Below are positions 1 through 47,050 of a stretch of 47,050 nt of DNA, piece after piece. The position numbers and the translations under genes are program-made. This DNA comes from Anaerolineae bacterium (GTDB taxonomy: Bacteria; Chloroflexota; Anaerolineae; Anaerolineales; Villigracilaceae). Each line of letters starts with the position of its first letter. Position 1 is the first letter of the stretch. The notes beneath the pieces were generated by a model. That model saw only the letters and a program-made list of their open reading frames with translations, was not told where the DNA came from and did not search any database. The DNA lies in the NCBI GenBank assembly GCA_018648605.1, contig JABGQU010000006.1, positions 1 to 47,050 of the forward strand. Reading direction: 5' to 3'.

Positions 1-87
1 GTTTTGTCTGAGGCAACAGGGGTATCAAAGTAAGATTTTTGATGAAGCAATGCGATGTCCGTTTCTAATTGTCGTTGACAGGACGAC

Positions 88-116
88 TTGCTTACCCGCT
101 TCCTGCGTGATAAACT
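88..116 (+). promoter_or_regulatory. Promoter for the fusion-protein gene (leaderless type)
   Basis: TTGCTT at 88-93 and TAAACT at 111-116 are separated by 17 bases, with TGA directly before the -10 box (extended -10). The ATG at 127 lies 10 bases after the -10 box, so the transcript would start at or just before the start codon. The same TTGCTT-17-TAAACT arrangement precedes the his leader at 12475. Confidence 0.55.
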
Positions 117-126
117 CTTAGGTGCT

Positions 127-1737
127 ATGACTCTTTCTCTGCTTATCGTTACCCCACAATCAAGTTTTGGAGAACATATTCGCCAAAGCTTGGAAGAAAA
201 ACACCCCTCTCATATTGTGATTGTGGATAATGCAGACGCAGCTTTGGATGAATTTCAATCCAAAAATTTCACGCATGCATTTTTGGATACAAGCCTAAAA
301 AATGAAACAATCTTAGGCCTTGGGCTTGCTCTGCGCCAAATAGATTTGGGATTGCACCTCGTGCTTATCTCTGCTGAAGAAAAGCACCCGCGCTTTGATG
401 CTCTCCACCCTTGGACATTACTCCCCAAACCTTTCTACCTCCCTGATCTTTTCCGTATTCTAGAAGGAGAAGTATCCTTTGGTGTGGATCTCCCAGCTGT
501 AGAAGAAAAAACTTTAGAAGCTCCGCCCTCTGTATTGGATGAGAATCTCAGTTGGCTCCAAGATGTTAGCAAGGCTGCTCAACACCTTACACGTCTAACG
601 CTGGAATCATCAGCCCAGGCTGCCCTGATTATTCGCGATGGGGAAATGTGGGCATACTCAGGACAGCTTTCTCAAATAGCAACATCTGAGTTGGTAGAAA
701 CTGTTTCTCGCGATAAAAAAGCAGGCGATCTGCTCAAATTCATTCGCCTCGAGACTACGCAGGCAGAGCATATGCTCTATGCTACCCAACTTGTAGAGGG
801 TATCAATCTCGCGATGGTTTTCGATGCTGAAACGCCTTTTAGCACCATTCGGACAATTTCTGAAATTTTGGAAAATATCCCCAGTCCTAACCCGGTCAGT
901 GCAGCTTCTGAAATAAAAACTAGCATCCCTGTTTCTACTCCGAGTGGAGAGGTGCAAGCGCTTGCCGAACCGATGCCATCCCCGTTTTCAAAAATGCGCC
1001 CGTCCACACCTATAAAACGCTCTGGCAACTTCACGCGCGAATCATCTCCGGCAGTTCAGCTTGGAGACTCTTCTCAAACGAGCATTGCCCTTGATGAAAC
1101 GCGCCCGCAAGTGGCTCAGCGGCAAGAAGAGGTTGATTTGGCTGCTACGCGTGTTTCCAAACCTGCGCAACGCCCGAAAACACCGATACGGGTGAATGAA
1201 GTTGATCTGGCAGCAACTCGCGTTTCAAATTCTCAGAAACGCCCTGAAACCCCAGGCGATAAAACAAACGCTGAGGTGTTATTAGAGACACGCCCGCATT
1301 CCATCACAGAAGTTGCTGGGCGCGTATTGGTAGAGCCCTCGTCGCGTGGTATGTATGATCTCACCTATGCCTGCTTGCTTTTGCCGCGATTTGGCACGCA
1401 TCACCTTGCGGGCGACCTTGCCGAGCGTCTTTCCTCGTGGATGCCGAATATCAGCATTGCATTTGGTTGGCGGTTGGAATACATCTCCGTGCGTCCCGAT
1501 TATCTACAATGGGTCATCAATGTTCCACCGACCACCTCGCCGGGCTATCTAATGCGTATTATTCGTAAACAAACTTCATCGAAGATATTTGAAGACTTTC
1601 CTCGTTTAAAAGATGAGAATCCATCCGGCGATTTCTGGGCGCCAGGTTACCTGATTATGGGCGGTAGCCAACCGCACCCATCCAAGCTGGTAAAAGATTA
1701 TATTAAGCGTACCCGCGAACGGCAGGGTATGCCTTAG
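127..1737 (+). CDS. Receiver-roadblock protein with transposase-derived (Y1/IS200-like) C-terminus
   Basis: The start is taken as ATG 127 (536 aa) because the receiver fold begins there and a promoter overlaps the upstream TTG at 88. Residues 1-115 resemble a response-regulator receiver: the phospho-acceptor Asp (FLDTS) and the KP motif are present, but the usual N-terminal acidic pair is replaced by TPQS. Residues about 150-245 resemble a roadblock/LC7 domain. A Pro/Thr-rich linker contains two copies of EVDLAATRVS and related TRP motifs. Residues about 408-533 match the Y1 (IS200/RAYT) transposase fold: VPPTTSP, a Lys/Arg-rich helix, FWAPGYLIMGG, then KDYIKR with a Tyr at the catalytic position. 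The HUH motif normally in the VMPDHVHLLV strand reads RPDYLQWVI, so nuclease activity should be lost. This looks like a domesticated DNA- or RNA-binding domain in a signalling protein. Its target is unknown. Confidence 0.75.
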   Translation: MTLSLLIVTPQSSFGEHIRQSLEEKHPSHIVIVDNADAALDEFQSKNFTHAFLDTSLKNETILGLGLALRQIDLGLHLVLISAEEKHPRFDALHPWTLLPKPFYLPDLFRILEGEVSFGVDLPAVEEKTLEAPPSVLDENLSWLQDVSKAAQHLTRLTLESSAQAALIIRDGEMWAYSGQLSQIATSELVETVSRDKKAGDLLKFIRLETTQAEHMLYATQLVEGINLAMVFDAETPFSTIRTISEILENIPSPNPVSAASEIKTSIPVSTPSGEVQALAEPMPSPFSKMRPSTPIKRSGNFTRESSPAVQLGDSSQTSIALDETRPQVAQRQEEVDLAATRVSKPAQRPKTPIRVNEVDLAATRVSNSQKRPETPGDKTNAEVLLETRPHSITEVAGRVLVEPSSRGMYDLTYACLLLPRFGTHHLAGDLAERLSSWMPNISIAFGWRLEYISVRPDYLQWVINVPPTTSPGYLMRIIRKQTSSKIFEDFPRLKDENPSGDFWAPGYLIMGGSQPHPSKLVKDYIKRTRERQGMP

Positions 1738-1788
1738 AGCTTCTCTCTTATTTAGCGCCTCTCCTTCCCTATTACAACTACATAACCT

Positions 1789-4566
1789 ATGCCTGAAACT
1801 CTTTACTTAATTGATGGTCATGCACTTGCTTATCGTGCCTATTTTGCGTTGAGCGGAGCTAACCCAGATCGCTGGCAAACCTCTTCTGGCGAGCCAACAG
1901 CTGGAATTTATGGTTTTGCCAGTGTTCTCTTGCGTTTACTGGAAATTGACCGCCCCGATTATATGGCGGTGGCATTTGACCTGGGCAAAACTTTTCGGCA
2001 CGAAATGTACCCCGAATATAAAGGCACACGCGCAAAAATGCCCGACGACTTGCGCCCGCAAATTGAGCGCATTCGTGAGATGGTTGATATTTTTCATTTG
2101 CCACGTCTTGAAATGGAAAATTACGAAGCCGATGATGTTCTCGGCAGCGTCGCACGTCAGGCAGCCGAGCAGGGTTTGGGGGTCAAGATCATCACTGGCG
2201 ACCGCGATTTACTTCAACTCGTTACTGAGCGTGTCATTGTCAACCTGCCTGGCCGCTCAATGAGCGATGCCAGCGATTATTATCCTGCCGATGTCGTAAA
2301 AAAAATGGGCGTGCGCCCCGATCAGGTTGTTGATTTGAAAGCCCTGATGGGCGACAGCTCCGATAATATCCCTGGCGTCTATGGGATCGGACAGAAGACA
2401 GCCGAGAAGTTGCTTGGTGAGTATGAGACCCTCGATGGCATCTACGCCCATTTGGAGGAGATCCCGACACGCTTCCAGACCAAACTTGCTACCGATAAAG
2501 AAGTAGCCTACCTGAGCCGAGATTTGGCACGCATTCACACCGATTTGCCAGTGCATCTCGATCTTGAGCTTGCCCGTGCTGACCAACTGGATGCACCAGC
2601 GACGGTTGCTTTTTTCCGTGAACTTGAGTTTCACTCTCTTACCAATCGCTTTCTCAAATTAACGCAGGCAAATGTTGAAGCCGCTCCCGCTGCCGGGGGG
2701 CAGTTATCACTTTTCGGCGGGACGGATGCGCCGATACTTTCCTCGCCGAGACAATCTGTTTCGACCGCTACACAAATTGTGGTCACGCGTGAGGCGCTAT
2801 CCGCTTTGGTAGAGAAACTGCAACAGGCGCAGATGATCGCTCTGGATACGGAGACTACATCCACCGATGAGATGCAGGCGGAGTTGGTCGGCATTTCTTT
2901 GGCTGTCGAGGAGGGGGAGGGGGTTTACATCCCAACTGGTCATAATGCCGGTGAGCAGCTTCCTTTGAATGAAGTGTTGGATGCGTTGCGCCCAGCTTTG
3001 ACCGACCCGAAGATCGCAAAAATTGGGCATAACCTGAAATATGACATCATTATGCTAGCGCGCTATGGCTTGCAGGTAAGACCGCTCTCATTTGACACAA
3101 TGATCGCCGAATGGCTGGTGGATCCTGGCTCGCGTAGTTTGGGGTTGAAGAAGCTCGCTTTTGTGCGTCTTGGTGAGCAAATGACCGAAATTGAAGCCTT
3201 GATCGGTAAGGGTAAGAAGCAGATCAGCATGGCGGAAGTTGCCATTGCAGATGCTGCGCCTTATGCCGCCGCGGACGCCGAGATTTGTTTGCGACTTTAT
3301 CCGCTTTTGAAAAAAGACCTTGAACGTGTTGCTGGAATGAAGTTACTAGAAGAGATGGAGATGCCGTTAGTTGGCGTGCTTTCTGAAATGGAAATGGCGG
3401 GTATTTTGCTCGATATTCCTTTCTTCAGCGAAATGTCGGTGCAATTAGAGACACGCCTTGCGGAGATTGAAAAGCAGGTCATCAAGTTGGTTGGGAAAGC
3501 GTTCAATCTCAATTCCACACAGCAACTTTCAGATGTTCTTTTTGGCAGGCTGGGTTTGCAGCCGCCTGATCGGACGAAGAAGACCAAAAGTGGACATTAC
3601 TCCACCTCGGCAGCAGTGCTGGAGGGGATGCGCGGCGCGCACCCTGTGGTGGATTTGATCCTTGAGCAGCGTGAATTATCGAAGCTCAAATCGACTTATG
3701 TAGATGCCTTGCCTGCTGCGCTTAATCCCGCCACGGGGCGTGTACATACTTCTTATAATCAAACCGGTTCGGTGACAGGGCGTTTGGCATCGTCGAATCC
3801 GAATTTACAAAATATCCCCATTCGTACAGAGCTGGGACGACGTGTTCGTAAGGGCTTTATTGCAGATGAGGGGAATGTCTTATTAGCAATCGATTACTCG
3901 CAGATTGAGTTACGGATCGTAGCGCACATGGCGCAGGACGAGACCATGTTGGCAGCATTCCGTTCGGGTCAGGATATTCATTCCACAACGGCAGCGGCAA
4001 TATATAATATGCGTCTCGACGAAGTTACAAAAGAGATGCGCCGTCATGCCAAGGCGATCAACTTTGGGTTGATCTATGGCATGTCTGCATTTGGTCTCAC
4101 GCGGACTACCGAGTTAACTTTGGCAGAGTCAGAAGATTTTGTCACTGCTTATTTTGAGAAGTTCCCGGGCGTGAAGAAATATCTGGATAATATTCGTATC
4201 GTGGCGGCCGAGCAGGGCTATGTTGAAACTTTGCTTGGGAGGCGACGTTATTTCCCTGCTTTGAAGAATCCTTCCAATCAGAATCTGCGTAATCGTGAAG
4301 AACGTGAAGCAATTAATGCCCCTATTCAGGGCACTGCAGCAGATATTATGAAGATTGCTATGTTGAACGTAGCGAAAGCGCTGCCACAAGCAGGGCTGCA
4401 TGGTAAGATGTTGTTGCAAGTGCATGATGAAGTGGTGATTGAGTGCCCACAAAGTGAATTGGATGATACTATTAAGGCCGTAACTACCGCGATGGAAACG
4501 GCATATTCGCTTGATATTCCACTATCCACAGAAGCCCGTTCGGGGCTGACGTGGGGTGATTTATAA
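1789..4566 (+). CDS. polA: DNA polymerase I
   Basis: A 925-aa full-length family A polymerase for Okazaki-fragment maturation and repair synthesis. Residues 1-290 form the 5'-3' nuclease with its metal-binding acidic residues (YEADDVLG, TGDRDLLQL, GDSSDNIPG). Residues about 330-520 form the 3'-5' exonuclease. Its DEDD motifs look intact (ALDTETT near 353, GHNLKYDI, YAAADAEICL), so proofreading is expected, unlike Taq-type enzymes. The polymerase domain carries motif A (DYSQIELR near 701), motif B/O-helix (RRHAKAINFGLIYG) and motif C (QVHDE near 880). No Shine-Dalgarno sequence is visible before ATG 1789. The TPR gene follows after 22 bases and is probably cotranscribed. Confidence 0.97.
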   Translation: MPETLYLIDGHALAYRAYFALSGANPDRWQTSSGEPTAGIYGFASVLLRLLEIDRPDYMAVAFDLGKTFRHEMYPEYKGTRAKMPDDLRPQIERIREMVDIFHLPRLEMENYEADDVLGSVARQAAEQGLGVKIITGDRDLLQLVTERVIVNLPGRSMSDASDYYPADVVKKMGVRPDQVVDLKALMGDSSDNIPGVYGIGQKTAEKLLGEYETLDGIYAHLEEIPTRFQTKLATDKEVAYLSRDLARIHTDLPVHLDLELARADQLDAPATVAFFRELEFHSLTNRFLKLTQANVEAAPAAGGQLSLFGGTDAPILSSPRQSVSTATQIVVTREALSALVEKLQQAQMIALDTETTSTDEMQAELVGISLAVEEGEGVYIPTGHNAGEQLPLNEVLDALRPALTDPKIAKIGHNLKYDIIMLARYGLQVRPLSFDTMIAEWLVDPGSRSLGLKKLAFVRLGEQMTEIEALIGKGKKQISMAEVAIADAAPYAAADAEICLRLYPLLKKDLERVAGMKLLEEMEMPLVGVLSEMEMAGILLDIPFFSEMSVQLETRLAEIEKQVIKLVGKAFNLNSTQQLSDVLFGRLGLQPPDRTKKTKSGHYSTSAAVLEGMRGAHPVVDLILEQRELSKLKSTYVDALPAALNPATGRVHTSYNQTGSVTGRLASSNPNLQNIPIRTELGRRVRKGFIADEGNVLLAIDYSQIELRIVAHMAQDETMLAAFRSGQDIHSTTAAAIYNMRLDEVTKEMRRHAKAINFGLIYGMSAFGLTRTTELTLAESEDFVTAYFEKFPGVKKYLDNIRIVAAEQGYVETLLGRRRYFPALKNPSNQNLRNREEREAINAPIQGTAADIMKIAMLNVAKALPQAGLHGKMLLQVHDEVVIECPQSELDDTIKAVTTAMETAYSLDIPLSTEARSGLTWGDL

Positions 4567-4588
4567 AATACTAAGAAGAGATCGATTC

Positions 4589-6904
4589 ATGACAGGACGT
4601 GAAGACCTTTTTCAAAAAGCGATGAACGATGGGCACTCCGCAGCTTGGGATCAATTGTGGAGCAAAGCGGCAACTTCTTATCGTGCCGCCTTAACGGAGA
4701 TGCCTGACCACCCCAAGGCATTATCCAGCTTGGGGTTGGCGTTATATCAAATGCAAGAGTTCGAAGAAGCTTTACAGATTTATCGCCGTTTGTCAGAAAT
4801 CTCTCCGAATGATCCGATCCCCTTTGAGAAAATAGCACAATTGTGTGAGCGTTTGGGGGAACTTAAGGAAGCTGTTGAAGCAGCCATCAAGGCTGCTGAT
4901 CTTTATATCGAGCAAAAAGATGTTGAGAAAGCGATTGAAAACTGGTCGCGAGTAACACAACTTAATCCTGAACATATTTTGGCACACTCCCGCCTTGCTT
5001 TAGTCCATGAAAGGCTTGGACATCAGCAACAGGCTGTTACTGAATATCTCGCTTTGGCAAGTCTGATGCAGCGCTCTGGAAAACCAGACAAAGCTACAGA
5101 GCTTGTGATGCGTGCCCTAAAGATTATCCCCGGTAGTCAGACAGCACAGCAAGCGCAGGCATTGCTGAATACAGGCCAACTGTTGCCAAAGCCCATTCGT
5201 CCAAAGGGGGGCACAGGTCCAATTCGTATAGCGCAGGTTAAGCAACTCGGCAAACCGAAAAAAGAGATTTCGAGCACTTTAGATCCCATTGGAGAAGCGA
5301 GTCGAAGGGCACTGATGATCTTGGCAGAAATTCTATTTGAATATTCTGACGACAGTGATCCCCAACAAGTCAAGAAAGGTTTGCAAGCGATCATGCATGG
5401 TACGGGGCAGCTTTCCGTTCAACGGGTGGCACAAACCAAGATCATCATGCATTTGGGACAAGCCATTGATGCTCAATCAAAAAAACAAGATGAACTTGCT
5501 GCCGATGAATTAGCACATGCCCTTTTAGCAGGATTTGAACATCCCGCACTCTATTTTGATTTAGGGATGTTGCGCTCAAAAGGGGATCGTGTAGAGAGCG
5601 CGATGCGCCATCTTCAACACGCGGTAAAACACGCGGACTTTGGGCTTGCTGCCCGTTTAATAATGGGAAGTATCTTGAAGAATCTCGGACGTCTCTCCGA
5701 AGCCGCTACAGAATATCTCGAAGCTCTGAAACTGGCAGATGTGATGCTTGTCCCCGAAGATCAAGTAGACGCGTTGCGTCAACTCTATGAACCTTTGATC
5801 GAAGCGCAGGCTGGCGAAGAAGATGAAGTCGTACATATGCGGCTTTGTGATAACGTTGAAGAAATGATCGTGCGCGTAGATTGGCGCGAGCATTTGCGTA
5901 TAGCACGTGAAGAACTTCCAAAATCGGATGGGGAAGTGCCCTTGCCTCTGGCTGAGATTCTTATTCAGGCGCAGAGCGGGCAAGTTTTGGGCGCAATGGC
6001 ACGTGTCCACGAGCTGGTACGCCAAGGTCATATGCGTTCCGCCATGGATGAAGCGTTCCAGGCGATCACTTACGCCCCTACTTATTTGCCCCTCCACTCG
6101 TTGATCGGTGATCTTCTCATCCAAGACGACCAGACCGAAGATGCGATTGCTAAATACGATATGATCGCAGAAGCTTATAACGTGCGTGGTGAAGCCAATC
6201 AATCTACAGTTTTCCTGCGCAAGATCATCAAGCTTGCCCCAATGGATCTCTCTTCCCGCACAAAATTGATCGATCAGCTCATAGCGCGAGGGCAAGTAGA
6301 TGATGCGATCCGCGAGTATATTAACTTGGCAGATATTTATTATCGCCTTGCTGAGTTAGATATGGCGCGAAAAACGTATACAACGGCTCTGCGTGCAGCA
6401 CAACGAGGTAACGCAGAACGTTCATGGAATGTGCATATCTTACAACGTATGGCAGATATTGATATGCAACGTCTCGATTGGAAACGAGCTCTACGCGTCT
6501 TTGAACAAATCCGTACCCTGCGCCCGGATGATATTGGTGTGCGTAAAAGTCTTATTGATCTGAATCTAAAAATGGCAAACAAGGCGCAGGCATTTAAAGA
6601 ATTAAATAATTTCTTGGGTTATCTTGAAGAACATCCTTCTGCAGAGAGTGACGTTGTTGCATTATTGGCTGGTTTGCTTACTGATCATCCAACTATTGGC
6701 GAATTGCACCAAACTCTTGCAGAGCAATATCGTACACAAGGCAAGAAAGAAGATGCAATTAAAAAATTCGATCGAGCAGCCGATGTCTTTTTGCAGGCGG
6801 GTGAGAAAGAGTCTGCTATACAGGCGATCACCATGCTGTTGAGCATGGCCCCGCCTAATATCGAAGATTATCAACAAATTTTGGCAGAGATCCAGGCGGA
6901 GTAA
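4589..6904 (+). CDS. Large TPR-repeat protein
   Basis: 771 aa, almost entirely helical. Tetratricopeptide repeats are clear at the N-terminus (pattern ...ALSSLGLALYQMQEFEEAL...) and in the C-terminal half (repeated A..Y......YRL.ELDMA and RGQVDDAIREYINLADIYY). A charged segment near residues 180-230 (KPIRPKGGTGPIR) separates the first TPR block from the rest. No signal peptide or membrane segment is seen, so it is probably a cytoplasmic scaffold. ATG 4589 is preferred over GTG 4556 because AAGAAGAG lies 8 bases upstream and the GTG overlaps polA. The position directly after polA suggests cotranscription but does not indicate a function. Confidence 0.85.
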   Translation: MTGREDLFQKAMNDGHSAAWDQLWSKAATSYRAALTEMPDHPKALSSLGLALYQMQEFEEALQIYRRLSEISPNDPIPFEKIAQLCERLGELKEAVEAAIKAADLYIEQKDVEKAIENWSRVTQLNPEHILAHSRLALVHERLGHQQQAVTEYLALASLMQRSGKPDKATELVMRALKIIPGSQTAQQAQALLNTGQLLPKPIRPKGGTGPIRIAQVKQLGKPKKEISSTLDPIGEASRRALMILAEILFEYSDDSDPQQVKKGLQAIMHGTGQLSVQRVAQTKIIMHLGQAIDAQSKKQDELAADELAHALLAGFEHPALYFDLGMLRSKGDRVESAMRHLQHAVKHADFGLAARLIMGSILKNLGRLSEAATEYLEALKLADVMLVPEDQVDALRQLYEPLIEAQAGEEDEVVHMRLCDNVEEMIVRVDWREHLRIAREELPKSDGEVPLPLAEILIQAQSGQVLGAMARVHELVRQGHMRSAMDEAFQAITYAPTYLPLHSLIGDLLIQDDQTEDAIAKYDMIAEAYNVRGEANQSTVFLRKIIKLAPMDLSSRTKLIDQLIARGQVDDAIREYINLADIYYRLAELDMARKTYTTALRAAQRGNAERSWNVHILQRMADIDMQRLDWKRALRVFEQIRTLRPDDIGVRKSLIDLNLKMANKAQAFKELNNFLGYLEEHPSAESDVVALLAGLLTDHPTIGELHQTLAEQYRTQGKKEDAIKKFDRAADVFLQAGEKESAIQAITMLLSMAPPNIEDYQQILAEIQAE

Positions 6905-6943
6905 TATTCTTCGCGAAGTTGAGTTTTCAAAATAAAAAGACTG

Positions 6944-6976
6944 CCGCCAAGTTTTCAAAACTTGGCGGTTCTTTCG
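6944..6976 (+). terminator. Rho-independent terminator after TPR gene
   Basis: A perfect 12-bp stem (CCGCCAAGTTTT / AAAACTTGGCGG) with a one-base centre is followed by TTCTTTCG. The centre of the stem is A/T only, so the effective loop is wider. It separates the polA-TPR unit from the aldolase gene. Confidence 0.7.
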
Positions 6977-7000
6977 TAAGTAGAGAAAAGGAATTAGATA

Positions 7001-7654
7001 ATGAAAGTCAAGGAAAGTTATAAGAAAACCGTTGTTGAGACTGGCTTAACCATGCTCGAAGAGGGATTAACCGTAGGCACGTGGGGGAATATTAGTGTGC
7101 GCGACCCGGAAACAGGGTTAGTCTATATCAGCCCCAGCGGAATGAATTATCGCGAGATCGGTCTCGACGATGTTGTCGTCTTAGACCTTGAAATGAATCT
7201 GGTCGATGGAACGAGAGTTCCCTCTATCGAAAAAGAGACACATCTGGCCGTTTATCGTGCTCGCGCAGATGTAAATGCAGTCGTTCACACACATCCGCTA
7301 TACTCGACGGTTTTGGGCGTAAACAAGATGGAGCTACCCGCTGTGAGCGAAGATTTTGCCCAAATCGTTGGTGACAAAATTATCTGTTCAGAATATGCTT
7401 TGCCAGGAACGCAAGAACTTGGTCAAAATGTGGCAGCCGGCTTAGGGGCAGAGCGAAACGCGGTCTTGCTCCCTAATCATGGCACAATTAACGTGGGCGA
7501 AGATATGAAAACAGCCCTTATCGTTTGCCACGTGGTTGAAAAATCTGCACAGATCTATATTATGGCATTGAATATTGGCACGCCGCATCTCATCTCAGCA
7601 GAAGACATTAAAGCCATGCAAGATTATAAAAATAATTATTACGGGCAGCGTTAG
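7001..7654 (+). CDS. Class II aldolase/adducin family protein (fuculose-phosphate aldolase-like)
   Basis: 217 aa, the usual length for zinc-dependent class II aldolases such as L-fuculose-1-phosphate aldolase. Visible family residues are TWGNIS near the N-terminus, SPSGMNY (phosphate-binding loop), the catalytic Glu in SIEKETHLAVYRA, the zinc-binding HTHP motif, and LPNHGTI with the third zinc His. The reaction would be retro-aldol cleavage of a sugar 1-phosphate to dihydroxyacetone phosphate and an aldehyde. The substrate cannot be read from sequence; fuculose-, rhamnulose- or 5-deoxyribulose-phosphate are all possible. A GGA-type Shine-Dalgarno precedes ATG 7001. No sugar kinase or isomerase neighbours it, so a salvage role is as likely as sugar catabolism. 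Confidence 0.85.
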   Translation: MKVKESYKKTVVETGLTMLEEGLTVGTWGNISVRDPETGLVYISPSGMNYREIGLDDVVVLDLEMNLVDGTRVPSIEKETHLAVYRARADVNAVVHTHPLYSTVLGVNKMELPAVSEDFAQIVGDKIICSEYALPGTQELGQNVAAGLGAERNAVLLPNHGTINVGEDMKTALIVCHVVEKSAQIYIMALNIGTPHLISAEDIKAMQDYKNNYYGQR

Positions 7655-7671
7655 CTAAAACAGCCTTCTGG

Positions 7672-7683
7672 TAAACTCTCGTT
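7672..7683 (+). promoter_or_regulatory. Extended -10 promoter, leaderless, for C39-like protein
   Basis: TGG followed by TAAACT (7672-7677) stands 6 bases before ATG 7684. No Shine-Dalgarno is present. A -35 is poor at this distance (TTAGCT at 7651 with a 15-base spacer overlaps the previous stop codon). Confidence 0.45.
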
Positions 7684-8907
7684 ATGTCGAAAAAGAAAAT
7701 TCTCATCACACTGGCAGCCTTCTTCATGTTGGCGCTTTTGATCCTACAAATTCCCCGTGTGCAGTCGGCTCTCTCATGGCGTTACGAAAAACTAACGATC
7801 TATACTAAAAACGTCATTAATCCGCCCGAACCTGTGCCTACTGCGTTGCCCTTCACGCCTGCGCCCTCTGCTACACAGCCTGTTGAAACTATAGGGGCGA
7901 GCACATCTATACCCCAACCTGCGACCCCGACTGCTACCAGTGCCCCTCTCCCTGCGCAAGTTTCCCTCATTAGCCCCCCTCATGAGCAGCAAACCCCAAA
8001 TAATTGTGGTCCCGCAACTCTCTCGATGGCATTGCATTTATATGGCTGGGAAGGGAATCAAAACGAGATCGCCGATCAAATTAAGCCCGTGCTCCAAGAC
8101 CGCAACGTTAACCCAGAAGAATTGGCATATTATGTGCGTAATTTTGCAGGCTGGCTAAATATTGGTTATCGGGTCGGAGGCAATATAGAAACGCTCAAAA
8201 GACTCTTGGCAGCCAATTACCCTGTCATTGTCGAAAGTGTGACCAGTCTTGACCCTAACGATGCGCTTGGTCCCACAGATGATCTTTGGGCGGCACACTA
8301 CCTTCTGCTTACAGGATATGACGAAGCAACCCAAACCTTTACGATGCAAGATTCCTATCACGGAGCAGATTTAACGATTTCTTACGACCAGCTTGAAGCG
8401 GAATGGGAACCGTTCAATAATCTTTATATGGTGCTCTATTCCCCAGAAGACGAGAGCGAACTTGAAACTCTACTTGCTTCCGATTGGGATGTGGATGCCA
8501 ACCGTGAACGGACTCTCGCTAACGCCCTTCTAAATATTGAATCCAATCCAGATAGTGCTTATGCTTGGTTTAACCTGGGCAGTGATCTGGTCTACTTTGA
8601 AGAGTATCAAGAAGCTGCATTGGCTTACGACAAGGCGCGTGAGCTAGGTTTGCCTTTGCGCATGTTCCGTTATCAGTTTGGCCCATTTTGGGCGTACTTC
8701 CATGCAGATCGTATCGACGAGTTAATGCTGCTTACTGATTATGCGCGCGGCATTACGACCATGTCTGAAGAAACCTGGTTTTGGTATGGTTGGGGGCTTT
8801 ATCGCCAAAACGACTTTGTAGGGGCCAAAGCTGCCTGGGAAAAAGCACTCTCGATTAACGATTCCCCGTATGCAGATGCACATGGCGCACTCGAATATGT
8901 TCCTTAA
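7684..8907 (+). CDS. Membrane-anchored C39-like cysteine peptidase with TPR repeats
   Basis: 407 aa. A single membrane segment or signal anchor lies at residues 5-25, followed by a Pro/Thr/Ala-rich linker (to about 95). A C39-like papain-fold domain spans about 100-255. The Cys nucleophile sits in NNCGPATLSMAL, the His in WAAHYLLLTGYD, and the Asp in MQDSYHG. TPR-like helices follow from about 275 (NALLNIESNPDSAYAWFNLGSDL). This fits an extracytoplasmic protease or peptide-processing enzyme. Unlike bacteriocin exporters there is no ABC transporter domain or neighbour. The start is fixed by the leaderless promoter and the N-terminal hydrophobic segment. Confidence 0.82.
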   Translation: MSKKKILITLAAFFMLALLILQIPRVQSALSWRYEKLTIYTKNVINPPEPVPTALPFTPAPSATQPVETIGASTSIPQPATPTATSAPLPAQVSLISPPHEQQTPNNCGPATLSMALHLYGWEGNQNEIADQIKPVLQDRNVNPEELAYYVRNFAGWLNIGYRVGGNIETLKRLLAANYPVIVESVTSLDPNDALGPTDDLWAAHYLLLTGYDEATQTFTMQDSYHGADLTISYDQLEAEWEPFNNLYMVLYSPEDESELETLLASDWDVDANRERTLANALLNIESNPDSAYAWFNLGSDLVYFEEYQEAALAYDKARELGLPLRMFRYQFGPFWAYFHADRIDELMLLTDYARGITTMSEETWFWYGWGLYRQNDFVGAKAAWEKALSINDSPYADAHGALEYVP

Positions 8908-8948
8908 CCAAAAACTTCGGATGTTTTTTACCTAGATATGGGGGAAGC

Positions 8949-9635
8949 TCAATCTTCGTGGAAACTATAGCCCCCTGGTGAAGTCTGAATCATATATTCG
9001 CGGTCTTTGCCAAGTTTTTTGCGCAACCTGTATATCACATTTTTGAGGGCGATCTGGTCTTTTTCGCCAGCGCTTCCCCATACAGAAAGAATAATCTCTT
9101 CGTTTGTAAAAACGTATCCAGGGCGGTTCATCAGTAGGCGTAAAAGTCGAAACTCAAGATTCGTGAGGCTGGTTTTCTTCCCGTTGGGGCTTATGGCAAG
9201 ACGACGTGCGGGGTCGAGTTTAAGCTTGGGGGGCGTAGCAGGTGCAAGCAAGGATGTCGCGCTGCGACGTGACCATGCGGTGATCTTAGCCAAAAAGATA
9301 GCAGGGCTAACAGGCTTAACGATGCACTCATCCACACCAGCTTGATAGGCTTCGATAATTTCTGTTTCATGATGGGCTGGTAAAAAAAGTAAGATAGGGG
9401 TTTTGCTCAGGGCACGATATTTTTTTGCCAGAGAAATTCGTTCATCATGAGGCGCGTTTACGTCTATGACGATTAGTTCAGGCATGATCTCTGGCGCGCG
9501 CTGAAGAGCGCGTTGTACTGAAGTTTCGATAATGGCGTTCAAACCTTTCTCGCGGATCATATATCCCAAGAGGGGGGCTGTCTCGGTTTGGTCGCAAATA
9601 ATAAGCACTCGGATAGTTTTAGTTGTCGCGGGCAT
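8949..9635 (-). CDS. OmpR/PhoB-family response regulator (orphan)
   Basis: 228 aa. The N-terminal receiver (about 8-120) has the acidic residue in IICDQTE, phospho-acceptor Asp in IVIDVNAP and Lys in CIVKPVSP. The C-terminal winged helix (about 140-228) has the typical LTNLEFRLLRLL start and recognition region NVIYRLRKKLG followed by GGYSF. No histidine kinase is adjacent. It is divergent from the FGE-like lipoprotein gene, with 208 bases between them that hold a repeated TGGTCGC motif. It could regulate that gene, itself, or both. Confidence 0.9.
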   Translation of the reverse strand: MPATTKTIRVLIICDQTETAPLLGYMIREKGLNAIIETSVQRALQRAPEIMPELIVIDVNAPHDERISLAKKYRALSKTPILLFLPAHHETEIIEAYQAGVDECIVKPVSPAIFLAKITAWSRRSATSLLAPATPPKLKLDPARRLAISPNGKKTSLTNLEFRLLRLLMNRPGYVFTNEEIILSVWGSAGEKDQIALKNVIYRLRKKLGKDREYMIQTSPGGYSFHED

Positions 9636-9728
9636 GTTTTTTTCCGTATCATTACAAGGTGGATTTTTGCAAGAAATAAAATTCTTGTGAGCGCAGTTTC
9701 TATCTTTACTTTTCTATTATAAGGCATG

Positions 9729-9745
9729 TGGTCGCTTTTGGTCGC
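9729..9745 (+). promoter_or_regulatory. Tandem TGGTCGC direct repeat, possible response-regulator site
   Basis: TGGTCGC occurs at 9729-9735 and again at 9739-9745, exactly 10 bases apart, the spacing typical of OmpR/PhoB-type tandem sites. A third copy with the same flanks (TTTGGTCGCA) lies inside the start of the regulator gene near 9585-9595. A TATACT -10 candidate at 9800-9805 for the downstream lipoprotein gene lacks a good -35 box, consistent with an activator-dependent promoter. This is inference only. Confidence 0.35.
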
Positions 9746-9843
9746 AGTTTGATGTTGAATTGTGACTATTGGGTGATAACAAAAAAAAACTCCCGCCGAT
9801 ATACTCTGCATAGATTTGAATATCAAAATTAAGGAGAATTGAA

Positions 9844-10797
9844 ATGAAAAAACTATTTCCCATTTTTATGGTAACAATGCTCTTTGTCTCCGCCTGTGGT
9901 GCGATTGGACAAAATGCTGAACCGACTTCTATCCCGATTGCAGAGGCTTTTCCCACTGCCACTCCCGTTCCATTGAACCCGACGGCAGCTCCTGCTAATC
10001 CTGGTTCCACTGATGCTGGCTCAGAGCGTGTTTCCCCAGTTGATGGCATGGTGCAAGTATTTATCCCCGAAGGCAGTTTCCGCATGGGCGGAATGGACGT
10101 CGATGCTGAATCAGATGAAAAACCAGATCACATGGTTTCTATGTCTGCGTTTTGGATGGATAAGCTCGAAATCACCAATGCAATGTATATGCTTTGCGTA
10201 CAACAGGGTGCTTGTGAGCCGCCTGACCATTTCCGTTCCGAAAAGCATGAAAAATACTTCAATACTGAAGAATATGCTGACCACCCTGTGATCTACGTCA
10301 CTTGGGGTGATGCTACTGACTACTGCACGTGGGCGGGCAAACGTCTCCCAACCGAAGCCGAGTGGGAATATGCTGCTCGCGGTAACGATTTCCGTACTTT
10401 CCCTTGGGGCGATGATCGCCCAGACACCTCACGTGCCAACTTTAACCACAAAATTAATGATGTCACCCGTGTAGGCAGTTTCCCTGCAGGCGCTAGCGCC
10501 TTCGGGGTGCTTGATATGGCGGGCAATGTTTGGGAATGGGTTTCTGATTTTTATGATCCTAATTATTATTCCCTATCTATTGCGGCAAATCCTTCAGGAC
10601 CTTTAGCTGCGATGGGTGGTATTTCTCAACGCCGTGTTATTCGTGGCGGTTCTTATCAGGATGTAGAAAAAGATATCCGTATTTCTAATCGTGGCTACGC
10701 CAGTGGACCTAATCCCGATGCTAGCGATATGGACTCCCCTGAGTATCATGGTGAATCTTCACCGAAGATCGGTTTCCGCTGCGCTTCTGGAAACTAA
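9844..10797 (+). CDS. Lipoprotein with formylglycine-generating-enzyme-like (SUMF1) domain
   Basis: 317 aa. The signal peptide ends in a lipobox with lipidation Cys18 (LFVSAC), followed by a Thr/Pro-rich linker. Residues about 65-315 form a complete SUMF1/FGE-sulfatase fold: FRMGG, YVTWGDATDYCTWAGKRLPTEAEWEYAARG, FPWGDDRP, VLDMAGNVWEWVSDFYD, VIRGGSY and the terminal GFRCAS. Most bacterial members are not true sulfatase activators but carbohydrate- or ligand-binding surface proteins. The two copper-binding Cys of real FGE could not be assigned with confidence. A strong TAAGGAG lies before ATG 9844. It is the only gene in its unit, ending before the hairpin at 10856. Confidence 0.88.
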   Translation: MKKLFPIFMVTMLFVSACGAIGQNAEPTSIPIAEAFPTATPVPLNPTAAPANPGSTDAGSERVSPVDGMVQVFIPEGSFRMGGMDVDAESDEKPDHMVSMSAFWMDKLEITNAMYMLCVQQGACEPPDHFRSEKHEKYFNTEEYADHPVIYVTWGDATDYCTWAGKRLPTEAEWEYAARGNDFRTFPWGDDRPDTSRANFNHKINDVTRVGSFPAGASAFGVLDMAGNVWEWVSDFYDPNYYSLSIAANPSGPLAAMGGISQRRVIRGGSYQDVEKDIRISNRGYASGPNPDASDMDSPEYHGESSPKIGFRCASGN

Positions 10798-10855
10798 ATT
10801 GCTACGGCTAAATTAGCATTTTCTGATAGAGAGCTTCTCTCCCGAACTCTCGCCC

Positions 10856-10895
10856 CATTGCCCCAAATTCGTAGGATTTGGGGCAATGGCTTTAA
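10856..10895 (+). terminator. Hairpin terminator after the FGE-like gene
   Basis: A perfect 13-bp stem (CATTGCCCCAAAT / ATTTGGGGCAATG) with a 7-base loop is followed only by GGCTTTAACG. The stem is strong but the T-tract is weak. Confidence 0.55.
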
Positions 10896-10939
10896 CGGAA
10901 ACAAGCCCAAATTTCCGTGTGTCTCGCCCCTCCCAAAAG

Positions 10940-10968
10940 TTGACTTGGTTTGTCTGATATGGTAAACT
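10940..10968 (+). promoter_or_regulatory. Promoter of the SAM riboswitch/metK transcript
   Basis: TTGACT (10940-10945), a 17-base spacer ending in TGG, and TAAACT (10963-10968). The predicted start near 10975 places the riboswitch aptamer at the 5' end of the transcript. Confidence 0.65.
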
Positions 10969-11000
10969 GCCGCCATAATTCAATAGCCCCAAAACGGCAA

Positions 11001-11121
11001 CTCTTATCCAGAGAGGCGGAGGGACCGGCCCTGCGAAGCCTCGGCAACCTAGTTGATTTTCGTGTTTTATCGAAAGAGCAAAGGTGCCAATTCCGGCAGT
11101 AAAGATTCTGGAAGATGAGAG
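11001..11121 (+). ncRNA. SAM-I riboswitch (S-box) aptamer
   Basis: The conserved S-box core is present in order: CTTATCCAGAGAGG at the start, GGAGGGACCGGCCC, GAAGCCTCGGCAACC, AAGGTGCCAATTCCGGCAG, and the closing GATGAGAG. Helix P1 pairs CTCTTATC (11001-11008) with GATGAGAG (11114-11121). S-adenosylmethionine binding would stabilise P1 and lower expression of the SAM synthetase gene downstream. Confidence 0.95.
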
Positions 11122-11178
11122 GGCAGCCGAGCAATCTTTTTGCGCAAGATGCCCTTTCATGAATACCTGAAGGGGCAT
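11117..11178 (+). promoter_or_regulatory. SAM riboswitch expression platform (antiterminator/terminator)
   Basis: GAGAGGGCA (11117-11125), which includes the 3' strand of P1, can pair over nine bases with TGCCCTTTC (11150-11158). That second segment is also the 5' arm of a hairpin (11149-11178, 11-base arms ending TGAAGGGGCAT). SAM-stabilised P1 would release the second segment to form the hairpin. The hairpin is followed by TATCTATTT, not a clean U-tract, so termination may be weak or the control may act differently. Confidence 0.65.
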
Positions 11179-11202
11179 TATCTATTTAGCGAGGTGAAAG
11201 CT

Positions 11203-12414
11203 ATGAGTACGACCTTTATGAATGCCGAAAGTTTGATGTTCTCGTCTGAATCTGTGACGGAAGGACATCCCGACAAGATGTGTGACCAGATCAGCGATGC
11301 TGTTTTGGATGCCTGTCTTGAGCAAGATCCGATGTCTCGTGTGGCGTGTGAGACTGCCATCAAGACCGGTTATGTGATGTTGCTGGGCGAGATCACCACA
11401 AAAGCTTACGTCGATTTTGACAAACTGGTGCGCGAAGTCGTGATCGATATTGGGTATGATCGCGGCAAAAAAGGCTTCGATGGGCACACCTGTGGTGTGC
11501 TCTCCGCTGTTGCAAGCCAAAGCTCAGATATCGCTATGGGCGTGGATGAAGCGCTCGAATCCAAATCAGGTGAAATGACCGAAGCGGAAGTTGAATCCAT
11601 CGGTGCTGGTGACCAGGGTATGATGTTTGGTTTTGCCTGTAACGAGACCCCAACCTTGATGCCGATGCCGATCTATTTGGCACATAAACTGACCTTGCAT
11701 CTGACCGAAGTCCGCAAAAATGGAATGCTTGAGTGGCTGCGCCCCGACGGCAAAAGCCAGGTGACCATCGAATATTCCAAAGGCAAACCGAAACGCGTAG
11801 ACACCGTTTTAATCAGTACGCAACATTCCCCTGATATCTCTCAGGAAGATATTCGTACTGCGATCATTGAGCATGTCATCAATCCTGTTTTGCCCGCCGA
11901 TATGGTGGACGATGAACTCAAGATTTACGTCAACCCGACTGGACGTTTTGTGATCGGTGGCCCAATGGGTGACGCAGGCGTGACCGGACGCAAGATCATC
12001 GTCGATACCTACGGCGGAATGGGACGTCATGGTGGTGGCGCATTCTCAGGAAAAGATGCCACAAAGGTGGATCGTTCTGCAGCTTACGCAGCACGTTGGG
12101 CTGCCAAGAATGTAGTAGCGGCTGGAATCGCGGATCGTTGCGAAATCCAGGTTGCTTACGCAATTGGCGTCGCGCATCCGTTGTCTGTTAATGTTGAAAC
12201 CTTTGGCACAGGCGTTATCTCTGATGAGAAAATTGCCGAATTGGTTAGCGAACATTTTGATCTGCGCCCCGGTGCGATCATCCGTGATCTCGACCTGCGC
12301 AAACCGATCTTCCGCAAAACCTCTGCATACGGTCACTTTGGGCGTGAAGATTATGAGTTCACTTGGGAGCGCACTAACAAAGCCGACGAGCTGAAAGCCG
12401 CGGCTGGACTGTAG
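11203..12414 (+). CDS. metK: S-adenosylmethionine synthetase
   Basis: 403 aa, normal for MetK, which makes SAM from methionine and ATP in the cytoplasm. Motifs seen are [21 protein letters not shown] (N-terminal ATP/methionine site), [31 protein letters not shown] and [19 protein letters not shown], plus [10 protein letters not shown] near the end. ATG 11203 is chosen because GAGGTG lies 7 bases upstream and an upstream in-frame ATG (11140) falls within the riboswitch expression platform. The S-box riboswitch ahead of it gives feedback control by its product. Confidence 0.97.
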
Positions 12415-12436
12415 TTAGTAAGTAGTATCAGAATGC

Positions 12437-12474
12437 AAAGGTGGAGACGAGAAATCATCTCCACCTTTTTTTTC
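12437..12474 (+). terminator. Rho-independent terminator of metK
   Basis: An 11-bp stem (AAAGGTGGAGA / TCTCCACCTTT) with a 10-base loop, followed by TTTTTTC. Textbook form. It directly precedes the his promoter. Confidence 0.92.
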
Positions 12475-12503
12475 TTGCTTCATGGCCTTTGCTGTGATAA
12501 ACT
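12475..12503 (+). promoter_or_regulatory. his operon promoter
   Basis: TTGCTT (12475-12480), a 17-base spacer ending TGA, TAAACT (12498-12503). The leader peptide ATG at 12514 begins 10 bases after the -10 box, so the leader message is essentially leaderless. Confidence 0.65.
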
Positions 12504-12513
12504 CGCATCCGTT

Positions 12514-12606
12514 ATGAAAAACTTATTCAGCAACCGTCATCATCATGCCCATAAAACTGACTTTCAGGTCGGGCATGTCTGCTTTAAGAAGCTTTGGATT
12601 TCATAA
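12514..12606 (+). CDS. his operon leader peptide
   Basis: A 30-aa open frame, too short for routine gene calling, begins ATG 12514 and ends TAA 12604-12606. It contains five His codons: residues 9, 10, 11, 13 and 21, all CAT, with four clustered in HHHAH. It lies between a good promoter and a strong intrinsic terminator upstream of hisG. This is the architecture of a transcription-attenuation leader, where scarcity of charged tRNA-His stalls the ribosome on the His run. The peptide itself need not have a function. Confidence 0.85.
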   Translation: MKNLFSNRHHHAHKTDFQVGHVCFKKLWIS

Positions 12607-12669
12607 CTTAAATTAGAAAAACTTAGCACATCTTTTAGAAGCACTTCCCGACTTGGGAAGTGCTTTTTT
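12544..12669 (+). promoter_or_regulatory. his attenuator: pause hairpin, antiterminator, terminator
   Basis: Region 1 CATGCCC (12544-12550, within the His codons) pairs perfectly with region 2 GGGCATG (12571-12577). Region 2 extended (12570-12585: CGGG, GT, GCTT) can instead pair with region 3 (12638-12650: AAGC, AC, CCCG). Region 3 is the 5' arm of terminator 3:4, AAGCACTTCCC / GGGAAGTGCTT (12639-12665), followed by TTTTTTG. A ribosome stalled at the His run covers region 1, favours 2:3 and allows read-through into hisG. Free passage lets the terminator form. Confidence 0.8.
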
Positions 12670-12681
12670 GTTTTCAATATC

Positions 12682-12719
12682 AAAGTACGTTGCACCTGTT
12701 TTTCGGTGCATTGTACTTG
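12682..12719. repeat. Palindromic repeat upstream of hisG
   Basis: The arms AAAGTACGTTGCACC and GGTGCATTGTACTT pair with a two-base internal mismatch. The core CGTTGCAC / GTGCATTG is shared with the palindromes at 16294, 18484 and 38051, though here the loop is at the opposite end of the core. It lies after the attenuator and before the hisG ribosome-binding site. Confidence 0.6.
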
Positions 12720-12742
12720 AGTAGAAATGATAAGGAGTTTTT

Positions 12743-13747
12743 ATGCAAGCAGACCGCAAGATCAGAATATCCCTGCCAAGCAAGGGCTTTTTGGGTGAGA
12801 AAAGCAGAGAACTTCTAGCGAATGTCGGTTTTCAGGTCTATAGCCCAAATCCACGTCAATATCAGGCAAGCATTCCCCGTTTTCCTTTTATGGAAGTGAT
12901 CTTTCAGCGCCCGGGAGATATTGTACACAGCGTGCGGAGCGGAAGTGTCGATTTTGGCATCACGGGGCGAGATGTTTTTCTCGAGAAGAGAGATGATAAT
13001 GGGCAGATCTTGGAACTGCATAAGTGTTTGGATTTCGCACACTGTACTTTAAACGTGATCACGCCTAAATCCTGGAGCGAGATCGGTTCTGTATCCGATT
13101 TAAAAAAGATGATGAATGAATTAGGTCGCCCGCTGAAAATTGCGTCCAAATTCCCTAATCTGACAAAGAAGTTTTTTGATGCACGGAACGACCTTGATTT
13201 TAAATTCATCGCTGCGGAAGGAGCATTGGAAATTGCCCCGACTGTGGGATACGCCGACCTGATCGTGGACATTGTTTCGACCGGAACGACTTTGCGGGAC
13301 AATCATTTGAAGATGTTGCGAGACGGCGAGATTTTGAAATCGCAGGCCTGTTTGATCGCAAATAAGGCGCGTCTGAAAGAGAATGATGCCGTGCGAGAGA
13401 TTGCGGTTCAATTTTTGGAAGTGTTGAGTGCCTTTTTGCGGGCGGAAGAAAAATTGGCGATCTTTGCGAATATCCGTGGTGATTCGCCCGAAGATATTGC
13501 CGAGAAGATTTTTGGGCAAAAAGTGATTGGCGGCTTGCAGGGTCCTACAATTTCGCAAGTCATTACGCAAGATGCTGAGAATTGGTACGCTGTGCATCTA
13601 ATTGTAGCGAAATCTGAATTGCATGAGGCTGTGAAAGAAATCCGCGCGGTGGGGGGCAGCGGCGTGGTGGTCTCGGATGTGAATTATCTTTTTGAAGAAG
13701 AGCCGAAAGAATTAGCAGCGATGTTTGAAGCACTTAGTGATGAGTGA
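12743..13747 (+). CDS. hisG: ATP phosphoribosyltransferase, long form
   Basis: 334 aa; catalyses the first step of histidine synthesis (ATP + PRPP to phosphoribosyl-ATP). The catalytic lobes carry the signature E-x3-P-x-VG-YADLIVDIVSTGTTLRDN near residues 160-188 with the PRPP-binding loop. Residues about 255-330 form the C-terminal regulatory HisG_C domain (GPTISQVI...WYAVHLIVAK...IRAVGGSGVVV), so it is the long form that binds histidine itself and needs no HisZ. AAGGAG precedes ATG 12743. It is the first gene of the operon, behind the attenuator. Confidence 0.96.
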   Translation: MQADRKIRISLPSKGFLGEKSRELLANVGFQVYSPNPRQYQASIPRFPFMEVIFQRPGDIVHSVRSGSVDFGITGRDVFLEKRDDNGQILELHKCLDFAHCTLNVITPKSWSEIGSVSDLKKMMNELGRPLKIASKFPNLTKKFFDARNDLDFKFIAAEGALEIAPTVGYADLIVDIVSTGTTLRDNHLKMLRDGEILKSQACLIANKARLKENDAVREIAVQFLEVLSAFLRAEEKLAIFANIRGDSPEDIAEKIFGQKVIGGLQGPTISQVITQDAENWYAVHLIVAKSELHEAVKEIRAVGGSGVVVSDVNYLFEEEPKELAAMFEALSDE

Positions 13748-13751
13748 TGCG

Positions 13752-13790
13752 TGACGAGTGAAAAGCAAAAACATCACTTATCACTCGTCA
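13752..13790. repeat. Palindrome in the hisG-hisD gap
   Basis: TGACGAGTGA (13752-13761) and TCACTCGTCA (13781-13790) form a perfect 10-bp stem with a 19-base loop. The flanks contain further partial copies (GAGTGATG / CATCACT). Confidence 0.7.
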
Positions 13791-13813
13791 TAGAGAACCA
13801 AAAGGAGAAGAAA

Positions 13814-15130
13814 ATGATCAAAATCTACCCCCTATCAGAAGCCAAAGAAGGCATTTTGAAGCGCAAGCCCATTTACCAAGATAGCTACTCGCCCGCCACC
13901 ATCGCACGGACGGAGTCGGTTTTTGGCGAGGGCGTGATGCCGCATCAGGCGGTGATGCAAATTTTGAAGTCGATTGACGAAGATGGCGATGCCGCTGTGC
14001 AAAAATGGAATGCGACCCTCGACCGTTTCGATGCGCCGAATTTCGGCATCGCAAAAGCGGACTTGAAAGCGGCTTGGGAGCGAATCCCCGCACGTTTACA
14101 GGAAGTGTTGGAAAAATCTGCCGCACGTATCCGTGATTTTCATGAAAGACAACCCATCACCAGTTGGCTGACGAACGAAATGGGCGGAGAAATTGGTCAG
14201 CGTTTCACTGCCATTGAACGAGTCGGCGTTTATGTGCCTGGCGGAACGGCTCCGCTGCCTTCCTCCATGCTAATGAGCGTGATCCCCGCGCAAGTTGCGG
14301 GCGTCAAGGATATTGTGGTCTGCACTCCGCCAAATCCGCACGATTCGATTTTGGCAGCGGCGTATATCTGCGGCGTGGATGAAGTCTATCAGGTCGGCGG
14401 CGCACAGGCGATTGCGGCGATGGCGTTTGGCACAGAAAGCATCCCTCGTGCAGATAAAATTGTCGGCGCAGGCAATCTTTTCGTGACGCTTGCCAAACAG
14501 CAGCTTTATGGCTTGGTCGGCTTCGATGGGTTGGCTGGTCCCACCGAGACAATGGTCATCGCCGATGCGGATGCAAATCCCGCCTGGGTTGCAGCAGATT
14601 TGCTCGCTCAAGCCGAACACGATGTGCAAGCCAGCGCAATTTTGCTGACCACGGACGAAGAAATGGCGAAAAAGGTACAGGCAGAAGTTGCCGAACAAAC
14701 CGCCAAACTCTCTCGTGAAGAAATTATCGAAGCCTCGTTGGAGAATAAGAGCGGTATCGTTATTGTGGAGAGCATCGCAGAAGCCGCCAAACTCGCCAAC
14801 GATTACGCTGCCGAGCATCTTTGTCTTGCTGTGCATGACCCCAAAGCACTCATGGACCAGATCAACAACGCAGGCGGATTCTTCCTCGGCGAACACTCCT
14901 TTGAAGCCCTCGGCGATTATGTTGCGGGTCCCAGCCACGTCATGCCGACTGGCGGCACAGCTCGTTTTGCCTCGCCGCTGAATTTGCTCGATTTTGTCAA
15001 AGTCTCCAGCGTCGTCGCTCTCGATCCCGAAACAGCCGCCGCCCTCAGCCCCATCGCCGCCGATTTTGCGGATACAGAGAAGCTGACGGCGCACGCGAAT
15101 GCGTCCAAAATCAGAATGAAAAGTGCGTAA
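13814..15130 (+). CDS. hisD: Histidinol dehydrogenase
   Basis: 438 aa, usual length. It oxidises histidinol to histidine in two NAD-dependent steps and needs zinc. Motifs seen are ERVGVYVPGGTAPLPSSMLM, GGAQAIAAMAFGT, VGAGNLFVTLAKQQLYG, GPTETMVIAD, LLAQAEHD, the catalytic Glu-His pair in YAAEHLCLAV, and the signature GDYVAGPSHVMPTGGTARF. ATG 13814 is chosen for AAAGGAGAAGAAA directly upstream. The longer in-frame start at 13751 would translate the palindrome in the gap. Confidence 0.97.
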   Translation: MIKIYPLSEAKEGILKRKPIYQDSYSPATIARTESVFGEGVMPHQAVMQILKSIDEDGDAAVQKWNATLDRFDAPNFGIAKADLKAAWERIPARLQEVLEKSAARIRDFHERQPITSWLTNEMGGEIGQRFTAIERVGVYVPGGTAPLPSSMLMSVIPAQVAGVKDIVVCTPPNPHDSILAAAYICGVDEVYQVGGAQAIAAMAFGTESIPRADKIVGAGNLFVTLAKQQLYGLVGFDGLAGPTETMVIADADANPAWVAADLLAQAEHDVQASAILLTTDEEMAKKVQAEVAEQTAKLSREEIIEASLENKSGIVIVESIAEAAKLANDYAAEHLCLAVHDPKALMDQINNAGGFFLGEHSFEALGDYVAGPSHVMPTGGTARFASPLNLLDFVKVSSVVALDPETAAALSPIAADFADTEKLTAHANASKIRMKSA

Positions 15131-15206
15131 TGCGTAAAACGTATTGCGTAATGACCTCGTTTATCGGGAACCATTACGCAATACGCACTACGAAATACGC
15201 AGTGGT
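15123..15206. repeat. Palindrome in the hisD-hisC gap
   Basis: GTATTGCGTAATG (15141-15153) and CATTACGCAATAC (15172-15184) pair perfectly over 13 bases. Further partial copies of the TGCGTAATGCG / CGCACTACG / ATACGCAGTG type flank the stem on both sides, so the whole gap is repeat-derived. Confidence 0.75.
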
Positions 15207-15212
15207 GTAAAA

Positions 15213-16295
15213 ATGAAAGAATTGCTACGTCCTCACTTACTTAGCCTCACCCCCTATACCCCCATCCTCCCCTTCGAGGCACTTTCCGAGCAACTCGGCA
15301 TCCCCGCCGATGAGATCATCAAGCTCGATGCCAACGAGAACCCTTACGGCACGCTCCCCGCCGTTGCCGATGCGCTCAAAAATCTGCCTTACGTCCATAT
15401 TTATCCCGACCCAGAGAGCCGATTTTTGCGCCGTGCGCTCGCCGATTATCACCAAATCCCCGTCGAGAATATCCTCGCCGGAGCGGGCGCAGATGAGCTA
15501 ATTGACCTCCTCCTGCGCTTCTTCATCAATCCCGGCGACACCATTCTCAACTGTCCGCCCACTTTCGGGATGTACGCCTTCGACACCGCGATCAATGGTG
15601 GTCAGGTTATCAACGTGCCTCGTTTGGATGATTTTTCTGTGGATGCGGATGCCCTCCTCGAAGCGGTTGCCGTGCATCAGCCAAAGTTGCTCTTCCTCGC
15701 AACGCCGAACAACCCTGATGGAGGCTTGCTACGCTCCGAAATAATTGATGCCCTGCTCGAACAGAATCTGCTCCTCGTCCTCGACGAAGCCTATATGGAA
15801 TTCGCCCCGCCCGGCGCTTCCCGCATGAAAGAAGTCGCCAAACGAGAGAATCTCATCGTCTTGCGAACATTCAGCAAATGGGCGGGGTTGGCTGGGTTAC
15901 GGGTTGGATACGGTGTCTTCCCCGCCTGGCTGATGCCATACCTGTGGACAGCGAAGCAGCCCTATAATGTCTCTGTTGCGGCAAGTGAAGCAGCACTAGC
16001 AGCCCTTAAGAATGCCGACCAACTCGAAAAAATCGGGCAGAAGATCATCGCCGAGCGAAAACGGCTTTATGCAGCGTTGCAAAAGATAGATTACTTAGAA
16101 CCTTATCCATCCCAATCGAATTTCATCCTCTGCAAAGTCATCGGGCGAGATGCCGCAAAGTTGAAAGAAAATTTGGCGAAGCAAGGCATTCTCATCCGTT
16201 ACTTCAACAAACCTGGCTTGGATGACCATATCCGCATCAGTGTTGGGATGCCCGAGCAGGTGGATGTGGTGGTGAGAGCTTTAACAAAAATATAG
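15213..16295 (+). CDS. hisC: Histidinol-phosphate aminotransferase
   Basis: 360 aa class I/II PLP aminotransferase; converts imidazole acetol phosphate and glutamate to histidinol phosphate. Visible are KLDANENPYG (N-terminal substrate loop), AGADELIDLLLR, NNPDGG, DEAYMEF, and the PLP Lys in RTFSKWAGLAGLRVGYG near residue 221, with a final Arg in HIRISVG. ATG 15213 is preferred to an in-frame start at 15144 because the 23 extra residues would come from the palindromic repeat. The ribosome-binding site is weak (AGTGGTG). Confidence 0.95.
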   Translation: MKELLRPHLLSLTPYTPILPFEALSEQLGIPADEIIKLDANENPYGTLPAVADALKNLPYVHIYPDPESRFLRRALADYHQIPVENILAGAGADELIDLLLRFFINPGDTILNCPPTFGMYAFDTAINGGQVINVPRLDDFSVDADALLEAVAVHQPKLLFLATPNNPDGGLLRSEIIDALLEQNLLLVLDEAYMEFAPPGASRMKEVAKRENLIVLRTFSKWAGLAGLRVGYGVFPAWLMPYLWTAKQPYNVSVAASEAALAALKNADQLEKIGQKIIAERKRLYAALQKIDYLEPYPSQSNFILCKVIGRDAAKLKENLAKQGILIRYFNKPGLDDHIRISVGMPEQVDVVVRALTKI

Positions 16296-16432
16296 ATGTG
16301 CATTGCATCTTCTTTTGGATGCGTAAGTGCCCCGAATGGGGTATGCACATCGGGTCTTGCAAAGCATACATGATTCTTGCTGAGCCGAACTGCAACGCAC
16401 TTTCCGCTTCGCTGCAAGTGCAATGCAGTTCT
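16294..16432. repeat. Composite palindromic element, hisC-hisB gap (copy 1)
   Basis: A 139-base unit begins in the hisC stop codon. Its left part has GATGTGCATTGCATC then GGATGCG and TGCACATCGGGTCT, with an apparent insertion (AAGTGCCCCGAATGGGGTA) splitting the right arm. Its right part is the palindrome GAACTGCAACGCACTT / AAGTGCAATGCAGTTC. It is the same composite as 18484-18592 in the opposite orientation. Both palindromes keep the same mismatch (TGCAACGC opposite GCAATGCA). Confidence 0.7.
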
Positions 16433-16446
16433 AACAAGGAGTTTTT

Positions 16447-17034
16447 ATGAGAACAGCTTCTATTCAACGAAAAACAAAAGAAACCAACATATCTCTTTCT
16501 GTAAATCTCGACGGTACAGGAGAACACAACATCTCCACAGGCATTGGATTTTTTGATCACATGCTCACCCAAATCGCTGTGCATGGGTTGATAGATATTG
16601 ACCTTCAAGCCGAAGGGGATTTGCATATAGATGCGCACCACACTATCGAGGATTGCGGCATCGTGCTTGGGGAGGGGATTGGTCAGGCACTCGGCTCAAA
16701 GCTGGGCATCCGCCGCATGGCAGAAGCAAGTGTCCCCATGGACGATGCGCTGGCAAATGTCATTCTGGATTTGTCGGGCAGACCTTATTCCGTCATCCAG
16801 ATTCCGTGGGTTAGTCCATCTGTGGGAAATATCCCGACTTCATTAATAGAGCATTTCTTTGAAACAGTGGCAGTCTCTGCGAAAATGAACCTGCATATCC
16901 GTGTTTTCTATGGGAAAGATAATCACCACATCGCCGAAGCAACCTTCAAAGCCTTTGCGAGAGCGCTCGATGCGGCGGTGCAAGTGGATGAGCGGCGAGC
17001 GGGGATTGTGCCGAGTTCTAAAGGAAAATTATGA
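16447..17034 (+). CDS. hisB: Imidazoleglycerol-phosphate dehydratase
   Basis: 195 aa, a monofunctional dehydratase (no fused N-terminal phosphatase as in E. coli). It converts imidazole glycerol phosphate to imidazole acetol phosphate with two manganese ions. Metal-binding motifs are FFDHMLTQIAVHG, DAHHTIEDCGIVLGE and its duplicate DNHHIAEATFKAFARAL. AAGGAG lies upstream of ATG 16447. It overlaps hisH by four bases (ATGA), implying translational coupling. Absence of a phosphatase domain means histidinol-phosphate phosphatase must be encoded elsewhere. Confidence 0.97.
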   Translation: MRTASIQRKTKETNISLSVNLDGTGEHNISTGIGFFDHMLTQIAVHGLIDIDLQAEGDLHIDAHHTIEDCGIVLGEGIGQALGSKLGIRRMAEASVPMDDALANVILDLSGRPYSVIQIPWVSPSVGNIPTSLIEHFFETVAVSAKMNLHIRVFYGKDNHHIAEATFKAFARALDAAVQVDERRAGIVPSSKGKL

Positions 17035-17636
17035 TAACAATCATCGACTACGGCGCAGGCAATCTGCACTCTGTCCAAAAGGCGATAGAGTTTGTGGGTG
17101 GGCAGGCGCAGATCACGAGCGATGCCGCTAAAATTCTGTCCGCTGAGAAAGCGATTTTGCCCGGCGTGGGGGCATTCAAGGACGGCATGGATGGCTTGAT
17201 AGCGAATAATCTCCCCCCTGTCATCAAAGAATTTGTTGCTTCCGAAAAGCCACTCTTGGGCATCTGCCTTGGAATGCAACTTCTCTTCGACGAAGGACAC
17301 GAACACGGCATTCACGAGGGGCTGGGGATTTTGCCTGGACGTGTGCTTGAATTTCAGAGCCAGACTCTCAAGGTTCCACAAATTGGCTGGAATACGATTG
17401 TTTTCGAGAAAGAAAGCCCGCTCATCAGCGAAGTGCCTGATGAAAGTTATGTTTATTTCAATCACGGCTATTATTGCGCTGCCGCCAATCCCACCCACAG
17501 CCTTGCCCGCACCGATTATGGTGTCGAATTCACATCGGTCGTGAATGTCGAAAATATCTACGGTGTGCAATTTCACCCCGAAAAAAGTCAGAAAATCGGC
17601 TTGCAGATTTTGAGAAATTTTGTTGAAAAAATATAG
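17031..17636 (+). CDS. hisH: Imidazole glycerol phosphate synthase, glutaminase subunit
   Basis: 201 aa class I glutamine amidotransferase; releases ammonia for HisF. The N-terminal YGAGNLHSV, oxyanion-loop region LPGVGAF, nucleophile Cys near 77 in LLGICLGMQLLF, and His-Glu in VQFHPEKS near 181 are present. It starts at ATG 17031 overlapping the hisB stop. The partner hisF lies downstream, separated by hisA. Confidence 0.97.
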   Translation: MITIIDYGAGNLHSVQKAIEFVGGQAQITSDAAKILSAEKAILPGVGAFKDGMDGLIANNLPPVIKEFVASEKPLLGICLGMQLLFDEGHEHGIHEGLGILPGRVLEFQSQTLKVPQIGWNTIVFEKESPLISEVPDESYVYFNHGYYCAAANPTHSLARTDYGVEFTSVVNVENIYGVQFHPEKSQKIGLQILRNFVEKI

Positions 17637-17739
17637 AACGCGGATTGCACTGATTTTGCGGATTCCCGCAGATTTTAAAAGCCAAAAAAGTTTTTAAAAT
17701 CCGCGTAAACCTGCCCAATCCATCAAATCCGCGTTCTAT
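17633..17739. repeat. Nested palindromic repeat in the hisH-hisA gap
   Basis: The outer arms ATAGAACGCGGATT (17633-17646) and AATCCGCGTTCTAT (17726-17739) pair perfectly over 14 bases. Inner arms (CGCAGATTTTAAAA / TTTTAAAATCCGCG, one mismatch) form a second stem. The left arm starts within the hisH stop codon and the right arm ends just before the hisA ribosome-binding site, so the repeat fills the gap. Confidence 0.8.
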
Positions 17740-17751
17740 TAAGGAGCCAAT

Positions 17752-18474
17752 ATGACCTTTACCATCTACCCCGCCATCGACCTTTGCAAGGGACAAGTTG
17801 TCCGTTTGCGGCAGGGCGACCCAAATAAGCAGAAAGAATATAGCAATGATCCCGTTGAAATTGCCAAAAAGTGGCAAGCTCAGGGTGCAACTTGGTTTCA
17901 TCTGATCAATCTTGATGGGGCATTCGGCGAATATATCGAGCCCAACCAGCGTGCGATTAAAAATATCCTTGTGGCGTGCGGCGATATTTCCACGCAGCTT
18001 GGCGGTGGGATTCGCAGCCTCGCCGATATCGAAGGAGCACTGAATCTCGGCATCACGCGTGTTATTTTGGGCACAGCGATTCTCGAAGATTTTTCTTTTG
18101 CAAAAAAGGTGATTGCCGAATTTGGTGCAGATCGAATTGTCTTCGGCTTGGATGCACGGGATGGCGTTCTCATGGCGCGTGGCTGGCAAGTCGCCTCGGA
18201 TCGCTCTATATTTGAGCTTGCCGAGGCACTAAAAAACATCGGCGCGGAGAGAATCATCTACACCGATATCGCCACCGATGGGATGAGCGTTGGCAACGAC
18301 ACCAAAAACACCCGTCAGCTTGCGGAAAAAACGGGACTAGATGTCATCGCGTCTGGCGGAATCAAAACCTTGGAGGATGTGCGAGAAGTTAAAGAAGCAG
18401 GTTTGAGTGGTGTGATTATTGGGCGTGCCTTGTATGAAAATCATATCACGTTGGCGGAGGCGATAGCATGTTAA
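17752..18474 (+). CDS. hisA: ProFAR isomerase
   Basis: 240 aa TIM barrel; isomerises ProFAR to PRFAR, the HisF substrate. The catalytic Asp in YPAIDLCKGQVVRL (residue 8 by family alignment) and the second Asp in FGLDARDG (near 131) are both present, with phosphate-binding GGGIRS and ASGGI loops and IYTDIATDGM. It is a single-function enzyme; the retained neighbour hisF shows it has not been replaced. AAGGAG lies before ATG 17752. Confidence 0.96.
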   Translation: MTFTIYPAIDLCKGQVVRLRQGDPNKQKEYSNDPVEIAKKWQAQGATWFHLINLDGAFGEYIEPNQRAIKNILVACGDISTQLGGGIRSLADIEGALNLGITRVILGTAILEDFSFAKKVIAEFGADRIVFGLDARDGVLMARGWQVASDRSIFELAEALKNIGAERIIYTDIATDGMSVGNDTKNTRQLAEKTGLDVIASGGIKTLEDVREVKEAGLSGVIIGRALYENHITLAEAIAC

Positions 18475-18483
18475 CTCAACGTC

Positions 18484-18592
18484 AGAACTGCACTGCATTT
18501 GTACAATGTGTTGCAGTCCGGGTTAGCAAAGACTTGCTTATCGCGTTAGACCCGATGTGCAACGCATCCAAAAGCGGATGCAATGCACATCT
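18484..18592. repeat. Composite palindromic element, hisA-hisF gap (copy 2)
   Basis: A 109-base unit: left palindrome ACTGCACTGCATT / AATGTGTTGCAGT, a linker with a small stem AGCAA/TTGCT, and right palindrome GATGTGCAACGCATCC / GGATGCAATGCACATC. Its reverse complement aligns along its length with the element at 16294-16432. Two terminal palindromes around a spacer resemble the REPIN arrangement known in other bacteria. Confidence 0.75.
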
Positions 18593-18607
18593 ATCGGAGA
18601 AAACAAT

Positions 18608-19381
18608 ATGTTAGCAAAAAGAATCATCCCCTGTCTGGATGTCAAAGAAGGTCGAGTCGTTAAAGGAGTCAACTTTGTCGGCTTGCGAGATGCGGGGGAC
18701 CCCGTTGAGCAGGCAAAAGCCTATGACAAGATGGGAGCAGATGAACTTGTTTTTCTCGATATTTCAGCAACGCACGAGGGAAAAGAAACAATGCTCGATG
18801 TGGTCAATCGGGTCGCTGAACAAGTTTTTTTGCCGCTCACTGTTGGGGGTGGGATTCGGTCTATTGAGGACGCACGTCTCGCTTTGCTGGCGGGCGCAGA
18901 TAAGATCGGGATCAACTCATCCGCTGTAGCAAATCCAGACCTGTTAGCTCAATCCGCTAAAAAATTTGGCGCACAATGTATCGTTCTCGCCATTGACGCA
19001 AAAAAGAAGGTGGGCGGTGGCTGGGAAGTCTACACACACGGCGGCAGAAAAGCGACGGGCTTGGATGCCATCGAGTGGGCAAAACGCGGCGTAGAAATGG
19101 GCGCAGGGGAAATTTTACTAACCAGCATGGACGCAGACGGCACGCTCGCAGGCTACAACTTGGAACTCACGCGCGCGATTGCGGACGCAGTAAATGTGCC
19201 AGTCATCGCGAGCGGCGGCGCGGGGAATGTGTCTCATTTTGCAGACGCGGTAACGCTGGGCGGCGCAGACGCCGCGCTTGCTGCATCCCTTTTTCACGAT
19301 AAGGTTTTGACGATTATGGATGTGAAGGAAGAGTTTTTGAGAAGAGGAATTCCTGTCAGGATGGTTGAATATGAGCGCTGA
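18608..19381 (+). CDS. hisF: Imidazole glycerol phosphate synthase, cyclase subunit
   Basis: 257 aa TIM barrel; with HisH forms imidazole glycerol phosphate and AICAR. Catalytic Asp11 is in [13 protein letters not shown] and the second catalytic Asp (130 by family) in VLAIDAKKK. Phosphate loops GGGIRS and ASGGAGN are intact. ATG 18608 is preceded by CGGAG; the longer in-frame start at 18557 lies in the palindromic repeat and would add a 17-residue tail atypical for the family. It overlaps hisI by 11 bases. Confidence 0.97.
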
Positions 19382-19700
19382 AATAAATCTAAAATTCGAC
19401 AAGCATGGTTTGGTCACCACAGTGGTACAAGATGAGCAGAGCAAAGAAGTCCTCATGGTCGCGTGGATGAATGTTGAATCCTTTTGCTTAACGCGCGAAA
19501 CAGGCCAGGCACATTTCTGGAGCCGTAGCCGACAGGAACTCTGGCTTAAAGGTGCCACATCGGGCAACTTCATGAACGTGAGCAAAATATTGGTAGACTG
19601 TGATGCCGATACGCTCGTCTTGCTCGTAGAGCCTGCGGGACCTGCTTGCCATACGGGTGCAGAGAGTTGTTTTTATAGAGAAATAGAAAGTGGAAAGTAG
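19371..19700 (+). CDS. hisI: Phosphoribosyl-AMP cyclohydrolase
   Basis: 109 aa; opens the purine ring of phosphoribosyl-AMP, third step of the pathway. Family motifs are [26 protein letters not shown], the Mg-binding DCDAD and the zinc-binding Cys in GPACHTG and ESCF. ATG 19371 overlaps the end of hisF; TTG 19365 is possible but adds nothing conserved. HisI and HisE are separate polypeptides here, not the fused HisIE. Confidence 0.95.
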
Positions 19701-19710
19701 AGAAAAGGTT

Positions 19711-19752
19711 CACCACAGAGAAAAACTTTGTGAACTCTGTGCCTTTGTGGTG
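19711..19752. repeat. CACCACAGAG-type palindrome, hisI-hisE gap
   Basis: CACCACAGAG at the left and CTCTGTGCCTTTGTGGTG at the right form an imperfect inverted repeat. Related sequence (CTCTGTGCTCTCTGTGGTGAG) recurs near 43855-43875. Repeats of this wording are common in bacterial intergenic DNA by my recollection. Confidence 0.65.
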
Positions 19753-19766
19753 CAAAAAGGAAAAAT

Positions 19767-20039
19767 ATGCTAAACGAATTATTTGAGATTATCGAAGAAC
19801 GTAAGGCCAACCCCACTGAAAAATCGTATACTGCCAGCCTTTTTGCCGAGGGTGAAGATCGCATTTTACAAAAAATCGGTGAAGAAGCAACAGAGGTTAT
19901 CATCGCTGCGAAGGGGCAGGGTGATGACCGTATTATTGAAGAAGTGAGCGACCTTTTTTATCATACGCTGGTTTTGCTGAGCGCAAAAGGACTCAGTCTT
20001 AGCGATGTAGAAAGTGAATTGAGAAAGAGGCATAAATGA
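19767..20039 (+). CDS. hisE: Phosphoribosyl-ATP pyrophosphohydrolase
   Basis: 90 aa, typical length; hydrolyses phosphoribosyl-ATP to phosphoribosyl-AMP, second step. The MazG-like helical signature is present: RILQKIGEEATEVIIAAK with the Glu pair, and EEVSDLFYHTLVLL with the metal-binding Asp. AAAGGA lies upstream. The stop overlaps the start of the HAD gene (ATGA), so the two are translationally coupled. Confidence 0.95.
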   Translation: MLNELFEIIEERKANPTEKSYTASLFAEGEDRILQKIGEEATEVIIAAKGQGDDRIIEEVSDLFYHTLVLLSAKGLSLSDVESELRKRHK

Positions 20040-21058
20040 GCAAGACGATCTTGATCTTTGATATGGATGGCGTGCTGCTCAAGCCACGTGGCTATCATCG
20101 CGCCTTGCAGGACACCGTTCGTTTTGGGGCGCAGGAAATGGGCTATGAGGGTGTTGAAATTTCAGACACAGAAATTGCTCAATTTGAGGGGTTGGGTATT
20201 TCCAGCGAGTGGCATTCGAGCGCAGCGTGCATGTCGGTTTTGATGATTAACGGTTCCCTTTCTCTTGAGCCGCTCTTCACGCTTCTTAAAGGAGAGCCAG
20301 CCCAAATTCCGGCGCGTATCCGGCTCGAAAGAGCCATCCAGAAGATGTCGAAAGATGCGCATGTCCATGAATTTGTCCAAGAAAGCGAAACTTTTCATTC
20401 ATCCACTTTTCGTATTTTTCAAGAATTAATATTGGGGAGTGCAGATTTTGAACGCATTTATGGAGAAAAAAGCAGCTTGGACATAGAGAGCTATCTGCTG
20501 CGATTTGATAAACCGCTACTCGGAACAGACGTGAGAAAGCGGCTTTTTGCGTGGCTCGAAGATCCCGAGCATGGATGCGCGATCATGACGAACCGCCCCT
20601 CGCGCCAGATGCCCGATGCCGAATATGGTCGGCGGCTGGTAGGACTAGGTGAACTCTCGTTGGTTGGCAATAATGATATTGAGTGGCTTGCCAAAGAAGT
20701 TGGGGAGGAAACCTCTGCCTTGCTAAAACCTGCTCCAACACATGCATTGGCAGCGGCTTTTACTTCTTTAGGCAAGCCTGTGGATGAGAGTTTATTATCT
20801 GCCTATGCGGCGACAAAAGGGAGTTTTTCTGAAGATTTATCGCTTTTGAAGGATAGTCAAATTTGGGTTTTTGAAGATACGCCCGCCGGTATTATCAGCG
20901 TGGGGAAGATGGGGGATTTTTTAATTGAGCATGGTTTTTCTGTTAAAATAAATAAAGTTGGCATTGCAGAGACATCCCTTAAAGGTGGATATTTGGAAGT
21001 GCAAGGGGCACAAGTTTTTGAGAGTATCGATCTTGCCTTACGAATGGTTTTGAATTGA
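20036..21058 (+). CDS. HAD-superfamily hydrolase, candidate histidinol-phosphate phosphatase
   Basis: 340 aa. All four HAD motifs are visible: nucleophile Asp9 and Asp11 in FDMDGV, the Thr in IMTNRPS near 183, Lys in LLKPAP near 231, and Glu-Asp in WVFEDTPAG near 277. A helical cap (about 20-165) is larger than in most small phosphatases. It overlaps hisE by four bases. The operon has nine his genes and no hisN, PHP-type hisK or hisB-N domain, so this is the natural candidate for the missing step. The phosphatase fold is seen; the substrate is inferred from context only. Confidence 0.8.
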   Translation: MSKTILIFDMDGVLLKPRGYHRALQDTVRFGAQEMGYEGVEISDTEIAQFEGLGISSEWHSSAACMSVLMINGSLSLEPLFTLLKGEPAQIPARIRLERAIQKMSKDAHVHEFVQESETFHSSTFRIFQELILGSADFERIYGEKSSLDIESYLLRFDKPLLGTDVRKRLFAWLEDPEHGCAIMTNRPSRQMPDAEYGRRLVGLGELSLVGNNDIEWLAKEVGEETSALLKPAPTHALAAAFTSLGKPVDESLLSAYAATKGSFSEDLSLLKDSQIWVFEDTPAGIISVGKMGDFLIEHGFSVKINKVGIAETSLKGGYLEVQGAQVFESIDLALRMVLN

Positions 21059-21067
21059 GAAAAGAAA

Positions 21068-21096
21068 AGACAGGCTCTCATTGAGAGCCTGTCTTG
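21068..21096. terminator. Bidirectional terminator between his operon and rhodanese gene
   Basis: A perfect 12-bp stem AGACAGGCTCTC / GAGAGCCTGTCT with a three-base loop. On the minus strand it is followed by a T-rich tail (complement of GAGAAAAGAAAA), which suits the rhodanese gene best; on the plus strand only TTGGG follows. It lies between convergent units. Confidence 0.8.
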
Positions 21097-21119
21097 GGTA
21101 TTGCTTATCTTTTTAGAGA

Positions 21120-22880
21120 TTATTCAGCAGCTACGAATTCTGCCACGGGAAGACCTGCTTCAACCCAGCCACTGAAACCACCTTTGAGGCTGGTAACATT
21201 GGTGTAGCCATTGCTCAGGAGAATTTCCATTGCCATTGTGGAGCGGTGTCCGCTACCGCAGTAGACGACAATCTCGGCGTCTTTATCGGCGGGCCACATG
21301 CTTGCTTTGGCGATGAAGCTTTCCAACGGGATGGTCAGTAATTCCTGATCTACGACTGCGATCAGACCTTTTTCCTCTACTTCTTCAGCACGACGAACGT
21401 CGATGAGGATCATCTCTGGTTTTTCGATCAGATCAGTATTCAGCGCATCAGCGGCTTTTCCGCCCCAGCTATGATCTTTTGCCCAAACAACAGATGCGTC
21501 GATCGGTGTACTCAGGCTTTCGGGAACTGTAGCAACATCTAATACCATTGGCTCGGGAAGACCTTCGACAACAGGGTTGCCAGCTTCTACCCAGCTTGAA
21601 TAGGTGGCTTTCAATGCGCGGACATCAGTCCAACCCATTGCGTGAAGGGCGGTCATTGCTATCGTTGCGCGCCAGCCACTTCCACAGTAGGCAACGATCG
21701 GGGTATCGAAAGCAGGCAGAAGGTCGATGTGTTGCGTCAGTTCATTCAAAGGAATGTGTGTTGCGCCTTCAATATGACCTTGTTCGGTTACTTCTTCAAC
21801 TGAGCGCACATCTAGGATGAATGGAGGTGTATCTTCCACCATTTCGACCAAGAGAGCATCGGCTTTGATGGTATTGTAACCAACCATATTGGTCAGCATG
21901 ACATTGTAGTTCTGCGCCAAGGTGGGGACGCCGCCAACTGATGCATAACCAGCACCAACCCAACCGCCATAGCCACCTTTAAGGCTGTTGACATCTTCAT
22001 AACCATAAGAAAGAAGCATGGTCATTGCCATTGTGGAGCGATGTCCACTGCCGCAGTATACAGTGATGGGGGTATCAGCAGAGGGCCACATATCTTGGCT
22101 GGCAATAAAGTCTTCAAGCGGGATGTGGACAAAGTTTGGTGCGTCGATATAGCCTTTTTCATCAACTTCTTCTTGGCGGCGAACATCGATCACAACTAGA
22201 TCAGCATTTTCAACCATTGCGATATTCAATGCGTCGGCTGGTTGTACGCCCCATTTTGTTCCCATACCTGCGACAGCCATGGTTGCGGCGTCAGCAGCGG
22301 CGAGCAAGTCAGCGTCTACTTCAACAGCATCTAAAACCATTGCTTCAGGAAGACCCTCAGCTACGGGGTTGCCAGCTTCTTTCCAGTCAGAATAAAAAGC
22401 TTTGAGAGCACGGACATTTGTCCAGCCCATTCCGTGGAGCGAAGTCATCGCAATGGTTGCGCGCCAGCCGGAGCCACAATAAACAACAATGGGCGTGTCG
22501 AATGCGGGCAGAAGTTCAGTGTGTTGTGCCAGTTCGTTTACTGGAATATGAGCAGCACCTTCGATATGACCTGTTTCAGTTACTTCTTCAACTGAGCGAA
22601 CGTCCAAGATGAAGGGAGGTGTATCTTCAACTATTTCTAGAAGAAGAGCATCGGCTTTGATAGTATTGTAGCCTTCCATTTCGGCGAGCATGGTCCCAAA
22701 AGTATCATCAAGCGTAAGCGCTTCTACTACTGGCTCTGGTTCAGGAGCAGGTTCTGCGGGTGCTTCCGGCTCTTCAACAACAGGTGCTTCTGCAGCGGGA
22801 GCAGGTGAGCAAGCGCTCAGTACCATTCCTAGGATCATAGTGCTGGTCAGAAGCAAATATAGAATTCGATTCTTTTTCAT
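21120..22880 (-). CDS. Lipoprotein with four rhodanese domains
   Basis: 586 aa. The signal peptide has lipidation Cys24 (MVLSAC) and is followed by a Pro/Glu/Ala-rich linker. Four rhodanese domains follow, each with an active-site Cys in a six-residue loop: C135 and C399 (CGSGWR), C276 and C541 (CGSGHR). Domains 1 and 3 are near-copies, as are 2 and 4, giving an A-B-A-B order with a 264-265-residue period. All four Cys are kept, so sulfur transfer from thiosulfate, polysulfide or persulfides outside the cytoplasm is plausible. AAGGAG lies before ATG 22880. It starts 60 bases after the dodecahaem gene on the same strand, suggesting cotranscription. Confidence 0.93.
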   Translation of the reverse strand: MKKNRILYLLLTSTMILGMVLSACSPAPAAEAPVVEEPEAPAEPAPEPEPVVEALTLDDTFGTMLAEMEGYNTIKADALLLEIVEDTPPFILDVRSVEEVTETGHIEGAAHIPVNELAQHTELLPAFDTPIVVYCGSGWRATIAMTSLHGMGWTNVRALKAFYSDWKEAGNPVAEGLPEAMVLDAVEVDADLLAAADAATMAVAGMGTKWGVQPADALNIAMVENADLVVIDVRRQEEVDEKGYIDAPNFVHIPLEDFIASQDMWPSADTPITVYCGSGHRSTMAMTMLLSYGYEDVNSLKGGYGGWVGAGYASVGGVPTLAQNYNVMLTNMVGYNTIKADALLVEMVEDTPPFILDVRSVEEVTEQGHIEGATHIPLNELTQHIDLLPAFDTPIVAYCGSGWRATIAMTALHAMGWTDVRALKATYSSWVEAGNPVVEGLPEPMVLDVATVPESLSTPIDASVVWAKDHSWGGKAADALNTDLIEKPEMILIDVRRAEEVEEKGLIAVVDQELLTIPLESFIAKASMWPADKDAEIVVYCGSGHRSTMAMEILLSNGYTNVTSLKGGFSGWVEAGLPVAEFVAAE

Positions 22881-22940
22881 TATCTTTTCTCTCCTTATTG
22901 AGAAACTGAATATTGGGTAGAACTAGTCTTATAAACTCCT

Positions 22941-24350
22941 CTATTGCGAAAGAGGAGGGATTTCGTCAACGATCACAGATTGATTGGCTTCAAGCTCTGC
23001 AGGGCTCACTTTATCGGCTGTCAGGAAAATATCTGCATTGCCATGACAAGCTTCACAACTTTCGTTTTGTGGGGTGATCCGCTGAATATTATGCGGCGTA
23101 GCATACGCCCATGTAGGTCGTGCATCAAAATTCGAGAGTAAGTTTTCTCCGTAAAATGCATAGCTTTCCGTATCCACAGGAACATGCCGCACAGGCACAT
23201 ATTCATAAGGACGGTGATAGCTTGGATTCGGATTTTTACCAATGAAGAAGGTCAGGTATGTACCTTCTGTCTCAAAGAATGGATTGCCGCTTTCTTCGCT
23301 TACTGCAACATGACAACCATCGCAACTTGTATAGCTGACAGAATGACATACCTGGCAGGATAGCTTATCCTGATGCAAAATATGCTGGGGATTAGACGTT
23401 GCAGCTTCCTCATGACACGATCCGCACGCCGGGACTTCTGCTCCCGTATAACGATCAGGATTGCTTAGAAGAAGATCAGCATCTTCCGTTAAATCGTGGC
23501 ATTCTGTGCAAACACCCGTTGAGTCATGCATCTCCATACCAGAGTGGCAATCAACACAATTCATCCGACCTTGTCGGAAATGAATATCGCCAGAGATGCC
23601 TTCATGTTTGCCTAAATATTCAGAGCCAACACGGCTGCCATGACAGGCTGTGCAGTTTCGCGTCATAGATGGGGTCTTTTTGACATTGTGCCCGGCTATG
23701 AAACCTCCGCCAACAGAATTTGGCTGGCTGATATGGCAGTCGCCACAAGTCGCATGACAAGATGAACAGTGGTTTCCGAACATTCCTTCCAGTGCTTCGT
23801 GGTCTTCAGGTACAGAGCGCTCATCAATAGCTTTCCAATACCCATCTAAAGTCGAATGCAGGCTGGTTTCAAAGGTTTCTGCTTGCGTTGAATGACACAT
23901 CTGACATCCCTGATTTGGTAATGCGCTGGGGTCAGAGATCAACCCTGCATGTGCTTCATCCTTATCTGGAGATTGTTGGCCCTCATGACAAACAGTACAG
24001 ATTACCTGTCCGTGTACATCATCTACAAAATCATCTTCAACGAGAACTTTTTCCCAAGGCTCCAACGGAGCCACTTCGCCCCCTCAGCCTTCACCTTTGT
24101 TTTCAGAGATAATCTCTTCTTCAGGCTTGGCCGTGCTTATGAGGCGTTCTTTGTCTGTGTGGCAATCCAGACAATAACTAACTATTTCAGGTTCGCTTGT
24201 TGGGGTCGGAGGAGGAGGGAGTGTAGGTACTAAGGTAGCCTCTTCTATAGGTTCTTGTACTGGAGTTTCCTGCTCTGTGATTGTCGGAGAACATCCTGCA
24301 AAAAATATGAACAAAAGAAGAGTAAAAAGTAGATATTTTGTTTTTGTCAT
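22941..24350 (-). CDS. Dodecahaem c-type cytochrome lipoprotein with in-frame UGA
   Basis: The frame from ATG 24350 (GAGG six bases upstream) gives a lipoprotein signal with Cys20 (FFAGC), a Pro/Thr linker and one CxxCH, then TGA at 24084-24086 (codon 89). The same frame continues without another stop to 22941 and carries eleven more CxxCH motifs, twelve in all, for 469 residues. The downstream part has no signal peptide, so it could not be exported or haem-loaded alone. A hairpin GGCTCC-GTT-GGAGCC (24058-24072) lies just after the TGA. Explanations are selenocysteine insertion, Trp/Cys codon mutation or sequencing error, or reinitiation at GTG 24074. Likely an extracytoplasmic electron carrier. 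No close family name was recognised. Confidence 0.75.
24058..24086 (-). promoter_or_regulatory. UGA codon with SECIS-like hairpin
   Basis: Reading the minus strand, TGA is followed by 17 bases and then the G of the apical loop of a stem GGCTCC / GGAGCC with loop GTT; two weaker pairs continue below an unpaired T. Known bacterial SECIS elements place a loop G, often GU, about 16-37 bases after UGA, so position and loop fit loosely. The stem is short and could be chance. Confidence 0.4.
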
Positions 24351-24391
24351 AAAAGTCCTCAATGCACTTTTTTATCGTGATATATTTCACT

Positions 24392-24420
24392 ATTATAGTG
24401 TTCGGGTATTACACAAACAA
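24392..24420 (-). promoter_or_regulatory. Promoter of the dodecahaem cytochrome gene
   Basis: On the minus strand TTGTTT (24420-24415), a 17-base spacer and a perfect TATAAT (24397-24392). The start would fall near 24385, giving a 5' leader of about 35 bases with a Shine-Dalgarno sequence. Confidence 0.65.
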
Positions 24421-24432
24421 GTGATAAAAATA

Positions 24433-24451
24433 ACAAACGCTTATCGTTTGT
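24433..24451. promoter_or_regulatory. Perfect palindrome upstream of cytochrome promoter
   Basis: ACAAACG-CTTAT-CGTTTGT has perfect 7-base arms and lies 13 bases upstream of the -35 box of the minus-strand promoter, centred near -57. That is an activator-like position. A shorter inverted repeat ATAAG-TAAAG-CTTAT follows near 24466-24480. The protein that would bind is unknown. Confidence 0.4.
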
Positions 24452-24812
24452 GCTTATGTAAATTGATAAGTAAAGCTTATGCGTGGATATTCGATACTTG
24501 TTATGGAAAAAAACACTGACACCACCCTGCATAGCTTGAATATTTGCTGTGATATTTACATTGGGCACCATAAAAAACGCCCCTATTTCGGCACAGCCCG
24601 CTTTTTAGACTTTGATTAACAATTTGAATCTCTTATCAAGATGGCGTACTTCCTTAATAGGAGATAAATAGAATATGACGATTGTCACTAGGAGTATTGT
24701 TTTTATTGACCTTATAATGTTTTGACCTCATGCAAGGTGAATATTTCAGGTATTTTTCGTCTTATTACTAGAACGATCCTGATTTTGCCAAATAAAATTT
24801 ACAGGAGATGCT

Positions 24813-25976
24813 ATGAGTAAACAATTTCAAGGAAGGTCGCGGGTGTGGTTGACAACAGGTTTACTGTTGCTAGGAATTATGATCGCCACCGCCGCTACCT
24901 TAAGACAAACCAATCTGGTAGGTGCAAGCCCCGCCTCTTCGGCCACACTCTCTAATGACGAGTGTATGGCATGTCATGGAGAGTCCGGGATGACCCTGAC
25001 CCTCGAAAGCGAAGAAATATTGTGGTTATCTATTGATGCAAATAAATTTACCAATTCAGTACATAACCTTGAAGAAGTTGCATGTGTTGATTGCCATACA
25101 GATATTACGGCATTCCCCCATCCAGAACGTTCTGCACATAGCCTAAGAGAGCTTTCTCTTGAGCTATACACTTCTTGCAAAGAATGCCATTCTGAGCAAT
25201 ATGATAAAACGCTGGATAGTATGCACGAGCGCACCTTGGCGGGAGGAGATACCAACGCCGCGATTTGCACCGATTGCCATAACCCTCATACACAGGCGCG
25301 GATGACACATCCAGTAACCGGCGAGATCTTACTATTAGAAAAAGTGAAAATCCCCCAAACATGCGCTCGCTGTCATAGCACGATTTACGAAACCTATAAG
25401 CAAAGTGTGCATGGTTATGCCTTAACGAGTAAATACAATCAGGATGTTCCAACCTGTATTGATTGTCATGGTGTTCATAATATTGGCGATCCAAGAACAG
25501 CTTCCTATAGATTGGAATCACCACAAATTTGCGCATCTTGCCATACGGACTCTGACATGATGGATAAATATGGTGTCTCCACAGATGTCGTTGACACTTA
25601 TGTCGCAGATTTTCATGGCGCGACAATTGAGCTTTTTGAGAAGCGTTCTCCAGATCATGACTCCAATAAACCGGTTTGTTACGATTGCCATGGCATTCAT
25701 GACATCAAATCGCCAGATGACCCAGATCATGGCATTGCGCTAAAAGAGAACTTGCTTATTACGTGTCAGCGTTGTCATCCAGAAGCGGATGCTAATTTCC
25801 CCGATTCATGGATGAGCCATTACGTGCCTGATGCCGAACATTACCCAATTGTCTTCTATGTTGATTGGTTCTATAAGATCCTTATCCCTGTCGTTATAGG
25901 TGGCATGCTGCTCTTCGTAATTAGTGATATCGTGCGCCGCATAATTGATAAAAGAAAAGGAGCGTCACACTCATGA
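24813..25976 (+). CDS. Nonahaem c-type cytochrome with C-terminal membrane anchor
   Basis: 387 aa. An N-terminal signal anchor (residues 12-30), then nine CxxCH motifs (CMACH, CVDCH, CKECH, CTDCH, CARCH, CIDCH, CASCH, CYDCH, CQRCH) with many extra His as likely axial ligands, and a C-terminal membrane helix (about 350-372) with a positive tail. It would face outside the cytoplasm. CAGGAG lies before ATG 24813. It overlaps the cytochrome b-c gene by four bases (ATGA), so the two probably form a quinol-linked complex, by analogy with multihaem/cytochrome b pairs of metal- and sulfur-respiring bacteria. Confidence 0.92.
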   Translation: MSKQFQGRSRVWLTTGLLLLGIMIATAATLRQTNLVGASPASSATLSNDECMACHGESGMTLTLESEEILWLSIDANKFTNSVHNLEEVACVDCHTDITAFPHPERSAHSLRELSLELYTSCKECHSEQYDKTLDSMHERTLAGGDTNAAICTDCHNPHTQARMTHPVTGEILLLEKVKIPQTCARCHSTIYETYKQSVHGYALTSKYNQDVPTCIDCHGVHNIGDPRTASYRLESPQICASCHTDSDMMDKYGVSTDVVDTYVADFHGATIELFEKRSPDHDSNKPVCYDCHGIHDIKSPDDPDHGIALKENLLITCQRCHPEADANFPDSWMSHYVPDAEHYPIVFYVDWFYKILIPVVIGGMLLFVISDIVRRIIDKRKGASHS

Positions 25977-27139
25977 GCAAGACGCCTCGCACCTACCCCC
26001 GTTTTGAACTAGCTCGACGAATTGAGCACCTGATCATGCTATTGTCCTTTGGGACATTAGGCATAACAGGTTTGCCCCAAAAATATCCATCAAGCGGAAT
26101 TTCGCATTTTATTGTGAACTTATTTGGTGGCATTGAAGGTACTCGAAGCATTCATCATATTGCAGCAACCGTAATGATGGTTGGCACCATATATCACCTG
26201 CTTGTTTTTGGATATAAATTCTATGTGAAACGTACCCGTTTAGGGATGCTTCCCGCCCTTCAAGATGTTCGCGATGGTTTGCAAGCAACCTTGTATAACC
26301 TTGGCTTCGCCAAAAAACGACCGCAGATGGGACGCTATACTTTTGAAGAAAAGCTGGAGTACTGGGCCTTTGTTTGGGGAACTGTCATAATGGGTTTAAC
26401 AGGGTTCATGATGTGGAATCCAATCACGACCTCAGGCATCCTTCCCGGCGAGTTCATCCCTGCAGCAAAAGCAGCCCATGGCTTAGAAGCAGTTTTGGCA
26501 GTTTTAGCTATTTTAATTTGGCACTTCTATGGTGTTCATTTCAAAATATTTAACAAAGCCATGTGGACAGGCTCGATGACCGAGGAAGAAATGCTGCATG
26601 AGCATCCCCTGGAATTGGCCGATATCAAAGCAGGCGTTGCTGATCGACCTGTCGACCCGATAATATTGAAAAAACGGCAGCGGGTTTACTTCCCAGTTGC
26701 AGCCATTTTGACAACTATAATGTTGGCTGGTGTTTTCGGTTTCGTCAACTCTGAAAATACCGCAATCACAACATTACCTGTTTCTGTAGAACGTGCAGGA
26801 ATTGGCTATGACCCACAGACCCCCACACCCTTTCCAACCCTTGCCCCGACACCTACTCCTCAGCCAATGGAAGCTGTTGCTGATCTGACCTGGAGCGGGT
26901 ATATTGGCCCAGTACTTCAAGAGAAATGCTCCATGTGTCATGGAGCATTGGGTGGACTTTCATTGGCAAGCTATGCCGATGCAATGACTGGTGGGCAAAG
27001 CGGTGCCATCATATTACCAGGAGACGGCGCAAACAGCTTGCTGGTGACGATCCAAATACCAGGCGATCACCTCGGGCAATTGACTCCCGATGAACTCAGT
27101 CTTGTACAAGAATGGATAGACGCTGGAGCCCCCGAATAA
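25973..27139 (+). CDS. Cytochrome b / cytochrome c fusion membrane protein
   Basis: 388 aa. Residues 1-250 resemble di-haem cytochrome b subunits of the formate dehydrogenase gamma/thiosulfate reductase type: RRIEHLIMLLSFGTLGITGL with the first haem His, IHHIAATVMMVGTIYHLLVFGYKFY, AAHGLEAVLAVLAILIWHFYGVHF. A further helix (about 243-262) leads to a Pro/Thr linker (PTPFPTLAPTPTPQP) and a monohaem domain with CSMCHG near 320. A covalent b-c fusion passes electrons from the quinone pool straight to an outside haem. It overlaps the nonahaem gene and probably partners it. Donor or acceptor role is not decided by sequence. Confidence 0.88.
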   Translation: MSKTPRTYPRFELARRIEHLIMLLSFGTLGITGLPQKYPSSGISHFIVNLFGGIEGTRSIHHIAATVMMVGTIYHLLVFGYKFYVKRTRLGMLPALQDVRDGLQATLYNLGFAKKRPQMGRYTFEEKLEYWAFVWGTVIMGLTGFMMWNPITTSGILPGEFIPAAKAAHGLEAVLAVLAILIWHFYGVHFKIFNKAMWTGSMTEEEMLHEHPLELADIKAGVADRPVDPIILKKRQRVYFPVAAILTTIMLAGVFGFVNSENTAITTLPVSVERAGIGYDPQTPTPFPTLAPTPTPQPMEAVADLTWSGYIGPVLQEKCSMCHGALGGLSLASYADAMTGGQSGAIILPGDGANSLLVTIQIPGDHLGQLTPDELSLVQEWIDAGAPE

Positions 27140-27163
27140 ATAGCAAACGAACAAAAACGAATG

Positions 27164-27192
27164 AAAATGCCGCTCAAAAGAGCGGCATTTTT
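27164..27192. terminator. Bidirectional terminator between convergent cytochrome units
   Basis: AAAATGCCGCTC / GAGCGGCATTTTT, a 12-bp stem with loop AAAA and T-runs on both strands. It serves the plus-strand cytochrome b-c unit and the minus-strand NrfD unit. Confidence 0.9.
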
Positions 27193-27227
27193 GTTGAGAA
27201 TGGAATTTACTTTACTTATTAGAATTT

Positions 27228-28484
27228 TTAAGCCCGTGCTGTTTGGGGCACCTTCACATTGACGGGAACATGCTCCTCCTCGATCATGTCGTGATCGACT
27301 ACATGTAGATAACGGACACCTAACGAGAAGGTAAATAAACCATAGGCGATTACACCTCCTCCAACCATCCACTCGACAAGTGATGGGGTATAGGATGCGT
27401 ATGTGACAGTCGGCTGCCCGGGCAGATATGAAAGCACAATCATCGCGCCAGAGATATTGATATTCCAGCGAAAGGCTATTACGCCACCGACCACCATTAG
27501 CAATGCAGTCATACGCCAGAAGCGATTACTTCGTGTCTTTTTGTTGAGTAGCAAGATCATCGGCACGAATATCCCTATCAATATTTCGCCAAACCAGAAA
27601 TTAAAGGCGAGTGGACCTTTGGTAAGCAATTCTAGGCCTTCTGTTCGCCCAGGTTCGTAAGTGTATGTCATGGAGAGAGTGCTCCAGAAACGCCAATAAA
27701 AGTATCCAACTAGTGCCCAGCCAACAAATTTTGATAGTTTCTCGATCAGTTCATCCTTGACCTTGGCTTTATTTGTTAGCTGGGAAGCCATCATCGAGGC
27801 AAAGAGTGTTATCGAGATGCCACCTAGGATAGCTGAGAGCATAAATAATACTGACATCTCAGGTTTGTACCAGAAGGGGCGGGATTTGAGCACACCATAG
27901 GTAGCTCCGAGCGATGACTGATGCAAGCTGGAGAGAAAAAGCCCCGCTATTGCTAAGTATGGAGCATAATGATGGACACGTGACATCTTGGCTGTCAATT
28001 TGGGATATCGTGTGCGTAACCATTTTAAATTTGCAATAATTGGCATAGATTCGAGAACCAATACAGTGAAATACAAACCTACACACATGGTCACTTCCCA
28101 AAGCAGGGAGTGTGTATTCCAGTATATAAAAGCTTGGTAGAACTTGAAGGGACGGCCAATATCCATGAATAAGCAGAGCATAGCCATACTGTAGCCGATC
28201 AGTCCTACAAAAGTGGCTGTACGTGCAATCGGTTCGTATTCTTTTAGCCCAATTAGATAGACAACGGCACAAAGGGAGAAAGCTCCCGCTGCAAGCGCAA
28301 TGGATGAGAGGTCAATGGCGATCCATAGCCCCCAAGGAACTAAGTCTGTCAAATTGGTGACTGATAGCCCTTTCCACAAAACTATGACTCCGCCAGTAAC
28401 CCCAATAATCAGAAAGATGCTTAGGAAGGCTATCCATGCTATCCAGGGCGTGGGTTTAAAACGAGTGCGTAAATTTGTGATCAT
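27228..28484 (-). CDS. NrfD/PsrC-family quinone-interacting membrane subunit
   Basis: 418 aa with about ten membrane helices. It resembles the NrfD/HybB branch: WKGLSVTNLTDLVPWGLWIAIDLSSIALAAGAF near the start, GRPFKFYQAFIYWNTHSLLWEV, HQSSLGATYGV and RWNINISGAMI at the end. Such proteins exchange electrons between the quinone pool and an FeS partner and bind no haem. The start overlaps the FeS gene stop by four bases. There is no molybdopterin oxidoreductase gene here; the partner is an octahaem cytochrome, so the module may join quinones to c-type haems. Confidence 0.93.
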   Translation of the reverse strand: MITNLRTRFKPTPWIAWIAFLSIFLIIGVTGGVIVLWKGLSVTNLTDLVPWGLWIAIDLSSIALAAGAFSLCAVVYLIGLKEYEPIARTATFVGLIGYSMAMLCLFMDIGRPFKFYQAFIYWNTHSLLWEVTMCVGLYFTVLVLESMPIIANLKWLRTRYPKLTAKMSRVHHYAPYLAIAGLFLSSLHQSSLGATYGVLKSRPFWYKPEMSVLFMLSAILGGISITLFASMMASQLTNKAKVKDELIEKLSKFVGWALVGYFYWRFWSTLSMTYTYEPGRTEGLELLTKGPLAFNFWFGEILIGIFVPMILLLNKKTRSNRFWRMTALLMVVGGVIAFRWNINISGAMIVLSYLPGQPTVTYASYTPSLVEWMVGGGVIAYGLFTFSLGVRYLHVVDHDMIEEEHVPVNVKVPQTARA

Positions 28485-29260
28485 GCTTCTGCCTCCTCGA
28501 AAGCTTCGGGAGTAGCTAATACATAATAGACACGCGGGGCAGTACCTAATTCATCCCGCAAGCGAACGGTTGGACGTGAATTGATGATCTTGCTGACTTT
28601 GGATTCGGGATCATTTAGATCGCCGAAGACCCGTGCTCCGGTGGGGCAAGCAACTACACAGGCGGGCGTTGCGTCCGGGTCTACGCCCGGGGTTAAGCCG
28701 TGTGCCAAACCACGGTCGATACGTTGATAACAAAAGGAACATTTTTCTGGAACGCCACGGGGACGGCGCTCAACTTCTGGCTGCCCCCACTCCGGGACAG
28801 CTGGATTCTCCCCATCGAATTTCTCCCAATTGAATGAACGCGCCTGATAAGGGCAGGCTATTTCACAATATCGGCAGCCAATGCATTTGTCATAATCCAT
28901 CATGACGATACCATCTGAGCGATAGTAAGAAGCGCCTACCATACAGACATCAACACAGGGGGCATGTTCACAATGCATACATGGGCGGGGTAGGAAGGCG
29001 TCTTTATCACCAACTGGTTCGACTTGAATGACTTCGTTCCAGGAGATCTCTGGGGAAATATCGTTGTGGGCGCGGCAGGCAAGAGTGCAGTGTCCACAGC
29101 CTGTGCATTTGGATTGGTCAATAACCATGGCCCACTGCTGTTCTCCAGCTTCGGCTCCAGATGATGCATGTGCTGTTGGGCGCATGACTTGCATGCCAAC
29201 TAACCCGGCGGCACCCGCACCTGCTAATTTAAGGAAATCTCTCCGCTCAAGTTTACTCAT
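28481..29260 (-). CDS. Tat-exported four-cluster 4Fe-4S ferredoxin subunit (NrfC/DmsB-like)
   Basis: 259 aa. The N-terminus has a twin-arginine signal (ERRDFLKLAG) and a hydrophobic stretch, so it is exported folded. Cys groups for four clusters are visible: CTGCGHCTLAC, CMHCEHAPCVDVC, CIGCRYCEIACP and CSFC with CVVACPTGA. This matches NrfC/PsrB/DmsB electron-transfer subunits. It sits between an octahaem cytochrome gene (8-base overlap) and nrfD-like gene (4-base overlap), an arrangement that implies a stable three-subunit complex. Confidence 0.95.
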   Translation of the reverse strand: MSKLERRDFLKLAGAGAAGLVGMQVMRPTAHASSGAEAGEQQWAMVIDQSKCTGCGHCTLACRAHNDISPEISWNEVIQVEPVGDKDAFLPRPCMHCEHAPCVDVCMVGASYYRSDGIVMMDYDKCIGCRYCEIACPYQARSFNWEKFDGENPAVPEWGQPEVERRPRGVPEKCSFCYQRIDRGLAHGLTPGVDPDATPACVVACPTGARVFGDLNDPESKVSKIINSRPTVRLRDELGTAPRVYYVLATPEAFEEAEA

Positions 29261-30194
29261 CTTTATGACTCACTTTCTTGTTTAGTTTGCGGTATTTTTC
29301 ATCAAGCCAAGGAGCGAGAACTGTGCCTGCGGCCAGCCCGATCAATCCTGCCAAGCCGGCAAAGCCAAGTGGGCTAACTGGAACAGGTTCAGATGTTACA
29401 ACGACTGAGCTGTTTTGCACTTCAGGATGTTTTGGTGTAGTTATTGCGGTTTCTTCGTTACTGTGAATTTGGTCAGCATGACAGGTGTTGCATGATGCTA
29501 ATGTTGCCTGAAAACTGTGATCTTGAATGGTATGTGCAGGTGTATCTATTTCTACTACTGTGAGGTGGCAGTCGCTGCAAGAGACATTACTCTGTCCATG
29601 AATGGTGTGTGTGTGATCTTGAGAGTATTCTGTATGGCATTTTTGGCAGAGTTGTGATGCTTTATCAACATCATCGCCTTTTGTTGGGTCTACTGATTTC
29701 AGCGTTGCCTGATGTGGGTCATGGCAATTGATGCATGTCATATCACGTTGATAGTGGGCGCTGATTTCCCAGTTTTCCCAACCAAAACGCATATCGCTGT
29801 GGCAGGTACCACAGAGAACTGGTGAACGATTTATTGGTGTTGGGTTCGTAGGATGATCTTCTGGAATTGGACCATGGCAAGCTTCGCAAGCGATGCCATC
29901 TTGCTCCCATGTGCCGGTGGCGGGGTCGTAGCCGGTGGTATGGCATACCAAGCATGCTCCTGGTTTCCCTTGTGCTTCCCATGCTTCATTGAATATCGGG
30001 TCAGCTGTTGCCTGACCATGAGGGCCGCTTTGCCAACTTTCCATAAAGTCTGCATGGCAAACTTCGCATCCTATTTCACCTTCAGTTAGTGGAGGAGATA
30101 CCAAAGGTGATGCGTCAGCGGCTATGAGTGTTACGCCTGCAAATACCAAGGCGACCATTAGGGCTATGATTAGGCGTTCGGGGTATGAGAACAT
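29253..30194 (-). CDS. Octahaem c-type cytochrome, membrane-anchored
   Basis: 313 aa. A signal anchor at residues 8-26, eight CxxCH motifs (CEVCH, CLVCH, CEACH, CGTCH, CINCH, CQKCH, CSDCH, CNTCH), then a C-terminal helix (PLGFAGLAGLIGLAAGTVLAP) and a Lys-rich tail. The spacing resembles cytochrome c554/NrfB-like electron carriers more than catalytic octahaem enzymes; no CxxCK site is seen. It is the upstream partner of the FeS-NrfD pair. Electrons could flow quinol to NrfD to FeS to octahaem, or the reverse. Confidence 0.92.
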   Translation of the reverse strand: MFSYPERLIIALMVALVFAGVTLIAADASPLVSPPLTEGEIGCEVCHADFMESWQSGPHGQATADPIFNEAWEAQGKPGACLVCHTTGYDPATGTWEQDGIACEACHGPIPEDHPTNPTPINRSPVLCGTCHSDMRFGWENWEISAHYQRDMTCINCHDPHQATLKSVDPTKGDDVDKASQLCQKCHTEYSQDHTHTIHGQSNVSCSDCHLTVVEIDTPAHTIQDHSFQATLASCNTCHADQIHSNEETAITTPKHPEVQNSSVVVTSEPVPVSPLGFAGLAGLIGLAAGTVLAPWLDEKYRKLNKKVSHKDE

Positions 30195-30220
30195 ATTTGT
30201 ACTCCTCTAAAAACAACTTT

Positions 30221-30562
30221 CTAAATTCGAACAGGTGTTGGGACGTTAAAAAAATAACCACATGATAAGCATTCATCTTTTAGGAGACCACCATTGGTTT
30301 GACGAAATACTTGCCAGCAAGGTTCTGATCGATCTGCCGCAGAGCAATTTGCCCTCTGCTCTGGTGAACATTTCTTCACATCGTAGCAACGTGAGCTTGT
30401 AAATACAGTTGTTGCTGGAATTATTTGTGCTTCAGCTTCTGCTTGCCAGCGAGCATCCAATTTGCGTAAGGCGTAAATAATTCCGATTGTCATAACGATA
30501 GGAATAAGAAAGCGTATTCCTATCGTTGTGGCAATGGTGGTGAGTGCTTCTAGCCATTTCAT
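30221..30562 (-). CDS. Small membrane protein with Cys-rich CW-type domain
   Basis: 113 aa from ATG 30562, chosen for AAGGAGAG seven bases upstream; a longer frame to 30616 would run into the upstream small gene. One membrane helix (IRFLIPIVMTIGIIYAL), a charged stretch, then six Cys and two-residue CW-like features (RCYDVKKCSPEQRANC, PCWQVF, CLSCGYFF) that could bind metal. The domain resembles Cys-rich CW modules seen beside redox genes. It is 26 bases before the octahaem gene and probably cotranscribed. Assembly factor or small subunit are possible roles. Confidence 0.8.
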   Translation of the reverse strand: MKWLEALTTIATTIGIRFLIPIVMTIGIIYALRKLDARWQAEAEAQIIPATTVFTSSRCYDVKKCSPEQRANCSAADRSEPCWQVFRQTNGGLLKDECLSCGYFFNVPTPVRI

Positions 30563-30572
30563 GGCTCTCTCC

Positions 30573-30689
30573 TTAGAATGTGTGCGTGCGTTGTTGGCGA
30601 TGTACCTTTTCTCCAATGAGCAAAATCAAGGAGAAGGGGATAAGAATTCGTACTGCAAATAGAGTTAGGATACTGAGCAGGGTGTTCAT
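30573..30689 (-). CDS. 38-residue single-helix membrane protein
   Basis: A short gene below usual size cut-offs. ATG 30689 follows AAAGGAAC by a normal spacing, and TAA at 30573 is 10 bases before the next gene's start at 30562. It encodes one hydrophobic helix with the pattern VRILIPFSLILLIG and a basic tail. The helix resembles that of the following gene (IRFLIPIVMTIGII): both share [IV]R.LIP followed by aliphatic residues, which supports a real, related gene. It heads the octahaem-FeS-NrfD operon. Confidence 0.65.
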   Translation of the reverse strand: MNTLLSILTLFAVRILIPFSLILLIGEKVHRQQRTHTF

Positions 30690-30994
30690 GAGTTGTTCCT
30701 TTCAGCATCTGGGGATGCTAATCATTTTGTTTGTCACCCTTATCCTACAGGAGAGCTATATGGAAAGTAAATTCGGAGAATCACCGATCTTATTTATGAA
30801 GAATCCCTCAAGTAAAACTATGATATGTGGGTGATTTGCGGGAATATTTCATTTTTCATGGGGTAGTTCACCCATGTTGTTGTGGATAATTGCTGAATTA
30901 GCTCATTTTTCCCCAATCCTATTAAAAACCTATCGTTAAACAAAAAACGAACGCATTCGCGTCCATTTTCTTTTTAGGGTCTATTTGTTGTGAT
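30690..30994. other. Intergenic region between small-protein operon and response regulator
   Basis: 305 bases with no convincing gene. An inverted pair TGGGTGA (30828-30834) and TCACCCA (30868-30874) lies in the middle and may be an operator. I could not pick a clear -35/-10 pair for the minus-strand operon that starts at 30689. The terminator at its right end is listed separately. Confidence 0.5.
30944..30974 (-). terminator. Weak terminator of the response-regulator gene
   Basis: On the minus strand ACGCGAATGCGT (short stem, A/T loop) is followed by TCGTTTTTTGTTT. The stem is only four to five pairs, so confidence is moderate. Confidence 0.45.
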
Positions 30995-31645
30995 TTACGG
31001 TTTTATGATCCCCTTACGAATTGCGTAACGTACCAACTCAGTACGGGAGTGAAGATTGAGTTTGCGCATGATATTTTCACGATGTCGTGCAACTGTTTTT
31101 GGGCTAATATTTAGTTCTAGCGCTATTTGATTATTGGAAGTGCCTTCTGCGAGCCAGGTTAGCACCTCCTGTTCGCGATCAGTGATGCTTGATAAGCTGC
31201 CGCTTTGTTCTTGGGAATGATCTTGAATTAGATAGTCTCGCACGAGCAATTTTGCCATAGAGGGGAAGAGATATACCTCGCCAGCAGCAGCCTCACGAAT
31301 TGCAGTGAGTAATTCTTCAGGGGCAGCGCGTTTAGGAACATAACCTGATGCGCCTGCCTCCAGCATCTTGAAAAAATATTCCTCATCTTCATGAATGGTG
31401 AGGGCGACAATTGCAATATTAGGAGAATGTTTTTTTATTTCACGGGTGGCATCAATTCCAGACATGTCAGGCAAACCAATGTCCATTAGGATGACGTCTA
31501 GAGTAAATTCTCTTGCGGCTGCTAGAGCTTCTTTGGCGGTGCTGGCTTCTGCAACAATCTCAATATCACTAGAACCCTCCAGAAGCATTCGTAGACCCGT
31601 GCGCACAACCATGTGATCATCAACCAGAAGAAGGCGAATTGTCAT
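30995..31645 (-). CDS. NarL/LuxR-family response regulator
   Basis: 216 aa. The receiver has DDHMVVRTGL, phospho-acceptor Asp in VILMDIGLPDMSG near 54, and Lys in GYVPKRA. The C-terminal LuxR helix-turn-helix is complete (ITDREQEVLTWLAEGTSNNQIALELNISPKTV..H). Its start overlaps the histidine kinase gene by 26 bases, so they are a cognate pair. Location among respiratory genes suggests redox or electron-acceptor control, as with NarXL. Confidence 0.95.
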   Translation of the reverse strand: MTIRLLLVDDHMVVRTGLRMLLEGSSDIEIVAEASTAKEALAAAREFTLDVILMDIGLPDMSGIDATREIKKHSPNIAIVALTIHEDEEYFFKMLEAGASGYVPKRAAPEELLTAIREAAAGEVYLFPSMAKLLVRDYLIQDHSQEQSGSLSSITDREQEVLTWLAEGTSNNQIALELNISPKTVARHRENIMRKLNLHSRTELVRYAIRKGIIKP

Positions 31646-33119
31646 TTTTTTTCTTTCCTGAAGTATGTGTTGGGCAATAAGGGATAACGGATTCTATTTG
31701 TGTTCCACCACCCAAGGTTGAGTTTACCAAGAATTGACCGCCTAATAAAGTTGTTCGTTCTTGCATGCCAAGTAGACCCCAAGTGGTTTGTTCCTGTGGA
31801 TGTTTGAGATCAAAACCATGGCCGTTATCTTTGATTTCCAAGCGCATTACCTCAGGCTCAAAAATTAAGCGAATTGTGGTATACGCAGCATCTGCATGTT
31901 TAATAACATTTGTGATCGCTTCTTGAAAAATACGGAACATAACGGTCATAAACTCAGGACAAATTTCTTGTTCTTCCCCAATAAGCTCAAAGTCAAAATC
32001 ACAGTCAGTGCGTTCCTGAGCTTGCCCAAGATACCAGCGAATAGTGGCTGGTAATCCCAAATCATCAAGGTGGGATGGACGTAAATCAGAAATTACGCGT
32101 TGTAGTTCATTGAGCGAATTTGCAATCATCCTTTCCAATTGCATTAGCGTTTTTTCTGATTGTCTCACCGTATGTTGCTGACTGATGGACGTTGATAGTC
32201 CACGTAATCCTAATCCGATTGCCGTAAGGGATTGCCCTGTTTCGTCGTGGAGGTCGCGTGCAATTCTTTGTCGTTCAGCTTCTTGGGCTTCGATTACACG
32301 TCGGTAGAGTTCACTTTTTAGTGCTTCTCGTTGTTGTGAAGCACGTAGACGTTCAGCTTGCAGTTCGGCCATTTTTTGATCTGCTTCAACTTGGAAGGAG
32401 CGCAAGAAACGTACGATAAAAATAGCGGCTCCGACCGCGGTCAATGCTCGGAAGAGTTGAACAGGAAACCCGAAAATATCCAGGAATAAATCTTGATTTA
32501 GGATATGTGATGGTGGTAATGTGCTAGCATGTACAAAAAGCTGCCCTGCTAATCCATACCAACTAAAGGCTATTGCTGCCCAAAGCGCATCTCGTCCAAA
32601 CTGTACCAATCCGGTTTTTCGGAAGATACGTTGCTGGACAATTAAACCGGATGCTGCCAATATTGCAGCTGGGATTGCTAATGTATATCGTGTCCATACA
32701 TCAGCTGCTACCCACATTTCGTTTGGGGATAAGCTCCCACGCAATGTTAGTAGTCCAAATGTCCATACAGCCTCTAATCCGAGTGGAATGAGTAAAATAT
32801 ACCGTTGCGATTGTTTCGTGGTTGCTAATAAATAACTACCGAAAGCTGCCAAGGATATGAAGGAAACAGCCAGTATTGCTATTCTTCCGATAGCCATGAA
32901 GGGAAGTTCTGCTAGCGCGAGTGAATTATCCGCGAATTGGAACATTTCCAGCCATTCATGTGCGCCGTGTAAAAGACCGAATCCCGCCAATGGACGGAGG
33001 GCTTTTCTAAGGCGTGGGTCAGGTGCTTGCCCTCCTTCAATTGCGACCAATAGTCCCATGCTGTAGAAAGCTAATCCATATAAAAAATAGATCGTAACAA
33101 AATAAGAAGTTTCTAACAT
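31620..33119 (-). CDS. Sensor histidine kinase (NarX/DesK-type) with polytopic N-terminus
   Basis: 499 aa. Residues 1-240 contain about seven membrane helices (MLETSYFVTIYFLYGLAFYSMGLL onward) and no recognisable periplasmic sensor loop. A coiled segment (245-275) leads to the HisKA_3 dimer domain with the phospho-His in ARDLHDETGQSL near 290, then an HATPase with VMFRIFQEAITNVIKHADA (N box), IKDNGHGFD (G1) and GLLGMQERTTLLGG (G2). It partners the overlapping NarL-type regulator. The signal may be sensed in the membrane, for example the quinone state, but this is inference. Confidence 0.93.
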   Translation of the reverse strand: MLETSYFVTIYFLYGLAFYSMGLLVAIEGGQAPDPRLRKALRPLAGFGLLHGAHEWLEMFQFADNSLALAELPFMAIGRIAILAVSFISLAAFGSYLLATTKQSQRYILLIPLGLEAVWTFGLLTLRGSLSPNEMWVAADVWTRYTLAIPAAILAASGLIVQQRIFRKTGLVQFGRDALWAAIAFSWYGLAGQLFVHASTLPPSHILNQDLFLDIFGFPVQLFRALTAVGAAIFIVRFLRSFQVEADQKMAELQAERLRASQQREALKSELYRRVIEAQEAERQRIARDLHDETGQSLTAIGLGLRGLSTSISQQHTVRQSEKTLMQLERMIANSLNELQRVISDLRPSHLDDLGLPATIRWYLGQAQERTDCDFDFELIGEEQEICPEFMTVMFRIFQEAITNVIKHADAAYTTIRLIFEPEVMRLEIKDNGHGFDLKHPQEQTTWGLLGMQERTTLLGGQFLVNSTLGGGTQIESVIPYCPTHTSGKKKNDNSPSSG

Positions 33120-33178
33120 GTTTTTAGCACCAGAATCTGTGGCTTAAGAAATTGTGATTAAAGCCTCATAAAGTATTT

Positions 33179-34123
33179 TTAAATAGTGGAGACATTGGTT
33201 AAATTATCGAAGACAGCATCATTAAGATGCTCACGCTGGCTTTGAACAAAATCCCAGAATAGAGTTTGTGCTCGGGTGCATGGTGTGGAAATATGGCGCA
33301 TTGCGTACAAAGTTCGTTGTAAATTTAGTCCTTCGACCATTACTTTTCTGACCCTCCCCAGGGTTAGTGCCCGGGCAGCTGCCAATTCAGAGATAAAGGC
33401 AATTCCAATTCCTTCTTCAACGGCGATTTCAATTGCTTCAGCGTTGCCGACTTCCATAACAACATTTAGCCTGTCGGCGGTTATGCCATGGGTTTTTAAT
33501 CCATCTAGCATTACTTCGCGAGTACCAGATGTTTCCTCGCGCAAGATCAATGGTTGATCTACCAAATCGGATGGTAATGCTTTGCCATATTCTCCCCAAG
33601 GATGATCTGGGTGAACAATTAAGATTACACGATCTTCATAGAAGGGTTGATATTCGAGCAAACTATGGTCAATTTGCTTACTCAAAATACCAATACAAAA
33701 TTTTTCTTGAACAACACGATTGATTACACCTTTGCGCCCCATAACGTTAATATTAGCACGCACATCGGGGTACAAATGCCGAAAAGATGCAACTAGCTTT
33801 GGCAGCAAGTATTTCCCAGAGGTTGTTGAGCAACCGATTTCGATCATGCCACACGTATGGCCATTAATATTATGCAAAGTATCCTCGAAAAGACGAGACG
33901 TATCTAGCAGCTCACGAGCCATCGGGAGGAGAGTCTGCCCAGCTTCGCTGAGAAAGACAGACCGCCCGCGCCTGTTAAATAATTTGACATCGTAGTCTTT
34001 TTCAAGAGATTGAATATTCTGACTAACGGCAGATTGAGAGAGATGTAAACGCTGTGCAGCCCTGCTGAAATTCATTTCTTCAGCTGCAGTAACAAAAACC
34101 TTTATTTCTGTTAGATTGAGCAT
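33179..34123 (-). CDS. LysR-family transcriptional regulator (CbbR/CysB-like)
   Basis: 314 aa. The winged helix-turn-helix is at residues 1-60 (VFVTAAEEMNFSRAAQRLHLSQSAVSQNIQSLE), with the substrate-binding domain from about 90 (GMIEIGCSTTSGKYLLPKLVASFRHLYP). This start of the effector domain is common in CbbR/CysB/YwfK-type members. It is divergent from the octahaem tetrathionate-reductase-like gene, the standard geometry for a LysR regulator and its target. The effector cannot be read from sequence. Confidence 0.95.
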   Translation of the reverse strand: MLNLTEIKVFVTAAEEMNFSRAAQRLHLSQSAVSQNIQSLEKDYDVKLFNRRGRSVFLSEAGQTLLPMARELLDTSRLFEDTLHNINGHTCGMIEIGCSTTSGKYLLPKLVASFRHLYPDVRANINVMGRKGVINRVVQEKFCIGILSKQIDHSLLEYQPFYEDRVILIVHPDHPWGEYGKALPSDLVDQPLILREETSGTREVMLDGLKTHGITADRLNVVMEVGNAEAIEIAVEEGIGIAFISELAAARALTLGRVRKVMVEGLNLQRTLYAMRHISTPCTRAQTLFWDFVQSQREHLNDAVFDNLTNVSTI

Positions 34124-34239
34124 ATTTTTATATTCCTATGCAAAAAACCTTTTGATAAATCTAATTGATTCTGGACATTAGTATAAGCAAAGCTGAATGG
34201 TTTCTTGCAGCAACGCTAATAAGTTACGGTGATGTTTGT

Positions 34240-34279
34240 TACTGGCAATAATAAGTGTTCGTCATGATAATTTCCAGTA
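34240..34279. promoter_or_regulatory. Inverted repeat in the LysR-cytochrome intergenic region
   Basis: TACTGGCAA (34240-34248) and TTTCCAGTA (34271-34279) pair with a single mismatch around a 22-base spacer, within the 210 bases between the LysR gene and its divergent neighbour. It may be a regulator site, but the classical T-N11-A form was not clear. Confidence 0.35.
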
Positions 34280-34333
34280 CCTTTTGTCACAGATTGTTGG
34301 CAAAAAATCAAGTTCTATATAAGGAGAATGCAC

Positions 34334-36040
34334 ATGAAGTCCTCGTTCCAAATGAAGGGATTGCGGATGCTCGGTTTTGCTGTTGCTTTTGCACTTGTTG
34401 TCACTGGTTTATTCTTAAGTGGCAGTGCTGTTGCAGCACCGAACCTTGGAGAAGGCCCAACCGACCATAGTCTCTTCCCACAGTTGGCTGGTCCTTTTGA
34501 ACAGCCACAAGATGTAACTGTTGCTTGTCTGGAGTGCCATGTAGATTCGGCTACTCAAGTTATGGCGACCGTCCACTGGACTTGGGAATATACCGATCCC
34601 GTAACAGGTCAAGAATTGGGCAAAAATAATGTTGTAAATAATTTTTGTATTGCGATGCCCTCCAATGAACCGCGTTGTACAAGCTGCCATGTTGGTTATG
34701 GCTATAAAGACAACACTTTTGACTTCACCATTGAAGCCAATGTAGATTGTTTGGTTTGCCACGCCCAAGGCGGAACTTATAAGAAATTCCCCGCTGGTTC
34801 TGGCAACCCCTGGCTTGCTGATGAGCCGAAAGAATTCCCTCCTGGCTCCGGTAAGATGTGGGAAAAAATTGATTTGATCGCAGCAGCACAGAGTGTAACC
34901 TCCCCAACACGTGCCAATTGTGGTTCCTGCCACTTCTTTGGTGGCGGCGGTGATGCTGTCAAGCACGGCGATTTGGACAGCACCATGGGCGCACCTGCTC
35001 CTGAATTGGACGTCCACATGAGCCCAGATACTCAAGATTTCAGCTGCACCGCTTGCCACGCTGGCGAAAATCATGAGATCACGGGACGAATATACACTGG
35101 CGAAGAGCCCGTTTTATGTGAGACTTGCCACACCGGTGACAAAGCTCCTCACGCAAATAGCGAAGAGAGTGAAGCCCTCTCTGCTCACACAGAGACACTC
35201 GCTTGCCAAACCTGCCACATTCCTGAATTTGCCCGTGGGCGCACGACAAAAATGTCCTGGGATTGGTCTACTGCTGGCTTGAAGAACGACGAAGGCAAAC
35301 CTTACCAGACCAAAAATGAGAGTGGAGAGGTCATTTATGACAGCAAGAAGGGTGACTTTGTCTGGGAAATGGACGTAACACCGCATTATGCATGGTGGAA
35401 CGGTCAAACAAATTACCTGACCCCTGAATCTGTAATTGATCCTTCGGCCCCTGTAATGATGACAGATTTCCAAGGTTCCCTTGGTGATGGCAAGATCTAC
35501 CCCTTCAAATACTTTACCGGTGTAACACCTTACGATGCTGGTAATAATGTAATGGCTGTGCCCAACCTGTTCCCTAATGGCGAAGATCCCAATGCATATT
35601 GGAAAAACTGGGACTGGGATGCCGCTCTTGCATCTGGTATGGAATACTCAGGGTATGAATACAGCGGTGAATATGGTTTTGTTGATACCGTCTTCATGTT
35701 CGTGCAGAATCATCAGGTTGCTCCTTCTGCAAATGCTGTTGAATGCCAGGAATGTCACACTGCTGATGGTCGTCTCGACTTTTCAGCCTTGGGTTACAGT
35801 GACGAAGAAGTCACCAAACTCACAGTTTTCCCACCTGCAGAGCCCGCTCCTGAACCAACAGAAGAGCCTGCACCTGCGGAAGAACCTGAAGTTGTCGAAG
35901 AACCCGCTGCTGTAGAAGAACCTGCCGCCGAAGTTGATGCTCCTGCGAGCGGAAGCGCGACGATGTGGATCGCTTTGGTTGTTGTTCTTGTGATTATCTT
36001 TGTTGCTTACTTCGCAATGCGCGGTAAGAAAGAAGAATAA
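34334..36040 (+). CDS. Octahaem tetrathionate-reductase-like cytochrome, membrane-anchored
   Basis: 568 aa from ATG 34334; AAGGAG lies 7 bases upstream, while the ATG at 34328 is only one base from it. A signal peptide (residues 5-35) is followed by eight CxxCH motifs (CLECH, CTSCH, CLVCH, CGSCH, CTACH, CETCH, CQTCH, CQECH). CTSCHVGYGYKD, DCLVCH with TYKKFPAG, and the long haem-poor region before the last haem match the octahaem tetrathionate reductase (Otr) family. The C-terminus adds an acidic Pro/Glu repeat linker and a membrane helix (WIALVVVLVIIFVAYF), absent from the soluble Shewanella enzyme as I recall it. Tetrathionate, nitrite or hydroxylamine are possible substrates. Confidence 0.88.
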   Translation: MKSSFQMKGLRMLGFAVAFALVVTGLFLSGSAVAAPNLGEGPTDHSLFPQLAGPFEQPQDVTVACLECHVDSATQVMATVHWTWEYTDPVTGQELGKNNVVNNFCIAMPSNEPRCTSCHVGYGYKDNTFDFTIEANVDCLVCHAQGGTYKKFPAGSGNPWLADEPKEFPPGSGKMWEKIDLIAAAQSVTSPTRANCGSCHFFGGGGDAVKHGDLDSTMGAPAPELDVHMSPDTQDFSCTACHAGENHEITGRIYTGEEPVLCETCHTGDKAPHANSEESEALSAHTETLACQTCHIPEFARGRTTKMSWDWSTAGLKNDEGKPYQTKNESGEVIYDSKKGDFVWEMDVTPHYAWWNGQTNYLTPESVIDPSAPVMMTDFQGSLGDGKIYPFKYFTGVTPYDAGNNVMAVPNLFPNGEDPNAYWKNWDWDAALASGMEYSGYEYSGEYGFVDTVFMFVQNHQVAPSANAVECQECHTADGRLDFSALGYSDEEVTKLTVFPPAEPAPEPTEEPAPAEEPEVVEEPAAVEEPAAEVDAPASGSATMWIALVVVLVIIFVAYFAMRGKKEE

Positions 36041-36062
36041 TTTACGAACGATCTAGAGAACT

Positions 36063-36099
36063 AAAAGACGGAGGCGAATTCTCGCCTCCGTCTTTTTTT
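36063..36099 (+). terminator. Rho-independent terminator of the octahaem gene
   Basis: Stem AAGACGGAGGCGA / TCGCCTCCGTCTT with loop ATTC, then TTTTT. Textbook form; the A-run on the left also makes it usable from the minus strand, which ends at 36128. Confidence 0.93.
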
Positions 36100-36127
36100 A
36101 TACTATGTAAAAATCTAAATTCGCTAA

Positions 36128-37033
36128 CTAGACACGCAACTTTGCTCCACAAGCTTTACAGAATTTATCGCCAGAACCGGCGCGGCTACCACATTCATGG
36201 CAATAAGTATTTCCGCCGGCAGCAGCGGTGCTGGGTTTATGACGTTTTCGCCCCTGTTTAGGCTCGTTGCTGCGTCCAGCCAGGAAGAAATAAAGCATCC
36301 CGCCAACGATCAATAAAACGCCAACGCCAACCAGAAGCATCGGTAAAGAGAACGATTCACCCAAAGAGAAACTATCTCCACTACTTGTACCAGTATTGGG
36401 TGTCGTGCCTCCAACCTCTACGGGCATAGAAGAAACACTTAGATCATCATTATCCTTGTCATAGGAAAACTCAAAATTAAAATCGTCTCCGGCTGCAAGC
36501 CCGTTAATGGAAATATCATGGTAGGTAAGCCCATCAACAGCCAAGACTGCATTCTCAAAGGAAGGCGTAGAGACGAGATTTGTAGCGCTGGGTGGCTGCT
36601 GTACTTGAAAAGAAAAAGTTTCAACAGCATAATTGCTTTGCCACAAAAATGAAGCTTTATGTGTGTTACCACTTTTTTCCATAGGCACATAATATTCGAT
36701 CCGATAATTTGAAATATCGTCGATCACAAGTGTGATTACCACCCAGTCACCATCTTTTACTGGCGCATCATAAGGCACATTCATGAGTGTGCCCGCTTCA
36801 ACTTTGGCGACAGCATTTAAGTTTGCATTTGCCGGAATACGCAGCTGAATTTCAGTTGGCAAAGGGCTATCTTCTGTCAATGTAAAACTATACATTACCA
36901 GCATATCCGGGTGGTCATACTCGGGCCAAAGTTGAATATTCAACTCAGCAATTTTTGCTACGCCCTGAGCTTCTGCCGAGGTTGGAAAAAAGACCAAGCT
37001 CACCAATAGAAGAAATAGAAATAATTTACGCAT
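36128..37033 (-). CDS. Secreted beta-rich protein with membrane helix and zinc ribbon
   Basis: 301 aa from ATG 37033, preceded by AGGAGA; the longer frame to 37075 adds 14 residues before the signal peptide. Signal peptide at 1-22 (FFPTSAEAQ), a beta-rich domain (about 25-200), a Ser/Thr-rich spacer, one membrane helix (about 222-245: LPMLLVGVGVLLIVGGMLYFF), a basic segment, and a C-terminal zinc ribbon with four Cys (CHECG, CKACG). The topology puts the beta domain outside and the zinc ribbon inside. I do not recognise the family. It is convergent with the octahaem gene, with no clear functional link. Confidence 0.75.
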   Translation of the reverse strand: MRKLFLFLLLVSLVFFPTSAEAQGVAKIAELNIQLWPEYDHPDMLVMYSFTLTEDSPLPTEIQLRIPANANLNAVAKVEAGTLMNVPYDAPVKDGDWVVITLVIDDISNYRIEYYVPMEKSGNTHKASFLWQSNYAVETFSFQVQQPPSATNLVSTPSFENAVLAVDGLTYHDISINGLAAGDDFNFEFSYDKDNDDLSVSSMPVEVGGTTPNTGTSSGDSFSLGESFSLPMLLVGVGVLLIVGGMLYFFLAGRSNEPKQGRKRHKPSTAAAGGNTYCHECGSRAGSGDKFCKACGAKLRV

Positions 37034-37137
37034 AAGAGAAACTCTCCTGTATCTGATTTTTGGAAATCTTACCACGACAACGCCTTACTGGGGGACAAAA
37101 GTATACAGTATAAAATAACTATCGCTGCTCATAAATA

Positions 37138-38040
37138 TCACCCTTGCTCAACACATGCTCGCACAAGCTGTGCAAAAGTTTTATTTAGCGGTGTTTCAAT
37201 CTGGTATGCCTTGCCAATGCGTACAATCGCACCACAGATCGCTTCGATCTCAGTTGGCGCGCCGCGTCGTAGATCTTGCAACATCGAAGATATATTATTC
37301 GCAGTGCGCTGTGCCACATCTTCGGCTGCTTTAACAGGATCATCAAAAGAAAGTGGAATATTTTGTGCTGCAGCAACAGATGCTGTTTCAATTGCCAGCT
37401 TGCTCATCAACAAGCGTGCAGATGGGCGTTCTAACAATTCACCATTGTGGATATTGAGCAGCGCTGTTAATGGATTGATCGCCGTATTGATCACCAGTTT
37501 GCTCCAGATCAGGGAGGCTGCGCTCGACACAACCTCGGTCTGGAAGCCTGCTTCCGTTAAAAGAGCGGTTAATGCCCCCAAACGCGAGTGTGTTTCAATC
37601 GATACCAAACCTTCTCCGCCAACCCGTGCAATGCCAGGAGCCAATAACGCTGCCCCTGTTGTCGTTACTCCTTGTGCAACTCGTTCTGTGCCCAAAATAT
37701 TTGCAAGGATCTTTCCATTACCTAAACCATTTTGCAACGTGACCGCTAAGCCATCGGGTGCGAGACACGCTTCAAGTTGGCGCGCAACATGCTCCGTTTG
37801 CCACGACTTAACCAGCACAATTGCGTATCGCGCACTTTTACATTCCGTTACAGCCTGCACAGGGTAGGATTTTTCCTTCCCGCTAAGATCAATAAGCCGT
37901 GCGCCCTTTTCGTTGAGAGCGGCTAAGCCCTCATCCCATGAGCCGAGCATGGTGACGTTTGTACCAACAGCCGAAAACCGCGCTGCAAAGAGAGTCGCTA
38001 ATGCCCCGGTGCCGATGATGAGGAGTTTTTCTTTTTTCAT
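37138..38040 (-). CDS. panE: 2-dehydropantoate 2-reductase
   Basis: 300 aa. It reduces ketopantoate to pantoate with NADPH for coenzyme A synthesis. The Rossmann motif IIGTGALATLFAARF is at the N-terminus, the catalytic Lys in WSKLVINTAINPLTALL near 175, and the late Glu in TEIEAICGAIVRIG. ATG 38040 is chosen; extension to 38085 would be translated from the palindromic repeat at 38051. No good Shine-Dalgarno is visible, which may reflect insertion of that repeat. panB lies upstream on the same strand, about 195 bases away. Confidence 0.92.
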   Translation of the reverse strand: MKKEKLLIIGTGALATLFAARFSAVGTNVTMLGSWDEGLAALNEKGARLIDLSGKEKSYPVQAVTECKSARYAIVLVKSWQTEHVARQLEACLAPDGLAVTLQNGLGNGKILANILGTERVAQGVTTTGAALLAPGIARVGGEGLVSIETHSRLGALTALLTEAGFQTEVVSSAASLIWSKLVINTAINPLTALLNIHNGELLERPSARLLMSKLAIETASVAAAQNIPLSFDDPVKAAEDVAQRTANNISSMLQDLRRGAPTEIEAICGAIVRIGKAYQIETPLNKTFAQLVRACVEQG

Positions 38041-38050
38041 AGAATATTCA

Positions 38051-38089
38051 AGATGTGCATGCATCTGTGTTTTGATGCGTTGCACATCG
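38051..38089. repeat. Palindromic repeat upstream of panE
   Basis: GATGTGCATGCATC / GATGCGTTGCACATC with an eight-base loop. This is a single copy of the same palindrome found in the composite elements at 16294 and 18484. Confidence 0.65.
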
Positions 38090-38144
38090 TATCTAGCAGA
38101 AAATATTGTGTGTTTCCAAACCCAATGTTTATGTTTTTCCTTGT

Positions 38145-38256
38145 AGTGAGGGCTTCAGCCCTTCTTGGCGATAAGGCAGACGGCTAAAGTCGTCACTCCA
38201 AGGAGAGTGCTGAAAACTGCCCACTGAAAACAGTTTACTGATTACTGTTCACTGCC
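38145..38256. repeat. Repeats in the panB-panE gap
   Basis: AGTGAGGGCTTCAGCC (38145-38160) and GGCTAAAGTCGTCACT (38182-38197) form an imperfect inverted repeat. Just beyond, short ACTGAAAAC/ACTGTTCACTG-type direct repeats run into the last codons of panB (stop at 38235-38237), so the final residues of PanB come from repeat DNA. Confidence 0.55.
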
Positions 38257-39122
38257 GCCTGAAACGCTTCCCACTCCTCTTCTTTCATTTCTACACAATG
38301 TTCTTTGGCTGGGAATTCTCTGCTTTCTACCTCTACAATATAGTCGCCGAAAGCGCGTTGTAAATCGCCATGTAAATCGGCATATTTTTTGACGAAGCGC
38401 GGGGTGAACCTCTCGAAGAGACCGAGCATGTCGTGGGTGACGAGAACTTGACCATCACATCCTGCCCCCGCGCCGATGCCGATGGTGGGGATATCGAGTT
38501 GCTCGGAGATATAGGTTGCTAGTTTTGCGGGGATTGATTCCAGCACAATGCTGAAGCATCCCGCGTTTTGCAGAAGATGTGCATCTTCGAGAATCTGCTG
38601 GGCAGCGGAAGCAAGTTTACCCTGCGCGCGAAATCCGCCGAGTTGATGCACGGATTGGGGTGTCAGCCCGAGATGTCCCATGACGGGGATTCCGGCGCTG
38701 ACTATTAATCGAATTGTATCTAAACGCTCTTTTCCGCCTTCGAGTTTGACGGCATCCATCCCGGCTTCCTGTAAAAAACGCCCTGCATTACGAAGGGCTT
38801 CTTGCGGGGAAAGTTGGTAGGACATAAAAGGCATGTCACCGATCAGCAACGCGGATTTTGCGCCACGCGAGACGGCTTTACTGTGATGGAGCATATCTTC
38901 CATTGTGACGGGTAGGGTGTTTTCGTAGCCGAGCACAACCATGCCCAGCGAGTCGCCGACAAGGATAGAATCGACCCCAGCCTGATCCATTGCGAGGGCA
39001 GTGGGGTAGTCGTAAGCCGTTAACATGCTGATGGGCTGACGCTTCTTTTTTTTGAGTTGAAAGGTATGCGTGGTGATCTTTTTGCGCGCCGCGTTAATGG
39101 GCGCAGTGGGGATTGTGGACAT
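38235..39122 (-). CDS. panB: 3-methyl-2-oxobutanoate hydroxymethyltransferase
   Basis: 295 aa; transfers a hydroxymethyl group from methylene-tetrahydrofolate to ketoisovalerate, giving ketopantoate. Motifs are ISMLTAYDYPTALAMDQAGVD, LVGDSLGMVVLGYENTLPVT (Mg-binding Asp), DMPFMSY, VKLEGG, MGHLGLTPQS and GIGAGAGCDGQVLV. ATG 39122 has AAAGGAG upstream; an in-frame start at 39218 lies before it with no support. The pair panB-panE provides two consecutive steps. Confidence 0.96.
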   Translation of the reverse strand: MSTIPTAPINAARKKITTHTFQLKKKKRQPISMLTAYDYPTALAMDQAGVDSILVGDSLGMVVLGYENTLPVTMEDMLHHSKAVSRGAKSALLIGDMPFMSYQLSPQEALRNAGRFLQEAGMDAVKLEGGKERLDTIRLIVSAGIPVMGHLGLTPQSVHQLGGFRAQGKLASAAQQILEDAHLLQNAGCFSIVLESIPAKLATYISEQLDIPTIGIGAGAGCDGQVLVTHDMLGLFERFTPRFVKKYADLHGDLQRAFGDYIVEVESREFPAKEHCVEMKEEEWEAFQAAVNSNQ

Positions 39123-39304
39123 GGTACTCTCCTTTGGGTGGTAGAGTCCTGATTGGAGTTGAAAGACTTGGTTTTCTGAAACAGAGCGTCTTTGTCTTAA
39201 TAACGCCGTCACGTTCACGAGGATACGCGCGACAGGGTTATTATGATGTATAGTGGGGGAAAAGGAAAGGGGATTTATGGATAAGGAGAGTTAGGAGTAG
39301 AAGT

Positions 39305-39338
39305 AAAAAAGAGCCAAAATACTTTGGCTCTTTTTTTG
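39305..39338. terminator. Terminator after pfkA (bidirectional form)
   Basis: AAAAAAGAGCCAAA / TTTGGCTCTTTTTTT with loop ATAC. T-runs exist on both strands; the nearest gene ending into it is pfkA on the minus strand, across the repeat at 39350-39498. Confidence 0.85.
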
Positions 39339-39349
39339 TTTGGTTTTTA

Positions 39350-39498
39350 GTAACTCCACAGGTATCTCTTTACCCTTTCGGGCACTCGTGCGAGGAGGGC
39401 TTTTCCCGACTAAGCAATCTCCCCGACAGTCTTGGAGACTGCCGCGTCGCAAACGCGCGCTCCTCGCAGAGACACCTCTTGCGGAGGCTGAGTAGTTA
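39350..39498. repeat. Large imperfect inverted repeat between pfkA and panB
   Basis: GTAACT at the left and AGTTAC at the right bound a set of nested arms, including TGCGAGGAGGGC / GCTCCTCGCA (39389-39468) and GCAATCTCC / GGAGACTGC. The inner unit recurs at 43733-43810 and 45462-45545. With the terminator it fills most of the 387 bases between the two genes (39123-39509); nothing else is seen there. Confidence 0.75.
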
Positions 39499-39509
39499 CG
39501 GTTTTTATT

Positions 39510-40634
39510 CTATTCAGTATCTGCATCTGCAAAGGTGATGCCCAGATCTCGTGCGGTTAGTACCGTATCGCTGTCAACGGGGACATATTTCATTTGCCCC
39601 ATCGCTTCGGAGATGGGCACGTATTTGACTTTTGGCGGGTCTAGTGCAACCATAACGCCGTCCTGCCCATCATCCAACGCGCGGACAGCAGCCGCGCCAA
39701 ATCGTAGTGCTCTTAGGCGGTCGAGGGCTGTTGGGGTGCCGCCGCGTAACAAATGCCCTAGCACGACAACGCGGGTTTCTCTATCGGTTATGGTGCGAAT
39801 CTCTTTTGCCACTTGTTCGCCGATACCGCCCAGTCGTTCGTCTTTGCCTTTCTTGTGTTCAACAACCATCGCCGAGCCGCCCGCGGGTTTTGCTCCCTCA
39901 GCGACGACGACAATTGTATAGTGACGCCCCATACTATCTCGGTCTTTGATCTTTGCAGCAACTTTGCGAATATCATAAGGGATTTCCGGGATAAGGATGG
40001 CATCTGCTGAACCAGCGACGCCAGCGTGAAGAGCGATCCAGCCGGCATAGCGCCCCATTACTTCGACGACCATCACACGTCCATGCGAAGCAGCCGTGCT
40101 ATGCAAACGGTCGATGCTCTCAGTTGCAAACCCAACCGCTGTATCGAAACCAAAGGTGGCGTCTGTTTTATCAAGATCGTTATCAATTGTTTTAGGCACA
40201 TGGATAACGCGCATTCCTTTTTTAGAAAGGACATCTGAAATAGCGAGAGAGCCATCACCGCCGACGCTGATCAAGGCATCAATATGATGCAAGCGTAAGG
40301 CACGTACGATTTCATCTGTGCGATCTACTTCTTCGATCGTACCATCGGGTAACTCGATCGGGTAACGCATCGGGTTATTCCGATTGCTGGTTCCCAACAT
40401 TGTGCCGCCTAAATGGGTGATCCCGCGCACTTTTTCGCGGGTTAACCTTAAGATGCCACCCTCTTCATATTGCTCGGGTAGTAATACGCCATGAAAACCA
40501 TCGCGAATGCCATAAACTTCCCAGCCGCGTTTCAAACCTGATAAAGCAACGGCGCGGATGACTGCGTTCAAACCGGGGGCATCCCCGCCGCCTGTGCTGA
40601 TCGCAATTCTTTTTATTGTTTTCTTACCTGACAT
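39510..40634 (-). CDS. pfkA: 6-phosphofructokinase
   Basis: 374 aa. Phosphorylates fructose 6-phosphate in glycolysis. ISTGGGDAPGLNAVIR starts the nucleotide-binding fold; SVGGDGSL and VPKTIDNDLDKTDATFGFDTA hold the phosphoryl-transfer and catalytic residues, with MGRYAGWIAL and GHLLRGGTPTALDR at substrate and subunit sites. The pair Gly in GGDG and Lys in PKTIDND is the combination reported for actinobacterial-type ATP enzymes; true PPi enzymes have GGDD with the Lys. ATP is therefore more likely than PPi, but not certain. A Shine-Dalgarno-like AGGAG lies upstream of ATG 40634. Confidence 0.93.
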   Translation of the reverse strand: MSGKKTIKRIAISTGGGDAPGLNAVIRAVALSGLKRGWEVYGIRDGFHGVLLPEQYEEGGILRLTREKVRGITHLGGTMLGTSNRNNPMRYPIELPDGTIEEVDRTDEIVRALRLHHIDALISVGGDGSLAISDVLSKKGMRVIHVPKTIDNDLDKTDATFGFDTAVGFATESIDRLHSTAASHGRVMVVEVMGRYAGWIALHAGVAGSADAILIPEIPYDIRKVAAKIKDRDSMGRHYTIVVVAEGAKPAGGSAMVVEHKKGKDERLGGIGEQVAKEIRTITDRETRVVVLGHLLRGGTPTALDRLRALRFGAAAVRALDDGQDGVMVALDPPKVKYVPISEAMGQMKYVPVDSDTVLTARDLGITFADADTE

Positions 40635-40720
40635 AATTATTCTCCTGAAAAAAGGATTTCTAAATTCCAGAGCGGATTTTACCCCCTTTTGTCCTTTTGA
40701 TTATCTTTTCAGTGTATGAA

Positions 40721-40862
40721 ATAGCTTAGGGCTTTCGCTCAGACCGGAGTGCGCCGCACCAACTTCGACAAAAAGATGCTAATAGACAAATGTTTTGTCC
40801 ATCGAAGGACAGATTCTCATAGTTTTGGTGCGAAGCACTATCTCGAAGCGAAAGCTCTATAG
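40721..40862. repeat. Imperfect inverted repeat between pfkA and the DsrE-like gene
   Basis: GGGCTTTCGCT (40729-40739) and AGCGAAAGCTC (40848-40858) are the clearest arms; AGTGCGCCGCACCAA and TTTTGGTGCGAAGCACT continue the symmetry inward, and TTTTGTC pairs around the centre. About 140 bases in total, the size of a small non-coding mobile element, but no target duplication was recognised. Confidence 0.65.
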
Positions 40863-40882
40863 AAGTGTAAAAGGGGCGCAAG

Positions 40883-41218
40883 CTACCAAACCATCGGGAC
40901 GTATCCCTCGTGGATATAACTTGATACCATTTCCCCGACATATGCCACCTGGATGCCGATTTCGCTTAACTGCTCACTTTTCGCATCTCTGGCCGATATA
41001 AATTTGCAGGCGACTACGGCTTCCTCGATCTCTTGATATTCTTTGACACGATTCTGAAGTTCTTCGTCGACTAAAAGCAAGTTTTGTGCCGGACCAAAAA
41101 AAATGATCTTTACATCATCCATCCAGCCTTGTTTTAGGGCGTTGACTGCGTACATTGCACCAGTGCGCGCTTTGCCCGCGTCTGATGTGCTGATAATCAC
41201 TAGGATTTTATTGTTCAT
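40883..41218 (-). CDS. DsrE/DsrF-like family protein
   Basis: 111 aa, matching small DsrE-like proteins: VIISTSDAGKARTGAMYAVNAL at the start, KIIFFGPAQNLLL in the middle, and a single Cys in AVVACKFIS near residue 71 where sulfur-relay members keep theirs. Its first codons overlap the SixA-like gene stop by four bases. A role in sulfur handling is possible, but many DsrE-like proteins have no defined function. Confidence 0.75.
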   Translation of the reverse strand: MNNKILVIISTSDAGKARTGAMYAVNALKQGWMDDVKIIFFGPAQNLLLVDEELQNRVKEYQEIEEAVVACKFISARDAKSEQLSEIGIQVAYVGEMVSSYIHEGYVPMVW

Positions 41219-41784
41219 GTTGAGCCTTTATCGAATTCTTTTCCTAACCTTTTAGTAATGACCTTTTTCCCCTCATTGAGTTTAAGCAGATGAATATCGG
41301 GCATAGATAGAGATTTCCAGAACTCAAAATCTATAGAAGGGTCAAAAGCCTGTAGGATCAGTGCGATTATATTGCCGTGGGAAGAGAGGATGATCGCTTC
41401 TTTTTTATGTTTGATCTTTAGCTTTTTTACCACTTCCACAGCTCTTTTTTGTGCAGCGGAATTTCTTTCCCCATTTGGATAAGCAAAGGCAGGGTCTTGC
41501 CATGTTTTACTGACTGCTTCAAGAAAATTGTCTGTTGATATATCGCCGAGGTTACGTTCTCGGAGATCATTTTCTGTTCTGATTTTCAACCCTAGTCTTG
41601 CTGCTGTAGGTTCTATGGTTTCATGAGCACGTTTGTACGGGCTTGAGTAAATTGCGTCTATTGAATAATCTTGCAAAATATCTGATAGTTTCTTTGCATC
41701 TTCATAACCCTGCTTTGTTAGATGTCTATTTTGATCTGGTTTCCACCACTCAGCTTGTGCGTGTCGGACAAGATATATTTTCAC
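41215..41784 (-). CDS. Histidine-phosphatase superfamily protein (SixA/phosphoglycerate-mutase-like)
   Basis: 189 aa. The phospho-acceptor motif VRHAQAEWW is at residues 5-13, SSPYKRAHET carries the second Arg, and LSSHGNIIALIL the second catalytic His. The acidic residue expected from ERNLGD is present. Length fits alpha-ribazole phosphatase, SixA or general phosphatases; no specific substrate is evident. Translationally coupled to the DsrE-like gene. Confidence 0.85.
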   Translation of the reverse strand: MKIYLVRHAQAEWWKPDQNRHLTKQGYEDAKKLSDILQDYSIDAIYSSPYKRAHETIEPTAARLGLKIRTENDLRERNLGDISTDNFLEAVSKTWQDPAFAYPNGERNSAAQKRAVEVVKKLKIKHKKEAIILSSHGNIIALILQAFDPSIDFEFWKSLSMPDIHLLKLNEGKKVITKRLGKEFDKGST

Positions 41785-41793
41785 TTTTGCCCT

Positions 41794-42288
41794 CTACTCC
41801 CTCTGTCTAACCCAGCCAACGAGCAAACTGATCCCCCAAACGCCTGCTAGCATGAGGAAGATCGCCCATTCAAAGGTGAATTCTGCTTGCCAGAGCATGG
41901 CAAGGGTGCTGAGGGTTAAGCCGAGTAGGGTCATCACGCCAAGGCGGGTGAGATGTACACGTTGGAGTTGATGCGTATTCTCAGCGTGTGCAAGGTAACG
42001 CAGACGCAGGGAGAAATTGCTGAGATCGTAAGACATCAGCCCGCTTAGGGCGGCGGCGAAGACCCAACCGAAGGGCAGGGATTGGTAGAGTCCCGCCGCG
42101 GCGAGCAAGGTTAACAGGATCAAGCCGAAGCCGGGCATCCACTTTTTGCGCTGGAGCAAGCCCGAGGTCCAGAGCGTACCGATGCCGAGGGTTGCCCAAA
42201 CGTAAGCGGACATATCCGCCTGGAGATATGTCCAGGCGAGGGCGAGGGTTCCGATCCAGAGAGAGAAGTATGCGCCGAATGTGATCAT
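41794..42288 (-). CDS. Membrane protein of unknown function
   Basis: 164 aa with about five hydrophobic helices (starting ITFGAYFSLWIGTLALAWTYL and ending FLMLAGVWGISLLVGWV). A charged middle loop (LRLRYLAHAENTHQLQRVHLTRLG) lies between helices three and four. No known domain was recognised. It lies 9 bases before the histidine-phosphatase gene and after the DUF58 gene on the same strand, so it may belong to the MoxR-DUF58 unit. Confidence 0.65.
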   Translation of the reverse strand: MITFGAYFSLWIGTLALAWTYLQADMSAYVWATLGIGTLWTSGLLQRKKWMPGFGLILLTLLAAAGLYQSLPFGWVFAAALSGLMSYDLSNFSLRLRYLAHAENTHQLQRVHLTRLGVMTLLGLTLSTLAMLWQAEFTFEWAIFLMLAGVWGISLLVGWVRQRE

Positions 42289-42292
42289 AAAA

Positions 42293-42418
42293 ACTCCAAT
42301 AGTGTCCAGTCTCTGAGCGGAGACGAAGCGATAGCGAAGGCGTAGTCGAAGAGCGGCATTTGCAAGTCCCGTCCTTCGACTGCGGTCTTTACCTCGTTCA
42401 GCTCTCCGCTCAGGAGTT
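42293..42418. repeat. TGAGCGGAG inverted repeat after DUF58
   Basis: AACTCC with CTGAGCGGAGA at the left and TCTCCGCTCAGGAGTT at the right. A looser second symmetry occurs inside (CGAAGGCGTAGTCGAAGAGC / GTCCTTCGACTGCGGTC). It occupies the gap between the DUF58 gene and the small membrane protein. Confidence 0.65.
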
Positions 42419-42426
42419 GTGTTTTT

Positions 42427-43698
42427 CTATAAATTTCGCCACGCGGGTGGACGTCCGAGGCGGGTTTTGATGAGGCGGTCGAGGGGCAGGGTGACGTCCC
42501 AGTCGAGGGCTTGAATGCCAGCGCGCTGCAAACGCAGCATGAGCATACGCCGCTCGGTGCCGAGGATACGCGCAGCAAGACGAGTATTGGCGTTGTCGGG
42601 CAAGGAACGCAGTTCGTAGGAGACGGGATCAGGGCTGATGACCATAACCTGATAGCCGCGCGCCCGCAAGTGGAGAAGGCTAGCGTAGTCATCCTTTTGG
42701 AGGGGCGAGACGAAGACGAGTTGTGAATTGATTGAGAAGAGTTGCGAGGGGATGCGTATTAGATCACTAAAAACAGAACTTTCACCAACTTCGGCACGTG
42801 CGAGGGTTTGCATGATGCGCTCGCGTTGGACGTGCCCGTAGCCGGGGAATGTCCAGCGCAGGGTTTGCCCGTAGTGCAGCATTCCGACGCGGTTGCCGGA
42901 GGCAATGAAGGCATCTGCGAGGGCAGCGGTGGCGATGACGGTATGCTCGAAGAGCGAGTGCTTGCCGTTGCCGATATTGACGCGCTCACGCGCATCGAGG
43001 ACGATGCCGACATCTGCGACGCGCTCTTGCTCATATTCATTGGTAAAGAGAGCCTGCTCGTGACGTGCGCTGGCACGCCAGTTGATCCAGCGTGGGGTAT
43101 CGCCGGGTTGATATTCGCGCAATCCGAAAAATTCGACACCGGGACCGCCGATGCGTGCCGGGATGGAACCGGAATAAGCGCGTGTTTGACGCGGGCGAAT
43201 GTTGATATTTTTGATGCGCGTAAAAGGCGGGATGATGAAAAGCTGTCCATCGGTGGGGATGAAGACGGATTTGCGTGCTACATCGAAATGGTCGCGGGCG
43301 TTGGCTTCGATGCCGTTAAAGACAAAGTTGCCACGCGGGCCTGAGACGGTGTACTTCCACGTGAGGCTTTCTCCGCGTTTGAGTGTGCAGAGGTAATTGG
43401 GCGCTCCATCCACGATCGTGAGGGCGGGGGAAATTTCATCTTCCAGCAGCAGTTCTTCGAGCGGGGCGCCGAGGTTGGTGATGTATAAAGTCACGATGAC
43501 GGGCATATTTGGCGTGACGCGTTCCGCGCTCAGGGTACGATCGAGTTGTAAATTCAGCTCACGCGGCGCGAACCAGAGTCCCGAAAGCAAATAGAGTGCC
43601 AGCGGAATGGTGATAGCCAGCACTTGACCGCTCATGCCAAGCAGGGCGAGGAAGAGCAGCAGGTAGAGCAGGAAAACGAGCGGGGCGTTACGGCGCAT
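42427..43698 (-). CDS. DUF58 domain protein
   Basis: 423 aa. Two adjacent membrane helices (about 7-45), a beta domain (about 50-185), then the DUF58 signature EYQPGDTPRWINWRASARH near 197-218 and a von Willebrand A-like fold (DVGIVLDARE, where the metal-ion site Asp-x-Ser is changed). DUF58 proteins usually act with a MoxR ATPase, found directly upstream, possibly in assembly or maturation of envelope enzymes. The start is an ATG after a T-rich, Shine-Dalgarno-poor region. Confidence 0.92.
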   Translation of the reverse strand: MRRNAPLVFLLYLLLFLALLGMSGQVLAITIPLALYLLSGLWFAPRELNLQLDRTLSAERVTPNMPVIVTLYITNLGAPLEELLLEDEISPALTIVDGAPNYLCTLKRGESLTWKYTVSGPRGNFVFNGIEANARDHFDVARKSVFIPTDGQLFIIPPFTRIKNINIRPRQTRAYSGSIPARIGGPGVEFFGLREYQPGDTPRWINWRASARHEQALFTNEYEQERVADVGIVLDARERVNIGNGKHSLFEHTVIATAALADAFIASGNRVGMLHYGQTLRWTFPGYGHVQRERIMQTLARAEVGESSVFSDLIRIPSQLFSINSQLVFVSPLQKDDYASLLHLRARGYQVMVISPDPVSYELRSLPDNANTRLAARILGTERRMLMLRLQRAGIQALDWDVTLPLDRLIKTRLGRPPAWRNL

Positions 43699-43732
43699 AA
43701 GGGTTTAGGAAAGATTTACCACTTAGATGATT

Positions 43733-43810
43733 TTGCGAGGAGGGCGATAGCCCGACGAAGCAATCTTGTGAATAATGAGACCGCTTCGTCGCAAAAGCAT
43801 GCTCCTCGCG
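43733..43810. repeat. GCGAGGAGGGC inverted repeat, MoxR-DUF58 gap
   Basis: TTGCGAGGAGGGCGATAGCC at the left and GCTCCTCGCG at the right, with inner arms GACGAAGC / GCTTCGTC. Same family as 39389 and 45462. Confidence 0.75.
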
Positions 43811-43876
43811 GAATCATATTTTGTGTTATTGCGAAAAAGAAATTTCTCTGCGAACTCTGTGCTCTCTGTGGTGAGA

Positions 43877-44836
43877 TTACTTTTCAACTACAGGCACAGG
43901 CACTTTCGCGAAGGCATCGCGGATAACGTCATCGGTCACTTTACTTGCCATCCAGTATTCGGGCTGCAAGATGATGCGATGTGTTAGCACGGCAGTGCCA
44001 AAGCGTTTGATATCGTCGGGCAGGACGTAGTCTCGTCCCTGAATGGCGGCGTAGGCACGCGCGATCTTCAGGAAAGCCAGCGAGCCGCGCGGTGATGCAC
44101 CGACTGCCACACGCCGATCTTTGCGGGTTTCGTGGACGAGTGCTGCGATATAGCCCTCAAGGTCTGCGTCTACGTGTACTTCTTCGGTCACGGCGCGCAT
44201 CTCGCGCAGGGTTTGGGTATTCACAACCGCGTTCAAGATAATCTCATCTTGAACGCGCCCGCCACGCCGATGCAAAATCTCGCGCTCTTCGTCCAGGTCG
44301 GGATAGCCAACCGAGAGCTTGAGCATAAAGCGGTCCAGTTGTGCTTCGGGCAGCGGGAAAGTACCCTCGTATTCGATCGGGTTTTGGGTCGCCAGCACCA
44401 AGAAGGGCTGTGGCAGGGGCATTGTCTCGCCTTCGAGGGTGACTTGTCCTTCCGACATCGCTTCGAGCAACGCAGATTGTGTCTTTGGCGAGGCACGGTT
44501 GATCTCGTCCGCCAAAACGATATTCGAGAAAACGGGACCCTGCCTAAGGTCAAAGCGGTTTTCGCTACGATTAAAGATGTAGCCGCCAGTAATGTCGCCG
44601 GGCAGCAGATCGGGCGTAAACTGGATGCGTTTAAAATCCAATCCCAGCGCAATCGCAAAAGAGCGCGCGATCAGTGTCTTTCCCAAACCGGGGAAATCTT
44701 CGAGCAGCACATGTCCGCCAGCCAAAATTGCGGCAAGGATCATTTCAAGTTGCTCGCCTTTGCCCACAACGGCGCGTTCCACTTCGTCTAAAGCCAGACG
44801 GCTGTTTTTTGCGAGATCGCTAAGCTTATTCGTCAT
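43877..44836 (-). CDS. MoxR-family AAA+ ATPase
   Basis: 319 aa from ATG 44836, chosen because it overlaps the previous gene's stop and starts the domain. Walker A GLGKTL in LEDFPGLGKTLIARSF, Walker B ADEINRA, sensor I ATQNPIEYEGTFPLPEAQLDRFM and a sensor II Arg in GASPRGSL identify a MoxR chaperone-like ATPase. Its neighbours (DUF58, DUF4129, two membrane proteins) form the conserved MoxR operon. The function in this organism is unknown. Confidence 0.95.
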   Translation of the reverse strand: MTNKLSDLAKNSRLALDEVERAVVGKGEQLEMILAAILAGGHVLLEDFPGLGKTLIARSFAIALGLDFKRIQFTPDLLPGDITGGYIFNRSENRFDLRQGPVFSNIVLADEINRASPKTQSALLEAMSEGQVTLEGETMPLPQPFLVLATQNPIEYEGTFPLPEAQLDRFMLKLSVGYPDLDEEREILHRRGGRVQDEIILNAVVNTQTLREMRAVTEEVHVDADLEGYIAALVHETRKDRRVAVGASPRGSLAFLKIARAYAAIQGRDYVLPDDIKRFGTAVLTHRIILQPEYWMASKVTDDVIRDAFAKVPVPVVEK

Positions 44837-45434
44837 AGGACTCGTTCTCCATTTCTGTTTCGAGAGTGTCCAACACGAGGTTGGGGTCAATATCTAAAGG
44901 GGTTGCCGCGCGTTTTTGGATGAAGGGCAGGCGCGGACGGGGATAATCGGCAAATGAGCCGTTCAGGCCGGCATCGAGATACTTGTAGACTTCAGTCGAA
45001 GCCCGCCCTTCGATACGTGCCAGATCATTGGCTTGCCACCGTTTGTCGAGTCTTTCTCGGTAAGCGATCCAATCCCGTACAATTTTGCCGAGGCGATTCG
45101 CCACGAGCCATTTAAAATAGATGCCCTTATTCGCCTGTGAAATTGATTCCGCCAAACTCTCGATCGGACCCTTCTCCGGTGGCACTTTCTTCACCCGCCG
45201 CCGAATGCGCGGCAGGTCATCAAGAAAAGGCGAGAGCAAAATGAAAAAGATCACCGCCAACATGATGACCCAGACCCAGAACTGGGGCACAGAGCGGTAA
45301 ACTACGCCCGCCCCCCAAAGAAGATAGAGCAGCGGCTGGACGACAACATCCTGCACCGCCTGTTGGAGGGGGAATGCCAGCAGCAGTGCCGCGATGACGA
45401 GAGCAGCGAGGAGGAAGATGCGTTTTTTATCCAT
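44826..45434 (-). CDS. Membrane protein of the MoxR operon
   Basis: 202 aa with two or three membrane helices in the first 75 residues (IFLLAALVIAALLLAFPL; FWVWVIMLAVIFFILLSPFL), then a charged cytoplasmic region. No named domain recognised. It overlaps the MoxR gene by 11 bases, implying coupling, and sits downstream of the DUF4129 gene. Position suggests a structural partner of the MoxR-DUF58 system. Confidence 0.75.
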   Translation of the reverse strand: MDKKRIFLLAALVIAALLLAFPLQQAVQDVVVQPLLYLLWGAGVVYRSVPQFWVWVIMLAVIFFILLSPFLDDLPRIRRRVKKVPPEKGPIESLAESISQANKGIYFKWLVANRLGKIVRDWIAYRERLDKRWQANDLARIEGRASTEVYKYLDAGLNGSFADYPRPRLPFIQKRAATPLDIDPNLVLDTLETEMENESYDE

Positions 45435-45461
45435 TGCTTCCCCTAAATAGAATTATGTCAC

Positions 45462-45545
45462 TGCGAGGAGGGCGATAGCCCGACGTGGCAGTCTCCACTA
45501 CAAGGTGGGAGATTGCTTCGCCTTGAAGAGCATCAAGGCTCGCAA
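45462..45545. repeat. GCGAGGAGGGC inverted repeat, MoxR operon
   Basis: TGCGAGGAGGGCGATAGCCC at the left and CAAGGCTCGCA at the right, with an inner stem CTCCCACTACAAGGTGGGAG-like pairing. Third copy of the family at 39389 and 43733. Confidence 0.7.
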
Positions 45546-45599
45546 AGACATAGATTAGCGGTGTTTTTCTTCGTGAAAATTGCGTCTCTGAGGTGACCA

Positions 45600-46586
45600 T
45601 CATCTCAACTTCTCCCCAAACGCGGATGCGATCTCGTTCAAACACGCCACCGCTTCTGCCATCTCATCTTTGCCAGGACGGTGCGGACTGTAGCGCACAT
45701 ATTCAAAGAGCCCTGTCAAACGCTGTACGGGATCGGCAGGCAGCCCCGCTGCGACGAGATGTTGAGCGAACTCATGCGGGGTCATTTCATCCTCGCGTTG
45801 AATGCCGCGCCGCTCGTTGACGACTTCGCCCATCTGCACATACGAGCGGACGATGACGTCCTCCCATTCTGCGCCATCGGCGAGATCATCGAGTGAGGCT
45901 CTAGCAATACGCGAAAACTCGCGGATTGGAAATTCTTCACGCTGCTGGGATCTCATCCACGCGCGCCAAACGAACCACATGCCAATACCGGAAGCACCGA
46001 GAATGGTGAGCGAGATGAGATAGCTCCAGACTGGCGCAACATCTTTTGGTTCAAAGACTTCTGGCTCTAGTACAGTCGCTTCGCTGGGTTCCATCTCAGC
46101 CATTGGCGCAGCCAGCTCTTCGGGCATGGTCATATTTTCGTCGAGTTGGAAGTTATTAAAGAAGTAAAGAATAGCAATTGCTAGCAAGGTCATGCGAAAA
46201 AGGCTGCGCAACATTCGTTTACGTAATTCGGCGGGCATAAAGATGATGGCGAGCACGGTAACGCTAACGAAGATCACCACCAGCGCGATCTGTTGCCAGA
46301 AAGGGGTCTCGGAAAATGCACGGGCGATCTCTGCCAGGGTTTGCTGAATAGGGCGTATCTCGCCTTCGCCAAAATTAAGTGGTTGCGCGGGAGCAAAACG
46401 AAGATCCGAGAGTCCCGCTGCGAGGATGACGAGGAAGGATATTGCCAAAGTCGTCATCAGCAAAAGAACGCTGCGGCGCGAGATCAGCGCAGCGCGTCCT
46501 GTTGAGACATGTGGCACAGGGATATGCTGTTCTCCGTGATTTTGGTTGCCCAAACTGCAAATATTAGGTGAACCTTTTTTATTCAT
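45600..46586 (-). CDS. DUF4129 membrane protein
   Basis: 328 aa. Three or four membrane helices (about 38-60, 95-117, 125-143, 185-208) and a C-terminal cytoplasmic region with the DUF4129 pattern: RASLDDLADGAEWEDVIVRSYVQMGEVV, TPHEFAQHLVAAGLPADPVQRLTGLFEYVRYSPHR. This domain is typically in transglutaminase/DUF58/MoxR operons. It is the first gene of the minus-strand unit, and its extended -10 box (TGG-TAAAAT on the minus strand, 46596-46604) stands 9 bases before the ATG, so it may be leaderless. Confidence 0.85.
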   Translation of the reverse strand: MNKKGSPNICSLGNQNHGEQHIPVPHVSTGRAALISRRSVLLLMTTLAISFLVILAAGLSDLRFAPAQPLNFGEGEIRPIQQTLAEIARAFSETPFWQQIALVVIFVSVTVLAIIFMPAELRKRMLRSLFRMTLLAIAILYFFNNFQLDENMTMPEELAAPMAEMEPSEATVLEPEVFEPKDVAPVWSYLISLTILGASGIGMWFVWRAWMRSQQREEFPIREFSRIARASLDDLADGAEWEDVIVRSYVQMGEVVNERRGIQREDEMTPHEFAQHLVAAGLPADPVQRLTGLFEYVRYSPHRPGKDEMAEAVACLNEIASAFGEKLR

Positions 46587-46595
46587 AGCGCCCCG

Positions 46596-46604
46596 ATTTT
46601 ACCA
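46596..46604 (-). promoter_or_regulatory. Extended -10 promoter of the MoxR operon
   Basis: Minus-strand TGG then TAAAAT, 9 bases before ATG 46586, without a Shine-Dalgarno. No convincing -35. Confidence 0.45.
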
Positions 46605-46613
46605 TCTCTGTCA

Positions 46614-46622
46614 TGCTATACT
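46614..46622 (+). promoter_or_regulatory. Extended -10 promoter of the DUF309 gene
   Basis: TGC then TATACT (46617-46622), 6 bases before ATG 46629, again without a Shine-Dalgarno. It overlaps closely with the divergent MoxR-operon promoter, only ten bases apart. Confidence 0.5.
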
Positions 46623-46628
46623 CGGCTC

Positions 46629-47018
46629 ATGCCCAATGACTGCGATTCCCCCCTGCCAGAACTCGCGCACCTCGGCATCGAGCGTTTTAATAAGGGCGCG
46701 TATTGGCTGGCGCACGAAGCTCTCGAAGATGCCTGGAATGCCGAGCCTGCACCCATTCGTGAGTTCTATCGTGGCATTTTGCAGGCGGCGGTCGTCTATC
46801 ATCACATCAGCCAACAGAATTTCCGCGGTGCGCTCAAGGTTTACCAGCGCAGCCAGAAATGGCTCAAGCCATTACCTGAGATTTGCCAGGGCGTGGATAT
46901 CGCCCGTCTACGCGCAGATTTGGATGCTGCCATTGTGGAAGCGCGTCGTTTGGGCGCAGAGAATCTGGCTGAATTTGATTTGTATCCGAAGATTATTTTT
47001 ACTAGACCTCTTGCATAA
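46629..47018 (+). CDS. DUF309 domain protein
   Basis: 129 aa. The DUF309 helical signature is present: FNKGAYWLAHEALEDAWN with the conserved His-Glu, FYRGILQAAVVYHHI and NFRGALKVYQRS. Function is not established for the family. It starts at the leaderless promoter and is divergent from the MoxR operon. Confidence 0.85.
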   Translation: MPNDCDSPLPELAHLGIERFNKGAYWLAHEALEDAWNAEPAPIREFYRGILQAAVVYHHISQQNFRGALKVYQRSQKWLKPLPEICQGVDIARLRADLDAAIVEARRLGAENLAEFDLYPKIIFTRPLA

Positions 47019-47036
47019 GTATGCCATAATAGGCGT

Positions 47037-47050
47037 ATGAGATACGAAAC
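47037..47050 (+). CDS. Possible start of another gene, cut by window end
   Basis: ATG 47037 follows TGC-CATAAT (47025-47030) by 6 bases, the same leaderless layout as the DUF309 gene. Only four codons are inside the window, so the product cannot be named. Confidence 0.35.

Follow-up and report, generated by a model that had tools for sequence, protein, structure and literature searches.

An in-frame UGA followed by a conserved hairpin points to a selenocysteine-containing multihaem cytochrome c family in Anaerolineae

Within the 47,050-nt stretch of Anaerolineae DNA analysed here (the window), the reading frame of a multihaem cytochrome c is crossed by a TGA, which raises the question of whether this codon ends the protein, marks an error or encodes an amino acid, selenocysteine (Sec) in particular. 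The features of the locus are collected in Table 1. As the initial annotation stated, the TGA is the 89th codon, and beyond it the frame stays open for a further 380 residues, which hold 11 haem motifs, before a TAG closes it; a single CxxCH lies upstream of the TGA, giving a total of 12. Cytochrome c3/c7 Pfam domains were found in the product by domain search. The signal peptide, which on our reading of the sequence is presumably of the lipoprotein type, contains an FAGC that we take to be a lipobox, and its Cys20 is nearly invariant in the alignments. The surroundings of U89 in the window protein read KGEG-U-GGEVAPLEPWEKV.

Table 1. Coordinates of the features discussed (positions in the window)
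Feature	Coordinates	Strand	Remarks
Putative dodecahaem Sec cytochrome c CDS	22941..24350	-	469 aa, U89; start ATG 24348-24350, stop TAG 22941-22943
Signal peptide, lipobox FAGC (Cys20)	24291..24350	-	read from sequence
Haem motif 1, C60LDCH64	24159..24173	-	sole CxxCH upstream of the TGA
Putative Sec arm, residues 83-101 (ENKGEGUGGEVAPLEPWEK)	24048..24104	-	glycine-rich; conserved in Sec rows
Predicted Sec codon U89, in-frame TGA	24084..24086	-	TGA kept in homologues
Putative bacterial SECIS hairpin GGCUCC-GUU-GGAGCC	24058..24072	-	nt 12-26 after UGA
Four-domain rhodanese, directly downstream	21120..22880	-	four PF00581 stretches
NrfD-like membrane protein, 4Fe-4S protein and cytochrome c7-type protein	27228..30194	-	
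LysR-type regulator	33179..34123	-	most named loci have a relative close to the cytochrome

Homologues were collected from two sources. The window protein matched 119 of 400 same-order genomes at E 0.001 or better, many of them weakly and together spanning 53 of 130 genera; the long matches mostly held one TGA each, and five genomes (G028, G171, G186, G348 and G169) had full-length matches without it. Among the 83 same-order loci that were read, the codon at the site was TGA in 77, TGG in two and TTT, CTC and CAG in one each, the remaining locus being distant with a gap at the site. The second source was a scan of named genomes comprising the best 80 of 234 relatives, among which the nearest is Candidatus Desulfolinea nitratireducens (73%); the titles of these relatives name Chloroflexi/Chloroflexota, Anaerolineae and further groups and genera that we take to belong to Chloroflexota/Anaerolineae (the placement of Bellilinea was looked up). 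The two sets were merged with removal of duplicates between them, and the distant L092 and L171, whose N-terminus is missing, were left out before counting. TGA occupies the site in 97 of the resulting 102 distinct loci with a readable site. In a phylum-wide sample of 400 genomes, 13 matched at E 1e-20; outside the order, TGA was found at three loci with 42-47% identity, L185 in one genome and L186 and L187 in a second, and the more distant relatives L188 and L092 (26-28%) lack the Sec arm entirely. A protein search of plasmids gave no match to the cytochrome.

This distribution bears on three of the alternatives to Sec. The assembly is a draft of 211 contigs, in which a sequencing error or a pseudogene created by a nonsense mutation might be suspected, but the window copy has no other in-frame stop, and the identical TGA recurs in 97 distinct loci including those of two isolates, Thermanaerothrix daxensis GNS-1 (L117) and Bellilinea caldifistulae GOMI-1 (L141). 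Since the isolates carry it, the TGA is not an assembly artefact, and error or decay can practically be dismissed. If the TGA were instead a true stop, the locus would encode an 88-residue lipopeptide and a separate, internally started cytochrome, for which the 377-aa ORF with a GTG start that follows the TGA is the candidate. By our own reading that ORF begins without the signal peptide that c-type haem attachment needs; to the initial annotation, too, translation as one protein seemed required. The frame and the TGA have moreover been kept together in the 97 loci, and we regard a pair of proteins as highly improbable.

The third alternative, insertion of Trp at UGA by near-cognate readthrough or under a changed code, gains some ground from the TGG in two of the five homologues that lack TGA (L029 and L051). 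The other three have Phe, Leu and Gln, so that the conserved Trp which the initial annotation had named as evidence against Sec is absent, TGG standing at 2 of 102 sites; a TGA in 97 of 102 loci would be unexpected if Trp were meant. TGA also terminates 8 of the 26 window ORFs checked, so UGA is not a general sense codon here, and Trp would leave both the frozen hairpin and the Sec machinery described below without explanation. A Trp reading is thus very improbable. The same alignment shows neither TGC nor any Cys at the site in the 102 readable loci. Homologues with Cys are common among selenoproteins according to the part of a recent review available to us (PMC13188914), although they are not defining for a selenoprotein gene.

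The initial annotation had further described a perfect 6-bp hairpin with the loop GUU, the loop G being nt 18 after UGA, and this description proved exact. A 20-nt stretch holding the hairpin folds at -10.3 kcal/mol, a value reached by none of 200 shuffles (z -3.8). In a 45-nt stretch starting at the UGA a different fold wins and z is only -0.8, so one sequence is no proof, and it is conservation that shows the hairpin. Its six pairs are all standard in 96 of the 97 TGA loci and its loop is GUU in every one; RNAalifold applied to the 97 loci returns exactly the hairpin at nt 12-26. Pair 13-25 is G-C in 93 loci, C-G in three (L046, L080 and L163) and G-U in one, and in the three C-G loci two residues are swapped, changing VAPLEP to VPPLEA, an exchange that keeps the pair. 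Outside the order, L185, L186 and L187 have C-G at the pair that is G-C in the window; in L185, pair 17-21 is A-A, leaving a 4-bp stem above a G-U pair with a 5-nt loop.

Codon usage across the hairpin is close to invariant. Between nt 10 and 24 after UGA, Val is GTG in 95/96 loci, Ala GCT in 93/93, and Pro CCG, Leu TTG and Glu GAG in 97/97 each, as compared with a median share of the commonest codon of 0.55 and a maximum of 0.90 over 140 other conserved degenerate columns. This synonymous freeze reaches as far as the foot of the stem at nt 26, and the next wobble base is free. The available part of the review gives as constraints on bacterial SECIS elements a loop of 3-9 nt, a stem of 4-16 bp, a G in the first two loop positions, a distance of 16-37 nt from UGA to the loop and a minimum free energy of at most -7.5 kcal/mol (PMC13188914); the window hairpin has a 3-nt loop starting with G, 6 bp, 17 nt from UGA to loop and the energy given above for the 20-nt stretch. 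Rfam returned no match to the hairpin, its two chance rows lying far below the gathering score.

A perfect dyad would also suit protein binding, and a LysR-type gene is often nearby, lying within the fetched flanks of 69 of the 80 named loci (the best 80 of 234 relatives), so that the frozen repeat might be a DNA operator rather than a SECIS element. An operator would hardly be expected at precisely nt 12-26 after the TGA in 97/97 loci, to agree with the published SECIS constraints, or to be degraded in three of the four loci without Sec for which it was aligned. The 15-mer also occurs only once in its own genome, with up to one mismatch allowed, and the hairpin is therefore specific to this gene in that genome. 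An operator is accordingly very unlikely, and the repeat is better read as a putative SECIS element.

The machinery for Sec insertion, whose presence the initial annotation had proposed to look for, was found complete in the genome of the window: SelA (435 bits), SelB (334 bits), SelD (351 bits) and a tRNA-Sec (65 bits) with the anticodon TCA. The SelD gene itself (L191, C75:25113-26045) has an in-frame TGA, in the context CAGUASKL, which brings the candidate selenoprotein genes of this genome to at least two. The search for SelB and tRNA-Sec covered 79 of the 83 genomes from which a homologue locus had been retrieved. SelB scored above its cut-off in 76 of the 79, and tRNA-Sec was found in 72, including 48 of the 48 of good quality. 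Three TGA-bearing genomes gave no SelB match above cut-off (G387, G235 and G291), and six of the seven genomes without a tRNA-Sec match carry a TGA copy (G333, G335, G235, G384, G123 and G158); none of the genomes just named belongs to the 48 good-quality genomes counted for tRNA-Sec, and we take these absences to be gaps in drafts.

The conserved TGA, the frozen hairpin, the compensatory changes and the complete machinery all support the original suggestion, and because the stop and the hairpin downstream of it have been kept in about a hundred related genes, we conclude that the UGA is very probably read as Sec and that the gene is a selenoprotein gene, as judged from comparison of sequences.

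The five homologues without TGA have Trp (L029, L051), Phe (L074), Leu (L083) and Gln (L087) at the site. The motif of the Sec arm is eroded in all five, and part of the arm is missing from L087. A tree requires at least four changes between Sec-bearing and Sec-less states and places Sec-bearing loci as the nearest relatives of L029, L051 and L083, so that repeated loss of Sec is the simplest history. Loss of the machinery does not explain these cases, since SelB scores above cut-off in 5/5 and tRNA-Sec is present in 4/5 of the Sec-less genomes. The locus L029 (the same gene as L120) has TGG and a motif one codon shorter with a hairpin that is still perfect, including a compensatory change of pair 16-22; this is perhaps a SECIS relic of recent loss, or else the outcome of a hairpin-templated mutation.

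Residues that change together with Sec were also considered. Arg262 is altered in all five Sec-less rows, where 0.0001 such columns would be expected under independence. It was rejected as a catalytic partner of Sec, since Gly262 occurs alongside Sec in L052 and L053, and the three distant Sec-bearing loci carry Ala, Gly and Glu at this position. Tyr171 and His194 are also variable in those three loci.

Directly downstream of the cytochrome, and not mentioned in the initial annotation, lies a four-domain rhodanese, which from our own reading of its N-terminus is presumably also of the lipoprotein type. It matches NF041203 with 126.9 bits (cut-off 115). That model is named "rhodanese-related (seleno)protein"; the active-site motifs of the window rhodanese have Cys. 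With 2.5 kb allowed downstream, a same-strand rhodanese was found in 91 of 91 TGA loci for which at least part of this region is available, its first aligned base lying a median of 94 nt beyond the stop; six further TGA loci end before the position of the rhodanese and are outside this count. The alignment covers at least 150 residues in 89 of the 91, and the other two (L016 and L063) give a short match on contigs that stop some 500 nt downstream. None of the five Sec-less loci has an intact rhodanese: four have none, among them L083 with only 933 nt of downstream sequence, and L051 has a single-domain remnant. Outside the order, the rhodanese of L185 adjoins the cytochrome on the upstream side, and none was found in the available flanking sequence of L186 and L187.

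Fisher's test of Sec against rhodanese gives 3e-7 when L016 and L063 are scored as having no rhodanese, a value that takes no account of relatedness. Across 200 random pairings, between 2 and 4 of the 4 independent pairs agreed (mean 3.4) and none was opposed; about four independent losses are too few for a significant association. On the distribution as a whole we consider it likely that Sec and rhodanese are linked. A genome-wide rhodanese search at E 1e-30 was set aside as uninformative, since it misses G090 and G065, where the local search matches.

The neighbouring NrfD-like, 4Fe-4S and c7-type genes form a candidate module on the quinone side. Among the 80 named loci (the best 80 of 234 relatives), relatives of the NrfD and Fe-S proteins lie in the flanks of 31 and a relative of the c7-type protein in those of 29. 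The window also holds, on the plus strand at 34328-36040 and 10 kb from the Sec cytochrome, a true cytochrome gene of the octahaem tetrathionate reductase (OTR) family with no in-frame TGA, which scores 554.6 bits with TIGR04315 (cut-off 375).

NCBIfam gave no match to the Sec cytochrome of the window up to E 0.1. Among 46 aligned relatives, the generic multihaem models DmsE (39/46), GSU2203 (35/46), ExtM (13/46) and TIGR04315 (3/46, weak, best E 1.1e-6) were matched. In 37 chosen genomes, TIGR04315 gave rows of 20-22 bits on the cytochrome gene itself (G062, G125 and G348), as against the cut-off of 375, and separate TIGR04315 genes above cut-off in 24 of the 37, which score 541-639 bits and have no internal stop.

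The predicted structure has a mean pLDDT of 76. Confidence is lower across residues 81-100, averaging about 66 at residues 81-90 versus about 90 at residues 101-140; some other stretches are equally low. Foldseek found no match in the PDB at E 0.001 or better. A VIA alignment of model residues 110-469 with 1sp3, of the OTR family, gave Z 9.6 over 257 residues at 4.0 A and 18% identity, the next row having Z 4.1, and the cytochrome body of the model may thus share the OTR fold; it differs from OTR in its extra haems and Sec arm towards the N-terminus and in scoring below the TIGR04315 cut-off. When solved structures were searched by sequence, only haem stretches were matched, and these in part; the best hit was 28pb_A, a cytochrome c (E 1.1e-4 and 3.3e-6). 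Eleven histidines outside the haem motifs are conserved in 93/93 Sec rows, and one of the 12 motifs of the window protein is missing in 43 of the 93, so that Sec need not ligate a haem.

SelD usually carries its Sec in a glycine-rich motif of the type KGxGUGCK. The likeness to the Sec arm is confined to this local context, and the corresponding stretch of the SelD from the same genome, given above, differs from the arm. In SelD the Sec is borne on a flexible N-terminal loop, according to the available part of the review (PMC13188914).

Sec in a multihaem cytochrome had been called unusual in the initial annotation. Unusual it is, but not unheard of: the part available of the 2026 review, which covers 119 selenoprotein families and subfamilies, lists ExtKL and a GenBank-annotated TIGR04315 type as multihaem Sec proteins, as well as a CXXCH-containing barrel protein of the GSU2204 family (PMC13188914). 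The present family scores below the cut-offs of both the ExtKL and TIGR04315 models and was not found in the published selenoprotein literature that was searched. ExtKL (NF040886) of Geobacter is the closest parallel, being likewise a multihaem cytochrome with Sec (PMC13188914, in part) and having a rhodanese, ExtH, in its cluster (PMC5877670, in part). The differences are several: extH sits three genes before extKL (PMC5877670, in part) whereas the window rhodanese is directly downstream, ExtKL is predicted to have 5 haems as against 12 motifs, and the window family is from Chloroflexota. NF040886 gave no match to the window protein and is absent among the families listed (25 of 30) for the 46 relatives. 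The Sec cytochrome and its rhodanese are therefore taken as a parallel to the ext cluster, not as members of it.

Taken with the neighbourhood, these comparisons suggest a mechanism. Decoding of the UGA as Sec by the ribosome would rely on SelB, on tRNA-Sec and on the hairpin at nt 12-26, and the product would be an exported lipoprotein-type multihaem cytochrome with Sec89 carried on a glycine-rich arm (GxGUGGxVAPLEPWEK) located between the first and second haems. We infer that the arm could be a mobile reagent, whose selenolate would take up or give up a sulfane-sulfur or related chalcogen group together with the neighbouring rhodanese, while the haem chain would conduct electrons into or out of the quinone pool, via the NrfD/Fe-S/c7 module in some genomes. 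As a whole this mechanism is put forward tentatively. Given a rhodanese partner, sulfane-sulfur chemistry is the first guess and selenite or tellurite chemistry the second.

For the latter, in which Sec would serve selenite/tellurite or metal handling and not sulfur, speaks the precedent of ExtKL, a Sec cytochrome clustered with a rhodanese and, in the part of the source available, proposed to act in selenite reduction (PMC5877670). The window protein lacks an NCBIfam match to ExtKL, and the proximity of the true OTR-family gene hints at sulfur; we consider selenite or metal handling somewhat unlikely. Going beyond the sulfane-sulfur proposal, and with less assurance than attaches to it, we speculate that a many-haem wire with a swinging Sec arm, supplied by a dedicated four-domain rhodanese or supplying it, would constitute a respiratory chalcogen enzyme of new design. 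On this same speculative reading, Sec and rhodanese would be kept or lost as a unit across Anaerolineae, with no Cys substitute seen. Stopping at the UGA under selenium shortage is a possible means of regulation.

The locus thus appears to add a whole selenoprotein family, widespread in Anaerolineae, whose members are probably split in two by gene callers and which, as no Cys homologue was seen, would be missed by searches for Sec/Cys pairs. It would link selenium with electron transfer outside the cytoplasm in a phylum that inhabits anoxic waters and sediments, and since two cultured isolates carry the gene, both Sec and its role are directly testable.

Two minor observations concern variation in the family and the wider window. 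In the alignment, L081 and L086 carry an inserted segment of some 65 residues, including one additional pair of haem motifs, between haems 3 and 4. The number of haem motifs is 14 in each of L081, L082, L084, L085 and L086, and L082, L084 and L085 probably share the insertion. At the edge of the window, a 549-aa ORF on the plus strand (88-1737) has an IS200-like transposase domain at its C-terminus.
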